A stretch of DNA of 64,000 nucleotides from Streptococcus mitis (GTDB taxonomy: Bacteria; Bacillota; Bacilli; Lactobacillales; Streptococcaceae), in the NCBI RefSeq assembly GCF_023109105.1, contig NZ_JALDTZ010000006.1:37632-101631 (forward strand). The letters run 5' to 3'. Position 1 is the stretch's first letter. Every line of letters starts with the position of its first letter. The notes under the pieces are model-generated. The model was given only the letters and a program-made list of their open reading frames with translations, searched no databases and was not told where the DNA came from. Positions 1-64,000 of this stretch are shown piece by piece. A program made the translations under genes and the position numbers.

Positions 1-818
1 TCTGACAACTGCATTCCTTTTGGATCATTTGGATCAAAGAAGGCGTTATTGCCTTCTGCATCAAACAAGGACATATTACAGTGCATACCTGATCCAGCAA
101 TACCAAATTTTGGTTTGGCCATAAAGGTTGCGTAAAGCCCATGTTTGCGAGCAATGGTTTTAACAACAAGTTTAAAAATTTGAATCTTATCACAAGCACG
201 GAGGACTTCATCGTACTTAAAGTCAATCTCATGTTGTCCAACCGCAACCTCGTGGTGACTCGCTTCTACTTCAAATCCCATTTTGGTCAAGACATTCACG
301 ATTTCACGACGTGTATTGTCCGCAAGGTCCGTAGGTGCCAAATCAAAGTAGCCACCCTTGTCATTCACTTCAAGTGTTGGGTCTCCATTTTCATCCAATT
401 TAAATAGGAAGAATTCTGGCTCTGGTCCAAGGTTAAAGGATTTGAATCCTACTTCTTCCATGTGACGAAGAGCACGTTTGAGATTACCACGAGGGTCACC
501 TGCAAATGGTTCACCTTCTGTTGTATAGACATCACAGATCAAACCTGCAACACTTCCATTTTCATCTCCCCAAGGGAAGACTGTCCATGTATCTAAGTCA
601 GGGTACAAGTACATATCTGATTCATTGATACGTACAAAACCTTCAATGGAAGATCCATCAAACATAGCCTTATTTGACAAGACCTTATCTAACTGTTCAT
701 CTGTAGCAGGAATTTCGACGTTTTTCATGGTTCCCAAAATATCTGAGAACATGAGACGGATAAAGGTAACATTTTTTTCCTTGACTTCACGACGAATATC
801 TGCAGCTGTGATTGGCAT
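1..818 (-). CDS. glnA: Glutamine synthetase, N-terminal 272 residues (runs off the window)
   Basis: ATP-dependent synthesis of glutamine from glutamate and ammonia, in the cytoplasm. The reading frame opens at 818 with [17 protein letters not shown] behind a perfect AAGGAG site and continues through the beta-grasp domain into the catalytic domain. I read the glutamine synthetase landmarks [24 protein letters not shown] and [17 protein letters not shown] in order before the frame leaves the left edge, so the C-terminal part is missing from this window, not broken. It lies 36 bp after glnR in the same orientation and is expected to be cotranscribed with it and repressed by GlnR when nitrogen is plentiful. 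Confidence 0.97.
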
Positions 819-854
819 GAGTTTTCTCCTTAATGTATGACTACTTGCGGTTGC

Positions 855-1211
855 CTAACCGCGACCAAAAGGTGACCGTACTGAAGCAAAGCGACCTTGT
901 TGGAGGAGTTCATTGTGAAGTGCACGACGCACCTCAGTCTGACTCACCGCTTTCTTGGATTTCGCTTCACGTTCAGCATATTTTTTCTTAATGGCAGCGA
1001 TATTATAACCTTCAGAGATATAATCTTTGATTTCAAGTAGACGATCCATGTCATTCAAAGAATACATGCGACGGTTCCCTTCGTTTCGATCAGGCTTGAT
1101 TAACTCTTGATCTTCATAATAACGAATCTGACGCGCCGATAGGTCGGTCAACTTCATAACACTGCCGATAGGAAAAACAGCCATATTTCGGCGAAATTCT
1201 TTTTCCTTCAT
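855..1211 (-). CDS. glnR: GlnR, MerR-family nitrogen repressor
   Basis: Transcriptional repressor of glutamine synthesis and ammonium uptake genes; in Firmicutes it binds TGTNA-N7-TNACA operators when complexed with feedback-inhibited glutamine synthetase. The 118-residue protein has the MerR winged helix-turn-helix near residues 15-85 (QIRYYEDQELI is the signature) and a short tail ending in RSPFGRG, the type of tail known to sense GlnA. ATG at 1211 has AAGGA about 9 nt upstream. Its own promoter and a perfect GlnR operator lie just upstream, so it is autoregulated as the first gene of glnRA. Confidence 0.97.
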   Translation of the reverse strand: MKEKEFRRNMAVFPIGSVMKLTDLSARQIRYYEDQELIKPDRNEGNRRMYSLNDMDRLLEIKDYISEGYNIAAIKKKYAEREAKSKKAVSQTEVRRALHNELLQQGRFASVRSPFGRG

Positions 1212-1234
1212 TTACAATTTCCTTCTTTCTGTCT

Positions 1235-1263
1235 ATTATAGTCTAAAAAAAGACAAACGTCAA
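1235..1263 (-). promoter_or_regulatory. glnRA promoter
   Basis: On the minus strand TTGACG (1258-1263) and TATAAT (1235-1240) are separated by exactly 17 bp, 24 bp before the glnR start. This is a near-consensus sigma-A promoter, with the GlnR operator immediately upstream of the -35. Confidence 0.9.
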
Positions 1264-1270
1264 TTGATAA

Positions 1271-1287
1271 TGTTATAAAATGTAACA
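1271..1287. promoter_or_regulatory. GlnR operator
   Basis: TGTTATAAAATGTAACA matches the GlnR consensus TGTNA-N7-TNACA at every defined base. It sits 7 bp upstream of the glnRA -35 and directly abuts the stop codon (1288-1290) of the membrane-protein gene upstream, so no spacer exists between that gene and the nitrogen operator. Confidence 0.92.
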
Positions 1288-1815
1288 TTATTTTTCTTTT
1301 TTCTCTAAAAAGAGACGAATACGATCAATATCGTAATTTACGAGAATTGCGACAAAAACTCCCATGAAAGTTTCTGATACACGCGCAAACACGTACAAAA
1401 TCGTTTCTCCACTCGGAATTGACAGGGTAATGATTAACATAGCCGCTACACCGCCAATAACACCTGCTTTGTTATTCATGGCTACATTTGTCATAATGGT
1501 TAACATGGTGCAGATTGGGACAACTACCAAGGTCACCCAAAAAGCCTCGTGGAAAAAGGTATTTAATAGGAAGAAGAGGAGGGCATAAAAGCCACCAATA
1601 CTATTTCCTAGAATACGCGAAGTCCCAAAATGGACACTCTTATCAAAACTCTCCCTCAGGCTAAAAACAGCTGTCAAAGCACCTATTTGAAGACCTTTCC
1701 AGCCAAAAAAACCAAAAATCAAGAGAACTAGAAAAACAGCAATACCTGTTTTAAAGGTTCGCATACCAAGTTTGAACTGGGATTTATCGAATTTATATTT
1801 TTTAAAATAACTCAT
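1288..1815 (-). CDS. FUSC / aromatic-acid-exporter family membrane protein
   Basis: A 175-residue membrane protein resembling the N-terminal membrane domain of the aromatic acid exporter (ArAE_1/FUSC) family. Four or five hydrophobic segments are visible (about residues 22-42, 70-88, 92-112, 118-135 and 145-162), followed by a short charged tail. The family is linked to export of small organic acids, but no substrate can be read here. It lies between pgk and glnRA on the same strand, the same position I recall in S. pneumoniae, and its stop codon touches the GlnR operator. Its promoter is not clear-cut. Confidence 0.8.
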   Translation of the reverse strand: MSYFKKYKFDKSQFKLGMRTFKTGIAVFLVLLIFGFFGWKGLQIGALTAVFSLRESFDKSVHFGTSRILGNSIGGFYALLFFLLNTFFHEAFWVTLVVVPICTMLTIMTNVAMNNKAGVIGGVAAMLIITLSIPSGETILYVFARVSETFMGVFVAILVNYDIDRIRLFLEKKEK

Positions 1816-1892
1816 AATCTCAACTTTCTATTTCCATTTTATCATAAATTGGCTGATTTTATGATGAATAGTTGAGAGGAAACGTTTTTATT

Positions 1893-1926
1893 TCAAGCAA
1901 AAGAAAAGAGGAACTGTCGTCCCTCT
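1893..1926 (-). terminator. Hairpin with T-rich tail
   Basis: The minus strand reads AGAGGGA-CGACAG-TTCCTCT (1907-1926) followed by TTTCTTTTG. It lies downstream of the BOX element and before the FUSC gene, and probably stops readthrough from pgk. Confidence 0.6.
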
Positions 1927-1945
1927 CTCCTTTGATTCATTTATA

Positions 1946-2050
1946 ATACTCTTCGAAAATCAAATTCAAACCACGTCAACATCGCCTTGCCGTACTCAAG
2001 TACAGCCTGCGGCTAGTTTCCTAGTTTTCTCTTTGATTTTCATTGAGTAT
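1946..2050 (-). repeat. BOX element, boxA-boxC type
   Basis: A copy of the BOX repeat of the pneumococcus/mitis group. Read on the minus strand it runs from ATACTCAATGAAAATCAAAG (boxA start) to CGAAGAGTAT (boxC end), without boxB. It directly follows the stranded pgk 3' end. Confidence 0.92.
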
Positions 2051-2056
2051 AAAATC

Positions 2057-2128
2057 TTATTTTTCTGTCAAAGCTGCAAGTCCTAGAAGAACTTCACCTT
2101 CAAGAAGTTCCATTGATGCTCCACCACC
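2057..2128 (-). pseudogene. Stranded second 3' end of a phosphoglycerate kinase gene
   Basis: The minus strand encodes [20 protein letters not shown] followed by TEK and TAA, matching the last 23 residues of the adjacent intact Pgk with two substitutions (Lys to Glu, Pro to Leu). A hand alignment of the 72 bases gives about 18 differences, nearly all at synonymous positions, so this is not a recent tandem copy. It has no start codon and no Pgk sequence before the GGG motif. It looks like the tail of a resident pgk left behind when another pgk allele was imported, or an old partial duplication. Confidence 0.8.
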
Positions 2129-2151
2129 GCGTCACAAATACCTACACTAAC

Positions 2152-2178
2152 ACAAAAAGGTGACATAGCCACCTTTTT
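2152..2178 (-). terminator. Terminator downstream of pgk
   Basis: The hairpin AAAAAGGTG-gctatg-TCACCTTTTTG on the minus strand has a T tract in its 3' arm, 67 nt past the pgk stop. A second inverted repeat at 2205-2228 (TCTACAAAATC/GATTTTGTAGA) has no T tract. Confidence 0.8.
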
Positions 2179-2244
2179 GTTAACGTTTCAGTTTTGTTCC
2201 TTTTTCTACAAAATCAGGATTTTGTAGAGACTAACGGGCTGAAT

Positions 2245-3441
2245 TTATTTTTCTGTAAGTGCAGCCAAACCTGGCAATACTTTACCTTCGAGAAGCTCCA
2301 TTGAAGCGCCTCCGCCCGTACTGATCCATGAGAATTTGTCTGCACGTCCAAGGTTGATAGCTGCGGCAGCTGAGTCACCACCACCGATGATTGATTTAAC
2401 GCCTGGTTGTTTCACGATAGCGTCCATCACACCGATTGTACCAGCTTGGAAGTCTGGGTTTTCAAATACACCCATAGGTCCGTTCCATACAACTGTTTTA
2501 GCACCAGTCAAAGCTTCGTCAAATTTAGCGATAGATTTTGGACCGATATCAAGACCAAGGAAGCCTTCAGAAACTGCTTCACCTTCAGTGTCACGCACTT
2601 CAGTGTAACCAGCAAATGCGTTTGCTTCTTTTGAGTCAACTGGCAAGATCAATTTACCGTTTGCTTTTTCAAGAAGAGCTTTCGCAACATCCAATTTGTC
2701 TTCTTCTACAAGTGAGTTACCGATTTCGATACCTTGTGCTTTGTAGAATGTGTAAGTCATACCACCACCGATAAGGACTTTGTCAGCTTTTTCAAGCAAG
2801 TTTTCGATAACACCGATCTTGTCTGAAACTTTTGAACCACCAAGGATCGCTACGAATGGACGTTCTGGAGTTTCAACTGCTTCTTGGATGTAGGCAATTT
2901 CGTTTTCAAGAAGGAAACCAGCAACTGCTTTTTCAACGTTTGCTGAGATACCAACGTTAGATGCGTGAGCACGGTGAGCTGTACCGAATGCATCGTTTAC
3001 GAAGATACCATCTCCAAGTGATGCCCAGTATTTACCAAGTTCAGGATCGTTTTTAGATTCTTTCTTGCCGTCAACATCTTCGTAACGAGTGTTTTCAACC
3101 AAGAGAACTTGTCCATCTTCAAGAGCGTTGATAGCTGCTTCCAATTCAGCACCACGAGTGACACCTGGGAAAACAACGTCTTGACCAAGTTTTGCTGCCA
3201 AGTCTGCTGCTACAGGAGCAAGTGATTTACCAGCTTTATCAGCTTCTTCTTTCACACGTCCAAGGTGAGAGAAAAGAATTGCACGTCCACCTTGTTCGAT
3301 GATGTACTTAATAGTTGGAAGAGCTGCTGTGATACGGTTGTCGTTAGTGATTACGCCATCTTTCAATGGTACGTTGAAGTCAACACGAACGAGGACTTTT
3401 TTACCTTTCAAGTCAACGTCTTTAACAGTAAGTTTTGCCAT
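2245..3441 (-). CDS. pgk: Phosphoglycerate kinase
   Basis: Glycolytic enzyme converting 1,3-bisphosphoglycerate and ADP to 3-phosphoglycerate and ATP. The 398-residue length is usual. The N-terminal domain shows [14 protein letters not shown] (about 16-29), the substrate loop FSHLGRVK and the basic HRAHASNVG segment; the C-terminal nucleotide domain shows [25 protein letters not shown] and [12 protein letters not shown] at 3441 follows an AAAGGGG ribosome site. An extended -10 (TGA-TATAAT at 3478-3486) lies upstream. A diverged duplicate of its last 23 codons is found 117 bp downstream. Confidence 0.98.
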
Positions 3442-3477
3442 GTTACAAAAACCCCTTTATTTATTTTATTCGAAACT

Positions 3478-3486
3478 ATTATATCA
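3478..3486 (-). promoter_or_regulatory. pgk extended -10 promoter
   Basis: The minus strand reads TGATATAAT (TGn plus consensus -10), about 37 nt before the pgk start. No good -35 is visible, as is usual for extended -10 promoters. Confidence 0.75.
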
Positions 3487-3608
3487 CACTTTTGAAATAT
3501 AAGGAAAGATTTCACAAGATTTTTCGATATTTAATCTTCATGTCATTTTAGAGTCTATTATTTTTGATTTTTATCACAAATTTTCTTTCTAAAATTTCAT
3601 CTTAACAC

Positions 3609-3637
3609 TTGTTAGATTTACTTTTATCCTTTAAAAT
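3609..3637 (+). promoter_or_regulatory. Promoter of the Na/Pi transporter gene
   Basis: TTGTTA (3609-3614), a 17-bp spacer and TAAAAT (3632-3637), followed by a leader with the ribosome site GGAGGAAAAAGAAATG. Confidence 0.7.
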
Positions 3638-3680
3638 AGAATAGGAGAAATTCCGTTATTATTTTTCGGAGGAAAAAGAA

Positions 3681-5312
3681 ATGTCCATTAATTGGCAGGA
3701 AATTTTATTTCACTTTTTAGGTGGTCTGGGACTATTCTTATATAGTATCAAGACCATGGGAGACGGTTTGCAACAAGCTGCTGGAGATCGCCTTCGTTTT
3801 TACATTGACAAGTACACTAGCAATCCCTTTTTAGGCGTTCTAGTCGGAATCGTCGTGACTGCCCTGATTCAGTCAAGTACGGGGGTTACAGTTATCACGG
3901 TCGGACTGGTCAGCGCTAGTCTTCTCACTCTTAGACAGGCTATCGGAATTATCATGGGAGCCAACATCGGAACCACTGTTACTTCCTTTATCATCGGTTT
4001 CAAACTAGGAGAGTATGCTTTACCCTTGATTTTCCTTGGAACTATGTTCCTCTTCTTCACAAAAAACAGAACAGCAAACAATATCGGGCGCATCCTGTTT
4101 GGTGTCGGGGGAATCTTCTACGCCCTCAACCTCATCAGTGCCGGCATGAGCCCTCTTAAAGATTTACCACAATTCAAGGAATATATGGTAACCTTGGGAC
4201 AAAATCCTATTTTAGGAGTTTTTGCCGGTGCAGTGATCACCGTTCTCATCCAGGCCTCTTCTGCGACAATCGGGATTTTGCAAGGTCTCTATGCAGGTGG
4301 ATTTCTTGACCTTCAAGGTTCTCTACCAGTTCTCTTCGGGGATAATATCGGGACAACCCTAACAGTTATCATCGCGGCAGCTGGAGCCAATGTCTCTGCG
4401 AAACGCGTTGCTGCAACCCACGTCACCTTTAACGTGTTAGGAACTATCCTTTGCTTAATCTTATTAGGCCCCTTCACTGCTATGATTGAGTACTTCCAAG
4501 CACTCCTTCACCTCTCACCTGAGATGACTATTGCCTTCTCTCACGGTGCCTTTAACGTAAGTAACACCATTGTACAATTTCCATTCATCGGAGCCTTGGC
4601 TTTCTTTGTAACCAAACTCATCCCTGGTGAAGACGAAGTTGTCAAGTACGAGCCGCTTTACCTTGATGAGCATTTAATTAAACAAGCTCCATCAATCGCT
4701 CTCGGAAATGCGAAGAAAGAACTCCTTCACTTAGGAAATTATGCTTCTAAAGCCTTTGACCTTTCATACAACTACATCATTGACCTCAATGAAAAGGTTG
4801 CTGAAAAAGGTCACAAGACAGAAGAAGCCATCAATACCATCGATGAAAAATTGACTCGTTACCTTATTACTCTTTCAAGTGAAGCCCTTAGCCAGAAAGA
4901 AAGTGAAGTGCTGACCAACATCCTTGATTCATCCCGTGATTTGGAACGGATCGGGGATCATGCAGAAGCCCTAATCAACCTGACTGACTATCTTCAACGT
5001 AAAAATGTTGAGTTCTCTGAAGCTGCTTTGCAGGAATTGGCTGATATTTATCAAAAAACTACTGGCTTTATCAAGGATGCCCTTGATAGCGTGGAAAACA
5101 ATGATATCGAAAAAGCTCAAAGTCTGATTGAACGCCATAAAGAAATCAACAATATGGAACGTGTTCTCAGAAAGACCCACATCAAACGCCTTAACAAGGG
5201 TGAGTGTTCAACACAAGCTGGGGTCAACTTTATCGACATTATTTCCCACTATACTCGTGTATCTGACCATGCCATGAACCTTGCTGAAAAGGTCATCGCT
5301 GAACAAATCTAA
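3681..5312 (+). CDS. Na/Pi cotransporter (NptA/PNaS family) with PhoU-like tail
   Basis: Sodium-coupled phosphate uptake protein of the plasma membrane. The 543 residues divide into a transport domain (about 1-320) with two inverted repeats, marked by the duplicated motifs IQSSTGVTVITV and IQASSATIGILQG, and a cytoplasmic helical PhoU-like domain (about 340-543, containing LDSSRDLERIGDHAE and ISHYTRVSDHAMNLAE). That architecture is standard for the bacterial family. It has its own promoter, a strong GGAGG site, and is followed by a BOX element and a convergent terminator. The PhoU-like tail suggests coupling to phosphate signalling; this is inference. Confidence 0.93.
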   Translation: MSINWQEILFHFLGGLGLFLYSIKTMGDGLQQAAGDRLRFYIDKYTSNPFLGVLVGIVVTALIQSSTGVTVITVGLVSASLLTLRQAIGIIMGANIGTTVTSFIIGFKLGEYALPLIFLGTMFLFFTKNRTANNIGRILFGVGGIFYALNLISAGMSPLKDLPQFKEYMVTLGQNPILGVFAGAVITVLIQASSATIGILQGLYAGGFLDLQGSLPVLFGDNIGTTLTVIIAAAGANVSAKRVAATHVTFNVLGTILCLILLGPFTAMIEYFQALLHLSPEMTIAFSHGAFNVSNTIVQFPFIGALAFFVTKLIPGEDEVVKYEPLYLDEHLIKQAPSIALGNAKKELLHLGNYASKAFDLSYNYIIDLNEKVAEKGHKTEEAINTIDEKLTRYLITLSSEALSQKESEVLTNILDSSRDLERIGDHAEALINLTDYLQRKNVEFSEAALQELADIYQKTTGFIKDALDSVENNDIEKAQSLIERHKEINNMERVLRKTHIKRLNKGECSTQAGVNFIDIISHYTRVSDHAMNLAEKVIAEQI

Positions 5313-5331
5313 GAGACAAGAAGCTATCCTG

Positions 5332-5483
5332 ATACTCAATGAAAATTAAAGAGCAAACTAGGAAGCTAGCCGCAGGTTGCTCAAAGCACTGCTTTGAGGT
5401 TGTAGATGAAACTGACGAAGTCAGTAACCATATATACGGCAAGGCGAAGCTGACGTAGTTTGAATTTGATTTTCTAAGAGTAT
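5332..5483 (+). repeat. BOX element, boxA-boxB-boxC type
   Basis: Starts ATACTCAATGAAAATTAAAG and contains one boxB (CTCAAAGCACTGCTTTGAGG then GACGAAGTCAG). Ends with a variant boxC (TTTTCTAAGAGTAT), 19 bp after the Na/Pi transporter stop. Confidence 0.93.
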
Positions 5484-5537
5484 GAACAGGATGGCTTTTT
5501 CTTCTCCAAACCAAGAATTACTTTTCTACCCTATAGA

Positions 5538-5573
5538 AAAATGCTTTGATTCACAATGGAATCAAAGCATTTT
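5538..5573. terminator. Bidirectional terminator containing the immunity gene's stop codon
   Basis: Perfect 14-15 bp arms AAATGCTTTGATTC and GAATCAAAGCATTT with a 6-nt loop, flanked by A and T runs. The minus-strand immunity gene ends inside the stem (TGA at 5562-5564). Confidence 0.88.
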
Positions 5574-5858
5574 AAATAGCTCCCCATACATAATCGCAGA
5601 AGCTGCAGTTCCTCTGTACTTGGCTTCTTCTCTTTTGATAAAGCGAGCCAAGTTGAGCAACTCAGGTGCCGGATGTTTGGGGTTTAGGAGCAATTCACGA
5701 TTGACCAGGCCTGAGAGACGAACTGCCAGCAATTGCTCATTTGTAGTAGGCAGTTTTTTAGCAGTCTCTAGGAGAGCAGCAACTAAATCTTCACTCAAAT
5801 CATGTCGAGCATGATTATAAAGATCTTTTATAAGGCTTTCTAGGTTTGGTTCTACCAT
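5562..5858 (-). CDS. Bacteriocin-immunity-like protein (enterocin A immunity fold)
   Basis: A 98-residue all-helical protein with the pattern of the EntA_Immun/bacteriocin immunity family: amphipathic helices, central LLETAKKLPTTNEQLLAVRL and FIKREEAKYRG near the end. Such proteins protect producers and bystanders from class II bacteriocins by binding the attacked receptor. I place the start at ATG 5858, because AGGGAGG lies 8 nt upstream; an upstream GTG at 5867 overlaps that site. It follows pepA by 20 bp and is probably cotranscribed. No bacteriocin gene is adjacent, so it may be an orphan immunity gene or have another role. Confidence 0.72.
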   Translation of the reverse strand: MVEPNLESLIKDLYNHARHDLSEDLVAALLETAKKLPTTNEQLLAVRLSGLVNRELLLNPKHPAPELLNLARFIKREEAKYRGTAASAIMYGELFKML

Positions 5859-5878
5859 CCCTACCACCTCCCTTATGT

Positions 5879-6943
5879 TTAATAATTTTTAATCAAATCA
5901 ACCGTTGAACGATCCAATTTCTTCACCAAGGCTTGTAAGAAAGCTTGCGCTTCTAAGAAGTCATCCATAGCGTAGAGGGTTTGGTGAGAATGGATATAAC
6001 GAGCGCAGACACCGATAGTTGTAGAAGGAACACCTCCATTTTTCAGATGGGCTGCGCCAGCGTCCGTTCCGCCTTTACCACAGTAGTATTGGTACTTGAT
6101 ACCAGCTTCCTCAGCCGTTGTCAAAAGAAAATCCTTCATCCCTGGGAGAAGCAAATGACCTGGATCATAGAAGCGAATCAAAGTTCCATCCCCAATCTTG
6201 CCTTGACCACCATAAACGTCACCTGCTGGTGAACAGTCAACTGCCAGAAAGACCTCTGGGTCAAACTTAGTTGTAGAAGTATGAGCACCACGAAGACCAA
6301 CTTCTTCTTGGACGTTAGAACCAAGATAGAGTTCATTGCCAAGTTTTTGACCTGACAGAGCTTCAGCTAGCTCGCTAACCATAAGAACCCCGTAGCGGTT
6401 GTCCCAAGCTTTTGAGATGATATTTTTTTCATTGGCTGTAAGGATTGCGCTACTATCAGGTACGATGGTATCGCCAGGACGGATGCCAAAACTTTCTGCC
6501 TCAGCCTTGTCCACAAACCCACCATCAAAGACAATATCCGCAACAGCAGGCATGGTTGGTCCACCCTTTCCACGAGTCAAATGTGGAGGGACAGAGCCTG
6601 AAATCACAGGAATTTCACGACCATTACGTGTTAAGAGTTTGAAACGTTGGCTACTGACCACCATAGGATTCCAGCCACCGATTTCTACAACACGGAAGGT
6701 ACCATCTGGCTTGATTTCGCTGACCATAAAACCAACTTCATCCATGTGAGAAGCGACCAAGACGCGCGGTGCATCTGCAGCTTCTGAATGTTTAATTCCG
6801 AAAATACCACCCAAGCCATCTGTCACCACTTCATCCACATGCGGTGTCAACTTTTCACGAAGATAAGCACGAACAGGTGCTTCATGACCTGAGATTGCAG
6901 CAAGTTCTGTTACTTCTTTGATTTTTGAAAATAATGTTGTCAT
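5879..6943 (-). CDS. pepA: Glutamyl aminopeptidase PepA (M42 family)
   Basis: Cytoplasmic metallo-aminopeptidase that removes N-terminal Glu/Asp from peptides; M42 enzymes form dodecameric tetrahedral cages. The 354 residues include the first metal motif VASHMDEVGF (about 63-72), the bridging Asp in KAWDNRYGV, catalytic Glu pair NVQEEVGLRGA, the metal Asp in AVDCSPAGD and the terminal ligand CARYIHSHQT. Together with the Ami peptide importer it would release nutrient amino acids. An extended -10 (TGG-TAAAAT, 6968-6976) lies about 25 nt before the start; the bacteriocin-immunity-like gene follows closely. Confidence 0.95.
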   Translation of the reverse strand: MTTLFSKIKEVTELAAISGHEAPVRAYLREKLTPHVDEVVTDGLGGIFGIKHSEAADAPRVLVASHMDEVGFMVSEIKPDGTFRVVEIGGWNPMVVSSQRFKLLTRNGREIPVISGSVPPHLTRGKGGPTMPAVADIVFDGGFVDKAEAESFGIRPGDTIVPDSSAILTANEKNIISKAWDNRYGVLMVSELAEALSGQKLGNELYLGSNVQEEVGLRGAHTSTTKFDPEVFLAVDCSPAGDVYGGQGKIGDGTLIRFYDPGHLLLPGMKDFLLTTAEEAGIKYQYYCGKGGTDAGAAHLKNGGVPSTTIGVCARYIHSHQTLYAMDDFLEAQAFLQALVKKLDRSTVDLIKNY

Positions 6944-7181
6944 TTCAGTTCCTTCTTTCTTTCATCCATTTTACCACTTTTTATAGGAGAAGGACAGCGG
7001 AAAGGTGGATTTCTGAGTTAGGATCTTCGTCTTTCTCTATCTTAGAAAAAGATAGCATTCTCTTACATGTGGGGTGAAATCTAAGAAACTTTCCAAGATT
7101 AACTAAATCATTCATTCCCAAACAAAAAAACAATTTAATAATATATTCGTTCATTTTTTTCACGAAATTCGCAGAAAATAG

Positions 7182-7210
7182 TTGACTCTGCCTTCTTATT
7201 TCTTTAAAAT
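7182..7210 (+). promoter_or_regulatory. galE promoter
   Basis: TTGACT (7182-7187), 17-bp spacer, TAAAAT (7205-7210), then an AGGAAAAGG ribosome site before ATG 7239. Confidence 0.82.
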
Positions 7211-7238
7211 AGTACAAAAATAGGAAAAGGAAAAAATC

Positions 7239-8237
7239 ATGACCAAAACAATTCTTGTTACAGGTGGGGCTGGCTACATTGGCTCCCATACTGTTAAAGC
7301 TCTTTTAAATGCTGGCTATCAGGTTCATGTTCTAGATAACCTCTCTACAGGAAATCGTTCAGCTGTAGATAGTCGTGCTAGCTTTAAACAACTGGACGTT
7401 TATGATGCTAGTGCCTTAAAAACCTACTTGGAAGAAAACAAGATTGACGCTGTTCTCCATTGTGCAGGTGAGATTGTTGTGAGCGAAAGTATTGAAAATC
7501 CAAGTAAATACTTCACTGCCAATGTTGCTGGTATGAATCAAGTTCTCAAAGTTTTATCTGAAGTTGGTATTCAAAAAATCATGTTCTCTTCGACTGCTTC
7601 TCTTTATGGTAATAACTGTATTGACAAGCCAGCCACTGAAGATACTCTGCTCGACCCTGTCAACCCTTATGCAGAGACAAAACTGATGGGTGAACGAATG
7701 ATTTACTGGATGGCTAATCGCTACGACTGGAAATATGTCATTTTCCGTTACTTTAATGTAGCTGGGGCTGAAATGGATGCTTCAAACGGTCTGCGCGTAA
7801 AAAATCCAACTCACATCATTCCAAATATCAACAAGACCGCATTGGGACAAAATGATAGCCTAAAAATATTTGGAGATGACTACGATACACGTGATGGTTC
7901 ATGTATTCGAGATTACATTCATGTCTTGGACCTTGCACAGGCTCATGTTAAAGGATTGAACTACCTATTTCAAGAAGACAGTTCTTCTCAAATCTTTAAC
8001 TTAGGAACTGAAAAAGGCTATACTGTCAAAGAAATCTTTAAAACTGCTGAAGAATTACTGGATCAAAAAATCCCACACGAAATTGTTGCTCGTCGTGCTG
8101 GTGACCCAGCTAGCGTCCTAGCAGACGCATCAAAAGCTAAACAATATCTTGACTGGCAGGCCAGCTACTCCCTCGAAGATATTATTTTATCAGATTATCG
8201 TTGGCGTGTTAAAGAAGGCAAAAACATTTTGGAATAA
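7239..8237 (+). CDS. galE: UDP-glucose 4-epimerase
   Basis: Interconverts UDP-glucose and UDP-galactose for the Leloir pathway and for surface polysaccharide precursors. The 332-residue extended SDR protein has the NAD motif TGGAGYIGSH at residues 8-17, the catalytic Ser/Thr region FSSTASLYG (116-124) and Tyr144-x3-Lys148 in NPYAETK, then FRYFNVAGA and a C-terminal substrate domain. It stands alone with its own promoter, not in a gal operon, so a role in supplying UDP-galactose for the envelope is as likely as galactose catabolism. Confidence 0.96.
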   Translation: MTKTILVTGGAGYIGSHTVKALLNAGYQVHVLDNLSTGNRSAVDSRASFKQLDVYDASALKTYLEENKIDAVLHCAGEIVVSESIENPSKYFTANVAGMNQVLKVLSEVGIQKIMFSSTASLYGNNCIDKPATEDTLLDPVNPYAETKLMGERMIYWMANRYDWKYVIFRYFNVAGAEMDASNGLRVKNPTHIIPNINKTALGQNDSLKIFGDDYDTRDGSCIRDYIHVLDLAQAHVKGLNYLFQEDSSSQIFNLGTEKGYTVKEIFKTAEELLDQKIPHEIVARRAGDPASVLADASKAKQYLDWQASYSLEDIILSDYRWRVKEGKNILE

Positions 8238-8262
8238 ATAACAGAAACATCAATCATAAATA

Positions 8263-8316
8263 AAAACACAGATAGATGACACTTAGTAAATACCAAGTAT
8301 CATCTATCTGTGTTTT
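8263..8316. terminator. Bidirectional terminator between galE and yidD
   Basis: Long inverted repeat AAAACACAGATAGATGA / TCATCTATCTGTGTTTT with a short loop between two convergent genes. A and T tracts on both sides make it usable in either direction. Confidence 0.9.
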
Positions 8317-8334
8317 ATACATTAGAATACAATC

Positions 8335-8571
8335 TTACTTTGAATTTCTTTTCAAAGTAAAGTGGTCTGAGACGGGGTCCTTACCTGTTTTCGACCAGGG
8401 ATGGCAACGTAATATCCTAGCCAAGCCCATCAAGACACCTTTGAAGCCATGTTTTTCAATAGCCTGAATCATATAGTTTGAACAGGTAGGCTCAAATCGA
8501 CAAGAGGGTGGAAAGGCTGGTGAGATAAAACGTTGGTAAAAGCGCACAGATGCAATTAAAATTCTTTTCAT
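8335..8571 (-). CDS. yidD: YidD membrane protein insertion efficiency factor
   Basis: A 78-residue basic, cysteine-containing protein that associates with the inner face of the membrane near YidC and aids membrane-protein insertion. The family signature is complete: [20 protein letters not shown] then AIEKHGFKG and [13 protein letters not shown]. The ATG shares one base with the preceding rluB stop (TAATG), so translation is probably coupled. Last gene of the racE-to-yidD operon; the terminator follows. The unlinked yidC gene lies at 37184-38110. Confidence 0.95.
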
Positions 8572-9293
8572 TATTTCTTGGTTACAGCCATGGTGTGTAG
8601 TTGGCTGATTTCTTTTTTATTGAGACGGCGTGATTCCCCTGGACGAAGGCCTGTCAAATCTAGATGTCCAAAATGTGTCCGAGACAACTTATCAACTTGG
8701 AGTCCAACTGCTTCAAACATCTTTTTAACCTGATGGTTACGTCCTTCATGAATAGTCAGCTGTACTACAGAGCGGTTTTTAACAGGATCTACTTTGAGAA
8801 TTTCGTAGACGGCTGGCTTCGTCTTCTTGCCATCAATCTCAAGACCACAAGTCAAGGGACGGAGGTTTTCTTTGTTAGCAATCCCTTTTACACGCGCCAC
8901 ATAGACCTTGTCGATTTCATTACGAGGGTGAATCATCTCATCGGTAAAGTCACCATCATTGGTCAAAATCAAGACACCTGATGTATCCCAGTCCAAACGT
9001 CCTACAGGATAGATACGCTCTTTCACATTAGGCAAAAGATCGACAACCGTCTTGCGACCCTTGTCATCTGTCACGCTTGAAATCACACCACGTGGTTTGT
9101 TGAGCAGATAGTAGACTTTTTCTTCGTTATAGATGGGTTGGCCTTCAACTTCGACCTTATCACCAGACTTGATAGTTGTCGCAAGTTCATGCACTACTTG
9201 ACCGTTGACAGTCACCAAGCCCTGCTTGATCAACTCTTCTGCTTTTCTCCTACTGGCCACACCTGCGTGGGCAATATATTTATTGATTCTCAT
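8571..9293 (-). CDS. rluB: 23S rRNA pseudouridine synthase RluB (RsuA family)
   Basis: Modifies a uridine in 23S rRNA helix 89 (E. coli U2605). The 240 residues comprise an S4 RNA-binding domain ([20 protein letters not shown], residues 1-50) and a pseudouridine synthase domain with the catalytic motif [18 protein letters not shown] (Asp near residue 103) and the downstream [11 protein letters not shown] element. Its start overlaps the end of scpB by 14 nt, as often seen for scpA-scpB-rluB operons in Firmicutes. Confidence 0.94.
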
Positions 9294-9849
9294 CTTCTTC
9301 TATCCTTTCACCAAATAATTGGCTTTCTTGTGCTTGAATTTCAAGCTCATCAATCACAGGCAATTCTTCCAAATGGTTAATACCCATGTAATCTAGAAAA
9401 TAATCCGTCGTTACATAGAGATTAGGTCGTCCAAGAACTTCTTTCTTCCCATCTTCTCGTATCAAGTCAAAGGCCTGTAACTTTGCCAAAGCTCCACTCG
9501 AATTAACCCCACGAATAGCGTCGATTTCTATACGTGTGATAGGTTGCTTATAAGCAATGATGGACAAGGTTTCAAGCGCAGCCCGAGATAGACTCTGGTT
9601 GATTGGCGCCTTAGAATATTCTTTTAAAATATCAGCAAATTGAGGCTTGGTTACCAATCTGTAGGCACCTCCTGTCTCAATCAGGACCAAACTGGAATCT
9701 GGGTCGTTATTATACTTCTGGACTAATTTTTCTAAACTCTGTTGGATGCCTGTCGGTGGCAAAGAGAGGAGTTCAGCTAACTGGCGGACTCTAATCCCAT
9801 CTTCACCCGCTACAAACAGGAGCGCTTCTATTTTTGCTAAAGTACTCAT
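9280..9849 (-). CDS. scpB: Segregation and condensation protein ScpB
   Basis: Kleisin-associated winged-helix subunit of the SMC-ScpAB condensin that compacts and segregates the chromosome. The 189-residue length is normal; two winged-helix domains are visible (about 1-85 and 90-160), the second with [22 protein letters not shown]. It follows scpA after 12 nt and overlaps rluB. No smc gene is in the window. Confidence 0.96.
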
Positions 9850-9861
9850 ACTTCCTCTCTA

Positions 9862-10596
9862 TCAAGCCTGACTTTGTTCTACTTGATTTTCCTCATTCTT
9901 TTTTATGAGATAAATATCTCCAAAACTCTCTTTTTGAATCAAGAGAATTTCTTGGGTTTTAATCAACTCCAAGGTTGCTAAAAAAAGTGTAATGACCTCT
10001 TGTAAATCCTTGGTTTCTTTAAACAAATCCTGCAGGCATAGTTGTTGCCCTTCTACCAAGGATTCCCGAACGATGACCATCATATCCTCAATCTTATACT
10101 CATCCCGTAAAATAGTTGTATGGTTTTTCGAGAATTCTTCCTTTTTCTTGGTCAGTAAGGTTGAAAAGGCTAAGAAAAGATCGATCGTGGTCTTATCATG
10201 CACAAGTTCAGCATCCTCATAAATCAACTCTGTCGGTGCTTTTGAGTAATATTGAGCTCGTTCTTGGTGCTTCACTTCCAACTGCTCTCCCAAAAGTTTA
10301 AACTTGCGGTATTCTTCAATCTGAGAAAGGAGATCCTGCTCTAGGTCATCCTCTAAATCTGACACTGCCGCAACCTTTGGCAAGAGCTTACGACTTTTGA
10401 TCAGCATCAGTTGGCTAGCCATCACCATATATTCACCTGCCACTTCTAAACGCATGGCTTGTAAGGTTGATATGTAGGCTAGATACTGCTCAATAACTTC
10501 TGTAATCGGTACATCATAGATATCCATCTGATACTTTGAAACCAAGTGTAAGAGCAAGTCCAAAGGCCCTTCAAAATCTTTTAATTTAATATCCAT
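9862..10596 (-). CDS. scpA: Segregation and condensation protein ScpA (kleisin)
   Basis: The kleisin that bridges the SMC head domains in bacterial condensin. The 244 residues show the N-terminal SMC-neck motif [21 protein letters not shown] (8-28), the middle ScpB-binding segment, and a C-terminal winged helix. The start codon shares one base with the upstream XerD-like gene stop (TAATG), indicating coupled translation. Confidence 0.97.
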
Positions 10597-11330
10597 TATC
10601 TATATTTTTCTAAGGTCATGACTGTTTTTAATCCCAATTTTTTGGCGATTTCATACAAGTCAACCTTTTCTTCAATTTGTCTCAGTATAAACTGTTCTCT
10701 CAATCCTTGAGCCGATAAATCTGCAAAACCTTTTTCCTTTAGAAAAGCTTCTAACTGACGAAAGGCCCATTGACGAGAATATGGCTTACCGGTTTTTTCA
10801 AAGAGGTAGGTCTGCCCCATCAAGGGGGCTAACTCTGCAAGTAATTTTGTGGGAAGACTCAAGATTCTTTGTTGAGAGGCTTTATTAATTCTCAATACTT
10901 GGAAATCTAGATTCACATCACTTATTTTTATGGCTAGAATTTCACTAGGTAAGAGGCCCAATTCAACTATCAATAAGGCTATTAAACGCCCTTCTGGATA
11001 GGTACTTTCTTGCCAGAAAGAACTCAAGTCTAAAAGCTCTGACTTGACTTGTTTTTTCTCAGCCTGTTTCGGTAATTCCAAACGATAAAAGGTACCAATC
11101 TTTCCTTTTTGGTACAAAAAGAAGAGAAATTGATTACAAGCAGAAAGTTTACGCTTTTGGGCACTAATTTTAAAATTTGACAGTTGAGCTTGGTAGATTT
11201 TTAAACTTGTCTCAGAAATTCGTTCTCCAATAAGATCTAAAAACTGCTCCAAGTCATATTTATAAGACTGTTTAGAATTACTAGATAGATTTTGCTTTTC
11301 TTCTAAAAATGTTAAAATCCATTCTCTCAT
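10596..11330 (-). CDS. XerD-like tyrosine recombinase with degenerate active site
   Basis: A 244-residue member of the lambda-integrase fold, with an N-terminal SAM-like DNA-binding domain (about 1-95) and a C-terminal catalytic-type domain. Active-site residues are largely lost: the first Arg region reads GLLPSE where active enzymes have GLRxSE, the HxxR box reads AQGLREQF (His replaced by Gln), and the next motif [13 protein letters not shown] lacks the His/Trp though the Tyr remains. It is probably not a working recombinase; streptococci use XerS for dimer resolution. Its conserved place before scpAB suggests a structural or regulatory role in chromosome handling, which is inference. Confidence 0.85.
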
Positions 11331-11788
11331 TTGCTTTGAATCTCATATTCCTTACTAAAGTCATGTAAGAGGGCATTAACAGCCTTTAGTATAGACTTAC
11401 GTGTGATAATTCCCTGGAAGACACCATCCTTATCTACGACAGGGAGGAAGGACTCATCCACTAGCTTGTGCAATACATCCGTTAGATGATAATCTGGCTC
11501 CACAACTGCAACATTCTTTTTAGTCATATGAACAATGTCTGTATCCGCCATGGCCTCTTGACTCAAGCCATTCTCCATTTGGTAGGCTAAAATATCTCTT
11601 AGGCCAATTGTTCCGACAAATTTTCTCTTATCTGTTACTACTGGAACCCTACTATAGGTCATCTGACTAAGTAAGAGGATTGCATGATCTGCATTGTGAG
11701 TATCAATGAGCACAGCCAAATTTTCAGCAGGAGTCAAAAAGGTTTCCTCTTGCTCCAGCAAAAAGAGTTCAAATTCTTTGGCAATCAT
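11327..11788 (-). CDS. cbpB: CBS-domain protein CbpB (probable c-di-AMP sensor)
   Basis: A 153-residue protein made of two CBS motifs (about 15-70 with YSRVPVVTDKRKFVGTIGLRD, and 85-140 with FLPVVDKDGVFQGIITRKSI). Its Listeria and Bacillus homologues bind cyclic di-AMP and, when free, stimulate the stringent-response enzyme Rel; the same role here is inferred from family membership. It overlaps both neighbours by 4 nt (ATGA), placing it firmly in the racE-yidD operon. Confidence 0.88.
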   Translation of the reverse strand: MIAKEFELFLLEQEETFLTPAENLAVLIDTHNADHAILLLSQMTYSRVPVVTDKRKFVGTIGLRDILAYQMENGLSQEAMADTDIVHMTKKNVAVVEPDYHLTDVLHKLVDESFLPVVDKDGVFQGIITRKSILKAVNALLHDFSKEYEIQSK

Positions 11789-12306
11789 CGAGCAAACTCC
11801 TTGGATAAGCCAAGATAAACCTCATGATCACGTGTCAAAAAGTCCACTTTGAAATAACTGTCATCAATCTCCACACGAGCATAGAGACATTCTCTGATAG
11901 ACCCACGTGGTTGACTGATAGAACCTGGATTTAGAAAGAGGGTCTTGCCTTCCATCCAAGCGCTTGGCACATGTAAGTGACCATAAAGGCAGATAGCGGC
12001 CTCTTCCTCCTGAGCCCAGTAGTCCAACTTTTGAAAGTTGAAATTGATGTCAAACAAGTGACCATGGGTTTGGATAATCTTGGTCGAACCAAGCTCAGTC
12101 ACCAAACGTTCTGGATAGCCGGCATAGAAGTCCATGTTCCCTTTAACAACGCGGATGCCCTCCCAAAGGGGAGAATCAGGACGCAGTTCAGAATCGCCAT
12201 TATGAAAAACGGCATCAACTTTGCCCACATAGCGATCACGGATTTCTTCCACAATCAAGCTATCGCCATGAGAATCGCTCATTACAATGATGGTTTGCTT
12301 TGCCAT
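11785..12306 (-). CDS. YfcE/MJ0936-type metallophosphoesterase
   Basis: A 173-residue calcineurin-like phosphoesterase. The five metal-binding blocks are all present: SDSHGD (9-14), HNGDSEL, VVKGNMD, THGHLFD and YGHLHVP. The family hydrolyses phosphodiesters in vitro but the physiological substrate is unknown. It overlaps rdgB upstream by 25 nt and cbpB downstream by 4 nt. Confidence 0.9.
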
Positions 12307-13253
12307 GATGGAAATACCTCCAAAAGTTTCTTAACGGCTAAGGCACGGTGAGATTGACTATTTTTTTCTTCAAGGGTTAATTCAGCTGAGGACTTGCCTG
12401 TCTCTCCTACAAGGAAGAGAGGGTCATAGCCAAAGCCATTTTCACCCTTAGGTTCAAAGTTAATGTAACCTGGCCAGTCTGCTTCAACAACCAAGCTTTC
12501 CTTGTTTGGACTGGCTACGACTAGGGTTGTATGGAATTGAGCCGAGCGGTCCTTGAGTTCAAAGACCATGGCTAATTCGTGCAAGAGTTTAGCATTGTTT
12601 TCTTGGTCAGTGGCTCCCACTCCTGCAAATCGAGCTGACCAAACGCCTGGCAATCCACCGAGGACATCGACTTTAAGACCAGAATCATCTGCTAGAACCA
12701 TCTTGCCTGTCAATTTGGAGATGGTTTCAGCCTTAAGGCGAGCATTTTCTTCAAAGGTCATACCAGTTTCAGCAACTTCAGGCAGATCTGGGTAATCATT
12801 GAGATTCTCCACATCATATCCAAGTTTGTCAAAGATAGCACGAAATTCCTTGGTCTTCCCTTCATTACGAGTCGCTATCAACAAGGTTTCTCTGACTTTG
12901 CTAGTTTCAAAGAAGGCTTCTACATCTACACCTTCTTTAGGTAATTCTACATGCAAGAGTTGCCCATTTTCAACCAAAAGCAAAGCTCCCTGACGTTGAA
13001 TAACTTCCAAGTTACGTCCCATTTCTTGGTTAAGGATATCTACCACAAAGGACAATAAACGGTATAGAGAACCATAGCGTAAAACAGTAACAGAAATAGG
13101 AAAACCTCGATCCTCATCTCGAAATCTTTGGGCAAACTCTAATAGAGGAAAATCCAAGTCATCATCAGTCAACGTCCGGACGCCACCAAAAATACCATAG
13201 GACCCGACATACCAGTCCTGGTCATCCTTATATTCATAAATGTTATTTGTCAT
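12282..13253 (-). CDS. rdgB: dITP/XTP pyrophosphatase (RdgB/HAM1) with extra N-terminal domain
   Basis: House-cleaning enzyme that hydrolyses deaminated purine nucleotides (ITP, dITP, XTP) to monophosphates. The catalytic HAM1 domain occupies about residues 124-323: [55 protein letters not shown] and [11 protein letters not shown]. The first ~120 residues are an additional domain, not part of standard 195-residue RdgB, that I do not recognise. I choose ATG 13253 (MTNNIYEY), because it overlaps the racE stop as ATGA, and not the longer frame from 13292. Confidence 0.92.
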
Positions 13254-14044
13254 AATTCTACATGCTCCACATGAATCTCTTTTTCCAGCCATTCTTCACC
13301 AATTTGTGCAAAACTTTGGCTGCTGGCTGTTGTGTAAAAACGGTGATGGAGTGGTCCAGCATCGCGACCACGATTGATTTCAAAATAATTGAGTAAGACG
13401 GAAATATCTCGCACACATTCCGCACCACTATCGATGAGTTGAACCTTGGGCCCCATGACATTTTGAATAATAGGTCTGAGAAGCGGATAATGGGTACACC
13501 CCAAAATCAAGCTATCCACCTTTCCAACCAAGGGACGCAGAGTTTCATAGACCACTTTCTTGGTGACACTGGTTGACAGGGCCCCAGACTCCACCAAGGG
13601 GGCAAACTTGGGACAGGCCAAACTCTCTACCTGTAAGTCCGGATCCAGATCATGGATTTTCTGGCGGTAGATATCTGATTGTACCGTCATAGGCGTTCCA
13701 ATGACTCCGATTTTCCCACCTTGGCTGGACTTGATGGCTGCCGAAGCTCCTGGCAAAATTACACCCAAGACAGGAATGTCTAGTTGAGACTTGATTTCTT
13801 CCCAGACGACCGCAGTCGCAGTATTACAAGCAATAACAATCATTTTGACATCCTTGGTCAAGAGAAAGTTGACCAACTGCCAAGTATATTCACGAATTTG
13901 CTCAGCAGGACGAGGCCCGTAAGGTGCCCGTGCCGAATCTCCAATATAGACGATTTCTTCATGAGGAAGCTGGCGCATGAGCTCACGTACAACGGTCAAG
14001 CCTCCAACGCCCGAATCCAAAAAACCAATTGGTCGATTATCCAT
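13250..14044 (-). CDS. racE: Glutamate racemase
   Basis: Makes D-glutamate for peptidoglycan. The 264-residue protein has both catalytic cysteine motifs of cofactor-independent racemases: [10 protein letters not shown] (Cys near residue 73) and [11 protein letters not shown] (Cys near 184), with the N-terminal [11 protein letters not shown]. First gene of the nine-gene operon running to yidD. Called racE or murI in different annotations. Confidence 0.97.
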
Positions 14045-14090
14045 ACAGTCTTCTTTCTAGTCTTATTTTTCTGATTGATAGTTCATTATC

Positions 14091-14119
14091 ATTATATTTC
14101 TCGCTGAAATTTCTGACAG
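14091..14119 (-). promoter_or_regulatory. Probable promoter of the racE-yidD operon
   Basis: Minus strand: CTGTCA, 17-bp spacer, TATAAT (14091-14096), 46 nt before the racE start. The -35 is weak. Confidence 0.6.
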
Positions 14120-14218
14120 ACTGGTAAACTCCAGACTATCTCCCTCTTAATCATAATCAAATATCAATAGAATGCAAGGAAAAAGTCTTATCCTTAAATA
14201 TCAGTTGAACATAGTGAG

Positions 14219-14245
14219 AAGTCTGGAATTTTCATCCCAGACTTT
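14219..14245 (-). terminator. Hairpin after yneF
   Basis: AAGTCTGG and CCAGACTT arms just past the yneF stop. The U tract is poor on the minus strand, so termination strength is uncertain. Confidence 0.6.
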
Positions 14246-14251
14246 TCCTAT

Positions 14252-14497
14252 TTATTTCTTTTTATTGTTAGCAAGGGCTGCTTTTTGTTGGCGAATGATT
14301 TGGTGGTACACTTGTTGCACCTTAGCTTCGCTTGGTTTTTGACCATTTGCACTCAACAGAGTACGAACTGCTTCTGCATTCAAACGTGGGTTATCAGCAA
14401 ATTCTTTTTCAATTTGCTTGCGCACCAAGTACATTCCTCCAAGAGCTCCACCAAGAAAAGCTAAAACAATCAAGACAATTGGTAAAATAAGGTCCAT
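14252..14497 (-). CDS. YneF family (UPF0154) membrane-anchored protein
   Basis: An 81-residue protein with a single N-terminal transmembrane segment (residues 3-25) and a conserved cytoplasmic helix region containing [21 protein letters not shown]. This is the UPF0154/YneF family, common in Firmicutes and of unknown function. An extended -10 (TGG-TATAAT, 14531-14539) and AGGAG ribosome site lie just upstream, so it is monocistronic. Confidence 0.92.
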
Positions 14498-14599
14498 AAT
14501 ATTTCTCCTGTTTCTTTTTGAGTCTTCTATATTATACCATAAAGTCCCCCGCCTGACTAGTTTGATTTACGCTTTCAAGGATGGAATAGACAGCAAAAA

Positions 14600-14628
14600 G
14601 AACCCTGCTTTTCTGCAAAAGAGGGCTC
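14600..14628 (-). terminator. Terminator downstream of the CMD-cupin gene
   Basis: Minus-strand hairpin GAGCCCTCTTTT-GCAG-AAAAGCAGGGTTC followed by TTTTTGC. Confidence 0.7.
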
Positions 14629-14754
14629 CTTACTGAGTTTAATTTAAACTGTTTTCTTCATAGGATCTCTCCTTTTATATTGGTTTATCACTTTTATTAT
14701 ACACTCTTTCTAGATTTTTGTTTGAAGTCAGGATGAGTGAGGCTATAAAACGTA

Positions 14755-15516
14755 TTACTCTTGTGCTTTCAAATAGTCTTCTTCAGACACAGGTTCGTTC
14801 CATTCCGTACTAGTATTTTCACCAGGAATTTCAAAAGCTAAATGAGAGAACCAAGAATCCTTGCTAGCACCATGCCAGTGCTTTGTATTAGCTGGGATGG
14901 TAACGGTGTCGCCAGGTTGGAGTTTCACAGCATCTTTTCCCCATTCTTGGTAATATCCTTGACCACCCACACAGATGAGGACTTGTCCCCCACCTTTAGT
15001 AGCTCTATGGTTATGCCAATGATTGCGACAGCCTGGTTCGAAAGTAACATTAAAGATTGGGAAAGCTCCATCCGAGATTGGAGCTAGATAGGATTGACCC
15101 ACAAAGTATTGTTCATAAGCACTATTGTCTTGTCCAATTGGAAAAAATATTGAAGCTTGATAAGCTTCTTTTGCACTAGCGTCTGACGGGACATCCTCCG
15201 TCCAGATTGTTTTAGCTAGATTGAAAACGGCCCATGCTTTTGGCCAGCCTGCATAAAAAGCCACATGAGTAATGATGGCAGCAATTTCTTTTTTGCTCAC
15301 TCCATGCTTCTTGGCATTTGCAAGATGGTAAGACAAGGATTGATCTGTGATACCAGACGACATCAGTGCTACAACCGTGATAATACATCTTGTTTTCAGG
15401 TCAATATCTTGGTTATTCCAATTTTCTCCAAAGAGAATATCATCATTAAAATGGGCAAATTCTGGTGCAAAATCACCTAGGGCATCTCTCCCTGCTGTTT
15501 GTTTGATTTTTGACAT
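14755..15516 (-). CDS. Carboxymuconolactone-decarboxylase-like / cupin fusion protein
   Basis: A 253-residue two-domain protein. Residues about 1-115 form an AhpD-like CMD domain (RCIITVVALMSSGITDQSLS, HVAFYAGWPKAWAVFN); residues about 150-250 form a small cupin with the metal motif HWHNHRATKGGGQVLICVGG and the second motif HWHGASKDSWFSHLAFE. The CMD part lacks the CxxC of peroxidase-active AhpD. Fusions of this kind are usually annotated as decarboxylases, but no substrate can be read. It lies 46 bp after the aldo/keto reductase in one probable operon opposite a LysR regulator. Confidence 0.85.
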   Translation of the reverse strand: MSKIKQTAGRDALGDFAPEFAHFNDDILFGENWNNQDIDLKTRCIITVVALMSSGITDQSLSYHLANAKKHGVSKKEIAAIITHVAFYAGWPKAWAVFNLAKTIWTEDVPSDASAKEAYQASIFFPIGQDNSAYEQYFVGQSYLAPISDGAFPIFNVTFEPGCRNHWHNHRATKGGGQVLICVGGQGYYQEWGKDAVKLQPGDTVTIPANTKHWHGASKDSWFSHLAFEIPGENTSTEWNEPVSEEDYLKAQE

Positions 15517-15562
15517 AATTTTTCCTCCGTTGCTTAGATTTTAACTTCCCTAAAATTCAGTT

Positions 15563-16408
15563 CTACTTTTTTACCAATGTCATGAAAAATTCTGCTATTT
15601 CTGGAGCTTGGTGATCAAAGAAGAGGGATTTCCCCTGGTCTAAATCTTGAATGGTTGCCATCTCTTCTGCCGTCAATTCAAAGTCAAAGATATTGAAGTT
15701 TTCCTGCATGCGTTCTTTGCGAACAGACTTAGGAATCACCACAACGTCGCTTTGGAGGAGGAATCGCAATGCTACCTGAGCAACGGATTTCCCATATTTT
15801 TCCCCAATTTCTTTAAGAGTTGGCGTATTGAAGAAATCATTGCGCCCTTCTGCAAAAGGTCCCCAAGATTCGATTTGGCAGTTGTATTTATCTAAATAAG
15901 TCTTGGCTACTTTTTGTTGCTGGAAGATATGCGTTTCAATCTGATTCACAGCTGGCTTGATTTCTACAAAATGCTGCAAATCAATAAAACGATCTGGTGA
16001 GAAGTTTGAAACCCCAATAGCACGGAGCTTACCAGCCCTGTAGGCTTCCTCCATAGCTCTGTAAGTTCCATAGTAATCACCGAAAGGTTGGTGAATCAGC
16101 AAAAGATCGATATAATCTGTTTGCAATTTTTGCAAGGATTCTTCAATGGATGCCTTAGCCTTCTCATAACCGGCATTGCTAATCCAAATCTTGGTGGTGA
16201 TAAAAAATTCTTCCCGCGGAAGGCCAGATTCCTTGATAGCTTCCCCCACACCTGCTTCATTGCCATAAGCTTGAGCGGTATCAAAGGCACGATAACCGAC
16301 TTCGATAGCATCAAGGACTGCACGCTTGGTTTCATCTACCGGTGTTTGGTAAACTCCAAATCCTAATTGTGGCATTTTAACCTTGTTATTTAAAGTTTTG
16401 TAAAACAT
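15563..16408 (-). CDS. Aldo/keto reductase
   Basis: NADPH-dependent carbonyl reductase of the AKR superfamily, 281 residues, with the full TIM-barrel signature: GYRAFDTAQAYGNEAGVGEA (catalytic Asp and Tyr), KIWISN (catalytic Lys), LLIHQPFGDYY, GVSNF and IPKSVRKERMQEN (cofactor clamp). I place the start at ATG 16408, because AAGGAG lies 10 nt upstream; an upstream in-frame ATG at 16471 lacks a site and would overlap the intergenic control region. It shares a divergent intergenic region with the LysR gene, which probably regulates it. Confidence 0.9.
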   Translation of the reverse strand: MFYKTLNNKVKMPQLGFGVYQTPVDETKRAVLDAIEVGYRAFDTAQAYGNEAGVGEAIKESGLPREEFFITTKIWISNAGYEKAKASIEESLQKLQTDYIDLLLIHQPFGDYYGTYRAMEEAYRAGKLRAIGVSNFSPDRFIDLQHFVEIKPAVNQIETHIFQQQKVAKTYLDKYNCQIESWGPFAEGRNDFFNTPTLKEIGEKYGKSVAQVALRFLLQSDVVVIPKSVRKERMQENFNIFDFELTAEEMATIQDLDQGKSLFFDHQAPEIAEFFMTLVKK

Positions 16409-16443
16409 ATTCTGTATCTCCTTATTTCTTTTGATGCTTCTAG

Positions 16444-16461
16444 TTTTCACCCACTTGAAAA
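16444..16461. promoter_or_regulatory. Candidate LysR operator
   Basis: Perfect inverted repeat TTTTCA-CCCACT-TGAAAA in the intergenic region between the aldo/keto reductase and the divergent LysR gene. Assignment to this LysR protein is inference from position only. Confidence 0.4.
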
Positions 16462-16524
16462 TTTTGTACACTATTAATAAAGCAAACTAGTTTTCATAAA
16501 ACGAAAAGTAAAAAGGAGGTAAAC

Positions 16525-17358
16525 ATGCTTAACCTAGAAGAACTCGAACAACTCGTCGCTTTTAAAGAATTAGGGACACTCTCTAAAGTTGCAGAGAAAT
16601 TACTCATTTCGACACCTTCCTTATCACGTTCCTGCAAGCACTTGGAAGAGGATTTTGGTGTTCCCCTTTTTGACCGCAGTGCTAATCGGATTTCGTTAAA
16701 TAAAACAGGAGAACGTGCTGTCGAAGTTGCACGCAGAATTTTAAGTACTAGTCAGCAAGGCATCAAAGAAGTCAGACAGTTTGAGCAAAGCCTCAAGACC
16801 ATTACGATTGCTTCAGTCGCTCCTGCACCACTTTGGTCTTTGCTACCGCAACTAGCATCCCTCTACCCTAACAAACAAATTAGCCATCAAATTTGCTCTA
16901 TCCACAAGGTAATGGAAGCTATTGAGGAAGAAACCATTGATCTAGCTGTTCTCCCATTTGCATATGACCAGAATCAAACGACCTGTCTGCCCTATCTACA
17001 GGAGGAACTTGCCATTGCAGTCACTACGGGTCATGATTTGGCTCGTCTAGATGCCGTTAGCTTCGAGGCAATCAATGGTTATAACTTTCTCCTAATGCAT
17101 CAAATTGGATTTTGGAATGAATTGGTTCAAGAAAAAATGCCAGCTTCAAAATTTCTCATTCAGTCCAACCGTTTTGAGTTTGAAGAATTAGCCTACAATT
17201 CTACACTTCCTCGGTTTGCGACCAATCTCAGCCAAGAAAGGGAAAAGATTCAGGACGACCGAGTAATGATACCTATTTCCGACCCTGAAGCACATGTCCA
17301 CTATCATTTAGTGTCTCTTAATCCCGAAATCAACTTGACTGACTTAATAAATGTTTAA
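16525..17358 (+). CDS. LysR-family transcriptional regulator
   Basis: A 277-residue LysR-type regulator with the N-terminal winged helix-turn-helix (residues 1-60: LEQLVAFKELGTLSKVAEKL then STPSLSRSCKHLEEDFGVPLF) and a shortish effector-binding domain. The ribosome site AAAGGAGG is strong. Divergent from the aldo/keto reductase-CMD/cupin pair, the arrangement typical of a LysR protein controlling its neighbour; the effector is unknown. Confidence 0.92.
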   Translation: MLNLEELEQLVAFKELGTLSKVAEKLLISTPSLSRSCKHLEEDFGVPLFDRSANRISLNKTGERAVEVARRILSTSQQGIKEVRQFEQSLKTITIASVAPAPLWSLLPQLASLYPNKQISHQICSIHKVMEAIEEETIDLAVLPFAYDQNQTTCLPYLQEELAIAVTTGHDLARLDAVSFEAINGYNFLLMHQIGFWNELVQEKMPASKFLIQSNRFEFEELAYNSTLPRFATNLSQEREKIQDDRVMIPISDPEAHVHYHLVSLNPEINLTDLINV

Positions 17359-17372
17359 AATCGCCAGTAAAA

Positions 17373-17533
17373 GGAGTTTGGGACAAAAAGATTTCAATTT
17401 TTAAAAACCTTAATTATTAACCCCTTCAAATCTATAATTAAATGTGAAAAGCGAACAAATTAGAATTCTGATTACCAGAAAACTAGTTTTGTTCGCTTTT
17501 TATATTTTAGGTCGGACTTTTGTCCCAGCCTCC
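17373..17533. repeat. Nested inverted-repeat element (small mobile-like repeat)
   Basis: Outer arms GAGTTTGGGACAAAAAG (17374-17390) and CTTTTGTCCCAGCCTC (17517-17532) enclose an inner hairpin (17447-17500). The paired outer ends around a short non-coding core resemble small miniature-transposon-like repeats of streptococci. It sits between the LysR gene and the glucosidase stump. I cannot match it to a named family. Confidence 0.5.
17447..17500 (+). terminator. Terminator downstream of the LysR gene
   Basis: Inverted arms AAAAGCGAACAAA and TTTTGTTCGCTTTT followed by T-rich sequence, inside the larger nested repeat. Confidence 0.75.
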
Positions 17534-17708
17534 TCTTTTATATTTACATAAATAGCCAGTGTTTGAGAAGGTTTGAGTAGAATTTTTTCAGACACTTCTA
17601 CATCTTCATAGTTTGAAAGCAAAATCTGTCCATTTTGGTAGACTAGAGGTAAATCGATTTCCACTTCTGTGGCATAAAAGTTATTGAGCACTATCTCAGC
17701 CTTTTTCT
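17500..17708 (-). pseudogene. C-terminal stump of a GH13 alpha-glucosidase (TreC/DexB-like)
   Basis: Reading from just after the ABC ATPase stop, the minus strand gives KKKAEIVLNNFYATEVEIDL and then NGQILLSNYEDVEVSEKILLK and SQTLAIYVNIK before the stop at 17500. This is the all-beta C-terminal domain pattern of oligo-1,6-glucosidase/trehalose-6-phosphate hydrolase proteins. No catalytic barrel precedes it: its upstream neighbour is an ABC ATPase. In S. pneumoniae I recall a trehalose operon (treC-treP) between the racE and ami blocks, so this is probably the remains of treC after that operon was replaced. The last residues run into the inverted-repeat element. Confidence 0.65.
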
Positions 17709-18512
17709 TTATCCCAAAACCAATTCATCACTAACTAGACTTTGCCCACTATTTTTCTGGAAGAGATGCATGAGATCTTCAACCGTCAAATGCTTTTTCT
17801 CCTCTCCTTTGACATCCACCACTATCTTGCCTTGATAGAGCATAATGAGACGATTTCCGTACTCAATCGCATGGTTCATATCATGGGTAATCATCAAAGT
17901 CGTCAACTGGTGCTCTTCCACAATCTTTTGTGTCAAGTCCATCACCATTTGACTGGTTTTTGGATCAAGTGCCGCAGTATGTTCATCCAAAAGCAAGAGT
18001 TTAGGTTTCACTAGAGCTGCCATTACTAGGGTCAAGGCCTGTCTTTGTCCTCCTGAGAGGTATTGGGTATCCACTTTCAAGCGGTTTTCAAGACCAATAT
18101 TCAACTCTTTCAAGGCCTCTTGGAACCTGATTCTATCCTTCTCCTTCACGCCCCAACCAAGCCCTCTCTTCTGCCCGCGTCTCAAGGCAATAGCCATATT
18201 CTCCTTAATCGTCAAACGAGAAGCTGTTCCCATCTTAGGATCTTGAAAAACACGGGAGATATCCTTAGCCCTCTTTCTTACACTCAGATTTTTAATGGAT
18301 TTCCCTTCCAATAAAAGGTCCCCTTCGTCCACCGATAGATTGCCAGCCAAGATATTCATCAAAGTGGATTTACCTGCTCCATTTCCACCAATCACAGAGA
18401 TAAAATCTCCCTCATCAACCTCTAAATCTAATCCTTTGAGGACATGGTTCTCATTGACCGTCCCTGCTTCAAAAGTCTTGTGAATATTTTCAAGTGTTAA
18501 CAAACTTACCAT
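17709..18512 (-). CDS. ABC transporter ATP-binding protein of TrpX-type amino-acid system
   Basis: A 267-residue ATPase energising the adjacent permease. Walker A GGNGAGKST, signature LSGGQRQAL, Walker B LLLLDEHTAALD and the switch His in MITHDMNHA are intact; the Asp-Glu-His variant after Walker B is as found in this subfamily. I choose ATG 18512, because AAGGAG lies 8 nt upstream; an earlier ATG at 18533 has no site and overlaps the permease. Third gene of the substrate-binding/permease/ATPase operon, immediately followed by the glucosidase stump. Confidence 0.92.
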   Translation of the reverse strand: MVSLLTLENIHKTFEAGTVNENHVLKGLDLEVDEGDFISVIGGNGAGKSTLMNILAGNLSVDEGDLLLEGKSIKNLSVRKRAKDISRVFQDPKMGTASRLTIKENMAIALRRGQKRGLGWGVKEKDRIRFQEALKELNIGLENRLKVDTQYLSGGQRQALTLVMAALVKPKLLLLDEHTAALDPKTSQMVMDLTQKIVEEHQLTTLMITHDMNHAIEYGNRLIMLYQGKIVVDVKGEEKKHLTVEDLMHLFQKNSGQSLVSDELVLG

Positions 18513-18525
18513 AACTTTCTCCTTC

Positions 18526-19419
18526 CTATTCATTTCTCAATTTCAGACCACGAATCTTTAATCTCTTTTGCAATTCTGGTGCAAATAAAACCAAGGCGAG
18601 CAAGATTGCATTAAAGAGACGAACCAGATTTTGATCTAGATTTGGAATTTCATAGATATTTAAAATAATCAAACGGTAAACAATAGCACCGATTCCGATG
18701 GATAATAAGCGGCCTCCAATGGTCAAGTCGTGAATCAAGACTTCCGCAATAATCACCGCACTCAAACCAACAACAATAGTTCCTGTCCCAGAAGTCACAT
18801 CTGAAAATCCATCATTTTGAGCGAATAAAGAACCACATAGGGCAATCAAACCGTTTGAAATCATGTAACCAACAATCTTCATGGTGTCTACATTGACCCC
18901 GTTAGCCTCACTCATCGGAATATTGTCCCCAGTCGAACGCAAGACCAAACCAATCTCCGTTTTCATCAAAAGGGTCAAGACCAAACAAACAAGTAAGAGG
19001 CAGGCTAAACTGAGTGAGAAAACAGCTTCTTCATTTGTCATCCCTAAGCTCGCCAACTGTTTAAAGACCGTTGCAGAATCTCCTAAGGAAAGATTGGGTA
19101 CGCTACCCATGATTTTAATATTGATCGAATAGAGCCCTGTCAAGGTCACAATCCCTGTCAAGAGAGCTGGAATTTTCATCTTAGTATGGAGCATTCCTGA
19201 TACAAGACCTGCTACCATACCTGCCAGCAAAGCAAGTAAGGTTGCAATCCAAGGATTTGTCCCTGCCTGTATCTGTGATACGACGACAGCTGCGCCCAGA
19301 GGAAAGGCTCCTTCAGCAGTCATATCCGCAATATCCAAAATACGGAAAGTCAAGTAGACTCCAATGGCCATAATCGACCACAACAAACCTTCTGATAAAC
19401 TAGATAATACAAAACTCAT
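18526..19419 (-). CDS. ABC transporter permease of TrpX-type amino-acid system
   Basis: A 297-residue integral membrane protein of the BPD_transp_2 (LivH-like) family with about eight hydrophobic segments; GAFPLGAAVV near residue 37 and SANGVNVDTMKIVGYMISNG-like coupling loop (around 170-190) fit the family. It lies 10 bp after the substrate-binding gene. Its family in the TrpXYZ systems carries aromatic amino acids, based on comparative work and ligand-bound structures of the binding protein. Confidence 0.92.
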   Translation of the reverse strand: MSFVLSSLSEGLLWSIMAIGVYLTFRILDIADMTAEGAFPLGAAVVVSQIQAGTNPWIATLLALLAGMVAGLVSGMLHTKMKIPALLTGIVTLTGLYSINIKIMGSVPNLSLGDSATVFKQLASLGMTNEEAVFSLSLACLLLVCLVLTLLMKTEIGLVLRSTGDNIPMSEANGVNVDTMKIVGYMISNGLIALCGSLFAQNDGFSDVTSGTGTIVVGLSAVIIAEVLIHDLTIGGRLLSIGIGAIVYRLIILNIYEIPNLDQNLVRLFNAILLALVLFAPELQKRLKIRGLKLRNE

Positions 19420-19429
19420 CTTAAACCTC

Positions 19430-20407
19430 CTATTCCTTGCCCTCTAACTTACTGATATCAATTCCTAGTGCATCTGCCATTTCTTTATTGGTATGCAATT
19501 CCAATTTTTCAGGCAACTCAACTGCTATATTTTCTGGCTTCTCACCTTTTAAAACCCTAATCAACATGCGGGCTGTCTGCCGTCCTAATTCTTCATAATT
19601 GGTTCCGTAGTTATACAAGCCACCAACAGCAATCATTTCTGTCGAACCACCAAATACTGGAACCTTGTGTTTAATAGAAACCTGCTTGACTGTTTCCATG
19701 GTTGACGAAATGATATTATCTGTTGGTACAAAAACCATATCCACTTCTGCCATCAAACTCTCTGCTGCCGCCTTGACATTGTTACTGTCCAAGATTGTTT
19801 TTTCAACAACGGTAAAGCCTTTTTCTTCCAGAAGTCGCTTAGCTTCATCCTTTTGGACAACTGAGTTTGGCTCGCTCTGAGTATAGAGAATTCCAATTGT
19901 TTTAGCCTTTGGCAACACTTTCTTTATCAAATTGATTTGGGTTGAAATGGCATCTGATGACTGGTCGCTTGTCCCCGTCACATTTCCCCCAGGATGTTCT
20001 CTTGACTCAACCAACTTGGCACTGACAGGGTCTGTTACAGCTGAAAAGATAACCGGTGTCGTTTGTGTTGTATTAGCCAAGCTCTGAGCAGAAGGCGTTG
20101 CAATGGCTAGAACGACATCACTAGATTCTGCTAGCTGCTGGGAAATGGTTTTTAGATTTCTTTGTTCTCCTTGTGCATTTTGCAAATCAATCTCAATATT
20201 TTCCCCCTCAACATAGCCTTGTTTGACCAGCTCATCCACAAATCCTTCTCTAGTAGCGTCCAAAGACTGGTGGGTAATAAACTGCGAAATACCGATACGA
20301 AATACATCTTTTTTCTTATCTGCCTTCAACTGATGCAAACTAATCAGAGAAGTCAAGAGAATCCCTACAACCAAGAGAGGTGCTAGTAATTTTCGAACAA
20401 CTTTCAT
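19430..20407 (-). CDS. trpX: ABC transporter substrate-binding protein, TrpX family
   Basis: Extracytoplasmic binding protein (325 residues, ABC_sub_bind family) for an amino-acid importer. It has an uncleaved-looking N-terminal membrane anchor (residues 5-25) with no lipobox Cys, then two Rossmann-like lobes (FRIGISQFITHQSLDATREG, IGILYTQSEPNS, VFVPTDNIISS). Pneumococcal homologues are annotated as tryptophan transporters and, from memory, were crystallised with aromatic amino acids. Start ATG 20407 has AAGGAG upstream. The gene is preceded by a ~390-nt leader with a Phe/Tyr-rich leader peptide, hairpins, a terminator and a BOX element, implying attenuation control. Confidence 0.9.
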   Translation of the reverse strand: MKVVRKLLAPLLVVGILLTSLISLHQLKADKKKDVFRIGISQFITHQSLDATREGFVDELVKQGYVEGENIEIDLQNAQGEQRNLKTISQQLAESSDVVLAIATPSAQSLANTTQTTPVIFSAVTDPVSAKLVESREHPGGNVTGTSDQSSDAISTQINLIKKVLPKAKTIGILYTQSEPNSVVQKDEAKRLLEEKGFTVVEKTILDSNNVKAAAESLMAEVDMVFVPTDNIISSTMETVKQVSIKHKVPVFGGSTEMIAVGGLYNYGTNYEELGRQTARMLIRVLKGEKPENIAVELPEKLELHTNKEMADALGIDISKLEGKE

Positions 20408-20433
20408 AATGAAACTCCTTCTCAGAAAAGATA

Positions 20434-20538
20434 ATACTCAATGAAAATCAAAGAGCAAACTAGGAAACTAGCCGCAGGCTGTACTTGAGTACGGCAAGGC
20501 GACGTTGACGTGGTTTGAATTTGATTTTCGAAGAGTAT
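20434..20538 (+). repeat. BOX element, boxA-boxC type, inside the trpX leader
   Basis: Runs from ATACTCAATGAAAATCAAAG to TTTTCGAAGAGTAT. It lies between the attenuator terminator (20544-20572) and the trpX ribosome site, on the antisense strand relative to trpX, so it is part of the 5' untranslated region of any full-length transcript. Confidence 0.94.
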
Positions 20539-20543
20539 AAAAC

Positions 20544-20572
20544 AAAAAACCGCCTAGATAATACCTAAACGG
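20544..20572 (-). terminator. Attenuator terminator in the trpX leader
   Basis: Minus strand CCGTTTAG-gtattat-CTAGGCGG, an 8-bp stem with two G-T pairs, followed directly by TTTTTT. It lies about 140 nt upstream of the trpX start and 230 nt downstream of the promoter, so it can only control the transporter operon. The 5' flank CAAGCATCC is complementary to GGATGC in the upstream hairpin, giving a possible antiterminator. Confidence 0.85.
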
Positions 20573-20608
20573 ATGCTTGAAATAATCTAACAAGTTATAA
20601 CTTTGCTA

Positions 20609-20636
20609 GTCCATTTAGATATTCATCTATATGGAC
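20609..20636 (-). ncRNA. Leader hairpin B upstream of trpX
   Basis: Minus-strand GTCCATATAGAT-GAAT-ATCTAAATGGAC forms 11 pairs with one A-A mismatch. It lies between the region 2:3 hairpin and the terminator of the trpX leader. Confidence 0.65.
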
Positions 20637-20657
20637 CACAATCAAAAATCTTAGCCA

Positions 20658-20697
20658 CATAGATACAAACAAATTGCTTGAACTGTTTGCATCCATG
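20658..20697 (-). ncRNA. Leader hairpin A (regions 2:3) upstream of trpX
   Basis: Minus-strand CATGGATGCAAACA (20697-20684) pairs along all 14 positions, two of them G-U, with TGTTTGTATCTATG (20671-20658), around a 12-nt loop. The same 5' arm can instead pair with TGTTTGTA (20715-20708), which begins right after the leader-peptide stop codon. Two mutually exclusive partners for one strand is the hallmark of an attenuator. Confidence 0.75.
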
Positions 20698-20715
20698 GTG
20701 ACATGTCTACAAACA

Positions 20716-20775
20716 CTATCTAAAGTAGCTAAAGTAAAAGTTTTGATTCATAGTTACGGCTTGTCTCTTATTCAT
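20716..20775 (-). CDS. Putative Phe/Tyr-rich leader peptide of the trpX operon
   Basis: A 19-codon frame, MNKRQAVTMNQNFYFSYFR then TAG, beginning about 26 nt after the predicted transcription start. Codons 13-18 are Phe-Tyr-Phe-Ser-Tyr-Phe, five aromatic codons in six. The stop codon touches the first strand of the alternative hairpins. The weakness is the ribosome site: only AGAAAG or AAGAAA is visible before either Met (residue 1 or 9). No Trp codon is present, which contrasts with the tryptophan label of the transporter family. Confidence 0.55.
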   Translation of the reverse strand: MNKRQAVTMNQNFYFSYFR

Positions 20776-20807
20776 TTCTTTTTCTGCTTTCTTTTTTGAT
20801 GTTTCCT

Positions 20808-20836
20808 ATCTTACCACCTTTTTCATTAGCTGTCAA
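20808..20836 (-). promoter_or_regulatory. trpX operon promoter
   Basis: Minus strand: TTGACA (20831-20836), 17-bp spacer, TAAGAT (20808-20813). It is near consensus and about 400 nt from the trpX start, defining a long leader. Two CodY-like motifs lie just upstream (best at 20858-20872, AATTTTTCGAAAATT, 13/15). Confidence 0.88.
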
Positions 20837-20912
20837 GAATATTTCAGAATTTTTTGAAATTTTTCGAAAATTCTTTCAGAAGGCTTTCAAAACATTTTCA
20901 AATCAGTCCAAC

Positions 20913-20962
20913 AAAAAAAGGTTTATAATTTCCATAAAAATTGACATGGAAATTATAAAACC
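20913..20962 (-). terminator. Terminator of the amiACDEF operon
   Basis: Minus strand GGTTTTATAATTTCCAT and ATGGAAATTATAAACC form a ~15-bp stem followed by TTTTTTT, immediately after amiF. Confidence 0.92.
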
Positions 20963-20966
20963 ATTA

Positions 20967-21893
20967 TTAGTTTAGTCCTTGTTGATAACGTGCCAATTCG
21001 GCTTGGTTCGCCCAAACATAGTGACCTGGACGGATTTCTACCATGGATGGCTTATCAGTCTCATAGTCGTGTTGACTTGGGTCGTAAACCTTCAAGACCT
21101 TCTTACGTTCCAAGATTGGATCTGGGATTGGTACCGCTGAAAGTAAAGCTTGAGTATATGGGTGAATTGGATTGTTAAACAATTCTTCTGTTTCTGCAAC
21201 CTCTACAATAACACCCTTGTAAATAACTGCGATACGATCTGAAATAAAGCGAACGACCGACAAGTCATGGGCGATGAAGAGATAGGTCAAACCAAGTTCT
21301 TTTTGGAATTTTTTGAGCAAGTTCAAGACTTGGGCACGTACAGAAACGTCCAAGGCTGAAATTGGCTCATCTGCAATAACAAAATCTGGTTGCATGACCA
21401 AGGCACGGGCAATACCGATACGTTGACGTTGACCACCTGAAAATTCATGAGGATAACGAGTCAAGTGCTCAGCAAGAAGGCCCACTTCACGGATGATATT
21501 TTTAACTTTCTCTTTACGTTCTTCTTCATCCTTAAACAGACGGTGATTGTAAAGACCTTCAGAAATAATATAATCAACAGTCGCACGTTCATTTAAACTT
21601 GCTGCAGGGTCTTGGAAAATCATCTGGATACGACGAATCAATTCCGCAGCCTGTTCACGCGATTTCTTACCATTAATCTTTTGACCATCAAAAATGATAT
21701 CCCCATTACTTGTATCATTTAAACCGATGATGGCACGACCAATAGTTGTTTTCCCACTTCCTGACTCACCTACAAGCGAGAAAGTTTCTCCCTTGTTGAT
21801 AAAGAAGTTAGCATTTTTAACCGCGACAAACTTCTTACTTCCTTCACCGAAGGAAATTTCTAAATCTTTGATTTCTACTAATTTTTCAGACAT
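20967..21893 (-). CDS. amiF: Oligopeptide ABC transporter ATPase AmiF
   Basis: One of the two ATPases driving oligopeptide import. The 308-residue protein has Walker [10 protein letters not shown], signature FSGGQRQR, Walker [15 protein letters not shown] and the C-terminal oligopeptide/dipeptide extension ([18 protein letters not shown]). I choose ATG 21893 ([14 protein letters not shown]), because AGGAGG precedes it; an upstream in-frame ATG at 21962 lies inside amiE. Last gene of amiACDEF. Confidence 0.96.
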
Positions 21894-21903
21894 TTCCTTC
21901 CTC

Positions 21904-22971
21904 CTAGTCTTCCAGATGGGCAAATCCCATTTTTTCACGGATCTTATCGTGGAGATTTGCAATCACAGCTGGTTTTTCTACTTTTGGAGCATCCTCATGA
22001 AGAAGCCAAGTTTTAGCCCAATGCGTCTCTGATACTGAGAATTGAGGAGCTTTTTGTTCGAAGTCAATCTGCATTGCGTAGTCTGAACGCAAGGCAAAGG
22101 CATCCCCTTTCAATTCAGTATAAAGTGACGGAGGTGTTCCTGGAATTGAGTAAAGATCCCCTTTATCATCAGCAAGCTGAGGCAAGCTTGACAAGAGACT
22201 CCATGTATATGGATGGCGAGGGTCATAGAAGACTTCCTCGACAGTTCCATACTCAACGATTTCTCCTGCATACATAACCGCTACCTTATCCGCAATACTT
22301 GCTACCACACCAAGGTCGTGGGTGATAAAGATTGTTGTGAAATGGTACTCGTTTTGTAAAGATTTTAGCAAATCAATAATCTGTGCTTGGATGGTTACAT
22401 CCAAGGCAGTCGTTGGCTCATCACAGATCAAGACATCAGGTCGGCAGGCAAGGGCAATCGCAATAACGATACGTTGACGCATTCCTCCAGAATATTGGAA
22501 TGGGTATTCATCAAAACGTCTATCTGCATCTGGAATCCCAACCTTATTCATGTAGTCAATTGCCAATTCTTTCGCTTCTTTAGCTGTTTTTCCTTGGTGT
22601 TTTACAATAACTTCTGTAATCTGACTACCAATTGTTTTAATTGGGTCCAAACTAGTCATTGGGTCCTGGAAGATAGTCGCAATCTTAGCACCACGAATTT
22701 GTTCCCAATCCTTGTGAGACGATAGAGCTGTCAAATCCTGACCACGGTAGTCAATACTTCCTTGGGCAATGCGACCATTTTCTTCAAGCATACCTGTGAA
22801 AGTCTTAGTCAATACAGATTTCCCTGATCCTGACTCACCTACCAAGGCTAATACTTCTCCCTCAACTAGTTCAAGAGAAACACCGCGAATGGCTGTCAAT
22901 ACTTTGTCACGAACGTCAAATTCCACGACAATATCGCGAGCAGTCAAAATTACATTTTTTTCTTTTGTCAT
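21904..22971 (-). CDS. amiE: Oligopeptide ABC transporter ATPase AmiE
   Basis: Partner ATPase of AmiF (355 residues) with Walker [10 protein letters not shown], signature YSGGMRQR, Walker [15 protein letters not shown] and HDLGVVA switch, plus the C-terminal oligo_HPY extension [13 protein letters not shown]. The system imports nutrient peptides and, in the mitis group, also brings in signalling peptides. 8-10 bp separate it from its neighbours. Confidence 0.96.
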
Positions 22972-22979
22972 TTCTACTC

Positions 22980-23906
22980 CTATCTATGTGTACGTGGATC
23001 ACTAGCATCCGCTAAGTTTTGACCAACTACGAAAAGGGACAAGGATACCAAGACAAGAGTTGTCAATGGAATCCAGAACAAGTAAGCATTGGTTGTTACG
23101 TTTTGTGAATAATCTGAAATCAAACGCCCCAAACTTGGCACTGTAATCGGTAATCCAAGACCGAAGAAAGACAAGAAGGCTTCGTATGAGATAAAGCTTG
23201 GAAGCATTTGAGTCATGGTTGTCACAATAACAGATACCAATTGAGGCATGATATTTTTGGCAACAATCTTCAAGGTTGGTGTTCCCAAAGTACGTGACGC
23301 CAAGTTGTATTCCAAGTCACGATAACGTAAGATTTGCACACGGATCATAAAGGCAATCCCAATCCATGTCGTCACACTCATGGCAAAAATCAGATTCCAG
23401 AATCCAGCTCCAATTGAGTAAGTCAATACAATGACAATCAAAAGAGAGGGGATGTTTGAGATGACGTTATAAACTTCCATCATCACACGGTCGACTGATT
23501 TTGAAATCCCCCAAATACCACCGACAAAGACACCGATAACTAAGTTAATCGCTGTCGCAATCACAGAAATGAGGATAGAGTTACGAGCTCCGAACCAAAC
23601 ACCGTCAAAGAGAGATTTACCGTTACTGTCTGTACCGAACCAATGCTCAGCATTTGGTTTGATATAACGAGCACTAAAGTCGTTTACCTTGCTGACATCA
23701 TTGAAATCAAACTTAGAAAACATTGGGTAGATGAAACTCATCAAAATGATGGCTACCAGGATTCCCAACATAACTACAGTTGATTTTTTCTTCATAAATT
23801 GTCTGAACACTGAACCCCAGTATGAATAAGCTGGTGTATCAATGGCTTCAGAGGCAAAATCGTCACGTTTTACGAACTGAAATTTTTCTTTATCGATTGT
23901 AGACAT
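22980..23906 (-). CDS. amiD: Oligopeptide ABC transporter permease AmiD
   Basis: A 308-residue DppC-type permease with an N-terminal TM segment (about 35-55), a periplasm-facing loop carrying [16 protein letters not shown], and five further TMs including the EAA-like loop [19 protein letters not shown]. It shares one base with the amiC stop. Confidence 0.95.
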
Positions 23907-25402
23907 TATTTGCCTCCTTTCTCAGTCAATTTAATACGTGGGTCAATAATTGTCATCCAAATATCTCCCAAAAGAAGTGAGAAGATAGAAATACATGTAA
24001 AGATGAAGACAAGACCAACGACCATAGAGTTATTAGATGCTTTTACAGAGTCAATCAACATTTTACCCATACCTGGGAAGGCGAAGACTGTTTCAGTAAG
24101 GGTTGCACCACCGATAACCCCGATAACGGCACCAGGAATTCCTGAAACCAGCGGAACCATGGCATTTTTAAAGATGTGTTTGTTTGAAATTTCTTTTTCA
24201 GACAAACCTTTTGCACGAGCAAAACGAACAAAGTCTTGTGATTGCAAGTCAATCATGTAACGACGAATCCAAATCGCTGTACCAGGAGCACCCAACAAAC
24301 CAAGGATAACTGCTGGTAAAACATACGAACGCCAATCACCAGCACCCAATATAGGGAATGAATCTGGCAAGCCGATTGAAGAACCAGCCAAACGGATGAT
24401 ATAAACCAAGGCAATGGTTGGGAGAGCCATCAAGAAGGTCAAAGCCCCTGTTGAGAAACTATCAATCCAAGTGTTCTTGAAGCGAGCCATAGCTGAACCA
24501 AGTGGCACGGCAATCGCATAAGAAATCACCAAACCAATCAATCCAACGACAGCAGAGCTGGCAATCATAGAAGGATATTGGTAGTTACTTTCAGTAGCTG
24601 TATAAGGATCATCTTTTCCGTAGTTGGCTACTTCACGAGAATCAGCCTGACTAGGTGATTTATAAGTTCTTGAGTAAATATTTACAGAAGAAGTTTTCTT
24701 ACCTGTTGGGAACTGAACTTGAGAGGTTTTTGTTTGACCTTGTCCCTGAGTAATAACCTGTAAAACAGGGCTATTAGCATAGGTTGGATAAGAATCACCT
24801 AAATTAATGTTCACAAAGTTTTGATGTACAAACGGAAACTGACTGTTGAAGTACAAGAGATATTTGTGTTTTGTTCCTGAACCGACCAATGACCATCCGA
24901 TAGCTGGATCGTTTTCGAAACGAAGGTAACGTTTCAAGTCTGGGTTTTCAGGGTCTTGAATTTTATTTGTATGGTCAATGTCAATCAAGTTAGCATAGAA
25001 TTTGAAAACACGTTCAAAAATTGGGATTTCACGAGTCGCATAGAATTGGCCACTTTCAGTAAATTCTCCCAAGGTCCAACCATGACCGATTTGTTTGATG
25101 TATTTTTCATAGATAGCCTTGTTGGTATCATTAGCTTCAACGGTTACAGAGGCGTCCATCTGGCTAGCTTTTTCTTGCAACTCTTTGGTATCGTAGTACT
25201 CGATATAACCCATACGCTCATAAACAGTATTCTCATAGTTATCACGTTTATCAGCAGTTGTCGCAATCTTGTTATAGTTGGTATCCTGTTTGAAAATCAA
25301 TTTTCGAGGAACCATTGTATAGATAATCGTGTAAGTCAAGGTTGTTACTAAGAAGATAGAAACCAATGACCGCAAAACACGCATAAAAATATATTTTTTC
25401 AT
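23906..25402 (-). CDS. amiC: Oligopeptide ABC transporter permease AmiC
   Basis: A 498-residue DppB-type permease. It is much longer than the ~310 residues of ordinary DppB proteins: a large extracytoplasmic insertion (about residues 35-275) follows the first TM segment, as is known for streptococcal AmiC. The core permease domain with the EAA loop [20 protein letters not shown] follows. Confidence 0.95.
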
Positions 25403-25468
25403 ATCATTTCCTTTAAAAATCCCAAAAGAACCTTCTCCTCATGGAGAGAAAGTTCTATTGAAAATTAT

Positions 25469-27457
25469 TTACTTCACATGACTTGCCAATTCTTTTTGAG
25501 CTTTCTCGTTTGATTCAGCCTTTTCTTTCAACCATTTTTCACGAGCTTTTTCATACTCTTCTTTGGTGATTGCTTTTTCACCAACTTCAGTGTACTTCAA
25601 GTATCCTGAAGTTTCACCTTTAAGGCCGGCTACAGAATATGAAGAGCTAAATGGTAGAACTTTTGAAACATATGAAACGGCTGTTTCTTTAGGAGAAGCC
25701 ATTACTGGAATTGTCAAAGCATTGTCAGTCAACCAAGCTTGTGCTACCGCATATTTTTCATAACGTTTTTGAACATCTTGGTTTTCGCTGTTTGCGTCAT
25801 CAAGTAATTTTCCATAATCAGCTAAACCAAGTTTGCTTACTACTGATGCATCTGTATTTTTGTCAATACCAAGGTAAAGGCGAGTATTTCCTCCCTTAAT
25901 GACGAACTGATCCAAGAAAGTAGACGGATCTTGATAATCAGGGTTCCATCCTGACAAGGTATGGATATCCCAGTCTTGCTCTTTAGCTGTCGGAGCACTA
26001 AATGAAATTGGTAAAGCTTCTGCTTGAGTCATTTGTTGCAAGTCTACAACAACATTATCTGAACCCAATACTTTTTCAATTGATTGTTTCAATGATTGAA
26101 CACGGTTTACAACCGCTGTTGATTCTTGAATGACCAAGGCATCCAAGTGGATTGGGAATTCAACACCTTCAGCTTGCAAGCTTGATTTAGCTTTAGCAAA
26201 GACTTCTTTAGCTTTTTCTTCATTGTAAAGTCCATTTTGAGAATCTGCTAGAGACACGTTTGACCAAGTAGAAGAATTTGTCTTAGCCAAGCTATCTTGT
26301 ACCAATTCACCAAATGTTTTCTTACCAACTTGAAGATTATAAGGTGCAAACGTATTACGGATGGCTACTGCAGCTCCATCAGTACCATTTGTTTGAGCTG
26401 AATAAGAATTGCGATCGACCGCAAAGTTCAAGGCTTGACGGAATTCCTTGTTTAGCAATGCTTTCTGAGTAGATGTCTTTTGAGCATCACTTGTTTTGGC
26501 AGTGTGGTTATAGGTTGTACGGCCATAGTTCAAGCTGACAGTTGCAACACCCGCACCTGGTTCATTAAAGTAAATGTTATCTTTGAAGTCAGCTGCATAT
26601 TTTTCATATGTAGAACTTGTAGGGAAGATACGCGCCTTGCTATATTGACCATCGGCAAAACCTTTGGCAATCACATCTTGGTCCTTACCATCCCAGAAAG
26701 TGAACTTAACGTTCTCAATTTTTACATTTTCTTTATCCCAGTAAGCGTCATTTTTAGCCATCTCGATAGATGATTTAGGGGTTACAGCTTTCAAGACAAA
26801 TGGACCGTTATAAAGAATAGAGTTAGCATCTGTTGGAGCACCAAACCCTTCACCTTTTGAAGCTAAAAACTCTTCATTAACTGGCATCATGACACCGCTA
26901 GTTGTCTTATCATTCCAAAAAGTTTCTGGTTGATTCAAGGTATATTCTAAAGTTTGATCATCAAGTGCTTTTACACCAACCGTTGAAAAGTCTTTTGTTT
27001 CACCCTTGATATATGCATCCAATCCCTTGATAGAAGAGCTAACGATTGAAAGTCCTTTTGATTTTCCATCTACAGCATGTTTCAAACCAGTAACGAAGTC
27101 TTTAGCAGTTACAGGAGCATATTCTTCTCCCTCTGCTGTCACCCATTTAGCATCCTGACGGATTTTATAGGTATACGTCAAACCATCTTTTGAAACTGTC
27201 CATGATTCGGCAATAGAAGGAACTAGATTACCATATTTATCATTAGCTAATAAACCATCTACAGCATTTGTTGTAATAAATGATGTAGAATCAATATTGC
27301 TAACAATATAATCCAAGGTTTCTGGATCTATTTGATAAACATATTGGTAATCTTTTGCTAATTTCGCATTATTTGAACTAGTGTTTGAACACGCAGCTAG
27401 AACTCCTGATACTAATAAGGTAGCTCCCGCTACAGCAAGCACTTGACTTTTTTTCAT
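25469..27457 (-). CDS. amiA: Oligopeptide-binding lipoprotein AmiA
   Basis: Lipid-anchored receptor of the Ami permease. The 662-residue protein has a lipoprotein signal with lipobox LAAC (Cys23), then the SBP_bac_5 fold (DPETLDYIVSNIDSTS near the mature start; GLTYTYKIRQDAKW; FRQALNFAVDR). First gene of amiACDEF, with a good promoter 35 nt upstream and a strong CodY-like box next to the -35. The end of the protein is a charged helical tail. Confidence 0.96.
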   Translation of the reverse strand: MKKSQVLAVAGATLLVSGVLAACSNTSSNNAKLAKDYQYVYQIDPETLDYIVSNIDSTSFITTNAVDGLLANDKYGNLVPSIAESWTVSKDGLTYTYKIRQDAKWVTAEGEEYAPVTAKDFVTGLKHAVDGKSKGLSIVSSSIKGLDAYIKGETKDFSTVGVKALDDQTLEYTLNQPETFWNDKTTSGVMMPVNEEFLASKGEGFGAPTDANSILYNGPFVLKAVTPKSSIEMAKNDAYWDKENVKIENVKFTFWDGKDQDVIAKGFADGQYSKARIFPTSSTYEKYAADFKDNIYFNEPGAGVATVSLNYGRTTYNHTAKTSDAQKTSTQKALLNKEFRQALNFAVDRNSYSAQTNGTDGAAVAIRNTFAPYNLQVGKKTFGELVQDSLAKTNSSTWSNVSLADSQNGLYNEEKAKEVFAKAKSSLQAEGVEFPIHLDALVIQESTAVVNRVQSLKQSIEKVLGSDNVVVDLQQMTQAEALPISFSAPTAKEQDWDIHTLSGWNPDYQDPSTFLDQFVIKGGNTRLYLGIDKNTDASVVSKLGLADYGKLLDDANSENQDVQKRYEKYAVAQAWLTDNALTIPVMASPKETAVSYVSKVLPFSSSYSVAGLKGETSGYLKYTEVGEKAITKEEYEKAREKWLKEKAESNEKAQKELASHVK

Positions 27458-27492
27458 TTTTTACTCCTCTTATAAAATATAGGTTGTTATCA

Positions 27493-27521
27493 ATTATATC
27501 ATAGATTTCAAGAAAAGTAAA
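27493..27521 (-). promoter_or_regulatory. ami operon promoter
   Basis: Minus strand: TTTACT (27516-27521), 17-bp spacer ending in TGA, TATAAT (27493-27498). It thus has both a -35 and an extended -10. Confidence 0.85.
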
Positions 27522-27523
27522 CG

Positions 27524-27538
27524 AATTTTCAGAATATT
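27524..27538. promoter_or_regulatory. CodY-like box upstream of amiA
   Basis: AATTTTCAGAATATT matches the CodY consensus AATTTTCWGAAAATT at 14 of 15 positions, 2 bp upstream of the ami -35. CodY represses peptide and amino-acid uptake genes in streptococci when branched-chain amino acids are plentiful; its use here is inferred from the motif. Confidence 0.65.
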
Positions 27539-27572
27539 TAGGCTTATTCATACAAAAAATCTGAAAAAACTA

Positions 27573-27601
27573 TTGACTGAGAATGATTTTCAAGGTATAA
27601 T
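27573..27601 (+). promoter_or_regulatory. tRNA-Cys promoter
   Basis: TTGACT (27573-27578), 17-bp spacer, TATAAT (27596-27601), 13 bp before the mature tRNA 5' end. Confidence 0.88.
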
Positions 27602-27613
27602 AATAAACGTTAA

Positions 27614-27684
27614 GGCGGTATAGCCAAGTGGTAAGGCACGGCTCTGCAAAAGCTTGATCGTCGGTTCAAATCCGTCTACCGCCT
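27614..27684 (+). tRNA. tRNA-Cys (anticodon GCA)
   Basis: A 71-nt cloverleaf. The acceptor stem GGCGGTA/TACCGCC is perfect; D arm GCC-AAGTGGTAA-GGC; anticodon loop CTGCAAA giving GCA; T loop TTCAAAT; discriminator T73 as usual for Cys. Two stem positions do not pair: C27/T43 in the anticodon stem and T50/T64 in the T stem. CCA is not encoded. It stands alone with its own promoter and terminator, divergent from ami. Confidence 0.95.
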
Positions 27685-27720
27685 TCTATAACTTGATTTA
27701 TCAGGTTCCGTTTGAACAGA

Positions 27721-27746
27721 AAGCCCAATTTAAAGGGCTTTTTTCT
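27721..27746 (+). terminator. tRNA-Cys terminator
   Basis: AAGCCC-aatttaaa-GGGCTT followed by a long T tract, 36 nt past the tRNA. Confidence 0.88.
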
Positions 27747-27841
27747 TTTTTCTTCGGATAAATACGGATAGATTTAGAAAAGTTTTGGGGCGGATTGGGG
27801 CTGAGTTTTTCGAGGGTACAATTCTCTTTTGAAATCAACTG
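27747..27841. other. Unexplained 95 bp between tRNA-Cys and the CNNM gene
   Basis: No start-to-stop gene is visible. A short minus-strand frame (VDFKRELYPRKTQPQSAPKL then F and a stop) could be the end of a lost integrase-like gene next to the tRNA, but it matches nothing firmly. I see no repeat of the tRNA 3' end. Confidence 0.3.
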
Positions 27842-27874
27842 AAAAAAGCTTTGCCACACATTGTGACAAAAGCC
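27842..27874 (-). terminator. Terminator of the CNNM/CBS gene
   Basis: Minus strand GGCTTTTGTCACA and TGTGGCAAAGC form a bulged stem followed by TTTTTTC, just past the stop at 27881. Confidence 0.8.
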
Positions 27875-27880
27875 TCTAGT

Positions 27881-29212
27881 TTACTCTGTTTCTTCTTCTA
27901 TTTCGACTTCTGTGATTTGGACTTTTACCTTAGTAACACGTCCATTTTTCACTTTATCATTGGTTAGGATAAGCTGTTTGTTTTGACTGACCAATTCATA
28001 GCTGAGTTTCTCAGTCGTTGGAATGGTCCCAACTCCTGTCAAATAATAACCAGCGATGGTATCAACGTCATCACTTTCCAGTTCAACATCAAAGTAGTCA
28101 TTAAAATCATTGAGATTCATGGTACCTTGAACAATATAAGTATCTTCTCCGATTTGATGAACTTCGATTTCTGCCTTATCTGTTTCGTCATCGATTTCCC
28201 CAACGATTTCCTCTAAGAGGTCTTCAAGGGTTACCAAACCAGCCATCCCACCGTATTCATCTAGCAAAATTGCCATTTGTCTTTGGGTATTGCGCAATTC
28301 TTTTAACAAGTCGTCCACAAAAATAGTTTCAGGAACAAAAAGTGGATCTTGTAAAATTCTCTTCCATACAATGTTATCAAAACCGTCTACAAAGGCTGCC
28401 TTAAGAAGACTCTTGGTGTGAATGATCCCAATCACGTTATCCTTGTCTCCATCATAGACAGGGATACGAGAATAATTTTGTTTTAAAATACTTTGGATAA
28501 TGGTTTGACTATCATCCTGAATATCGACCATAAAGGCATCCGTTCGAGGAACCATGACTTCTCTGGCCATCAATTCGTCCAGTGAAAAAATCCCCTGTAA
28601 CATCTCAATTTCGTCAGCATCAAGTGTTTCTTCACTATTTGTCAGCATGTACTCAATTTCATCACGGGTCATTTTTTCGTCAGCATCATCAAAGGTCATG
28701 GGAGTCAAACGACTCAAAAGATTGGTGGACGCAGACAAGAGCCAGACAAAAGGACTAACGAGTTTTCCTAACCCAATGATAATCGGTGCCGTTCGAATCG
28801 CCAAGGCATCTTTTAGATTAAGAGCGATTCTCTTAGGGTACAATTCCCCAAAAACGATGGAAATATAAGTCAAAAATGCTAAAGATAGAAAACTTGCAAC
28901 GGCATAAGCTGTTTCGCCATTTCCAAGCCAAGATGCAATCACACGTCCTAGAGTATCAGCTAGACTCGCCCCTGATAAGATCGTAATCAGGGTAATCCCT
29001 ACTTGAATGGTTGATAAAAAATGGTTAGGATTCTCTAATACCTTAAGCAAACGGATATAGCGTCTATCTCCTTCTTCTGCCTTTTGTTCAACCCGCGCTC
29101 GGTTAAGTGACACCATGGCCATTTCTGTAGCTGAGAAAAAGGCATTCAACACCGTCAAGATAAACAATAAAACAAATTGTAGCAACAAATTCTGACTACT
29201 TGGGTCTTCCAT
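27881..29212 (-). CDS. CNNM/CBS-domain transporter (hemolysin C/TlyC, CorC family)
   Basis: A 443-residue membrane protein with an N-terminal CNNM domain (DUF21; about four hydrophobic helices in residues 8-165, with LNAFFSATEMAMVSLNRARV), a CBS pair (about 205-330: MVPRTDAFMVD, YSRIPVYDGDKDNVIGIIHT) and a C-terminal CorC_HlyC domain. Relatives act in magnesium or other divalent cation homeostasis; the hemolysin label is historical. An extended -10 (TGA-TATAAT, 29245-29253) and AGGAG site lie upstream. Confidence 0.92.
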   Translation of the reverse strand: MEDPSSQNLLLQFVLLFILTVLNAFFSATEMAMVSLNRARVEQKAEEGDRRYIRLLKVLENPNHFLSTIQVGITLITILSGASLADTLGRVIASWLGNGETAYAVASFLSLAFLTYISIVFGELYPKRIALNLKDALAIRTAPIIIGLGKLVSPFVWLLSASTNLLSRLTPMTFDDADEKMTRDEIEYMLTNSEETLDADEIEMLQGIFSLDELMAREVMVPRTDAFMVDIQDDSQTIIQSILKQNYSRIPVYDGDKDNVIGIIHTKSLLKAAFVDGFDNIVWKRILQDPLFVPETIFVDDLLKELRNTQRQMAILLDEYGGMAGLVTLEDLLEEIVGEIDDETDKAEIEVHQIGEDTYIVQGTMNLNDFNDYFDVELESDDVDTIAGYYLTGVGTIPTTEKLSYELVSQNKQLILTNDKVKNGRVTKVKVQITEVEIEEETE

Positions 29213-29309
29213 AGTTCTTCTCCTAAAATAGTATCTTATCCTTTATTATATCACAAAATCTAATCCAGTACATATTATTTTTTTCTCAGTGTCTATTGTA
29301 GTCCTGCTT

Positions 29310-29413
29310 ATACTCAATGAAAATCAAAAAGCAAACTAGGAAGCTAGCCGCAGGCTGTACTTGAGTACGGCAAGGTGAAGCTGACGTGGTTTGAAGAGAT
29401 TTTCGAAGAGTAT
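29310..29413 (+). repeat. BOX element, boxA-boxC type
   Basis: ATACTCAATGAAAATCAAAA to TTTTCGAAGAGTAT, between the CNNM gene promoter and the endA terminator. Confidence 0.93.
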
Positions 29414-29428
29414 TAAACTAGTAAAAAG

Positions 29429-29459
29429 AACTCCTACATCCACAAGTGACATAGGAGTT
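29429..29459 (-). terminator. endA terminator
   Basis: Minus strand AACTCCTA and TAGGAGTT arms followed by CTTTTT. Confidence 0.85.
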
Positions 29460-29470
29460 TATGTTATCTT

Positions 29471-30514
<1,044 letters not shown>

Positions 30515-30528
<14 letters not shown>

Positions 30529-31798
30529 CATTTGCCTCAATCCGCTGAATCTTAGCACCTAGCTGCGCCAACTTCTCATGGAAGCGGTAGTAACCTCTAT
30601 CTAAGTGAACCAATTTACCAACCACAGTTTCTCCTTGTGCTACCAAACCTGTCAAAATCAAGGCTGCACTGGCACGAAGGTCAGTTGAAAGAACTTCTGC
30701 CCCCTGCAAAGGTTGACCACCAACAATACGAGCTGTATCACGAATAATCTCAGAATGCAAGCCCATGCGACGCATTTCTTCTAAGTGTTGGAAACGATTT
30801 TCGAAAACTGTCTCCACCATAGTTGATTCCCCTTTTGCGACGGTCATCAAGGCTGTAAATTGAGCCTGCATATCTGTTGGAAATCCTGGGTGGGGCAAGG
30901 TTTTCACATGAACAGCTTTTAAATTTTCTAGTTGAGAGCGAACTCGAATTCCTTCAGTCTCCTCTGTCACTTCCACTCCCATTTCAAGCAATTTGGCAAT
31001 CAAGGGACGGTTGTGCTCCCAAACAGCGTCTTTAATCAAGACATCACCACCAGTCATGGCAGCAGCTACCATAAAGGTTCCTGCTTCGATACGGTCTTGG
31101 ACTACATTGTGAGTCGTACCATGAAGTTTCTCAACACCAGTAATGGTAATGGTCTCTGTACCAGCACCCTTAACCTTAGCTCCCATTTCATTGAGGAGAA
31201 TGGCTAGGTCAACAATCTCAGGCTCACGCGCAGCATTTTCAATCACTGTTGCCCCATCAGCTAGAGTCGCTGCCATCATCAAGTTCTGCGTAGCACCAAC
31301 ACTTGGGAAGTCCATGTAGATATGAGCGCCATGCAAGCGATCAGCCTTGGCTTCGATGTAACCAGCTGTCTGACTAATCTTAGCTCCCATGGCTTCCAGA
31401 CCTTTCAAATGAAGATCAATAGGGCGGCTACCAATCGTACAACCACCTGGCATGGATACCTTGGCATGACCTACACGAGCAAGAATTGGTCCCAAGACAA
31501 CGATAGATGCACGCATCTTGCTGACATACTTGTAAGGAGCTTCCTCAGTGATATCGCCAGTCGCGTCCACCTCAACAAGATGAGCTTCTTCATTAAAATC
31601 CACCTTGGCATTCAAACCACGAACCACCTGATTCATAGTGAAAACATCTGACAAGATAGGAACATTCTGCAAGACTGTCTTTCCTTCACTTGCTAGAATA
31701 GTAGCTGCCAACAAAGGCAAGACTGCATTCTTTGCTCCTTCGATCGTAACACTTCCTACCAGACGATTATCGCCACCTTGAACCACAATTTTTTCCAT
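30515..31798 (-). CDS. murA: UDP-N-acetylglucosamine 1-carboxyvinyltransferase MurA
   Basis: First committed step of peptidoglycan synthesis, transferring enolpyruvate from PEP to UDP-GlcNAc; target of fosfomycin. The 427-residue protein keeps Lys23/Asn24 ([11 protein letters not shown]) and the catalytic loop with Cys120 in [12 protein letters not shown], so it should be fosfomycin-sensitive. Streptococci carry two MurA paralogues; this one is linked to epuA-endA. DUF1146 precedes it by 23 bp. Confidence 0.96.
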
Positions 31799-31821
31799 AC
31801 TTATTTCCTTTACTCTTGATT

Positions 31822-32052
31822 TTATAATAATCCTCTAAGCGCTTCTTGCCACAACTGATATAGGCTGATAAAGAAAGAACTCATGATGTAGCCCATTACA
31901 ATGCTGAAAAAGGCTACTAGTAAACGAACTTTTCCTGTATTCTCAGCTGTCACTTTTAAAACCTTTTCCCATCTAACAAGATTCTTTAAAAGGTAAAAAC
32001 TCACATAAATAAAGAGCATGTGACTGCTTAGAGTGAATAATAATTGAACCAT
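31822..32052 (-). CDS. DUF1146 family membrane protein, probably from a leaderless mRNA
   Basis: A 76-residue protein with two transmembrane helices (about 5-25 and 45-68) of the DUF1146/YwzB family, function unknown, regularly found before murA in Firmicutes. The extended -10 TGG-TATAAT ends only 6 nt before ATG 32052, so the transcript should begin at or next to the start codon. The 6-nt gap (AGTCAA) contains no ribosome site. Confidence 0.85.
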
Positions 32053-32058
32053 TTGACT

Positions 32059-32067
32059 ATTATACCA
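32059..32067 (-). promoter_or_regulatory. Extended -10 promoter predicting a leaderless DUF1146-murA mRNA
   Basis: Minus strand TGGTATAAT followed by AGTCAA and ATG. With the usual 6-7 nt from -10 to start site, transcription begins on the A of ATG. Confidence 0.7.
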
Positions 32068-32108
32068 TCTTCTCTGTCTGTACGCTAGTTTGGAAACTTC
32101 ACTTAAAA

Positions 32109-33146
32109 CTAGGGATTGTTTTTCAAGTAATCAATTGCATCTTGTAGGGTTTTAACAGGCACGATTTTCATATCTGTCTTGATTGTTTTAGCTGCTTCCA
32201 GGGCTGTTCGGTAGTTATTTTTCGCATCAGGATGTGCTTTTTGTTCTTCTTCGCTAATAGGGTTATCAGGGGCAAAGAAAATAGCAGCACCTTCTCTAGC
32301 CGAAGCTACAACTTTCTTATCGATACCTCCAATGTCTCCCACATTACCATCTCGGTCAATGGTCCCTGTACCGGCAACAATACGGCCATTACGAAGACCT
32401 GGGTCAGCTATTTGGGTATAGATGGCCAGACTAAACATGAGACCTGCACTTGGACCGCCGATACCAGCTGTTGAAAAGCGAATTGGGACATCACTGGTCA
32501 CTTCTGTACGGTCAATCAAGCCGATTCCAATTCCATTTTTGCCATTTTCCAAGGTGATAATCTTACCTTCTGCAGACTTGGTTTGCCCATCCTCTTCATA
32601 AGTTACCTTGACTGAGTCCCCTAATTTTTGAGAATTGACGTAATCAATCAAGTCTTTGGAACTATCAAAGGTCTGATCATTGACTGCTGTGACCGTATCA
32701 GAGATGTTAAGAATCCCTTTAAAAGTCGAATCATCTGTCACAGTCAAAACATAAACCCCAAGATATTTGAGTTCGATATCTTTACCAGCTGTTTTTAGCC
32801 CTTGATATTTGGCCATATTTTGCGATGTTTGCATGTAGAATTGATTAATCCGCATAAATTCAACATCGGAAGAACCACCTGTAGTCTCTTGAGCACTACG
32901 AATATCTGTAAAAGGCGTCAACCATGCATAAATCATATGGGCTAAAGTAGCGTGCTGTACACCAACCGTAACGAATTGATAGGCCCCAGCTTCCTTATCT
33001 TCTGTGTCATTTACTTTAAGGACTTGGCGAATATCTTCCGAACCACCTGGAACTTCTATATAGTAGGGTAAGGGCACTACAAATGCCAAGAAAGTCACAA
33101 TTAAGGCTGCAATGACATATAAGGGCCATCTAATCTTTTTTTTCAT
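32109..33146 (-). CDS. sepM: SepM-type membrane PDZ/Lon-like protease
   Basis: Membrane-anchored serine protease; in S. mutans SepM trims the competence pheromone. The 345-residue protein has an N-terminal TM anchor (residues 8-28), a PDZ domain (about 125-200, [17 protein letters not shown]) and a C-terminal Lon-type catalytic domain with Ser233 in [11 protein letters not shown] and Lys277/278 in GGIDKKVVA. Overlaps coaD by 17 nt. Its substrate here is not shown by the sequence. Confidence 0.92.
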
Positions 33147-33618
33147 TTTTTATTTCCTCCAAAATACTCTCAGGAACATAGCAGGTAATATCCTGACCAA
33201 ACTTCAAAAGTTCTCTAACACCTGATGAACTGATATAGAGATGTTCAGGTCGACTATGTAAATAAATGGTCTCCATATCAGGAGACAGCTGATGGTTGTA
33301 GTAATCAAAACTGGCTTCATATTGCAAATCCGCTGCATTCCTCAAACCACGCACTAGACAAGTAGCCCCCAGTCTTTTTGCGACATCAACCACCAATTCA
33401 TCATGAGAAGACACAACTTCAACACTTTCCAAATGTTTCAAAGCCTTTTCTAGCCCTCGTTTACGATTTTCGATAGGGAGAAATCCCTGTTTGTGGGGAT
33501 TGAAAAAAATACCGACATAGAGCTTATCAAAAAGTCTGCTAGCCCGTTCAATGATATCCAGATGCCCATTTGTCATCGGATCAAATGAGCCTGTGAATAA
33601 GCCAATCTTATCTGACAT
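33130..33618 (-). CDS. coaD: Phosphopantetheine adenylyltransferase
   Basis: Penultimate step of coenzyme A synthesis. The 162-residue nucleotidyltransferase has the TxGH-type motif [14 protein letters not shown] (His19) and the [10 protein letters not shown] motif near residue 130. Overlaps rsmD upstream by 11 nt and sepM downstream by 17 nt, forming rsmD-coaD-sepM. Confidence 0.97.
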
Positions 33619-34147
33619 AGACTGTCACCTTACTAATTCCATAAATTTTTTCCTTCCAGATGCCTAGACAGGCAATTTCTTCTGGAAGCTCAACGGCCTT
33701 ATCCGTCTCGCACACGACCATAACATCTTCAGAAAAAAGCTCCCTCTCAGCCATTTTTTCAATATCTGCTACGATTTGTTCCTTAGCATAAGGAGGGTCT
33801 AAGAAAATGAGGTCAAATTCCCCAGATACCTGTTCCAATGCCCTTTCTGCATCCATCTTGAGGAGTTGAAATTTTCCAACTTCCTTGGTCATCTGAATAT
33901 TTTCAGCAATAATAGTCTGCGCCTTACGGTCTCGCTCCACCAAAACAGCGCTGGACATGCCACGCGATACTGCCTCGATAGATAAACCACCACTACCTGC
34001 ATACAGGTCCAAGACTCGTCCACCTTCAAAGTAGGGACCAATCATGTTAAAAATGGCTCCCCTAACCTTATCCGAAGTAGGTCTTGTCGTCTTGCCTTCT
34101 AGTGTCTTGAGGGGGCGTCCCCCATAGATTCCTGATACGATTTTCAT
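33608..34147 (-). CDS. rsmD: 16S rRNA (guanine966-N2)-methyltransferase RsmD
   Basis: Methylates G966 of 16S rRNA. The 179-residue protein has [19 protein letters not shown]-binding [19 protein letters not shown] (about 46-64) and the catalytic FLDPPY motif. A TGG-TATAAT promoter ends 7 nt before ATG 34147 with no ribosome site between (AAACGGT), so this operon is also predicted to be leaderless or to have a one-base leader. Confidence 0.95.
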
Positions 34148-34154
34148 ACCGTTT

Positions 34155-34163
34155 ATTATACCA
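34155..34163 (-). promoter_or_regulatory. Extended -10 promoter predicting a leaderless rsmD mRNA
   Basis: Minus strand TGGTATAAT, then AAACGGT, then ATG. Confidence 0.65.
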
Positions 34164-34190
34164 AATTATGGGCGAAAAGAGAAAGAAAAC

Positions 34191-34206
34191 CGAACCTTGC
34201 GGTTCG
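34191..34206 (-). terminator. asnA terminator
   Basis: CGAACC-GCAA-GGTTCG followed on the minus strand by GTTTTCTTT. Confidence 0.8.
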
Positions 34207-34211
34207 ATTCT

Positions 34212-35204
34212 CTATAAAATATTTTCGTAAGTATCGCGGACTTCTTGAGGCCAAACACTTGTTTGCACTTCTCCGATATGTTTCTTACGAAGTAGGAACA
34301 TGGCCATACGAGATTGTCCAATTCCTCCACCGATTGTCAATGGGAATAGGCCATTCAACAAAGCCTTGTGCCATTCCAATTCTAAGCGGTCTTCATCACC
34401 TGTGATGGCAACCTGACGGCGAAGCGTTTCTTCATCTACACGAATCCCCATAGAAGACAACTCAAAGGCTCCACCTAAAGACTCATTCCAAACAAGAATA
34501 TCACCATTTAGACCCTTGTAGCCATTTTCAGACTCGCTTGTCCAGTCATCGTAGTCTGGTGCACGTCCATCGTGCGGTTTACCGTCTGGTAATTCACCAC
34601 CGATACCGATCAAGAAGACTGCTCCAAATTCTTTACAGATAGCATTTTCACGCTCTTTTGGTGTCAAGTCTGGGTAACGCTCGACCAACTCCTCTGTATG
34701 GATAAAAGTGATTTGTTTTGGCAAGATTGATTCGATGTCATAGCGGGCTTCAACAGCTAACTCAGTAAGACGAATAGCCTTGTAAATCTTCTCAACTGTT
34801 TCTTTTAGATAAGCGATATTCCGTTTACCATTTGGGATAACTTTCTCCCAGTCCCACTGGTCAACATAAACAGAGTGGGTCGCATCCAGCGAATCTTCGT
34901 CTGGACGAAGGGCCTTCATGTGGACAAAAAGGCCTTCTCCCTCACCGAAACCAAAACGGGCCAAGGTATGGCGTTTCCATTTGGCAAGTGAGTGCACAAC
35001 TTCATAAGTAGCATCAGGGATTTGGAGAACCTTGACCGATACGGCATTCTCCACACCTGATAAATTATCCTGCATCCCGTCACCGACCCTACTCAAGATA
35101 GGGCCTTGAACTTCGACAACTTCTAGCTTGTCTTTCAAATACTGAGTAAAAGTGTTTTTAACAAAGGAAATTTCTTCTTGTTGGTGGATAAAACTTTTCT
35201 TCAT
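34212..35204 (-). CDS. asnA: Aspartate-ammonia ligase (asparagine synthetase A)
   Basis: Makes asparagine from aspartate, ammonia and ATP, using ammonia not glutamine. The 330-residue class-II-synthetase-like protein shows [15 protein letters not shown], the motif-2-like [13 protein letters not shown] and the C-terminal [14 protein letters not shown]. Monocistronic: a -10 (35235-35240) and GAGGAG site precede, a terminator follows. Its product is the substrate of the asparaginase at 60984. Confidence 0.97.
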
Positions 35205-35273
35205 AAGCTACTCCTCAAAAATTTAATTAAAAGCATTATACACCTATTTCCAAGAAAAGAAAAGAGAAATTTT

Positions 35274-35305
35274 AAAAAAATCAGTGTCACTCAAAACACT
35301 GATTT
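35274..35305 (-). terminator. Terminator of the Bax-inhibitor-1 gene
   Basis: AAATCAGTGT and ACACTGATTT arms with seven T residues following on the minus strand. Confidence 0.88.
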
Positions 35306-35315
35306 CATAGACCTT

Positions 35316-35999
35316 TTAGTCATTACGACCGAAGATACGTAGAATACTTAGGAAGAGATTGATAAAATCAAGATAGATACTGAGAGCCATTGACACAACC
35401 CAACCTGTCGCTACACGGCCTTGTGATTGTTCATAGGCAAGGCGAATTCTTTGGTTGTCCCAAGCAATCAGCCCAGAAAAGACCAAGACCATGGCTACAC
35501 TGATCATATAGTCAAAGAAGCCACTAGCCAAGAAAACATTGACTATCATAGCAATAATCAAACCGATAAGAGCTGCCATCATAGCCCGACCAATCCCACT
35601 CAAGTCTTTCTTGGTGAATATTCCAACTGCCGCCATGACAAAGAAGAGAAGGGCGCTCGATACAAAGGCAGATAAAACTGTCCCTGGAGTATAGAAGGCC
35701 ACCACAAAACTGAGGGTAAAGCCGTTTAAAACTGAGTAAAGTAAAAATACTGGAAGAGCCGCTGGACTATTTCTTGAAGCCATGCTACTAGCAACGAAAA
35801 CCAAGGCCAACTCCGCAACAGTAGCAATGGTCAACCAGAGACGACCTTGCATCAAAAAGTAAACCAACTGTTGCTGAAATACAGTTAACATAAGACCTGA
35901 TACCAAAGCGGATAGTCCGATCCCCAGACCAACAAAGGCATAGACCTTAGCGTAAAATTGATTGAGACCTGCGCGGTCGTGAATAATAGTATGATTCAT
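35316..35999 (-). CDS. Bax inhibitor-1 / YccA family membrane protein
   Basis: A 227-residue protein with seven hydrophobic segments and the BI-1 family signature (LALVFVASSMA, GIFTKKDLSGIG, SIYLDFINLFLSILRIFG at the C-terminus with its two conserved Asp-type positions). Bacterial relatives act as pH-sensitive Ca2+ leak channels or modulate membrane proteases. TGT-TATAAT (36032-36040) and AAAGGAG lie upstream. Confidence 0.9.
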   Translation of the reverse strand: MNHTIIHDRAGLNQFYAKVYAFVGLGIGLSALVSGLMLTVFQQQLVYFLMQGRLWLTIATVAELALVFVASSMASRNSPAALPVFLLYSVLNGFTLSFVVAFYTPGTVLSAFVSSALLFFVMAAVGIFTKKDLSGIGRAMMAALIGLIIAMIVNVFLASGFFDYMISVAMVLVFSGLIAWDNQRIRLAYEQSQGRVATGWVVSMALSIYLDFINLFLSILRIFGRND

Positions 36000-36053
36000 C
36001 TTTTCTCCTTTTCTATGAATGTCTTTCCTTGATTATAACAAAGAAAGTTAAAA

Positions 36054-36794
36054 TTAGCTTAAATGGAAAATCAAAATACCAGCTGCGACTGCAACATTTA
36101 GACTCTCTGCCTGTCCCTTCATACTGATATGAACTAGTCTATCTGCACTTTCAGTCATAAGGTGACTAATTCCTTGACCTTCATTCCCCATGACTAGTAC
36201 AAAATTTTCCATAGGAAGCAGTTCTCTGTAATCAACAGAATCTTTAGATAGAGTTGTTGCTAGCACTGGGATACCTGCTTCTTTAGCTTCCTCAAGCAGT
36301 GTTTGACTAGTCATCTGATAAATAGGTAAATGAAAATGACTGCCTTGCATAGAACGTAAGGTCTTGAGACTGTAGATGTCTGCCGATTTATCTGAAACAA
36401 TCACTCCAGTAAAGCCTGCTGCATCCGCAGTCCGAATGATAGTTCCCACATTACCGGGATCTTGCACATCTTCCAAAAACAAGAACTTGCCCTGACTAAA
36501 GTCAGCTTGCCCTACTTCTTCTTTTTGAACAACGGCAACAATTCCCTGTGGAGTCTGAGAATCCGCCAAATCTAGCAAAATATCCTCTGAAACCCAGACA
36601 GTTTGCGGAAACGAGGCTAACCGTTCTCGGTAATTTTCCAGGGCAAAGATTTTCTCAATCGTCACTCCAGCTTGAACAGCTTCTTCAAACAAGTGCCAGC
36701 CTTCAATCAGATAAGCAGATTTGCGGTATTTTTTTTGGTGTAATTTCTTAGCATTTTTTACCACAGAATTGGCTTTTGAGGTTATAATAGTCAT
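36054..36794 (-). CDS. TrmH/SpoU family RNA methyltransferase, probably from a leaderless mRNA
   Basis: A 246-residue 2'-O-ribose methyltransferase with an N-terminal substrate-binding domain (about 1-95) and the knotted SPOUT domain with FLEDVQDPGNVGTIIRTADA, VMGNEGQGIS and SLNVAVAAGIL motifs. The target RNA cannot be read. I start it at ATG 36794 (MTIITSKAN), because an extended -10 (TGT-TATAAT) ends exactly 6 nt upstream, predicting transcription from the start codon; an upstream in-frame start at 36812 would lie before the promoter. Confidence 0.9.
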   Translation of the reverse strand: MTIITSKANSVVKNAKKLHQKKYRKSAYLIEGWHLFEEAVQAGVTIEKIFALENYRERLASFPQTVWVSEDILLDLADSQTPQGIVAVVQKEEVGQADFSQGKFLFLEDVQDPGNVGTIIRTADAAGFTGVIVSDKSADIYSLKTLRSMQGSHFHLPIYQMTSQTLLEEAKEAGIPVLATTLSKDSVDYRELLPMENFVLVMGNEGQGISHLMTESADRLVHISMKGQAESLNVAVAAGILIFHLS

Positions 36795-36800
36795 AGAAAT

Positions 36801-36809
36801 ATTATAACA
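36801..36809 (-). promoter_or_regulatory. Extended -10 promoter predicting a leaderless methyltransferase mRNA
   Basis: Minus strand TGTTATAAT, then ATTTCT, then ATG. It forms half of the inverted repeat GTTATAATA/TATTATAAC (36781-36789, 36800-36808); the other half carries a plus-strand TATAAT that may serve acylphosphatase. Confidence 0.7.
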
Positions 36810-36827
36810 CAATCAAAGGGGTTTGGT

Positions 36828-37106
36828 ATGCAAAAGGTTAGAATGATTGCCCAAGGTAGGGTGCAGGGAGTCGGCTTTCGTTGGGGCGTTTACAGCTTGG
36901 CGCTTGAAATTGGTGGTATCACAGGTCGGGTATGGAATAACGACGATGGTACAGTGGAAATCTTAGCCCAAGCAGACTCATCTGCTATCATGGCAAAATT
37001 TATCCAAGAAATCCGAAAAGGACCGACACCTTTTTCAAAAGTCAGCTACTTAGATGTCAAACTAAGCAATTTTCCTCCTTACCCTGACTTCAAAATCGCA
37101 AATTAG
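36828..37106 (+). CDS. Acylphosphatase
   Basis: Small (92 residues) enzyme hydrolysing acyl phosphates such as acetyl phosphate or 1,3-bisphosphoglycerate. The phosphate cradle GRVQGVGFRWG (Arg18) and the catalytic Asn in GRVWNNDDGTVEI are both present. The AAAGGGG site precedes ATG 36828. Divergent from the RNA methyltransferase across a 33-bp gap. Confidence 0.95.
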   Translation: MQKVRMIAQGRVQGVGFRWGVYSLALEIGGITGRVWNNDDGTVEILAQADSSAIMAKFIQEIRKGPTPFSKVSYLDVKLSNFPPYPDFKIAN

Positions 37107-37119
37107 GTCTCTAGAACTA

Positions 37120-37148
37120 TTGTATATTTTGTAAAAAAACAGTAGAAT
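37120..37148 (+). promoter_or_regulatory. yidC promoter
   Basis: TTGTAT (37120-37125), 17-bp spacer, TAGAAT (37143-37148); a further TATAAT occurs at 37156-37161. Confidence 0.65.
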
Positions 37149-37183
37149 AGAAAGGTATAATTTTTAAAGAAGGAATAAACACA

Positions 37184-38110
37184 GTGAAATCTATTAAACG
37201 TTTTGCACTCTCAGCTATGGGAGTGGCTATGTTGCTAGTCTTAACTGGCTGTGTCAATGTCGATAAAGCCACAGGCCAGCCAACAGGATTTATTTGGAAT
37301 ACTATCGGAGCTCCTATGGCTGAGGCTATCAAGTACTTCGCTAATGACAAGGGACTTGGTTTTGGGGTTGGTATCATCATCGTAACTATTATCGTGCGCT
37401 TGATTATCTTGCCACTTGGTATCTACCAATCATGGAAGGCAACGCTTCACTCTGAAAAGATGAACGCCCTCAAGCACGTCCTTGAGCCACATCAGACTCG
37501 TCTCAAAGAAGCAACAACTCAAGAAGAAAAACTCGAAGCCCAACAAGCTCTCTTTGCTGCTCAAAAAGAGCACGGTATCAGCATGTTTGGTGGTGTAGGA
37601 TGTTTCCCTGTCCTCCTTCAAATGCCTTTCTTCTCTGCTATCTACTTTGCTGCCCAACACACTGAAGGGGTCGCTCAAGCAAGCTACCTAGGAATTCCTC
37701 TAGGTTCTCCAAGTATGATTTTAGTTGCCTGCGCCGGTATTCTTTACTATCTCCAATCGCTCCTTTCACTTCACGGAGTAGAAGATGAAATGCAACGTGA
37801 ACAACTTAAGAAAATGATTTACATGAGCCCACTCATGATTGTCGTCTTCTCCCTCTTCTCACCAGCCAGTGTTACTCTTTACTGGGTTGTCGGTGGTTTC
37901 ATGATGATTCTCCAACAGTTTATCGTCAACTATATCGTTCGTCCAAAACTTCGCAAAAAAGTCCGTGAAGAATTGGCTAAGAATCCACCAAAAGCAAGTG
38001 CTTTCTCAACACCAAATGGACGAAAAGACGTTACCCCTGAACAACCAACTGCTATCACAAGCAAGAAAAAACATAAAAATCGCAACGCTGGAAAACAACA
38101 TTCTAGATAA
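37184..38110 (+). CDS. yidC: Membrane protein insertase YidC/Oxa1
   Basis: Inserts proteins into the membrane alone or with Sec. The 308-residue lipoprotein-type YidC starts with GTG (37184) behind AGAAGGA; lipobox LTGC gives Cys23. Five TM segments follow, with the conserved hydrophilic-groove Arg in VTIIVRLIILPL (about residue 72), the coiled cytoplasmic loop with EKMNALKHVLEPHQ, and a basic tail ending GKQHSR suited to ribosome contact. Streptococci have two paralogues; which one this is cannot be settled from the sequence. Confidence 0.93.
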   Translation: MKSIKRFALSAMGVAMLLVLTGCVNVDKATGQPTGFIWNTIGAPMAEAIKYFANDKGLGFGVGIIIVTIIVRLIILPLGIYQSWKATLHSEKMNALKHVLEPHQTRLKEATTQEEKLEAQQALFAAQKEHGISMFGGVGCFPVLLQMPFFSAIYFAAQHTEGVAQASYLGIPLGSPSMILVACAGILYYLQSLLSLHGVEDEMQREQLKKMIYMSPLMIVVFSLFSPASVTLYWVVGGFMMILQQFIVNYIVRPKLRKKVREELAKNPPKASAFSTPNGRKDVTPEQPTAITSKKKHKNRNAGKQHSR

Positions 38111-38136
38111 AGCTACGTATATTATCCAATAATTAA

Positions 38137-38190
38137 AAAAACGAATGAATGATAAATAGTTTTCATCAACTAGATATCATCATTCGTTTT
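38137..38190 (+). terminator. yidC terminator
   Basis: AAAACGAATG...CATTCGTTTT with additional pairing ATGATA/TATCAT, ending in T-rich sequence. Confidence 0.85.
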
Positions 38191-38253
38191 TATTATCTAC
38201 TGTTACATCTTATACTAATCGAAAAAGTTAAATATTCTAAAAGCTCACATCTA

Positions 38254-38448
38254 ATACTCAATGAAAATCAGAGAGCAAACTAGGAAGCTAGCCGCAGGCT
38301 GCTCAAAACACTGTTTTGAGGTTGCAGATACGACTAACGAAGTCAGCTCAAAACACTGTTTTGAGGTTGTGGATAGAACTGACGAAGTCAGTAACATATA
38401 TACGGTAAGGCGACGCTGACGTGGTTTGAAGAGATTTTCGAAGAGTAT
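38254..38448 (+). repeat. BOX element, boxA-boxB-boxB-boxC type
   Basis: The largest BOX copy in the window. Two boxB modules in tandem (each CTCAAAACACTGTTTTGAGG then ACGAAGTCAG) lie between boxA and boxC. It marks the left edge of the inserted ABC/two-component block. Confidence 0.94.
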
Positions 38449-38482
38449 AAAATTATTAAATCATAAATTAACAAGTAAATCA

Positions 38483-39571
38483 CTATGATTTAATACAATT
38501 TACAGTTATTAAAACTTCTGCTCCCTCGTCTCTATTTCTAAGCTCAACTCGGCCTTTGTGTAGTTTTGCAACTCTACATACAAAACTAAGTCCAATACCA
38601 TAATGTTGCTCTTTAACCGATCTAGCTTTATCCATACGATAAAAGAGCTTTCCAAAATTATTTAAAACTTCCTCTGGAAATTCAGAACCATTATTCCATA
38701 TACCTATTTTTAATTCTTTCCCCTCTTGCTCTACCCTAATTTTAATTTTAGGATTCTGTTTATCTGCATAGTCCAAAGCATTTGTTAAAATATTTTGTAT
38801 TGCACGAATCAGAAGGGATGGATTTATATAATAGTTTTCAGTTCCTTTCACATTTTGTTCAAAAGAAAACTTCATCTGATTTTTTATCAAAAAAGAGACT
38901 TCTTTCTCTAATTCATTGATAAAATCTGAAGAGGCACACTCCGTCCAACCCGCCTCATCATCATAATATGTTTTAGAATAGTGAATCAATTGATTGAAAT
39001 AATCTAGTAACTGTTGACTAGCTCTTTCTATATCTGCTAAGCATTCTTGAGATTGGTCGTTTTCAGTTATCGCCTGCAAAAATTCCACATTCCCCCTAAT
39101 AATGGTTAAGGGAGTCTTTAAATCATGAGAAGCTGCTGAAACCTGAAACATCAAATCTTCTTTCTGCTGTTTCTCATCAACTATTAATTGTCGAATTCTA
39201 TCTTGCATCACAATAATCCGATTTCCTGTCTCACGAAATTCTTTAACCGTTAAACTTTCTGTACATTCCCTCTCCAACCACATACTATTTTCATAAATCA
39301 AAGTCATTTCATAACTCAGTTTTTTCAACAATTTTCCAATGTGATAACTTATTAGAACAATCAATAAAATACAAATATATATCCATGATGACACATTGAA
39401 AAAAATTGATAGAACACCACTATTTTTTAGAGGTTGCCCATCTTCATTTATTTGTATAGATACTGAAGCTAAGGGAATAAGATAGGCCATTAGTAAGCCA
39501 AGACTAAACTGCCAAATAATTCTCCAACAGGTTTCTCGAATTAATTGTCTAAAACTTTTGATTCTACCCAT
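38483..39571 (-). CDS. Sensor histidine kinase (lantibiotic-resistance type)
   Basis: A 362-residue membrane kinase. Two TM helices (about 18-38 and 60-78) frame a very short extracellular loop of about 20 residues, then a HAMP-like linker, the phosphoacceptor helix SAASHDLKTPLT (His149) and a catalytic ATPase domain with NILTNALDYA and YGIGLSFV. Kinases with such small sensor loops usually detect peptide antibiotics together with an ABC transporter. It overlaps the response regulator by 31 nt and has a GGAGG site. Confidence 0.88.
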   Translation of the reverse strand: MGRIKSFRQLIRETCWRIIWQFSLGLLMAYLIPLASVSIQINEDGQPLKNSGVLSIFFNVSSWIYICILLIVLISYHIGKLLKKLSYEMTLIYENSMWLERECTESLTVKEFRETGNRIIVMQDRIRQLIVDEKQQKEDLMFQVSAASHDLKTPLTIIRGNVEFLQAITENDQSQECLADIERASQQLLDYFNQLIHYSKTYYDDEAGWTECASSDFINELEKEVSFLIKNQMKFSFEQNVKGTENYYINPSLLIRAIQNILTNALDYADKQNPKIKIRVEQEGKELKIGIWNNGSEFPEEVLNNFGKLFYRMDKARSVKEQHYGIGLSFVCRVAKLHKGRVELRNRDEGAEVLITVNCIKS

Positions 39572-40227
39572 TGATATCCTCCACCGTACAAGGTTTTAAT
39601 TGGATTTAATTGATAAGGTTTCAGCTTTTGACGAATTTGATAAATATACTCTGAAACCGAACGTAAAAGAGCTTCTGAACTTTGTGGATATAGATAATTA
39701 TAAATTTCCTCTATAGAGTATATTCTATTTGGGGTGCTTGCCAAAAGATTCACTATATCAAATTCCCTTCTTGTCAAGGCAATCTTATCATCGTTTACAA
39801 ATAGTTCCTTACTATCCGTATATAGTATAAGCTTCCCAATCTTTATTTGATGAACATTTCCTTTAGTCCGTTCTTCACGACGTAAGTGCATTTTAACACG
39901 TGCTAAAAGTTCTTGCATACTAAAGGGCTTCATAATATAATCATCAGCTCCTGCATTGATTCCAGCTACTAAATCTTCATCCATATCCTTGGCAGTTATA
40001 AAACAGATAGGAACAGTTATCTGCTCGCGAATCGTCTGACAGATTTCTAAACCACTAACAGGCATCATAATATCTAATAAAATCAAGTCAAATCCTGTAA
40101 AATCACAAAGATCAATCTCTTCTATCTTATTTCGTATGACTACTTCATATTTTTCATATTCTAGTACTTTTTTTATTAGGCGAAGAATAGCAAGATCATC
40201 ATCTACCACCAAAATTTTATAAGCCAT
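39541..40227 (-). CDS. OmpR-family response regulator
   Basis: A 228-residue regulator with a receiver domain (phosphoacceptor Asp52 in LILLDIMMP, conserved Thr/Lys in FITAKD and YIMKPF) and a C-terminal winged-helix DNA-binding domain (ALTRREFDIVNLLAS, SEYIYQIRQKL). I choose ATG 40227 (MAYKILVVDDD), because AGGAGGG precedes it and a TGC-TATAAT extended -10 lies just before that; a longer frame from 40308 would start upstream of the promoter. Confidence 0.93.
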   Translation of the reverse strand: MAYKILVVDDDLAILRLIKKVLEYEKYEVVIRNKIEEIDLCDFTGFDLILLDIMMPVSGLEICQTIREQITVPICFITAKDMDEDLVAGINAGADDYIMKPFSMQELLARVKMHLRREERTKGNVHQIKIGKLILYTDSKELFVNDDKIALTRREFDIVNLLASTPNRIYSIEEIYNYLYPQSSEALLRSVSEYIYQIRQKLKPYQLNPIKTLYGGGYQWVESKVLDN

Positions 40228-40264
40228 AACCCACCCTCCTGAATATATTATAGCACTAACTGAG

Positions 40265-40287
40265 AAAAAGACAGGATATCCCCTGTC
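40265..40287 (-). terminator. Terminator of the ABC exporter operon
   Basis: Minus strand GACAGG-GGATAT-CCTGTC followed by TTTTTCTC, between the exporter and the regulator genes. Confidence 0.8.
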
Positions 40288-40290
40288 TTT

Positions 40291-40394
40291 ATACTCAATG
40301 AAAATCAAAGAGCAAACTAGGAAACTAGCCGCAGGCTGTACTTGAGTACGGCAAGGCGACGTTGACGTGGTTTGAAGAGATTTTCGAAGAGTAT
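40291..40394 (+). repeat. BOX element, boxA-boxC type
   Basis: ATACTCAATGAAAATCAAAG to TTTTCGAAGAGTAT. Its last base is part of the stop codon of the neighbouring permease gene. Confidence 0.94.
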
Positions 40395-41122
40395 TAGCCT
40401 ACATTTCTTCCTATAAGTGTCAATGTAGCAAATAGAAAAACAATTAATAACCAAACTATTTGTATCCCTAAGCCTTGCCACACTGGATAATAAAGAGACA
40501 ATGGATAGGTATAAAAACAATTCATGCTAGCTAGTAATGGCAAATTTCTAAAAAAAGAACTGAATTGTAGTAACATTTGTCCCAACCCCAATAAAAGGGA
40601 TAAACTTATTCCCAAAACTAAGATAAAAGACTGGGAAATAAATACAAAAATACCACTTAAAAGAGAGAAGGTTAGAATAGAAATACAGGCTGGAAATAGA
40701 ATTGTTAGAACATGTTTAATATTGCTCAGAAGATTGATATTGTAGTATCCTTGGGCGATTAGTATGCATAATGATATTACAGCAACCAATAATACAATTT
40801 CCATACATAATACAATAGCTAGTTTACATATTATAAATTTCAAACGATTTGGACATGTAAGAAAACTGGTACGAAGGCTAGAACCTGTAAATTCTTGTCC
40901 TATAAATAGAACCGCTAGACTAATGAAGCCTACCTGTCCTAAATAGAGACTTTGCAGTAGCTGTTCCAAAACAAACTCTAGAGTCAACTGGTCTGGCTTA
41001 CTATTTAAAAAAACAACCATCGCCGGAACACACAGTAATAGAGCCCCTATAATCAACCAGTGCCAGGGATTCATCATAAACTTGAGATACTCACTTTTAA
41101 GTTGTTCTTTCAACTTATTCAC
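40394..41122 (-). CDS. ABC-2 type permease, lantibiotic-immunity-like (LanG position)
   Basis: A 242-residue membrane protein with six hydrophobic segments, similar in layout to its upstream neighbour and typical of MutE/EpiE/NisG-type peptide exporters. It overlaps that neighbour by 8 nt. Its stop codon TAA uses the terminal base of the BOX element, so the natural C-terminus may have been altered by the BOX insertion. Confidence 0.8.
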   Translation of the reverse strand: MNKLKEQLKSEYLKFMMNPWHWLIIGALLLCVPAMVVFLNSKPDQLTLEFVLEQLLQSLYLGQVGFISLAVLFIGQEFTGSSLRTSFLTCPNRLKFIICKLAIVLCMEIVLLVAVISLCILIAQGYYNINLLSNIKHVLTILFPACISILTFSLLSGIFVFISQSFILVLGISLSLLLGLGQMLLQFSSFFRNLPLLASMNCFYTYPLSLYYPVWQGLGIQIVWLLIVFLFATLTLIGRNVG

Positions 41123-41900
41123 CTCCTCCGATATCTGACTTAAGTAAGCGGTAAATTGCTAAAACCAAGAATGAGAAGTTCCAACAAAGTAAACATAAAA
41201 TATTTTGTAAACTATTATGTTCTAAAATTTGAGGAGATATAGCAATCAATCCTTGTCCCAATGCAACTGGAAGAAATTTTGCAGCCGATATATAGTTTGC
41301 TAAGAATGTTCCTAAATTGTAGACTTGAGGAAGCAAAAATAATAGAGGAACAATGGCTGTTTTAAATGTCAAAGCCATAATATAGGCCAACAGTCCCAAC
41401 AAAGTCCAAGCTATACTGGCTAAAAATATATAGAACCAAACTGTCCCATTTAGTGAAAAAAGAAGTAAGCCATCTTGTCCTAAAACATAATGTGTCATGT
41501 TAATCGTTAGGAATATTGATAGAAAGGAAATGAAAAAAGAAAATACAAGCCAAACTAATGTTTTTGAAACTAGGAAAATACCTCGATTTGTAATAGAGAG
41601 GAGGCTTGTACGAATAGCAGAGCATTTATACTCCTCGGCTCCATAAATTGAGCCTAGGATAATCATAATAAAAACACCAAATAAAGTGACATCAAAACCT
41701 AAAAATTCAATAGGAGGTATAGCTTCTGCTAATTCTGGATTTGTCTCTGGTGTAGCATGAATACCAACTGAGACAATTTGAGAAGCACCAATATTTGCTA
41801 AAAACGTTTGAAATACCAGTATCAAGAATAGTACAACATAAGTAGCTCTCTTATAAAGTAATTTCAATATTTCAGAATGAAGAGAGGAAATAAGTGCCAT
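41115..41900 (-). CDS. ABC-2 type permease, lantibiotic-immunity-like (LanE position)
   Basis: A 261-residue membrane protein: N-terminal amphipathic helix and TM1 (about 20-38), an extracellular loop (residues 45-65, rich in Glu/Pro), then five further TM segments. The cytoplasmic loop GAEEYKCSAIRTSLLS matches the pattern of LanE/MutE permeases. Starts 2 nt after the ATPase stop. Confidence 0.8.
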   Translation of the reverse strand: MALISSLHSEILKLLYKRATYVVLFLILVFQTFLANIGASQIVSVGIHATPETNPELAEAIPPIEFLGFDVTLFGVFIMIILGSIYGAEEYKCSAIRTSLLSITNRGIFLVSKTLVWLVFSFFISFLSIFLTINMTHYVLGQDGLLLFSLNGTVWFYIFLASIAWTLLGLLAYIMALTFKTAIVPLLFLLPQVYNLGTFLANYISAAKFLPVALGQGLIAISPQILEHNSLQNILCLLCWNFSFLVLAIYRLLKSDIGGGE

Positions 41901-41901
41901 G

Positions 41902-42612
41902 TCACTTTCCTCCCTCTGTTAAACTAAAGAAGACTTCTTCTAGTGAGGAAAGATTTTTCATCACTTCTTGTAAAGTCCCTTTTATGAGAACTTTTCCTTT
42001 ATTTATGATAACTACATCATCCGTTACTGCTTCCACTTCCGATAATATATGAGATGATAGCAAGACTGTCTTTCCTTCTTGAGCTTGTTTTTTTATAAAC
42101 TCTCTAAACCACCGAATTCCTCTTGGATCCAAACCATTTGTCGGTTCATCCAATATCAGATACTGAGGATTCCCTAATAGAGCTGTTGCAATTCCCAAGC
42201 GTTGTCCTTCTCCTAATGATAATTTTCCAATTTTAGATTTTTTCTTATGGCTAATATCCACCATATCCAACACTTGCTCAATTCGCTGACTGGATATCCC
42301 ATTACTAGCAGCAACAATTTTCAAATGCTGATAAACAGTCCGATCATCAGGAGCACCTACACTGTCAAATGAAGCTCCTACAGTCTTTAGAGGAAATTTT
42401 AATTCCTTATAAGTTTGATTGCCAATTTTGGTAAGACCAGATGTTGCTTTGTCTAATCCTAATAAAATACGTAAGGTTGAACTTTTGCCAGCTCCATTTG
42501 GACCTAGGAAAGCAGTCACTCTACCTGCTTTTGCTTCAAAAGAAATATCTTTTAAAATTTGAGTTTGGCCATATGACTTACATAGATTTTTAATGGTAAT
42601 ACTTTGTTCCAT
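41902..42612 (-). CDS. ABC transporter ATPase, LanF/BcrA-like
   Basis: About 236 residues. Walker A GPNGAGKS (near 37-44), Walker B YLILDEPTNGLD and switch SSHILSE are intact. The signature reads LSLGEGQ, not LSGGQ. In the Q-loop position the sequence is GASFDSVGAPDDRT, so an acidic residue replaces Gln; LanF proteins are known for a Glu there. Two adjacent ATGs (42615, 42612) are possible; AGGAG spacing favours the second. Upstream is a weak inverted repeat GTAACTATATCTTAC (42646-42660), possibly a regulator site. Confidence 0.88.
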   Translation of the reverse strand: MEQSITIKNLCKSYGQTQILKDISFEAKAGRVTAFLGPNGAGKSSTLRILLGLDKATSGLTKIGNQTYKELKFPLKTVGASFDSVGAPDDRTVYQHLKIVAASNGISSQRIEQVLDMVDISHKKKSKIGKLSLGEGQRLGIATALLGNPQYLILDEPTNGLDPRGIRWFREFIKKQAQEGKTVLLSSHILSEVEAVTDDVVIINKGKVLIKGTLQEVMKNLSSLEEVFFSLTEGGK

Positions 42613-42751
42613 CATGTTCTCCTATTCTATTTAATATTTCTAAAAGTAACTATATCTTACACATTCATTTTCGGATTTTTTTCAGAATTTAAAGAGAAAA
42701 AAAGATTTAAAATTTTGTTTCATTTAATTATCTAGATTTGTGCAAACTTAA

Positions 42752-42775
42752 AAGCCCGATGTTTCCATCAGGCTT
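42752..42775 (-). terminator. pflA terminator
   Basis: AAGCCTGATG-gaaa-CATCGGGCTT followed by TT on the minus strand, just past the pflA stop. Confidence 0.75.
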
Positions 42776-42780
42776 CTTTT

Positions 42781-43575
42781 TTATCCATGTACACGTTTCA
42801 TATAGTCTTGGTAACTTTCAGTATCCATGAGTTTTTTAGCATTCTTGACGCGGTCTGCTGTTGGAGGTTTGACCCCTTCGAGTGAATATGGAATTCCCAA
42901 TTCACGCCATTTGAACTCACCCATAGTGTGATAAGGCAGAATTTCAAACTTATCCACATTTTTGAGGGTCTTGACGAACTTCCCAAGTTCAATCAGATCA
43001 TCATCTCTGTCTGTCAAACCAGGAACTAGCACGTGACGAATCCATACAGGTTTACCGATATCTGACAAGTATTGAGCACAGGCCAAGATGTTTTTGTTGG
43101 TTTGACTGGTCACAATCTTGTGCTGTGCTTCGTTGATTTCCTTGATATCAAGGAGAACCAAGTCTGTCACAGCCATGAGCTTGTTGAATTTCTCTAGATA
43201 GCGTGGTTTGTTACGGAATGGAAGGGCACAAGTATCCAAAGTACAGTGAATACCTTTTTCTTTAGCCTTGGTGAAGAGGGCAATCAAGAAATCAATCTGC
43301 AAGAGGGCTTCTCCCCCACTGACAGTGATTCCTCCCTTGTCACCCCAGAAACCGCGGTAGCGCAAGGCTTCTGTCAAGACATCATCTACCGTCCGTTCAC
43401 GTGATTTATTGGACTCCATAGCCCAAGTATCTGGGTTATGGCAATATTGGCAACGCATCTGACAGCCCTGCAAAAAGACAATAAAGCGAATACCAGGGCC
43501 ATCTACCGCCCCAAAACTTTCTGTCGAATGCACCATTCCTGTCACTTGTCCATAATCAATTGTTTCTTCAGACAT
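42781..43575 (-). CDS. pflA: Pyruvate formate-lyase activating enzyme
   Basis: Radical-SAM enzyme installing the glycyl radical on pyruvate formate-lyase for anaerobic mixed-acid fermentation. The 264-residue protein has the [4Fe-4S] motif Cys38-x3-Cys42-x2-Cys45 (GCQMRCQYCHNPD) and GGITVSGGEALLQ. A cre-like site lies between its promoter and its ribosome site, suggesting CcpA control; ccpA is in the same window. No pfl gene is adjacent. Confidence 0.95.
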   Translation of the reverse strand: MSEETIDYGQVTGMVHSTESFGAVDGPGIRFIVFLQGCQMRCQYCHNPDTWAMESNKSRERTVDDVLTEALRYRGFWGDKGGITVSGGEALLQIDFLIALFTKAKEKGIHCTLDTCALPFRNKPRYLEKFNKLMAVTDLVLLDIKEINEAQHKIVTSQTNKNILACAQYLSDIGKPVWIRHVLVPGLTDRDDDLIELGKFVKTLKNVDKFEILPYHTMGEFKWRELGIPYSLEGVKPPTADRVKNAKKLMDTESYQDYMKRVHG

Positions 43576-43589
43576 ATCGTTACCTTCCT

Positions 43590-43603
43590 TGAAAACGTTT
43601 TAT
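43590..43603. promoter_or_regulatory. cre-like site in the pflA leader
   Basis: TGAAAACGTTTTAT matches the CcpA site consensus TGWAANCGNTNNCA except for the last two bases. It lies downstream of the pflA -10 (TGA-TATAAT, 43610-43618), a position where CcpA would act as a roadblock. Confidence 0.6.
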
Positions 43604-43688
43604 AGTTTTATTATATCACGACTTGAAGGAAAAACAAGATTTTTGCCTATTTTTTAGAAAGCAATCTGTTTTTCAATTTCATTTTCAA

Positions 43689-44951
43689 TTACTTATCAGA
43701 TTCTTTTTCAAAATCAAAGCCATACAAGGTTGCAAAATAGTCCTCAGGGCGCTCTGCACGGCGGATTTGGCGGGCTTTACCTTCTTCGGTATAGAGGATT
43801 TCCGCAGAACGAAGTTTGGCATTGTACTGGTAGCCCATTGAAAAACCGTGGGCACCTGTATCATGAATGACCAGCAAATCACCGATTTCTGTATGAGGCA
43901 GTTCGCGATTCACTGCAAATTTATCATTATTTTCGCAGAGCGAACCAACCACATCTACCACTTCAGCTGGTCCTTCTGGATGAGTCAGATTGGTAATATG
44001 GTGGTAGGCTCCATACATAGCTGGACGCATAAGGTTGACTGCTGATGCATCCACACCTAGATAGGTACGGTAGGTTTTCTTCTTATGAGTGACTCTTGTG
44101 ACTAGAGCCCCATGAGGAGCTAACATAAAGCGACCCAATTCGGTAAAAATCTTGACCTGACCAAGACCTGCTGGGGTAAGAACCTCTTCATAAACCTTAC
44201 GAACACCCTCACCAATCAAGGCAATATCATTTGGCTCCTGGTCTGGACGATAATTGACACCAATACCGCCAGAAAGATTGATAAAGTCTAGCGAAATGCC
44301 CAACTTTTCCTTGATTTCAACAGCCAATTCAAAGAGCTGACGCGCTAATTCAGGATAATAGAGATGGGTCACGGTATTAGACGCTAGGAAAGAGTGAATC
44401 CCAAAGGTCTTAGCTCCTTTTTCCTTCAAAATAGCAAAGGCTTTAAAGAGCTGGTCCTTGGTCATGCCAAACTTAGCCTCCCCAGGATTGTCCATAATGT
44501 CTGTCCCAAGTTCAAAAACACCGCCAGGATTATAACGACATGAGATGATTTCTGGAATGCCTACTGCTCTCTCCAGATGTTCAATATCTTCAAAGGCATC
44601 CAAGTTAATGGTCGCCCCCAATTCACGCGCATAGGCATATTCCTTGTCTGGAGTGTTGTTTGAAGAGAACATGATTTCATAACCTGGAAAATCCAGTTTA
44701 TGACTCATCAAAAGCTCTACATAACTAGAGCAATCCACACCACACCCTTCCTCTTGAAGGATTTTCAAGATAGCTGGGGTTGGAGTAGCTTTAACCGCAA
44801 AATATTCCTTAAAGCCTTTGTTCCACGAAAAAGCTTGGTTAACCGCTCTTGCCTTCTCACGAATCCCCTTCTCATCATACAAGTGAAAAGGAGTCGGGAA
44901 CTCTGCAACAATCGCTTCTAAGTCTTCTCTATTGATAAATGGTGTTTTCAT
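43689..44951 (-). CDS. lysA: Diaminopimelate decarboxylase
   Basis: PLP enzyme making L-lysine from meso-diaminopimelate, needed for the lysine-containing peptidoglycan of streptococci. The 420-residue fold type III protein has PLP Lys54 in YFAVKATP, the HxGS-like GIHSFLASN, GGIGVNY, and the dimer-contributed catalytic motif GSLCENND. Monocistronic between purR and pflA. Confidence 0.93.
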   Translation of the reverse strand: MKTPFINREDLEAIVAEFPTPFHLYDEKGIREKARAVNQAFSWNKGFKEYFAVKATPTPAILKILQEEGCGVDCSSYVELLMSHKLDFPGYEIMFSSNNTPDKEYAYARELGATINLDAFEDIEHLERAVGIPEIISCRYNPGGVFELGTDIMDNPGEAKFGMTKDQLFKAFAILKEKGAKTFGIHSFLASNTVTHLYYPELARQLFELAVEIKEKLGISLDFINLSGGIGVNYRPDQEPNDIALIGEGVRKVYEEVLTPAGLGQVKIFTELGRFMLAPHGALVTRVTHKKKTYRTYLGVDASAVNLMRPAMYGAYHHITNLTHPEGPAEVVDVVGSLCENNDKFAVNRELPHTEIGDLLVIHDTGAHGFSMGYQYNAKLRSAEILYTEEGKARQIRRAERPEDYFATLYGFDFEKESDK

Positions 44952-44978
44952 ATACTTCCTTCTATTCTGTTTGCAAAG

Positions 44979-45006
44979 AAAGGCTGGGACAATCGTTCCA
45001 ACCTTT
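44979..45006 (-). terminator. purR terminator
   Basis: Minus strand AAAGGTTGGAA and TCCCAGCCTTT arms followed by CTTTG. Confidence 0.6.
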
Positions 45007-45017
45007 AGTTCTATCTC

Positions 45018-45845
45018 TTATTTATCTTCGTCAAAGATATTACCAACCTCAACATCGATGGCTTGGTTCTTGACATCAATATTGGTTACCTTCAAGAGTG
45101 ACTTGTAGTCAAACTGCCTTTCACGTTCTTCTTGAGCATTATCCGCAAAGACCGCTACACCTGCCAATTCTGAATCAAACTCACGCAAGAGACTAATCAT
45201 CCCGTTGACAGTTCCTCCACCTTTCAAGAAGTCATCTACAATCAGGACACGGCTGCCTGCCTTGAGACTACGTTTTGAAAGGAACATTTTCTCAATGCGG
45301 TCACCACTTGAACCTGATACATAGTTGACACTGACAGTTGAACCTTCGGTAATTTTCAGGTCACGGCGCACAATAACAAAGGGAACATTGAGGACATTGG
45401 CAACTGCATTTGCAAGTGGCACACCCTTAGTCGCTACAGTCATAACTGCATCAATTTTTTGGTCCATAAAGCTCTTGGCAATAATGCGACCAATATTTTT
45501 CAAGATGGCTGGTGTGCTAAGTAAATCGGACAGGTAGATGTAACCACCTGGCAAGATACGGTCACTTTCTGACAACTTGGCACGCAAGTCTTCAACCATT
45601 TCCTTAGCATCCTGACTCGAAATAGACGGTGTAAAGATAACACCTCCACCAGCCCCAGTTACAGTCTGGATGTGTCCGATTTCGATTTCCTCAAAGGCTC
45701 GTTTGATAATGACGATATCTTCTGAGATGGATGATTTAGCAGATTCATACTTTTCAGCAAAAGTATTGAGACTAGTTAGTTTATAAGGATTATTAATCAA
45801 ATAGTTGGAAATGACAACCATCCGATCACTTCTTCTTAATTTCAT
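45018..45845 (-). CDS. purR: Pur operon regulator PurR
   Basis: PRPP-responsive regulator of purine synthesis; in lactococci and streptococci it acts as activator or repressor at PurBoxes. The 275-residue protein has an N-terminal winged helix (about 1-70) and a PRT-like domain with the PRPP loop VLIVDDFLKGGGTVNGM. I choose ATG 45845 (MKLRRSDRMVVIS), the family start. A TGG-TATAAT promoter (45884-45892) and PurBox-like motifs lie upstream. Confidence 0.95.
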   Translation of the reverse strand: MKLRRSDRMVVISNYLINNPYKLTSLNTFAEKYESAKSSISEDIVIIKRAFEEIEIGHIQTVTGAGGGVIFTPSISSQDAKEMVEDLRAKLSESDRILPGGYIYLSDLLSTPAILKNIGRIIAKSFMDQKIDAVMTVATKGVPLANAVANVLNVPFVIVRRDLKITEGSTVSVNYVSGSSGDRIEKMFLSKRSLKAGSRVLIVDDFLKGGGTVNGMISLLREFDSELAGVAVFADNAQEERERQFDYKSLLKVTNIDVKNQAIDVEVGNIFDEDK

Positions 45846-45901
45846 TTCTATTTCCCATTTCATTTAATTTTGATATTTTATCCATTATACCATATTCACA
45901 T

Positions 45902-45935
45902 AAAAAAACGAACATTCTTATCCTAAAAAATGTTC
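45902..45935 (-). terminator. yhaM/cbf1 terminator
   Basis: Minus strand GAACATT...AATGTTC followed by GTTTTTTT. The stem also carries PurBox-like CGAACATT/TGAACATT sequences. Confidence 0.82.
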
Positions 45936-45941
45936 ATTTTT
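45904..45941. promoter_or_regulatory. Inverted pair of PurBox-like motifs upstream of purR
   Basis: AAAAACGAACATT (45904-45916, plus) matches AWWWCCGAACWWT at 12/13; AAAAATGAACATT (45941-45929, minus) at 11/13. The pair overlaps the purR -35 region and the preceding terminator. Autoregulation is inferred. Confidence 0.45.
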
Positions 45942-45950
45942 CTTAAATTA

Positions 45951-46892
45951 TTAATCTAAATCTGGTTTATAGAAGGAACGATTGTCCATAGCAAAGATTT
46001 TATTGGTCATCTCTCCTTTATCTACCAAAGCAAGAGCTGTTGACATCATCATCATGCTAGCATCCAGATTGTCAATCATATGGATAATCTCTGCTTCCAT
46101 AATGCGTGGACGGACTGGACTTCCATACTCAAGTAAGCCGTGGTGACTGAGGATGACGTGACGGAGCAAAACGACTTCTTCCTTGGTATCATCGATACCG
46201 AGGTCCATCACTGTCTTAGTAATTTCACTATCAATCAAAGCAATATGCCCAAGAAGATTGCCTCTGACTGTGTACTCGGTCTGGTCTGGCCCAGTCAGCT
46301 CGATGACCTTAGCTAAGTCATGCAACATAATCCCCGCATAGAGCAGGCTCTTATTAAGCTGAGGATAGACCTCGCTAATAGCATCTGCCAAGCGCACCAT
46401 GGTTGCCGTATGATAGGCCAAGCCCGTTTCAAAGGCATGATGGTTGGTCTTGGCAGCTGGATAGGAGTAAAATTCCTTGTCATACTTGGTGTAGAGCTTT
46501 CGGACAATTCTTTGCCAGACAGGATTTTCAATTTTGAAAATCATTTGCGACATGTAGTCACGAATTTCCTTGACATCAACTGGTGACTTGACCTTGAAAT
46601 CAGCTGGATCATTGGGTTCACCAGGTTGAGGCAGGCGGAGAGTAATTTGGTTGACTTGAGGGGTATTGTTATAAACTTCTCGGCGCCCTTTCATGTGGAC
46701 AACCTTACCTGCGGTAAAAGCCTCAACGTTATGAGGTTGGGCATCCCAGAGCTTCCCTTCAATCTCGCCACTATCATCTTGGAAGGTAAAGGCTAGGTAA
46801 TTTTTGCCAGCCCGCGTCTGTCTCAGGTCAGCTGCTTTGATTAGGTAAAAGCCTTCAAACAGCTCATCTTTTTTCATGTGACTAATCTTCAT
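45951..46892 (-). CDS. yhaM: 3'-5' exoribonuclease YhaM/Cbf1
   Basis: A 313-residue RNase with an N-terminal OB-fold (about 1-90) and a C-terminal HD domain containing HHAFETGLAYHTATM, LLYAGIMLHDLAKV and LLRHVILSHHG. In pneumococcus the homologue (Cbf1) trims small RNAs. I choose ATG 46892 (MKISHMKKDELF), behind GAGGAAG, overlapping the rmuC stop by 11 nt; a longer frame from 46955 lies within rmuC. Confidence 0.93.
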   Translation of the reverse strand: MKISHMKKDELFEGFYLIKAADLRQTRAGKNYLAFTFQDDSGEIEGKLWDAQPHNVEAFTAGKVVHMKGRREVYNNTPQVNQITLRLPQPGEPNDPADFKVKSPVDVKEIRDYMSQMIFKIENPVWQRIVRKLYTKYDKEFYSYPAAKTNHHAFETGLAYHTATMVRLADAISEVYPQLNKSLLYAGIMLHDLAKVIELTGPDQTEYTVRGNLLGHIALIDSEITKTVMDLGIDDTKEEVVLLRHVILSHHGLLEYGSPVRPRIMEAEIIHMIDNLDASMMMMSTALALVDKGEMTNKIFAMDNRSFYKPDLD

Positions 46893-48138
46893 ATTCTTCC
46901 TCATTTTCTTGGAAATGGAGTAGATCAAGCGCAGGCTCACCTTCTGACAACTCAATGTGACGGAGCGTCCGCTCGATAGCTGTGGTACGACGGTTTAATA
47001 ATTCATCAATATTGCCAGAGGCATGTTGGAGGTGTTTTTGTGCCTTAACCAGAATACCACCAAACTTGCCAAACTCAGTCTTGACACTGGCAAGAGTCTT
47101 GCTGATATGGTCGGCACTCTTTTGGATATTGAGGGTTTTAAAGCCAACTGATAGGGAGTTGAGCAGAGCTGACAGGGTACTTGGACCTGCGACAATAATC
47201 TGCTCCTCCCGTCTCAAATCATCAAAGAAGACAGGATTGCGGACGATTTCTGAGTAGAGACCTTCTGTCGGAACAAATAAAACTCCAAAATTGGTCGTCC
47301 GAGGCGGTGCTATGTACTTGCTCTTGATATCCTTGGCAAAGCGCTTGACGCTTGCTAGGAGGGACTTGCGACAGCGTTCGATTTCATCCTTGTCACCCAC
47401 TTCATAGGCTTCTTCTAGGCGGTAATAATCTGCCAGTGGAAACTTAGAGTCAATTGGCAGATAGACGTATTCTTGGTCGCCTTGTCCGGGTAACTTGATG
47501 GCATACTCCACTCGTTCACTAGAGTTTTCAACCGTTGCGTATTCTCGTTCATACTGGGCAGGGGTCATGATATCTTCAATAATTTGCCCCAGTTGCAATT
47601 CTCCCAAAATTCCTCGCGTCTTGGTTCCGGAGAGAACCTTGTTAAGAGCACCGACATCGCGGGCAACAGTCTGCATTTCTCCAAGGCCACGATTGACAGA
47701 CTCTAATTGCTTGGAAACTGTCTCAAAGGAAGCCTGTAAGCGTGTCTGTAAGGTCTTTTCTAGTTTTTCCTCGACCGTTTGGCGCATTTGTTCCAAGCGT
47801 TGCTCATTTGATTCCTGTAAGGCTTGGAGACGTTGGTCGGTCTTGTCTCTAGTTTGTAAGAGATTATCCGTCATTTCTTGACGGACTTGAGTTAGACCTT
47901 GGTGCAATTCAATTCGCACCTCTTGCAAACGGTCGCTGACAGCCACTTCCAAGTCTTTCTGGTCTAACTGGCTGGCTTGTCTGGCTTGCTCAAATCGATA
48001 ATCCAACTGGTCTGACAAGTGATCTGCCTGATCCTCCAAGCTCTTGCTTAAATGTTCCTCCTGTTTATCCTGCCTTTGCCAAATCAGAAAGAGTCCAGCT
48101 AGGTTGGCAATTAATAAGAGAACAAGTAAACTTTCCAT
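46882..48138 (-). CDS. rmuC: DNA recombination protein RmuC
   Basis: A 418-residue membrane-anchored protein limiting recombination at inverted repeats in E. coli. N-terminal TM (residues 2-20), long coiled coil (about 22-170, rich in Gln/Glu/Arg heptads), and the RmuC nuclease-like domain (GTKTRGILGELQLGQIIEDI, FPLADYYRL, FGVLFVPTEGLYSE). ATG 48138 with AGGAGG is preferred over an upstream frame from 48180. Confidence 0.93.
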   Translation of the reverse strand: MESLLVLLLIANLAGLFLIWQRQDKQEEHLSKSLEDQADHLSDQLDYRFEQARQASQLDQKDLEVAVSDRLQEVRIELHQGLTQVRQEMTDNLLQTRDKTDQRLQALQESNEQRLEQMRQTVEEKLEKTLQTRLQASFETVSKQLESVNRGLGEMQTVARDVGALNKVLSGTKTRGILGELQLGQIIEDIMTPAQYEREYATVENSSERVEYAIKLPGQGDQEYVYLPIDSKFPLADYYRLEEAYEVGDKDEIERCRKSLLASVKRFAKDIKSKYIAPPRTTNFGVLFVPTEGLYSEIVRNPVFFDDLRREEQIIVAGPSTLSALLNSLSVGFKTLNIQKSADHISKTLASVKTEFGKFGGILVKAQKHLQHASGNIDELLNRRTTAIERTLRHIELSEGEPALDLLHFQENEEEYED

Positions 48139-48139
48139 C

Positions 48140-48802
48140 CTACCTCCTGTCCTTGCTATGCAGTACGACCACATAGCCATCTGGGCAAGTCACCGAAACT
48201 TCCCTATCTATATATTCGTTAGAAGCGTACACTTTTTTAAAGAAAAAATTCTCCTCTGTCAACTCATACTTGGCACCGAGAATGGTCAACTGGCTATCCC
48301 GAACCGGCATAAAGGCTAGATAGTCGTAGTCTGAACGGGGATGTAGCTGACTGGTCCCTTCTGGACAATAGGCAATCAAGTTTTGCCCATCCTCAATCTC
48401 TATTTGGCGCATATAGGGTGCCAATTTGGGATTGCTAGGCAGAAAGACATTAGCCAGCATATGGTCGATGCGACCACCCAAAGCACCGAAAATAGTGACC
48501 TCAGCCTGATGGTTTTGTTCAAAGATTGTCAAAAGAGCCAATTCCAAATCGGTATCATCTTTTTCTGGTCGGGCTTGGACAAAATGCTGGGCACATTTTT
48601 GAATTACCTGTCGCTCTTCTTCCGTCACAGAATCAAAATCCCCAACTGCTAGAGCGAGAGGAAGGTTTTCTTCCAAGACCCAGAGCGAGCCTCGATCCAC
48701 ACCAACAAAGCAATCAAAATCAGTCCGATAATGACCACGGTCTCCACCAGCAAAAACAGCAACCCTAGTCCAGTTGTTTTCTGAGAGTTTGTACTCGCTC
48801 AT
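48140..48802 (-). CDS. thiN: Thiamine pyrophosphokinase
   Basis: Converts thiamine to thiamine diphosphate. About 220 residues: N-terminal catalytic part with VAVGDFDSV and EKDDTDLELAL, then FGALGGRIDHMLAN, and a C-terminal beta-sandwich for thiamine. I prefer ATG 48802 (MSEYKLSENNW) because GGGAG lies 6 nt upstream; homologues often begin closer to TRVAVFAGGD. It overlaps the end of rpe by 38 nt and precedes rmuC by 1 nt. Confidence 0.9.
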   Translation of the reverse strand: MSEYKLSENNWTRVAVFAGGDRGHYRTDFDCFVGVDRGSLWVLEENLPLALAVGDFDSVTEEERQVIQKCAQHFVQARPEKDDTDLELALLTIFEQNHQAEVTIFGALGGRIDHMLANVFLPSNPKLAPYMRQIEIEDGQNLIAYCPEGTSQLHPRSDYDYLAFMPVRDSQLTILGAKYELTEENFFFKKVYASNEYIDREVSVTCPDGYVVVLHSKDRR

Positions 48803-49421
48803 TGACATCTCCCTTAAAGACATAGGAACCTGCTACAAAAACAGTCGCACCAGCTTCTTTGGCTTGAGCAATAGTTTGGTCATCAATTCCACCATCCACT
48901 TCGATTTCAAAGTTCAAACCTTTTTCCTGACGAAGAGCAACCAACTCACGAATCTTATCCATGGTTTCTGGCAGAAAAGCTTGTCCGCCAAAGCCAGGGT
49001 TAACCGTCATGACTAAGACTTGGTCAACAAGGTGAAGGACGTGCTTGATGGCTTCAACTGGTGTACCAGGATTGATAACAACCGATGGTTTGACACCTAA
49101 GGAACGAATTTTTTGAAGAGCGCCATGGATATGAGGTGTTGCCTCTACATGGATACTAATGATGTCTGCACCTGCACGCGCAAAGTCTTCTAGATGGTGT
49201 TCAGGATTAGAGACCATCAAGTGGCAATCAAAAACCATCTTGCTATGAGGTCGAAGGCTTTCGACTACACCTGCACCAAAGCTGATTTGTGGTACAAAGT
49301 GACCATCCATGATATCGATATGGGCGTATTCTGCCCCAGTTGCTTCTAGGCGTTTAATTTCACGTTCAAAGTTGGCATAATCTGCTGCCAGAATTGACGG
49401 AGCAATCTTGTATTGAGACAT
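48765..49421 (-). CDS. rpe: Ribulose-phosphate 3-epimerase
   Basis: Pentose phosphate pathway enzyme interconverting ribulose-5-P and xylulose-5-P. The 218-residue TIM barrel has APSILAADYANFEREIK, HIDIMDGHFVPQISFG (metal Asp/His), VMTVNPGFGGQAF and VDGGIDDQT. Start ATG 49421 follows AAGGAG; the open frame continues 138 codons upstream into rsgA but that part is out-of-frame rsgA sequence. Confidence 0.97.
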   Translation of the reverse strand: MSQYKIAPSILAADYANFEREIKRLEATGAEYAHIDIMDGHFVPQISFGAGVVESLRPHSKMVFDCHLMVSNPEHHLEDFARAGADIISIHVEATPHIHGALQKIRSLGVKPSVVINPGTPVEAIKHVLHLVDQVLVMTVNPGFGGQAFLPETMDKIRELVALRQEKGLNFEIEVDGGIDDQTIAQAKEAGATVFVAGSYVFKGDVNERVQTLRKQLD

Positions 49422-49431
49422 AGGTTTCTCC

Positions 49432-50310
49432 TTATTTTGGAATTTTTTTGCTGACTTTTTTATAGGTTTCTCTGCGATTTTCAATCTCACTGAGGAATTG
49501 CAGATAATTGTCAAAACGGAAGCTGGCAATGGTACCTTCTTCCACTGCTGGCTTGACTGCACAGGACGGCTCATGGGTATGGGTACAAGTGCGAAATTTG
49601 CAGTCTCGGCTGACATTGGCAATCTCTGGGAAGGCCTGATTGAGGTCTTCAGCCGTTGATACTTCATAGTCCAAGGATGAAAATCCTGGTGTGTCTGCGA
49701 TTTTACCCCCATTGAGATTATAAAAACTAACTGCCCGAGTAGTATGGCGACCACGACCCAGACTGTCTGAGATTTCTCCCGTTTCAAGATTAAGGTCAGG
49801 CGCAATTTTATTGAGAAGGGTTGATTTTCCAACACCTGTCTGTCCCATAAAGACTGTCACCTTGTTTGTTAATAGTGGCAAAAGCTCCTCTTTACTGGTT
49901 ACAAAGTCATAGCCAATGTCACCATAAGTCTGTTCATAAAAATCCAGTTCTCCCCTATCTTCCAACAAATCCATTTTAGAAATATAGATGATGGGATGGA
50001 TGCCCTTGTGCTCCAAAAGAACCAAGAAACGATCCAGCAAATTGCTGTTAAAATCAGGCTCTTTAACGGACATAATTACTACAGCTTGGTCAATATTGAC
50101 AATAGGTGGACGGACCAGACTATTTTTCCGTTCGTGAATCTTGAGAATATAGCCTTCTGAATTTTCCTCGGCAGAAAAATCTACCCAGTCCCCAACATAG
50201 GGTGTGTGACCTTTTTTACGAAAATTCCCACGCGCTCGTGTCTGATAAACCTGGCCCTCACTCTCTACATAGTAGAAGCCTGCCAAGGCTTTAATGATTT
50301 GTCCCTGCAT
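49432..50310 (-). CDS. rsgA: Ribosome small-subunit GTPase RsgA
   Basis: Circularly permuted GTPase for late 30S maturation. The 292 residues comprise an OB-fold (1-65), GTPase domain with the permuted order G4 (ISKMDLL), G1 (GQTGVGKST, 156-164), G3 (DTPGFSS), and a C-terminal zinc motif Cys-x4-Cys-x-His-x5-Cys ([15 protein letters not shown]). One nt separates it from rsmA. Confidence 0.97.
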
Positions 50311-50311
50311 C

Positions 50312-51184
50312 TTAGAGTCCTTGCCCTTTAAGCGCGTCTGCTAGACTGGCGAATTCTTCCAAGCTGAGAGCTTCTCCCCGAACACTTGGTGACAAGCCTG
50401 CTTGGTCCAAAGCTTTGGTCAGCTTGTCCTTGACTTCTTCAGTCTTGCCAAAGTAACCTGTCAAGTTATTCCACAAAGTCTTGCGACGGTGAGTGAAACT
50501 TGCCTTGGAAACCTTAAAGAAGAAGTTCTCGTCTTCTACCGCAACAGCTGGCTCTGGACGGCGAACCATTTTCAAAATAGCAGAGTCCACATTTGGCGCT
50601 GGCACAAAGACCGTACGAGGCACGATAAAGGCAACCTTGGCAGTCATGTAATACTGCACTGCAATCGACAAGCTACCGTAGGCCTTGGTGTTAGGCTGGG
50701 CTGAAATGCGGTCCGCCACCTCTTTTTGCATCATGACCACAAACTCACTAAATGGAATCCCACTTTCAATCAAGTGCATGAGAATAGGTGTCGTGATATA
50801 GTAAGGCAAATTAGCCACTACCTTGATTGGCAAATCAGGATTTTTGAAATTCTGGATATGTTGCGCCAAATCGACCTTAAGAATATCCTCGTTTACTACA
50901 GTCACATTGTCAAAATCACGCAAGGTATCTGCCAAAATCGGTACCAAACGGTGGTCAATCTCAAAGGCCATGACTTCAGCTGCACGCTCTGCCAGAAACT
51001 CGGTCAAGGCACCAATACCTGGCCCGATTTCAATGACATTGACCTGGTCATCAATCTCAGCCGTATCCACAATCTTTTGAAGGATATTGGTATCGGTCAA
51101 GAAATTTTGTCCGAATGATTTTTTAAAGGTAAAACCGTGACGCTCCAGCACTGCCTTGGTCACGCTATAATCTGCAATTCTCAT
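50312..51184 (-). CDS. rsmA: 16S rRNA dimethyladenosine transferase RsmA (KsgA)
   Basis: Dimethylates A1518/A1519 of 16S rRNA. The 290-residue Rossmann methyltransferase has [14 protein letters not shown] motif [15 protein letters not shown] and catalytic [13 protein letters not shown] promoter with TGT-TACAAT (51215-51223) precedes it. Loss of the enzyme gives kasugamycin resistance in other bacteria. Confidence 0.97.
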
Positions 51185-51248
51185 TTATTCTCTTTTCTAT
51201 TATCTGTTACTACTATTGTAACACATTCCCCTTACATTTGGGGGCCGC

Positions 51249-51815
51249 TTAGCTATTCTCATAAGATTTCATAACTTCTTCCACTTCTGCCAAGCTAATC
51301 CCAAATAATTCCAAACGTTTGAGGAGTTGTTTGCCGTTGGAATAACCGATACGAAGGTTTTCTCCTAGATATTCTCTGCGTTTTCGGCTATCTGATCCTG
51401 CTAGAAAACCAAGACGAATCAAGTCACTACGGCTAATATCAAAGTCACTTTCTGCTTCAAACTGCTCAGTGACTTGTTCTAGTGCTGTTTTCAAGTCTTC
51501 GTAACTAGCATGCTCGATTCCCAGTGAACGCCCCTTGGTCTTGGACTTGGGAACAGCTTCATCTCGTTTGAGGAAGGCGTGTTGAACTGTCGGAATGGCC
51601 GTCATAATCATGCGCCGAATCCGCTCCCCATTAAAATCTGGGTCTGTAAAGACAATGACTCCATGACGCTGGTGCAAGCGCTGAATCCGCTCTAGATCCT
51701 GCTCATTGATGGCGGAACCTCGGGTTTCATAGGTCTCTACATCGAAATAACGTTTGAGATTGGCCGTATCATCGCGCCCTTCAACCACGATGACTTGGGA
51801 AATTTTTTCTTTCAT
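51249..51815 (-). CDS. rnmV: Ribonuclease M5
   Basis: Toprim nuclease that matures 5S rRNA. The 188-residue protein has VVVEGRDDTANLKRYF at the N-terminus, VFTDPDFNGERIRRMI (metal Asp pair) and a C-terminal 5S-binding domain with LGFLAGSDSRKRREYL. Its start shares one base with the tatD stop. Confidence 0.96.
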   Translation of the reverse strand: MKEKISQVIVVEGRDDTANLKRYFDVETYETRGSAINEQDLERIQRLHQRHGVIVFTDPDFNGERIRRMIMTAIPTVQHAFLKRDEAVPKSKTKGRSLGIEHASYEDLKTALEQVTEQFEAESDFDISRSDLIRLGFLAGSDSRKRREYLGENLRIGYSNGKQLLKRLELFGISLAEVEEVMKSYENS

Positions 51816-52588
51816 TACTTGCTGTCCAATCCAAAAATTCGTTCTGTATTTGCGGTAGTTGCTGCCGCCAGTTCCTCGGTCGTCATCCCACGCAAGTCCG
51901 CAATAAAGTCTACTACATAGCGCGTGTAAGCTGTCTTATTTTCACGTCCGCGCTTAGGTACTGGGGCTAAATAAGGCGCATCTGTCTCTACCAAAATCTT
52001 ATCCAAAGGTAACTCTTTAGCTGCTTCCTGAATATCTGTCGCCTTCTTGAAAGTCACTACTCCAGAAAAGGAAATCGTCATACCAAGCTCGACAAACTTC
52101 TCTGCCCACTCAAGCGTCCCTGAAAATGAATGCATAATCCCACCACGTGGACCAACGCCCTCACTCTTGATAATCTCATAGGTATCTTCCAGCGCATCGC
52201 GGGTATGGACAACAAAAGGCAAATCCAAGTCCTTAGATAGCTGAATCTGACGGCGAAAAACCTGCTCCTGCACCTCTTTTGGCGCTGTCATCCAGTGATA
52301 GTCCAAACCAATCTCACCCAAGGCAATAACTTTTGGATGTTTTAGTTTTTCTAGCAGGTAATTCTCAACTTCCTCTGTGTAGGTTCCTGCCTCTGTCGGA
52401 TGCCAACCAATAGTCGCGTAAAGTTGGTCATACTCATCTACCAACTCCAAGGCACGCTCAATGGTCGGTTTATCAAAACCAACAATATTCATCTGTGTCA
52501 CACCCATCTCAGCAGCTAAGGCAACTTCTTCTGCCTCACGACCTGCAAATTCTTCTACATTCAAGTGTGTATGTGTATCAAATATCAT
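51815..52588 (-). CDS. tatD: TatD family metal-dependent hydrolase
   Basis: A 257-residue TIM-barrel deoxyribonuclease-type hydrolase (TatD/YcfH). Metal ligands are visible as FDTHTHLN (His6, His8), GEIGLDYHW (Glu), VVHTRDA, IMHSFSG and ETDAPYLAP. Own promoter (TGG-TATAAT) about 36 nt upstream, divergent from the APC permease; rnmV follows in the same operon. Confidence 0.95.
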   Translation of the reverse strand: MIFDTHTHLNVEEFAGREAEEVALAAEMGVTQMNIVGFDKPTIERALELVDEYDQLYATIGWHPTEAGTYTEEVENYLLEKLKHPKVIALGEIGLDYHWMTAPKEVQEQVFRRQIQLSKDLDLPFVVHTRDALEDTYEIIKSEGVGPRGGIMHSFSGTLEWAEKFVELGMTISFSGVVTFKKATDIQEAAKELPLDKILVETDAPYLAPVPKRGRENKTAYTRYVVDFIADLRGMTTEELAAATTANTERIFGLDSK

Positions 52589-52680
52589 CTCTTCTAACCT
52601 CGTTTTCTATCTTCTATTATACCAAAAAACTGCACTCTCTCCTCATCTGTACAAAATATTCGAAAATCCATTGTCGTCTC

Positions 52681-52709
52681 TTGACGCTATTTTTCCAAAG
52701 CAGTATAAT
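52681..52709 (+). promoter_or_regulatory. Promoter of the APC permease gene
   Basis: TTGACG (52681-52686), 17-bp spacer, TATAAT (52704-52709), with start about 35 nt before ATG 52744. Confidence 0.9.
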
Positions 52710-52743
52710 AACCCTTGTTGAAATTTTCAGAAAAGGAAAGAAA

Positions 52744-54588
52744 ATGCTTACAAAATTAAAATATACCTTTATCGGTCGTCCTCTTAAGTCCTTAACTGAA
52801 GGCGAAGGGGGATTACTGGGAAAAATGCAGGCACTAGCCATGTTGTCAAGCGACGCTCTGTCCTCCATCGCCTATGGGCCTGAGCAAGTAGTCCTCGTCT
52901 TGGCTAGTCTCTCTCCTCTAGCTATATGGTGGAGCCTTCCTATCGGCCTCTTTGTCCTCCTGCTTCTAGCTAGCCTGACCGTTTCCTACCGTCAAATCAT
53001 CCATGCCTATCCTCAAGGGGGAGGGGCATATATGGTTACTCGAGAAAATCTATCTCCCGAACTTGGCTTAATAGCTGGAGGTAGTCTTCTGGTTGACTAT
53101 ATGTTGACCGTAGCGGTATCCGTTGCATCTGGAGCTGACGCTATCACAGCAGCTCTTCCTGCTCTTCACCCTTACAACCTCCACATCTCCATTTTTCTGG
53201 TTTGCTTGCTCATGCTCTTGAACTTACGAGGCTTAAAAGAATCTGCCAGTTCACTGATGATTCCTGTCTATCTCTTTATCATCAGCACTGTCTTTCTCTT
53301 GCTCTATGGAATCTTTCAACTAGTAACTGGTTCTCTCAGCTATCAGGCAACTTCACCTATTGGGCATGCTGTTCCGAGTCTGTCTATCGTTCTCATCCTA
53401 AGAGCTTTTACCAGCGGATCTGCCTCTCTGACAGGGGTTGAAGCTATTTCAAATGCTGTTCCCTTTTTCAAGGCTCCAAAAGAAAAGAATGCCGCTCAAA
53501 CCTTGACCATTATGTCACTGATTTTAGGTTTTCTTTTTGCTGGTATCACCTTCCTAAACTACTGGATGGGGATTATGCCTCAACACGGAGAAACTATTCT
53601 TTCACAGATGGCTCAAGGCATCCTTGGCACTTCCTTCTTAGGTCACCTTGGGTATTATATCTTCCAATTCTCCACAGCCTTGATTTTGGCCGTAGCTGCA
53701 AATACTGGCTTTTCGGCCTTCCCTATGCTGGCTTACAATATGGCTAAAAACAAATACATGCCCCATCTCTTTATGGAAAAAGGAGACCGCCTAGGCTACT
53801 CCAATGGAATTTTAACTCTGGCTTTTGGGGCTATGATTCTTCTTCTCATTTTTAATGGCAATACCGAACGCTTGATTCCTCTTTATACTATCGGGGTCTT
53901 CGTTCCCTTCGCCCTATCTCAGACTGGGATGATTCGTCATTGGAAAAAGGAAAAAGGGGCCAACTTCTTAAAACCTGCTCTTGCTAATATCATTGGGGCA
54001 ATCATTTGCTATGCGATTGTACTAATCCTGCTCTTTTTCCGTCTCAGTGATATCTGGCCTTTCTTCCCGATTATTCTCGTACTCACCCTACTCTTCTTGG
54101 CAATTCACAGTCACTACCAAAAAGTAGCCCAACAACTGCGACTCTATGAAGGAATCGAAAAACGTACTTACGACGGCAATCTGGTTCTGGTCCTAGTAGG
54201 AAATGTCACCCGAGTCAGCGTCGGAGCCATTAACTACGCTCAAAGTATCGGTGACGAAGTCCTAGCTATGCATATTTCTACCAAGGAGACAGCAGAAAAA
54301 GATCAAGAAATTCTCCAAGAATTTGCCGATTACTTCCCAACCATTACTCTAAAAAACATCAAGACCAGCTACCGCGACATCATCACCCCTACTGTCAAGT
54401 ATGTCAAACGGATTTCCGAGGAAGCTCAGAAAAAGAACTATACAGTCACTGTCCTCGTCCCTCAGTTTATCCCTAATAAACCTTGGCAAAATATCCTACA
54501 CAATCAGATGAGTCTCAAACTCAAATACGCCCTTCGTTGGCACCAAGACGTCGTTGTCGCTAGCTACTCTTATCACTTAAAAGAATAA
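52744..54588 (+). CDS. APC-family amino acid/potassium permease
   Basis: A 614-residue secondary transporter with about twelve TM segments (residues 40-480) and a cytoplasmic C-terminal domain (about 490-614). The signature SSDALSSIAYGPEQVVLVLA near residue 35 and SLTGVEAISNAVPFFKAPK around 245 fit the APC superfamily; this subgroup resembles KimA-type potassium importers, including the C-terminal domain. I start it at 52744 (AAGGAAAG site); the frame is open upstream into the tatD promoter region but that is not coding. Confidence 0.9.
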   Translation: MLTKLKYTFIGRPLKSLTEGEGGLLGKMQALAMLSSDALSSIAYGPEQVVLVLASLSPLAIWWSLPIGLFVLLLLASLTVSYRQIIHAYPQGGGAYMVTRENLSPELGLIAGGSLLVDYMLTVAVSVASGADAITAALPALHPYNLHISIFLVCLLMLLNLRGLKESASSLMIPVYLFIISTVFLLLYGIFQLVTGSLSYQATSPIGHAVPSLSIVLILRAFTSGSASLTGVEAISNAVPFFKAPKEKNAAQTLTIMSLILGFLFAGITFLNYWMGIMPQHGETILSQMAQGILGTSFLGHLGYYIFQFSTALILAVAANTGFSAFPMLAYNMAKNKYMPHLFMEKGDRLGYSNGILTLAFGAMILLLIFNGNTERLIPLYTIGVFVPFALSQTGMIRHWKKEKGANFLKPALANIIGAIICYAIVLILLFFRLSDIWPFFPIILVLTLLFLAIHSHYQKVAQQLRLYEGIEKRTYDGNLVLVLVGNVTRVSVGAINYAQSIGDEVLAMHISTKETAEKDQEILQEFADYFPTITLKNIKTSYRDIITPTVKYVKRISEEAQKKNYTVTVLVPQFIPNKPWQNILHNQMSLKLKYALRWHQDVVVASYSYHLKE

Positions 54589-54594
54589 AGAAAA

Positions 54595-54637
54595 GGCCCT
54601 ACCAGAACCGATAATCGTCTGGTAAGGCTTTTTTTCT
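54595..54637 (+). terminator. APC permease terminator
   Basis: GCCCTACCAGA...TCTGGTAAGGC followed by TTTTTTT. Confidence 0.88.
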
Positions 54638-54656
54638 GAATCCAGTCACTATGCTT

Positions 54657-54807
54657 ATACTCAATGAAAATCAAAGAGCAAACTAGGAAACTAGCCGCAG
54701 GTTGCTCAAAGCACTGCTTTGAGGTTGTAGATAGAACTGACGAAGTCAGTAACCATACCTACGGCAAGGCGACGTTGACGTGGTTTGAAGAGATTTTCGA
54801 AGAGTAT
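54657..54807 (+). repeat. BOX element, boxA-boxB-boxC type
   Basis: ATACTCAATGAAAATCAAAG to TTTTCGAAGAGTAT with one boxB (CTCAAAGCACTGCTTTGAGG). It lies between the convergent APC permease and AliB-like genes. Confidence 0.94.
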
Positions 54808-54832
54808 TAACTGAAAAGCATGACTAGGAACA

Positions 54833-56797
54833 TTATTGAATGTGGTTAGCTAAATCTTCCTGAGCTTTTTTATTTGACTCAGCTTTTTCTTTTAGCCATT
54901 TTTCGTAGAGTTCTTGGTACTGTTTAGCAGTTACTGGCTCTTTTTGCAATTCAACATATTTATAGTTGTCCGCATTTCCCTTATGACCAACGAATGAGAA
55001 TGGACCTGTAAACGGTACAGTCTTACGGAAAATTGGGTTGGCTCCGCCACTTTGAACTGGTAGGAAGAGGGCGCTGTCTGTCAACCAAGCTTGGGCTTCA
55101 GCGTATTTTTCATAGCGAGCTTGAGTATCTGTGATTTCAGCGTCAGCCTGATCCAAGAGTTTCTTGTAGTCAGAAAGACCAATCTTGTCCTTAATTTCCT
55201 TGTCTTTTCCTTCAGTCAAACCCATGTTTTTCAACTGAGAACCTGTCTCTGGATCAAGGATAGCTAGGTAAGTCTTCGGATCCGAGTAGTCTCCACCCCA
55301 TCCTGAGACGTCAATATCGTAGTCTTTTTGTTCTGCTGTATCTGCAAAGTAGGTTGCCTGATCTTTTTCATCTGGAGAAAGTTGGATAACATCGATGACA
55401 ACATTATCCTTACCAAGAGTGGCTTCTACTGTTTGCTTGAGAGAACCAGCCTGTTGCACATCTAGCTTAGCGGTCTGGTCAACTGGCATATCCAAATGAA
55501 TTGGGAAGGTTACTCCCTGTGCTTGCAGACTTTCTTTGGCCTTAGCAAATCTTTCTTTAGCCTTTTCAGGATTCAAGAAGGCTTGCTTACCATCGTTTAG
55601 GTTAATGTTTGCCCAATCTTTACCGTAGTTGACAATTTTCTCATTGACAATATCACCGAAGTTCTTATCACCAACTTGAACAAAGTTACTTGGTATAACC
55701 GTGTTACGCAAAATACGGTCTGCTCCATCTTCACCATTTGTCTGCGCTGCATAGGCATGGCGGTCAAAGGCAAAGTTGATAGCCTGACGGAAATCCTTAT
55801 TTTGCATAGCTGCACGCGAATCTGTCTTTTCCTTATCAGACTGTTTCATAGTCTGCTTGTAGCTTTGACGATTAACGTTGAAAAGATAGTAGAAAGTAAC
55901 TGAGTTTTGTGGTGTATAGGTAATCTTGTCCTCATTTCCCTTCTTGAGTTCAGCAAATACTGAACTTGTTGGGAAGATACGTCCGTCTGTGTAGTTGCCT
56001 TCCAAAAATCCTCTTGTAAGACTATCTTGGTCAGAACCGTCAAAGAACGAGAGCTTCACTTTCTCGATTTTGACATTGTCCTTATCCCAATAGTTAGGAT
56101 TTTTATCAAATTCAATCAAAGATTTTGATGTGTAGGACTTAAACAAGTAAGGACCATTTGACAAGATACTTGATGGCGTCACACTTCCAAAGTCATCTCC
56201 CTTAGACTTCAAGAAAGCTTCGTTTACCGGACTAAGGATACTTGCTGTTGTTTTAGAGTTCCAATAAGTCTCAGGTTGATTAAGGGTGTACTGTAGTGTG
56301 TAATCATCCACCGCCTTAACACCAACAGTTGCAAAATCAGATGATTTCCCTTCAACATAGTCTGCTAGCCCTTTGATAGAGTCTTGTACCAAGTACAAGT
56401 TTTCAGCCTTTTTATCAGCCGCATACTTGAGACCAGTAACAAAGTCATGAGCTGTTACGTCCGCATACTCTTCTCCTTCAGAAGTGTACCATTTAGCTCC
56501 CTGACGGATCTTATAAGTGTAGGTCAAACCATCTTTTGACACTGTCCATGACTCAGCCATAGATGGGATGAGATTGCCATACTGGTCATTTTCCAACAAA
56601 CCATCAATCAAGTTGGTTGTGATACTAGATGTAGAGTCTCGTGTAGAGGTAATATAATCCAAGGTATCTGGGTTATTGACAAAGATATAAGAGTAAGTCT
56701 TGTCTGCATTACTTGATTGAGATGATCCACACGCTGCTAAAGCTAGACCTGCTGTCAAAGCCATAGCTCCAAAAAGCATAACTTTTGATTTCTTCAT
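54833..56797 (-). CDS. AliA/AliB-like oligopeptide-binding lipoprotein
   Basis: A 654-residue lipoprotein (lipobox LAAC, Cys23) of the SBP_bac_5 family, collinear with AmiA at 25469 (both have TLDYI, TTNxxDGLLxND, TYTYKIRQxAKW and a charged helical tail). Such orphan receptors feed the AmiCDEF permease with different peptides, including signalling peptides. No permease genes are adjacent. A TATAAT (about 56829-56834) lies upstream and GGAG precedes the start. Whether it corresponds to AliA, AliB or another paralogue cannot be decided here. Confidence 0.9.
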   Translation of the reverse strand: MKKSKVMLFGAMALTAGLALAACGSSQSSNADKTYSYIFVNNPDTLDYITSTRDSTSSITTNLIDGLLENDQYGNLIPSMAESWTVSKDGLTYTYKIRQGAKWYTSEGEEYADVTAHDFVTGLKYAADKKAENLYLVQDSIKGLADYVEGKSSDFATVGVKAVDDYTLQYTLNQPETYWNSKTTASILSPVNEAFLKSKGDDFGSVTPSSILSNGPYLFKSYTSKSLIEFDKNPNYWDKDNVKIEKVKLSFFDGSDQDSLTRGFLEGNYTDGRIFPTSSVFAELKKGNEDKITYTPQNSVTFYYLFNVNRQSYKQTMKQSDKEKTDSRAAMQNKDFRQAINFAFDRHAYAAQTNGEDGADRILRNTVIPSNFVQVGDKNFGDIVNEKIVNYGKDWANINLNDGKQAFLNPEKAKERFAKAKESLQAQGVTFPIHLDMPVDQTAKLDVQQAGSLKQTVEATLGKDNVVIDVIQLSPDEKDQATYFADTAEQKDYDIDVSGWGGDYSDPKTYLAILDPETGSQLKNMGLTEGKDKEIKDKIGLSDYKKLLDQADAEITDTQARYEKYAEAQAWLTDSALFLPVQSGGANPIFRKTVPFTGPFSFVGHKGNADNYKYVELQKEPVTAKQYQELYEKWLKEKAESNKKAQEDLANHIQ

Positions 56798-56882
56798 GAT
56801 TATTCTCCAATTTTACAGTATGTGAAATATTATACACTATTCAAGCAAAAACATAAAGCTTTTTGTACTTTTTTACAAAAAT

Positions 56883-56916
56883 AAAAATCAGTAGACTCGA
56901 GTTCCTACTGATTTTT
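56883..56916 (-). terminator. rpmH terminator
   Basis: AAAAATCAGTAG and CTACTGATTTTT, a perfect 12-bp stem followed by ATTTTT. Confidence 0.92.
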
Positions 56917-56933
56917 GATAGAATTCGTTTGGA

Positions 56934-57068
56934 TTATGCAGCCAAAACTTTGCGTCCTTTACGACGACGAGCTGCCAATACGCGACGACCGTTTTTAGTT
57001 GACATACGGTTACGGAATCCGTGTTTGCGCGCACGACGAAGTTTACTTGGTTGATAAGTACGTTTCAC
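56934..57068 (-). CDS. rpmH: 50S ribosomal protein L34
   Basis: A 44-residue, very basic ribosomal protein. The minus strand from GTG 57068 reads [20 protein letters not shown] and continues through [20 protein letters not shown] to LAA and TAA, the complete L34 sequence. The start codon is GTG, behind a strong AGGAGGT. It has its own promoter and terminator. In many bacteria rpmH is next to rnpA and dnaA; here neither is adjacent. Confidence 0.98.
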
Positions 57069-57142
57069 GATGAATACCTCCTCATAGATTTTGTATTCGT
57101 TTAGCCGGCTATAAAGTGATCAGTTACTAAACATACTTTACT

Positions 57143-57171
57143 ATTCTATCTGATTCTTTCGCTTTTGTCAA
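57143..57171 (-). promoter_or_regulatory. rpmH promoter
   Basis: Minus strand TTGACA (57166-57171), 17-bp spacer, TAGAAT (57143-57148). Confidence 0.9.
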
Positions 57172-57212
57172 TAGCTCTAGGCAAATGTTTCCAGCTTTTT
57201 CGAATGTAAGCC

Positions 57213-58427
57213 CTATCTACGATACTGTTTCAAGAAACGAGTCATCTTTTCTTGGATTTGGGCTAGTTCATCAACACGAGGAAGGTAAACGATACGGAAG
57301 TGGTCTGGCTCCTGCCAGTTGAAGCCTCGACCATGAACCAAGAGAACCTTTTCCTGCTTCAAGAAATTAAGGACAAACTGCTCATCATCATCGATACGGT
57401 ACATATTGCGGTCGATTTTAGGGAAGATATAAAGCCCAGCCTTTGGTTTAACGGCAGACAAACCTGGAATATCTTGAATGGCATTGTAAATGAAATTTCT
57501 TTGCTCGTAAATTCGTCCACCTGGAAGGAGCAATTCATCGACTGATTGGTGACCACCCAAGGAAGTTTGTACGACTTGTTGGGCCAAAACGTTAGAGCAA
57601 AGGCGCATATTGGACAGCATATTTAGCCCTTCGATATAGCCTTTAACATGTGTCTTAGGACCAGACAAGACCATCCAACCCACACGGAAACCAGCGATAC
57701 GATGCGATTTTGACAGACCATTCATGCTGACACAGAAAACATCTGGTGCCAAGCTCGCCACAGGTGTGTGCACATGTCCATCCATGACCATGCGGTCATA
57801 GATTTCATCCGCAAAAATAATCAAATCGTTTTGACGGGCAATCTCAATAATCTCCAGCAAGAGTTCCTTAGGATAAAGGGCTCCAGTTGGGTTGTTTGGA
57901 TTGATAAGGACGATTGCCTTGGTATTAGAAGTGATTTTTGACTTGATATCGTCAATATCTGGATACCATTCTGCAGCTTCATCACAGATATAGTGAACGG
58001 CATTTCCTCCAGCTAGGCTAACAGCTGCTGTCCAGAGAGGATAGTCTGGCATAGGTACTAAGACCTCATCCCCATTGTCCAAAAGCCCCTGCATAGACAT
58101 AACAATCAACTCACTGACTCCATTTCCAAGGTAAATATCATCAATATCTACGTTTGGGAATTTCTTCAATTGGCAATACTGCATGATGGCCTTACGGGCT
58201 GAGAAAATCCCTTTGGAGTCAGAATATCCTTCACTATCACGCGCATTCATAATCAAGTCATGAATGACCTCGTCTGGCGCTGTAAATCCAAATTCTGCTG
58301 GATTTCCTGTATTCAGACGTAAAATCTTTTCGCCGTTTGCTCGCATCCGCATAGCTTCTTCCAAAACAGGACCACGGATATCATAAGCAACATGCTCTAA
58401 CTTACTAGACTTGTTATATTCTTTCAT
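57213..58427 (-). CDS. PLP-dependent aminotransferase (AlaT-like)
   Basis: A 404-residue class I/II aminotransferase. The PLP Lys is in SMNGLSKSHRIAGFRVGW, the Asn/Tyr cofactor contacts in INPNNPTGALY and FADEIYDRM, and the C-terminal Arg in FRIVYLPR. The close match of its landmarks to AlaA/AlaT proteins suggests alanine-pyruvate/glutamate transamination; aspartate aminotransferase activity cannot be excluded. Monocistronic. Confidence 0.9.
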   Translation of the reverse strand: MKEYNKSSKLEHVAYDIRGPVLEEAMRMRANGEKILRLNTGNPAEFGFTAPDEVIHDLIMNARDSEGYSDSKGIFSARKAIMQYCQLKKFPNVDIDDIYLGNGVSELIVMSMQGLLDNGDEVLVPMPDYPLWTAAVSLAGGNAVHYICDEAAEWYPDIDDIKSKITSNTKAIVLINPNNPTGALYPKELLLEIIEIARQNDLIIFADEIYDRMVMDGHVHTPVASLAPDVFCVSMNGLSKSHRIAGFRVGWMVLSGPKTHVKGYIEGLNMLSNMRLCSNVLAQQVVQTSLGGHQSVDELLLPGGRIYEQRNFIYNAIQDIPGLSAVKPKAGLYIFPKIDRNMYRIDDDEQFVLNFLKQEKVLLVHGRGFNWQEPDHFRIVYLPRVDELAQIQEKMTRFLKQYRR

Positions 58428-58583
58428 CTTGTTTCCTCAATTCATCAGGATAGTAACATTATACCACTAGAAAGAGAATGCGACAAGTTTACTGAAATGT
58501 GTTACTAGGTTTGTATAGAAGAAAAACCTCACTAAAAGCGAGGTCAAGACAAGTGAGATAGCAGGAATTCTGCCAAAGACATA

Positions 58584-58886
58584 TCACATACCAAAAGATA
58601 AACCTAGAAAAAGCAAGCCTAAAAAGGAATCATAAAGAAGATTGAACATGAGGAAAAGCCCCCATATCATCAAGTAATCTAAGCGTCCACTTCTTTTTGC
58701 AACTAGAAATAATAGCAGATGGTAGAGTAGATGAAAGACTAAAAAACCGATAAAACCTGGATAAAGAAGGGGTACCAGTCTCTCTAATTGCCAGAGTATG
58801 ATAACTTCTACCAAGACCGACACTAGGATAATTCCATAATAAAGGAAATTTGATTTTTTTGATTCTTGAAAAGATTTTTTCATCAT
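58584..58886 (-). CDS. Small hypothetical membrane protein
   Basis: About 100 residues with three hydrophobic segments (roughly 16-35, 45-62 and 72-98) after a basic N-terminus (MMKKSFQESKKSN). I do not recognise a family. The start at ATG 58886 or 58883 follows GGGAGG. It lies between the aminotransferase gene and the divergent universal stress gene, a position I recall for a similar unknown gene in pneumococcus. Confidence 0.65.
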   Translation of the reverse strand: MMKKSFQESKKSNFLYYGIILVSVLVEVIILWQLERLVPLLYPGFIGFLVFHLLYHLLLFLVAKRSGRLDYLMIWGLFLMFNLLYDSFLGLLFLGLSFGM

Positions 58887-59047
58887 TATCCCTCCCCTCA
58901 CTTCTTTCCTACTATCCTTTCTTTTATTTTATCATATATTTATATAGTTTTTAATCGCTAACATTCTTTTAAAAAATACTTTTTTTGCTTTACTTCTATA
59001 GTGAAAAGGTTTACAATTATAGTAAGAAAATTTCAGGAGGTTTCATT

Positions 59048-59500
59048 ATGGCACAACGTTACCAAAATATCATGGTCGCAATCGATGGTTCTAAAGAAGC
59101 GGACTTGGCTTTTGTCAAGGGAGTTCATTCTGCTCTACGAAACGACGCTAAACTCACCATCGCACATGTCATTGACACACGCGCTCTCCAAAGTGTATCC
59201 ACCTTTGATGCTGAAGTTTACGAAGAACTCCAAGTCGATGCTGAAAGTCTGATGAAAGAGTACGAAAAACGTGCTAAAGATGCTGGTGTGGCGGATATTC
59301 ACATCGTCATTGAAATGGGAAATCCAAAGACCCTCTTGGCACGTACTATTCCAGACGCTGAGGAAGTGGACCTCATCCTCGTTGGCGCAACTGGTCTCAA
59401 CGCCTTTGAACGCCTCTTGGTCGGCTCTTCATCTGAATACATTCTCCGCCATGCTAAGGTCGATTTGCTGGTGGTGAGAGAACAAGAAAAAACATTATAA
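59048..59500 (+). CDS. Universal stress protein (UspA family)
   Basis: A 150-residue UspA-fold protein with N-terminal NIMVAIDGSKEADLA and the ATP-binding C-terminal pattern VGATGLNAFERLLVGSSSEY (G-x2-G-x9-G-S), so it belongs to the ATP-binding subgroup. Start ATG 59048 follows CAGGAGG; an upstream in-frame ATG at 58985 has no site. Confidence 0.94.
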   Translation: MAQRYQNIMVAIDGSKEADLAFVKGVHSALRNDAKLTIAHVIDTRALQSVSTFDAEVYEELQVDAESLMKEYEKRAKDAGVADIHIVIEMGNPKTLLARTIPDAEEVDLILVGATGLNAFERLLVGSSSEYILRHAKVDLLVVREQEKTL

Positions 59501-59505
59501 TCACC

Positions 59506-59534
59506 AAGAAAAGGAGCTTAGAGCTCCTTTTCTT
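59506..59534. terminator. Bidirectional terminator
   Basis: AAGAAAAGGAGCT-TA-GAGCTCCTTTTCTT between the convergent universal stress and HAD genes. Confidence 0.92.
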
Positions 59535-60918
59535 ATTTTTGTCTTTCTTTATGGCGTTCATAAGCCTTGAGCTGACGCTGCAGTTCCTTTTTGATAGCAG
59601 GTTCTGGAGCATACTTTTCTTCCCAATCATCTGGCTTTAAGATTTTGTGGGTCACTGGATCAAAATGAGCCTTGCCATCTGGGAAAATTTTCCCCATATT
59701 AGCCTGATGGACAATATCAAAAATACGTTCTGGGTCCACCCCCATCAAGACAAAACTACCATAGGTGAAATAAAGTGTATCAATCAAGGCATCCACCTGG
59801 CCTATCAAATCTTGCTGGGCAGGCGTCTTCTTAGCTACTTTATCTGCTGCCTTATCAAGAGCTTGATGAAGTTGCGATACAGCTTGACCAAAATCCTCTT
59901 CAGAAGAGCTGGCAGCTCTAACAAACTCCACCAATTCTTCTATTTTAAAGCCAGCCCTGTGGGTTGCACCTTCTAAATCCCAAGCTCGAGGTTCTTCTTG
60001 GGTCCGTTCATCCATCATGTGATGGAAGGTCTTGACCTTATTGAAATGATAGTCACGGCTGACAAAGACTTTTTCTGAAGCCAGAACACCAAAATGTTCC
60101 AAGGCCTTGTGAATTCCGTCTTGCTGATTGCTGGTAGTGATGTGCTTGGCAACTTCCTTGACACTGCTACTACCATTTCCCATAGCGACCGACATACCGA
60201 CACCTGCCAGCATTTCTAGGTCGTTATCTGAGTCACCAAAGGCCATCACTTGGTTGAGGTCAAAGCCATATTCCTTCCCAACTCGGCGAATGCCTTCCAA
60301 TTTAGAGTTTCCTTGATTGATGACATCCGCTGCAAAAGGATTGCTACGTGTCAATTTCAAGTCTTGAAAATCAGTTGCTGCCTTCTCAGACTCTTCGGGC
60401 GTCATCAGCATCAAAACTTGGTAGATAGGCTGATTCATCAGGTGAAGCAGGTCTTCCTCCTTTTGGGGAACAACCTTGCTGACCATACGATTAAAGGAAT
60501 GACTCACCGTCCGAGTTAAAACAGAGGGAACGAAGCGACTGATTCGTTGGGAAAAAGAACCCAGACCAAAAGACATGATTTTGGAACCCAGCATGGCATC
60601 CTTGGTCCCTAGGGCAATCTCCTTGCCCTCTTTTTTAGCATACGAAATGAGATGGCGCAAATGTAACTTGGAAATAGGGCTCGTGAACAAGACTCTTTCT
60701 TTATTAAAGATATACTGGCCATTGTAGGTTACCGCAAAATCCAGATCCAAATCGTCCATCAATTCCTTAACAAAAAAAGGTCCTCGTCCTGTCGCTACAC
60801 CAACTAGCACCCCTTGCTCTTTGACAATCTTAATCGCGTCCTTAGTGGATTTCAAAACACTCTTGCGATCGTTTACCAAGGTTCCATCGATATCAAAAAA
60901 AACAGCTTTGACTTCCAT
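59533..60918 (-). CDS. HAD phosphatase fused to a MazG-like NTP pyrophosphatase domain
   Basis: A 461-residue two-domain protein. Residues 1-275 are a Cof-type HAD phosphatase (FFDIDGTLVND with Asp9/Asp11, GVATGRG, FGDSDNDLEML). Residues about 290-450 form an all-alpha nucleotide pyrophosphatase-like domain (FHHMMDERTQEEPRAW, KIEELVEFVRAASSSEEDF, VDALIDTLYFTYGSFVLMGV with the acidic helix pattern). The pairing suggests clean-up of a nucleotide followed by dephosphorylation. Start ATG 60918 (MEVKAVFFD); a longer frame to 60948 overlaps the divergent promoters. Confidence 0.88.
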   Translation of the reverse strand: MEVKAVFFDIDGTLVNDRKSVLKSTKDAIKIVKEQGVLVGVATGRGPFFVKELMDDLDLDFAVTYNGQYIFNKERVLFTSPISKLHLRHLISYAKKEGKEIALGTKDAMLGSKIMSFGLGSFSQRISRFVPSVLTRTVSHSFNRMVSKVVPQKEEDLLHLMNQPIYQVLMLMTPEESEKAATDFQDLKLTRSNPFAADVINQGNSKLEGIRRVGKEYGFDLNQVMAFGDSDNDLEMLAGVGMSVAMGNGSSSVKEVAKHITTSNQQDGIHKALEHFGVLASEKVFVSRDYHFNKVKTFHHMMDERTQEEPRAWDLEGATHRAGFKIEELVEFVRAASSSEEDFGQAVSQLHQALDKAADKVAKKTPAQQDLIGQVDALIDTLYFTYGSFVLMGVDPERIFDIVHQANMGKIFPDGKAHFDPVTHKILKPDDWEEKYAPEPAIKKELQRQLKAYERHKERQK

Positions 60919-60943
60919 CCTATCCCAATCTCCCCTTTTGTGA

Positions 60944-60959
60944 TACAATGATTATACCA
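60944..60959. promoter_or_regulatory. Overlapping divergent promoters (HAD gene and asparaginase)
   Basis: Plus strand TGA-TACAAT (60941-60949) for asparaginase; minus strand TGG-TATAAT (60951-60959) for the HAD gene. The two -10 boxes are 1 bp apart, so the polymerases must compete. Confidence 0.6.
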
Positions 60960-60983
60960 CATTTCAGAAAGAGTGAGTAAATC

Positions 60984-61946
60984 ATGCCTAAGAAAATCCT
61001 TGTTTTACATACGGGTGGGACTATTTCCATGCAGGCCGATGCTTCTGGCGCTGTTGTGACGAGTTCAGATAATCCCATGAACCATGTGTCCAATCCTCTG
61101 GAGGGAATCCAAGTTCACGCCTTAGACTTTTTTAACCTGCCAAGCCCCCATATCAAACCCAAGCATATGCTGGCCCTCTACCAAAAAATCAAAGAGGAAG
61201 CTGCTAACTACGATGGGGTGGTGATTACACACGGGACCGATACATTAGAGGAAACTGCCTATTTCCTTGATACCATGGAAGTTCCCCACATGCCTATCGT
61301 TCTAACAGGTGCCATGCGTAGCTCCAACGAACTCGGCAGTGACGGTGTTTATAATTATCTGAGTGCTTTGCGGGTGGCTAGCGATGACAAGGCTGCTGAC
61401 AAAGGGGTTTTAGTCGTTATGAACGATGAAATCCACGCCGCCAAGTATGTTACCAAAACACATACGACCAATGTTAGTACTTTTCAGACTCCTACCCACG
61501 GCCCCCTTGGTCTCATCATGAAACAGGAAATACTCTACTTCAAAACAGCTGAACCTCGTGTTCGCTTTGACCTTGATCACATACAAGGCTTAGTACCTAT
61601 CATCTCAGCTTATGCTGGTATGACAGATGAGCTGATTGATATGCTGGATTTGGAACAATTGGACGGTTTGATTATCCAAGCCTTCGGAGCGGGCAATATT
61701 CCCAAGGAAACGGCTCAAAAATTAGAAAACCTTCTGCAAAAAGGAATCCCAGTCGCCCTGGTTTCACGATGCTTTAACGGTATTGCTGAACCTGTTTATG
61801 CCTACCAAGGTGGGGGCGTGCAGTTGCAAAAGGCAGGCGTCTTCTTTGTTAAAGAACTCAACGCCCAAAAAGCCCGCTTGAAACTCCTCATTGCCCTCAA
61901 TGCTGGACTAACAGGGCAGGCTTTGAAAGACTATATGGAAGGCTAA
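60984..61946 (+). CDS. L-asparaginase, type I
   Basis: Hydrolyses asparagine to aspartate and ammonia in the cytoplasm. The 320-residue protein lacks a signal peptide and has both catalytic signatures: VLHTGGTISM (Thr13) and VITHGTDTLEETAYF (Thr/Asp pair). Its stop codon TAA uses the first base of the following BOX element. It opposes AsnA metabolically. Confidence 0.95.
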   Translation: MPKKILVLHTGGTISMQADASGAVVTSSDNPMNHVSNPLEGIQVHALDFFNLPSPHIKPKHMLALYQKIKEEAANYDGVVITHGTDTLEETAYFLDTMEVPHMPIVLTGAMRSSNELGSDGVYNYLSALRVASDDKAADKGVLVVMNDEIHAAKYVTKTHTTNVSTFQTPTHGPLGLIMKQEILYFKTAEPRVRFDLDHIQGLVPIISAYAGMTDELIDMLDLEQLDGLIIQAFGAGNIPKETAQKLENLLQKGIPVALVSRCFNGIAEPVYAYQGGGVQLQKAGVFFVKELNAQKARLKLLIALNAGLTGQALKDYMEG

Positions 61947-62048
61947 TACTCTTCGAAAATCTCTTCAAACCACGTCAGCTTCACCTTGCCGTACTCAAGT
62001 ATATCCTGCAGCTAGCTTCTAGTTTGCACTTTGATTTTCATTGAGTAT
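61946..62048 (-). repeat. BOX element, boxA-boxC type
   Basis: Inverted copy, ATACTCTTCGAAAATC to GATTTTCATTGAGTAT on the plus strand, with some drift in the middle (CAAGTATATCCTGCAGCTAG). Confidence 0.9.
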
Positions 62049-62067
62049 AATTCTCTTCTCTAAAAAC

Positions 62068-62098
62068 AAATCAGGAAATCTTCACGATTCCCTGATTT
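62068..62098 (-). terminator. ccpA terminator
   Basis: AAATCAGG and CCTGATTT arms with inner GATTC/GAAATC pairing just past the ccpA stop; the tail on the minus strand is TTTGTTTTT. Confidence 0.8.
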
Positions 62099-62102
62099 TT
62101 TT

Positions 62103-63113
62103 CTATTTACGTTTTCGTGTTGAGCGACGTTCTGTCAAACCATGAGGTAAGAGAACTTCACGTTCTTCCAACTCTTCCTTGTGCATAATCTTAGTCAGCA
62201 TACGCATACTAATAGCGCCAAGGTCATAAAGAGGTTGGGCAATAGTTGTCAAGTTTGGACGGGTAAAGCGAGAGACTTGCGAATCATCACTAGTAATGAT
62301 TTCAAACTCTTCTGGCACAGACACACCGTGATCAGCCAAACCATTCAAGACACCTGCTGCCAATTCATCACCTGTTACAACCGCTGCAGTTGCGTTTGAT
62401 GAAATCAAGCGTTCTGCCAAGGCATAGCCATCTTCATAAGTGTATTTAGACTCAAATACCAATCCTTCGCTATAAGAAATACCTGCTTTTTTCAAGGCTT
62501 CCTTGTAGCCAACCAAACGAACCTTACCATTGATATCATCCACTAGCGGACCGCTTACGAAAGCAATGCGCTCATTTTCTTTAGCAAGGTAGCTCACTGC
62601 ATCAATCGTAGCTTGTTTGTAGTCAATATTGACACTTGGAAGTTGATGTTCTACATCCACAGTTCCTGCAAGAACAACTGGTGTCCGAGAACGAGAAAAC
62701 TCTGAACGAATTTTTTCAGTCAAGTGGTAGCCCATAAAAATGATACCATCCACTTGCTTAGAAAACAGGGTATTGACAACTGAAACTTCCTTGTCATCAT
62801 CCTCATCACTATTAGCAAGGACGATATTGTACTTGTACATTTCAGCGATATCATCAATCCCTTTAGCAAGCGTTGAGAAATAGCCATTAGTAATATTTGG
62901 GATTACGACACCGACAGTGGTTGTCTTTTTACTTGCAAGACCACGCGCCACTGCATTTGGACGGTAATCCAAACGGTCAATCACCTCAAGCACTTTTTTA
63001 CGAGTATTCTCTTTTACATTCTTATTGCCATTGACTACACGGCTAACCGTCGCCATTGAAACTCCTGCTTCACGGGCGACATCATAAATCGTTACTGTAT
63101 CGTCTGTATTCAT
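62103..63113 (-). CDS. ccpA: Catabolite control protein A
   Basis: LacI-family master regulator of carbon catabolite repression, acting with HPr-Ser-P at cre sites. The 336-residue protein has the N-terminal helix-turn-helix TIYDVAREAGVSMATVSRVV, hinge RPNAVARGLASKKTTTVGVV and a periplasmic-binding-like core. An AAAGGAAATGG region precedes ATG 63113, and a TGAAAA-CGAAA-TTTTCA palindrome lies at 63166-63182. Confidence 0.97.
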   Translation of the reverse strand: MNTDDTVTIYDVAREAGVSMATVSRVVNGNKNVKENTRKKVLEVIDRLDYRPNAVARGLASKKTTTVGVVIPNITNGYFSTLAKGIDDIAEMYKYNIVLANSDEDDDKEVSVVNTLFSKQVDGIIFMGYHLTEKIRSEFSRSRTPVVLAGTVDVEHQLPSVNIDYKQATIDAVSYLAKENERIAFVSGPLVDDINGKVRLVGYKEALKKAGISYSEGLVFESKYTYEDGYALAERLISSNATAAVVTGDELAAGVLNGLADHGVSVPEEFEIITSDDSQVSRFTRPNLTTIAQPLYDLGAISMRMLTKIMHKEELEEREVLLPHGLTERRSTRKRK

Positions 63114-63165
63114 TCCATTTCCTTTCTATTTCATACCTCACGAGACCTCTAAAAAAGAGACGGTA

Positions 63166-63182
63166 TGAAAATTTCGTTTTCA
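63166..63182. promoter_or_regulatory. Palindrome upstream of ccpA
   Basis: TGAAAA-TTTCG-TTTTCA, a perfect 6-bp inverted repeat. It resembles a degenerate cre but misses several consensus bases, so autoregulation is only a possibility. Confidence 0.35.
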
Positions 63183-63278
63183 TGATTCTACTTATTCCAT
63201 TTTATCACTAATTGTAAACACTTTCAAGTATTTTTTGAAGATTGTTTGAAAAAAATTTCATAGGGTAACTTCTCAAAG

Positions 63279-64000
63279 TAACTTCCACTTGTCTGACCAA
63301 AGTGGAAGTTAGTCTAAAACGAATTTTTATGGTGGAATTAAGTATGAGACGTTTGAGTTAGAAATGAGGTCTACTATGACAAAACATAAACATCTTACCC
63401 TTTCAGACCGTAATGATATCCAACTAGGTTTAGAGCGCGGTGAAACCTTCAAAGTTATTGGCCAACTTATTCTAAAAGACCCGATCACTGTTTCTAAAGA
63501 AGTCAAACGAAACAGACAAATTAGAGACTCTACCTCTAGCAACCTTCCTTGCCCTCTACTCGATAAGGCTCCCTTTGTCTGTAATGGGTGCCCTAAAAGA
63601 AGGCAAAATTGTGGCTATCAGAAAATCTTCTACCTCGCTAAACAAGCTCAAAAACAATACGAACAAACTCTTATCGAAGCTCGTGAAGGAACTCCCCTTA
63701 ATTCTCAGACTTTCTGGGACATGGATAAAATCATTTCTGATGGCGTTAAAAAGGGACAACACATCTATCATATCCTCAAAACTCATAACCTTGATGTTAT
63801 TCCTCAACTGTCTATCGACACATCCGAAAAGGTTACCTGTCTATCGCTCCGATTGATTTAGCCAGAGCCGTTAAATTTAAAGAGAGAAGAAAAAGTAAGC
63901 TACCTTCCATCCCTAAAGAATTGAAAAAAGGGCGTTCCTATGAGGATTTCCAAAATTATTTGGCCCTTAAGCAACTGAATTACTGGCTGGAAATGGACAC
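63279..64000 (+). mobile_element. IS30-family insertion sequence, left part
   Basis: Starts near an inverted repeat (TAACTTCCACTT/AAGTGGAAGTTA, 63279-63311) and continues with a frameshifted transposase to the window edge. The exact left end and any target duplication cannot be set without the right end. Confidence 0.6.
63376..64000 (+). pseudogene. IS30-family transposase, frameshifted and cut by the window edge
   Basis: ATG 63376 follows GAGG. The N-terminal part shows the IS30 helix-turn-helix region (MTKHKHLTLSDRNDIQLGLE, then ITVSKEVKRNR) and a Cys cluster (CNGCPKRRQNCGY). Near 63804 the frame breaks: the in-frame reading ends at 63861, while from 63807 the other frame gives TVYRHIRKGYLSIAPIDLAR and continues open to the edge. 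A single missing T after ATTCCT would restore the expected S-T-V-Y-R. Either the copy is dead or the sequence has an error there; the DDE catalytic domain would be mostly beyond the window. Confidence 0.8.

Follow-up and report, generated by a model that had tools for sequence, protein, structure and literature searches.

Leader-peptide attenuators are known from his and pheA of Escherichia coli and Salmonella. A study in Listeria reportedly describes leader-peptide attenuation as well, so the mechanism would not be new to Firmicutes. Elements that concern us here appear in print under the labels “riboswitch,” “sRNA_2410,” and “trpB riboswitch candidate.” In Streptococcus agalactiae (GBS), leaders of 195 and 270 nt precede two paralogous ABC transporter operons, and the account of them proposes riboswitches, gives one short and one long transcript for the GBS leader, and places a gbs2033-type leader before aroFBC-tyrA of Enterococcus faecium as well (PMC4448216). 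The 195-nt sRNA_2410 of E. faecium is reported to appear as two transcripts (PMC5593968). The authors of the trpB motif, where they discuss its function, favored a riboswitch and left a classic attenuator possible (PMC11109978), and a Trp transporter of Streptococcus suis is described as being under T-box control (PMC9382623). In the open PMC literature, we found no description of a leader peptide in the aromatic element, and PMC7724050 makes no mention of 2410, a leader peptide, or attenuation.

Architecture of the leader

The window analyzed here is a 64,000-nucleotide stretch of a Streptococcus mitis genome. On its minus strand, a leader adjoins an oppF-like gene on one side and an operon for a binding protein, a permease, and an ATPase on the other. 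Its parts, in the order of transcription, and the genes that follow are these:

20836-20808, minus strand: promoter, TTGACA-17-TAAGAT with extended TG (consensus score 10/12)
20716..20775, minus strand, including the stop: leader peptide frame MNKRQAVTMNQNFYFSYFR followed by its stop, kept in relatives
20719..20739, minus strand: putative sensing codons TTT TAC TTT AGC TAC TTT AGA (F Y F S Y F R)
20717..20734, minus strand: strand 0, the codons themselves, with strand 3/3′ as partner
20702..20716, minus strand: strand 1, abutting the stop; 1:2 paired in 97.7% of cells
20715-20708, minus strand: TGTTTGTA, confirmed at this place
20684..20697, minus strand: strand 2, with strand 1 or 3 as partner; 2:3 paired in 99.2% of cells
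20697-20684, minus strand: CATGGATGCAAACA, confirmed at this place
20671-20658, minus strand: TGTTTGTATCTATG, confirmed at this place
20650..20670, minus strand: strands 3 and 3′ (GTTTGTATCTATGTGGCTAAG), with strand 2, 0, or 4 as partner
20625..20635, minus strand: strand 4, with strand 3 or 5 as partner; 3:4 paired in 86.4% and 4:5 in 89.8% of cells
20610..20620, minus strand: strand 5, with strand 4 or the terminator 5′ arm (antiterminator) as partner; 5:6 paired in 96.4% of cells
20564..20572, minus strand: strand 6, the terminator 5′ arm; 6:7 paired in 93.8% of cells
20544..20557, minus strand: strand 7, the terminator 3′ arm and T-run
20572-20550, minus strand: terminator hairpin, its T-run reaching 20544
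19430..20407, minus strand: substrate-binding protein annotated TrpX (PF04392), probably a Phe/Tyr binder (Tyr271, Ser255)
18526..19419, minus strand: ABC permease (PF02653)
17709..18533, minus strand: ABC ATPase (PF00005)

A rereading of the sequence found the promoter, frame, strands, and terminator exactly where the preliminary description of this locus had placed them; that description did not include strand 0, the ladder strands 3′, 4, and 5, or an antiterminator made of 5 and 6. The 271-nt leader folds with a z score of -6.6, and none of 200 shuffles was equally stable. An upstream -35/-10 pair scoring at least 10/12 was present in 40 of 44 relatives versus 0 of 44 random windows, while simple pattern scans alone gave no excess in the region of either promoters (13 found versus 12.0 expected) or terminators (5 versus 4.2). 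The distance from leader to gene varies among relatives. In the window, the terminator is separated from the binding-protein gene by a repeat (20504-20538 and beyond), of which the initial 35 bases recur at 1946-1980 and 5449-5483; presumably, it resembles the pneumococcal RUP element.

Distribution and downstream genes

A DNA search of 247 Streptococcus genomes returned a match at E ≤ 0.01 in 154 (about 123, by count, at E ≤ 6e-6); many of the weakest matches were short A-rich chance hits, and some weak ones were true leaders. The leader was found in 141 of the first 153 Streptococcus loci, with a TrpX-like gene in the same stretch in 138 of these, the exceptions being two short loci (L002 and L015) and one with a different gene after the leader (L112). 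By eye, the gene in L112 looks like a transposase. In many Streptococcus lineages, the operon encodes one or two additional TrpX-like binding proteins, and a gene of unknown kind, at one point supposed to lie between leader and TrpX in many streptococci, was rejected as such: these are further TrpX-like binding proteins. In one 5-kb locus (L138), a second, partial leader match precedes a second binding-protein gene downstream.

Against the entire model of Rfam family RF02863 (“Enterococcus sRNA 2410”), the window scored 59.6 bits (E = 2.3e-9), just below the gathering score of 61 bits. Matches to this family occurred in 215 of 395 Lactobacillales genomes and 52 of 80 genera, 98 of them above the cut-off, and in none of 14 control genomes; such leaders are thus common in Lactobacillales, a correction to the earlier characterization of the layout as rare in Firmicutes. 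For 110 Lactobacillales loci outside Streptococcus (30 returned by the RF02863 search and 80 chosen among the matches listed), the first gene after the leader was TrpX-like in 69, AroE in 31, DAHP synthase in 7, and AroC, PheA, and a family-3 binding protein in one each, identity being checked with Pfam for 10 of the 110.

R1, a model built in this analysis, matched 32 of 348 Bacilli genomes, 5 of them outside Lactobacillales. Three of these five, all of one genus (loci L297-L299 and L304-L306), have a leader with FYFSYF before DAHP synthase and another with the Phe-only FFFSDFR before pheA; Pfam was run on one locus of each kind. Another of the five (L295 and L296) has RYYYFGWFS, with a Trp codon, before transketolase and FYYYFGFFR before an aminotransferase.

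Aromatic codons of the leader peptide

In nearly all leaders, the peptide ends in the pattern [FY][FY][FY][SG][FY]FR, within which Phe and Tyr interchange. With no motif forced, the 56 Streptococcus leaders had Phe or Tyr at codons -7, -6, -5, -3, and -2 in 54, 52, 54, 54, and 56 cases; the corresponding counts for 88 nonredundant loci from other Lactobacillales were 77, 88, 88, 88, and 88. The aromatic frame was present in all 110 of the other-Lactobacillales loci, every one with at least four Phe/Tyr, and Trp occurred at codons -7 to -1 in none of the 56 Streptococcus leaders and none of the 110 loci. Two Streptococcus leaders (L087 and L135) have one nonaromatic residue within the aromatic run, and one (L144) is without a stop.

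Alternative helices and covariation

Two alignments were compared: A1, with 56 Streptococcus rows from 137 leaders having the stop/strand-1 motif, near-duplicates dropped (5 of 142 leaders, in which the motif is missing, were left out), and A2, an order-wide alignment of 77 of 99 references that ends before strand 6. A stack scan of all A1 column pairs, with no structure assumed, placed 2:3, 6:7, 0:3′, 1:2, and 5:6 at the top and 3:4 and 4:5 lower; the corresponding scan of A2 recovered the alternative helices among strands 0 to 5. Other short stacks, e.g., 0:5 and 0:6, were also returned by both scans because the strands resemble one another.

Three states of the ladder were scored in A1: 1:2/3:4/5:6, with 93.7% of cells paired and two-sided changes in 8 pairs; 2:3/4:5/6:7, with 94.7% and 14 pairs; and 0:3/1:2/4:5/6:7, with 95.5% and 21 pairs. 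For each, the covariation score exceeded all 500 shuffles, which keep relatedness, in both A1 and A2 and also exceeded all slid controls in A1; by the weaker measure of pair types, the state 1:2/3:4/5:6 was reached by 20 of 500 shuffles in A1. Among single helices in A1, that with strand 0 was paired in 98.5% of cells with two-sided changes in 4 pairs (order-wide, the two halves of strand 0 were paired in 98.0 and 98.9%), the antiterminator 5:6 had two-sided changes in 3 pairs, and the terminator 6:7 had them in 9 of 12. Helix 2:3 showed one-sided changes only in A1 and five pairs with two-sided changes in A2. Strand 4 was the least paired: one pair of helix 3:4 fails in 32 of 56 leaders and one of 4:5 in 29 of 56, and in these alignments helix 3:4 is the weakest supported.

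The codons themselves take part in this covariation. At A1 columns 57-147 (AU 29, UA 21, UG 6) and 63-140 (AU 32, UA 20, UG 3), the second codon position is A where the codon is for Tyr and T where it is for Phe, and the opposite base changes with it, such that the F/Y codon swap is compensated in the RNA.

The check across relatives suggested in the preliminary description supports its idea: the frame, the aromatic codons, and helices 1:2 and 2:3 are kept. A third pairing, GGATGC:GCATCC, is not. The window has this complementarity, yet no more than 4 of 56 leaders retain all six pairs, and it was rejected as a conserved part; the antiterminator is instead strand 5 with the terminator 5′ arm.

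Ribosome position and hairpin choice

The effect of a ribosome on the ladder was modeled by equilibrium folding only, with transcripts cut before the terminator 3′ arm and a mask that hid the RNA as far as 12 nt beyond the start of the A-site codon, a limit set by the ribosome footprint. For the window, the probability of 5:6 was 0.00 without a ribosome, 0.98 to 1.00 for A-site codons -8 to -3, and 0.81, 0.36, and 0.41 at -2, -1, and the stop. The means for 56 leaders were 0.22 without a ribosome, 0.50 to 0.71 at -8 to -3, and 0.33, 0.27, and 0.27 at -2, -1, and the stop; 5:6 exceeded 0.5 in 43 of the 56 at the best stalled position, in 13 without a ribosome, and in 12 at the stop. Modeled in this way, the leaders behave according to the classical three-state logic: hairpin choice in the model depends on ribosome position, and the codon strand itself favors the off state of the untranslated leader.

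We propose that, in an untranslated leader, the codons (strand 0) would pair with 3/3′ and 1:2 would form, followed by 4:5 and then the terminator 6:7, leaving the operon off. With ample charged Phe and Tyr tRNA, the ribosome would get to the stop and mask strand 1; 2:3 and 4:5 would form, and the terminator would again form (off). Under Phe/Tyr scarcity, the ribosome would stall on the aromatic codons with strand 0 masked and strand 1 free; 1:2, 3:4, and 5:6 would form, the terminator would be blocked, and the importer would be transcribed. A model with strands 1 to 3 only was rejected, as it has the wrong sign at first sight (masking of strand 1 leads to termination); the conflict disappears once strand 0, the remaining strands of the ladder, and where the ribosome sits are taken into account.

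The codons, promoter, alternative helices, and gene association are established by comparison of sequences; starvation stalling, tRNA as the signal, and Phe/Tyr as the substrate are what we infer. The leader has a short reading frame with codons for the amino acids of its pathway and a mutually exclusive antiterminator and terminator that are backed by comparison, both as in an attenuator. We regard it as a ribosome-mediated transcription attenuator sensing the charging of tRNA-Phe and tRNA-Tyr, with a probability of roughly 0.87. The attenuation reading given to this locus at the outset is in that respect borne out: the frame is conserved, the F/Y swaps are compensated, and the ribosome-masked fold switches as predicted.

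A former attenuator may have decayed in the mitis-type lineage, with the window copy now constitutively off or weakly regulated. The lack of a good ribosome site had already been named as the weak point of the locus, and it is real in the mitis-type lineage, as in a few other leaders: a Shine-Dalgarno sequence at -5 kcal/mol or better was found in 0 of 4 mitis-type representatives, the window included, and in 37 of 41 other Streptococcus (L076 being among the four without) and 82 of 82 other representatives, counts that, unlike the unforced codon counts above, use the motif-anchored set (240 of 252 leaders) and score every leader at the most favorable of its possible starts, a choice that favors strong sites, against a background of single windows. 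The mitis-type lineage has kept frame and structure despite the missing Shine-Dalgarno. The repeat between the window terminator and the gene would also fit decay. Yet the codons, the start ATG, the promoter, and the helices are all intact, and the window sequence still switches in the model from 0.00 without a ribosome to 0.98-1.00 when stalled (less sharply at the stop, 0.41), which makes decay unlikely.

Under nascent-peptide arrest, FxFSYFR would detain the ribosome at the stop when free aromatic amino acid is available, masking strand 1. Such masking does favor the off state in the mask model, and hardly any variation occurs at Ser (or Gly), Arg, and the stop, the peptide Ser and Arg being as conserved as the aromatics; that conservation can be explained by the place of their codons within helix 0:3′. 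Free interchange of F and Y argues against arrest, as do the loss of Arg by a one-base insertion in two Streptococcus leaders (L126 and L133) and the absence of a stop directly after Arg (or its equivalent) in 9 of the 110 other-Lactobacillales loci, whose peptides continue past it (read-through endings FRRCL, FRSCL, FRYCL, FRYGL, and YRASL). We consider arrest very unlikely.

Transporter type and the Trp sister class

As a comparison for the binding protein, CD0873 (6HNI) is reported to hold Tyr, 3LKV to hold Phe, and 3LFT to hold Trp, and a Tyr-to-Gln change is said in the same account to let SP1069 hold Trp (PMC6816091). The window protein is nearest 6HNI (233 bits versus 203 and 203 for the other two structures) and scores below the curated cut-off of NF041285 (TrpX, tryptophan binding protein; 329.9 versus 390 bits). 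In the alignment, its Tyr271 occupies the Tyr-to-Gln selectivity position and its Ser255 that of CD0873 Glu-263. Behind Phe/Tyr leaders, the selectivity position is Tyr in 248 and Phe in 10, i.e., 258 of 258 with near-duplicates counted; it is Gln in 14 of 14 Trp-type proteins (T-box, 8/8; Trp leaders, 4/4 scored; and both unclassified), an agreement between residue and leader that is largely orthology with few independent events. The window transporter, first described as TrpX type, is probably of the Phe/Tyr rather than the Trp type, with Tyr271 where the Trp type has Gln.

At least two such binding-protein genes occur in each of 24 Streptococcus genomes searched. Two weak R1 matches lie before Trp-type paralogues, and their peptides end in AWQFWRR and TWQNWRR. 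Among 15 Trp-type paralogues examined (L336-L350), 8 have a T-box and 5 a Trp-codon leader, including the 2 with the Rfam trpB motif RF04312; in L339 and L348, neither was recognized. As judged from these sequences, the presence of a T-box or a Trp leader peptide before orthologous Trp-type transporters is a natural exchange of tRNA-charging sensors. A T-box at the window's own leader was rejected, with no RF00230 match at the gathering score or at E ≤ 1.

At E ≤ 0.001, RF04312 had matches in 159 of 295 Lactobacillales genomes, 52 of which exceeded its cut-off; one control, Lactococcus lactis, also matched, with a score under the cut-off. Some of the low-scoring matches are Phe/Tyr leaders, since two of those listed, in G359 and G378, share their place with RF02863 matches, and the window leader scored 27.5 bits against a gathering score of 59. 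Trp codons were counted in the 30 best-scoring RF04312 loci only, in the most favorable of three frames. In 27 of these, a two-Trp peptide, typically WQxWRR, stops 10-22 nt upstream of the motif, and the peptide has one Trp in the other three. Loci with a Trp-codon peptide at the trpB motif are L351-L380, L340, L341, L343, L347, L349, L300, and L301. An alignment of the Trp class shows this ladder short of one relay. The mask model, run on 21 of 25 leaders (four with a later stop were left out), gave the antiterminator in 16 leaders when the A site was at codon -6, where the first Trp usually lies, in 14 when it was at -3, where the second lies, and in 1 at the stop, the result without a ribosome being less clear (8 of 21).

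These codon differences weigh against the published proposal, made for the GBS gbs2033 element, of a riboswitch binding an aromatic amino acid or a precursor directly (PMC4448216). A long, conserved, structured leader with short and long transcripts speaks for a riboswitch; against it stands a conserved aromatic reading frame, with a Shine-Dalgarno in most relatives, in which F/Y swaps are compensated in the RNA and codon type tracks gene function, Trp codons standing before the Trp-type paralogue and, in three genomes of a single genus, the Phe-only FFFSDFR before pheA. In our judgment, the codons and the alternative pairings account for most of the conserved bases, and we consider direct ligand binding very unlikely. 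That the RNA acts in trans, its location before the operon being incidental, is suggested by the Rfam family name sRNA_2410 and by a 195-nt RNA reported from E. faecium by Northern blotting (PMC5593968) and is scarcely credible, given that 110 of 110 other-Lactobacillales loci precede a transporter or aromatic-pathway gene, that terminator and antiterminator are mutually exclusive, and that a reading frame is present.

Comparison with known systems

With the his and pheA attenuators of E. coli and Salmonella, the proposed attenuator shares a peptide rich in the sensed codons, a ladder of exclusive hairpins, and an intrinsic terminator. It differs from them in having the codons of two aromatic amino acids together and, compared with his, in one extra relay pair; unlike his and pheA, the Lactobacillales leaders precede import and biosynthesis genes alike. 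RF02863 (sRNA_2410) is homologous to the window leader; its label says sRNA, and its model starts within the codons. The gbs2033 element of S. agalactiae likewise stands before one of two paralogous ABC operons and was named a new riboswitch family, the section describing the element mentioning no leader peptide (PMC4448216); judging from its description, it would belong to the RF02863-type leader family. The trpB motif RF04312 has the same layout with a ladder one relay hairpin shorter and a peptide ending in WQxWRR and a stop, with Trp codons, and sits before the Trp-type paralogue or trpB; the gbs1262 element is probably also a trpB motif.

It is likely that the gbs2033/aromatic element, the trpB motif, and the Rfam sRNA constitute one codon-programmable attenuator family across Lactobacillales, in which a change from Phe/Tyr to Trp or to Phe-only codons (the latter before pheA) retargets the ladder and which exchanges with T-boxes before orthologous transporters. 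Such a family would put a testable mechanism in place of the “riboswitch” and “sRNA” labels, would have leader-peptide attenuators and T-boxes substituting for each other before orthologous transporters, and would bring substrate predictions to a transporter family annotated as tryptophan specific; its natural codon swaps (F/Y, W, and F only) offer ready tests of codon sensing. The T-box is also a sensor of tRNA charging and, in 8 of the 15 streptococci examined, stands at the orthologous position in front of the Trp-type paralogue; unlike the leader proposed here, it binds the tRNA directly.
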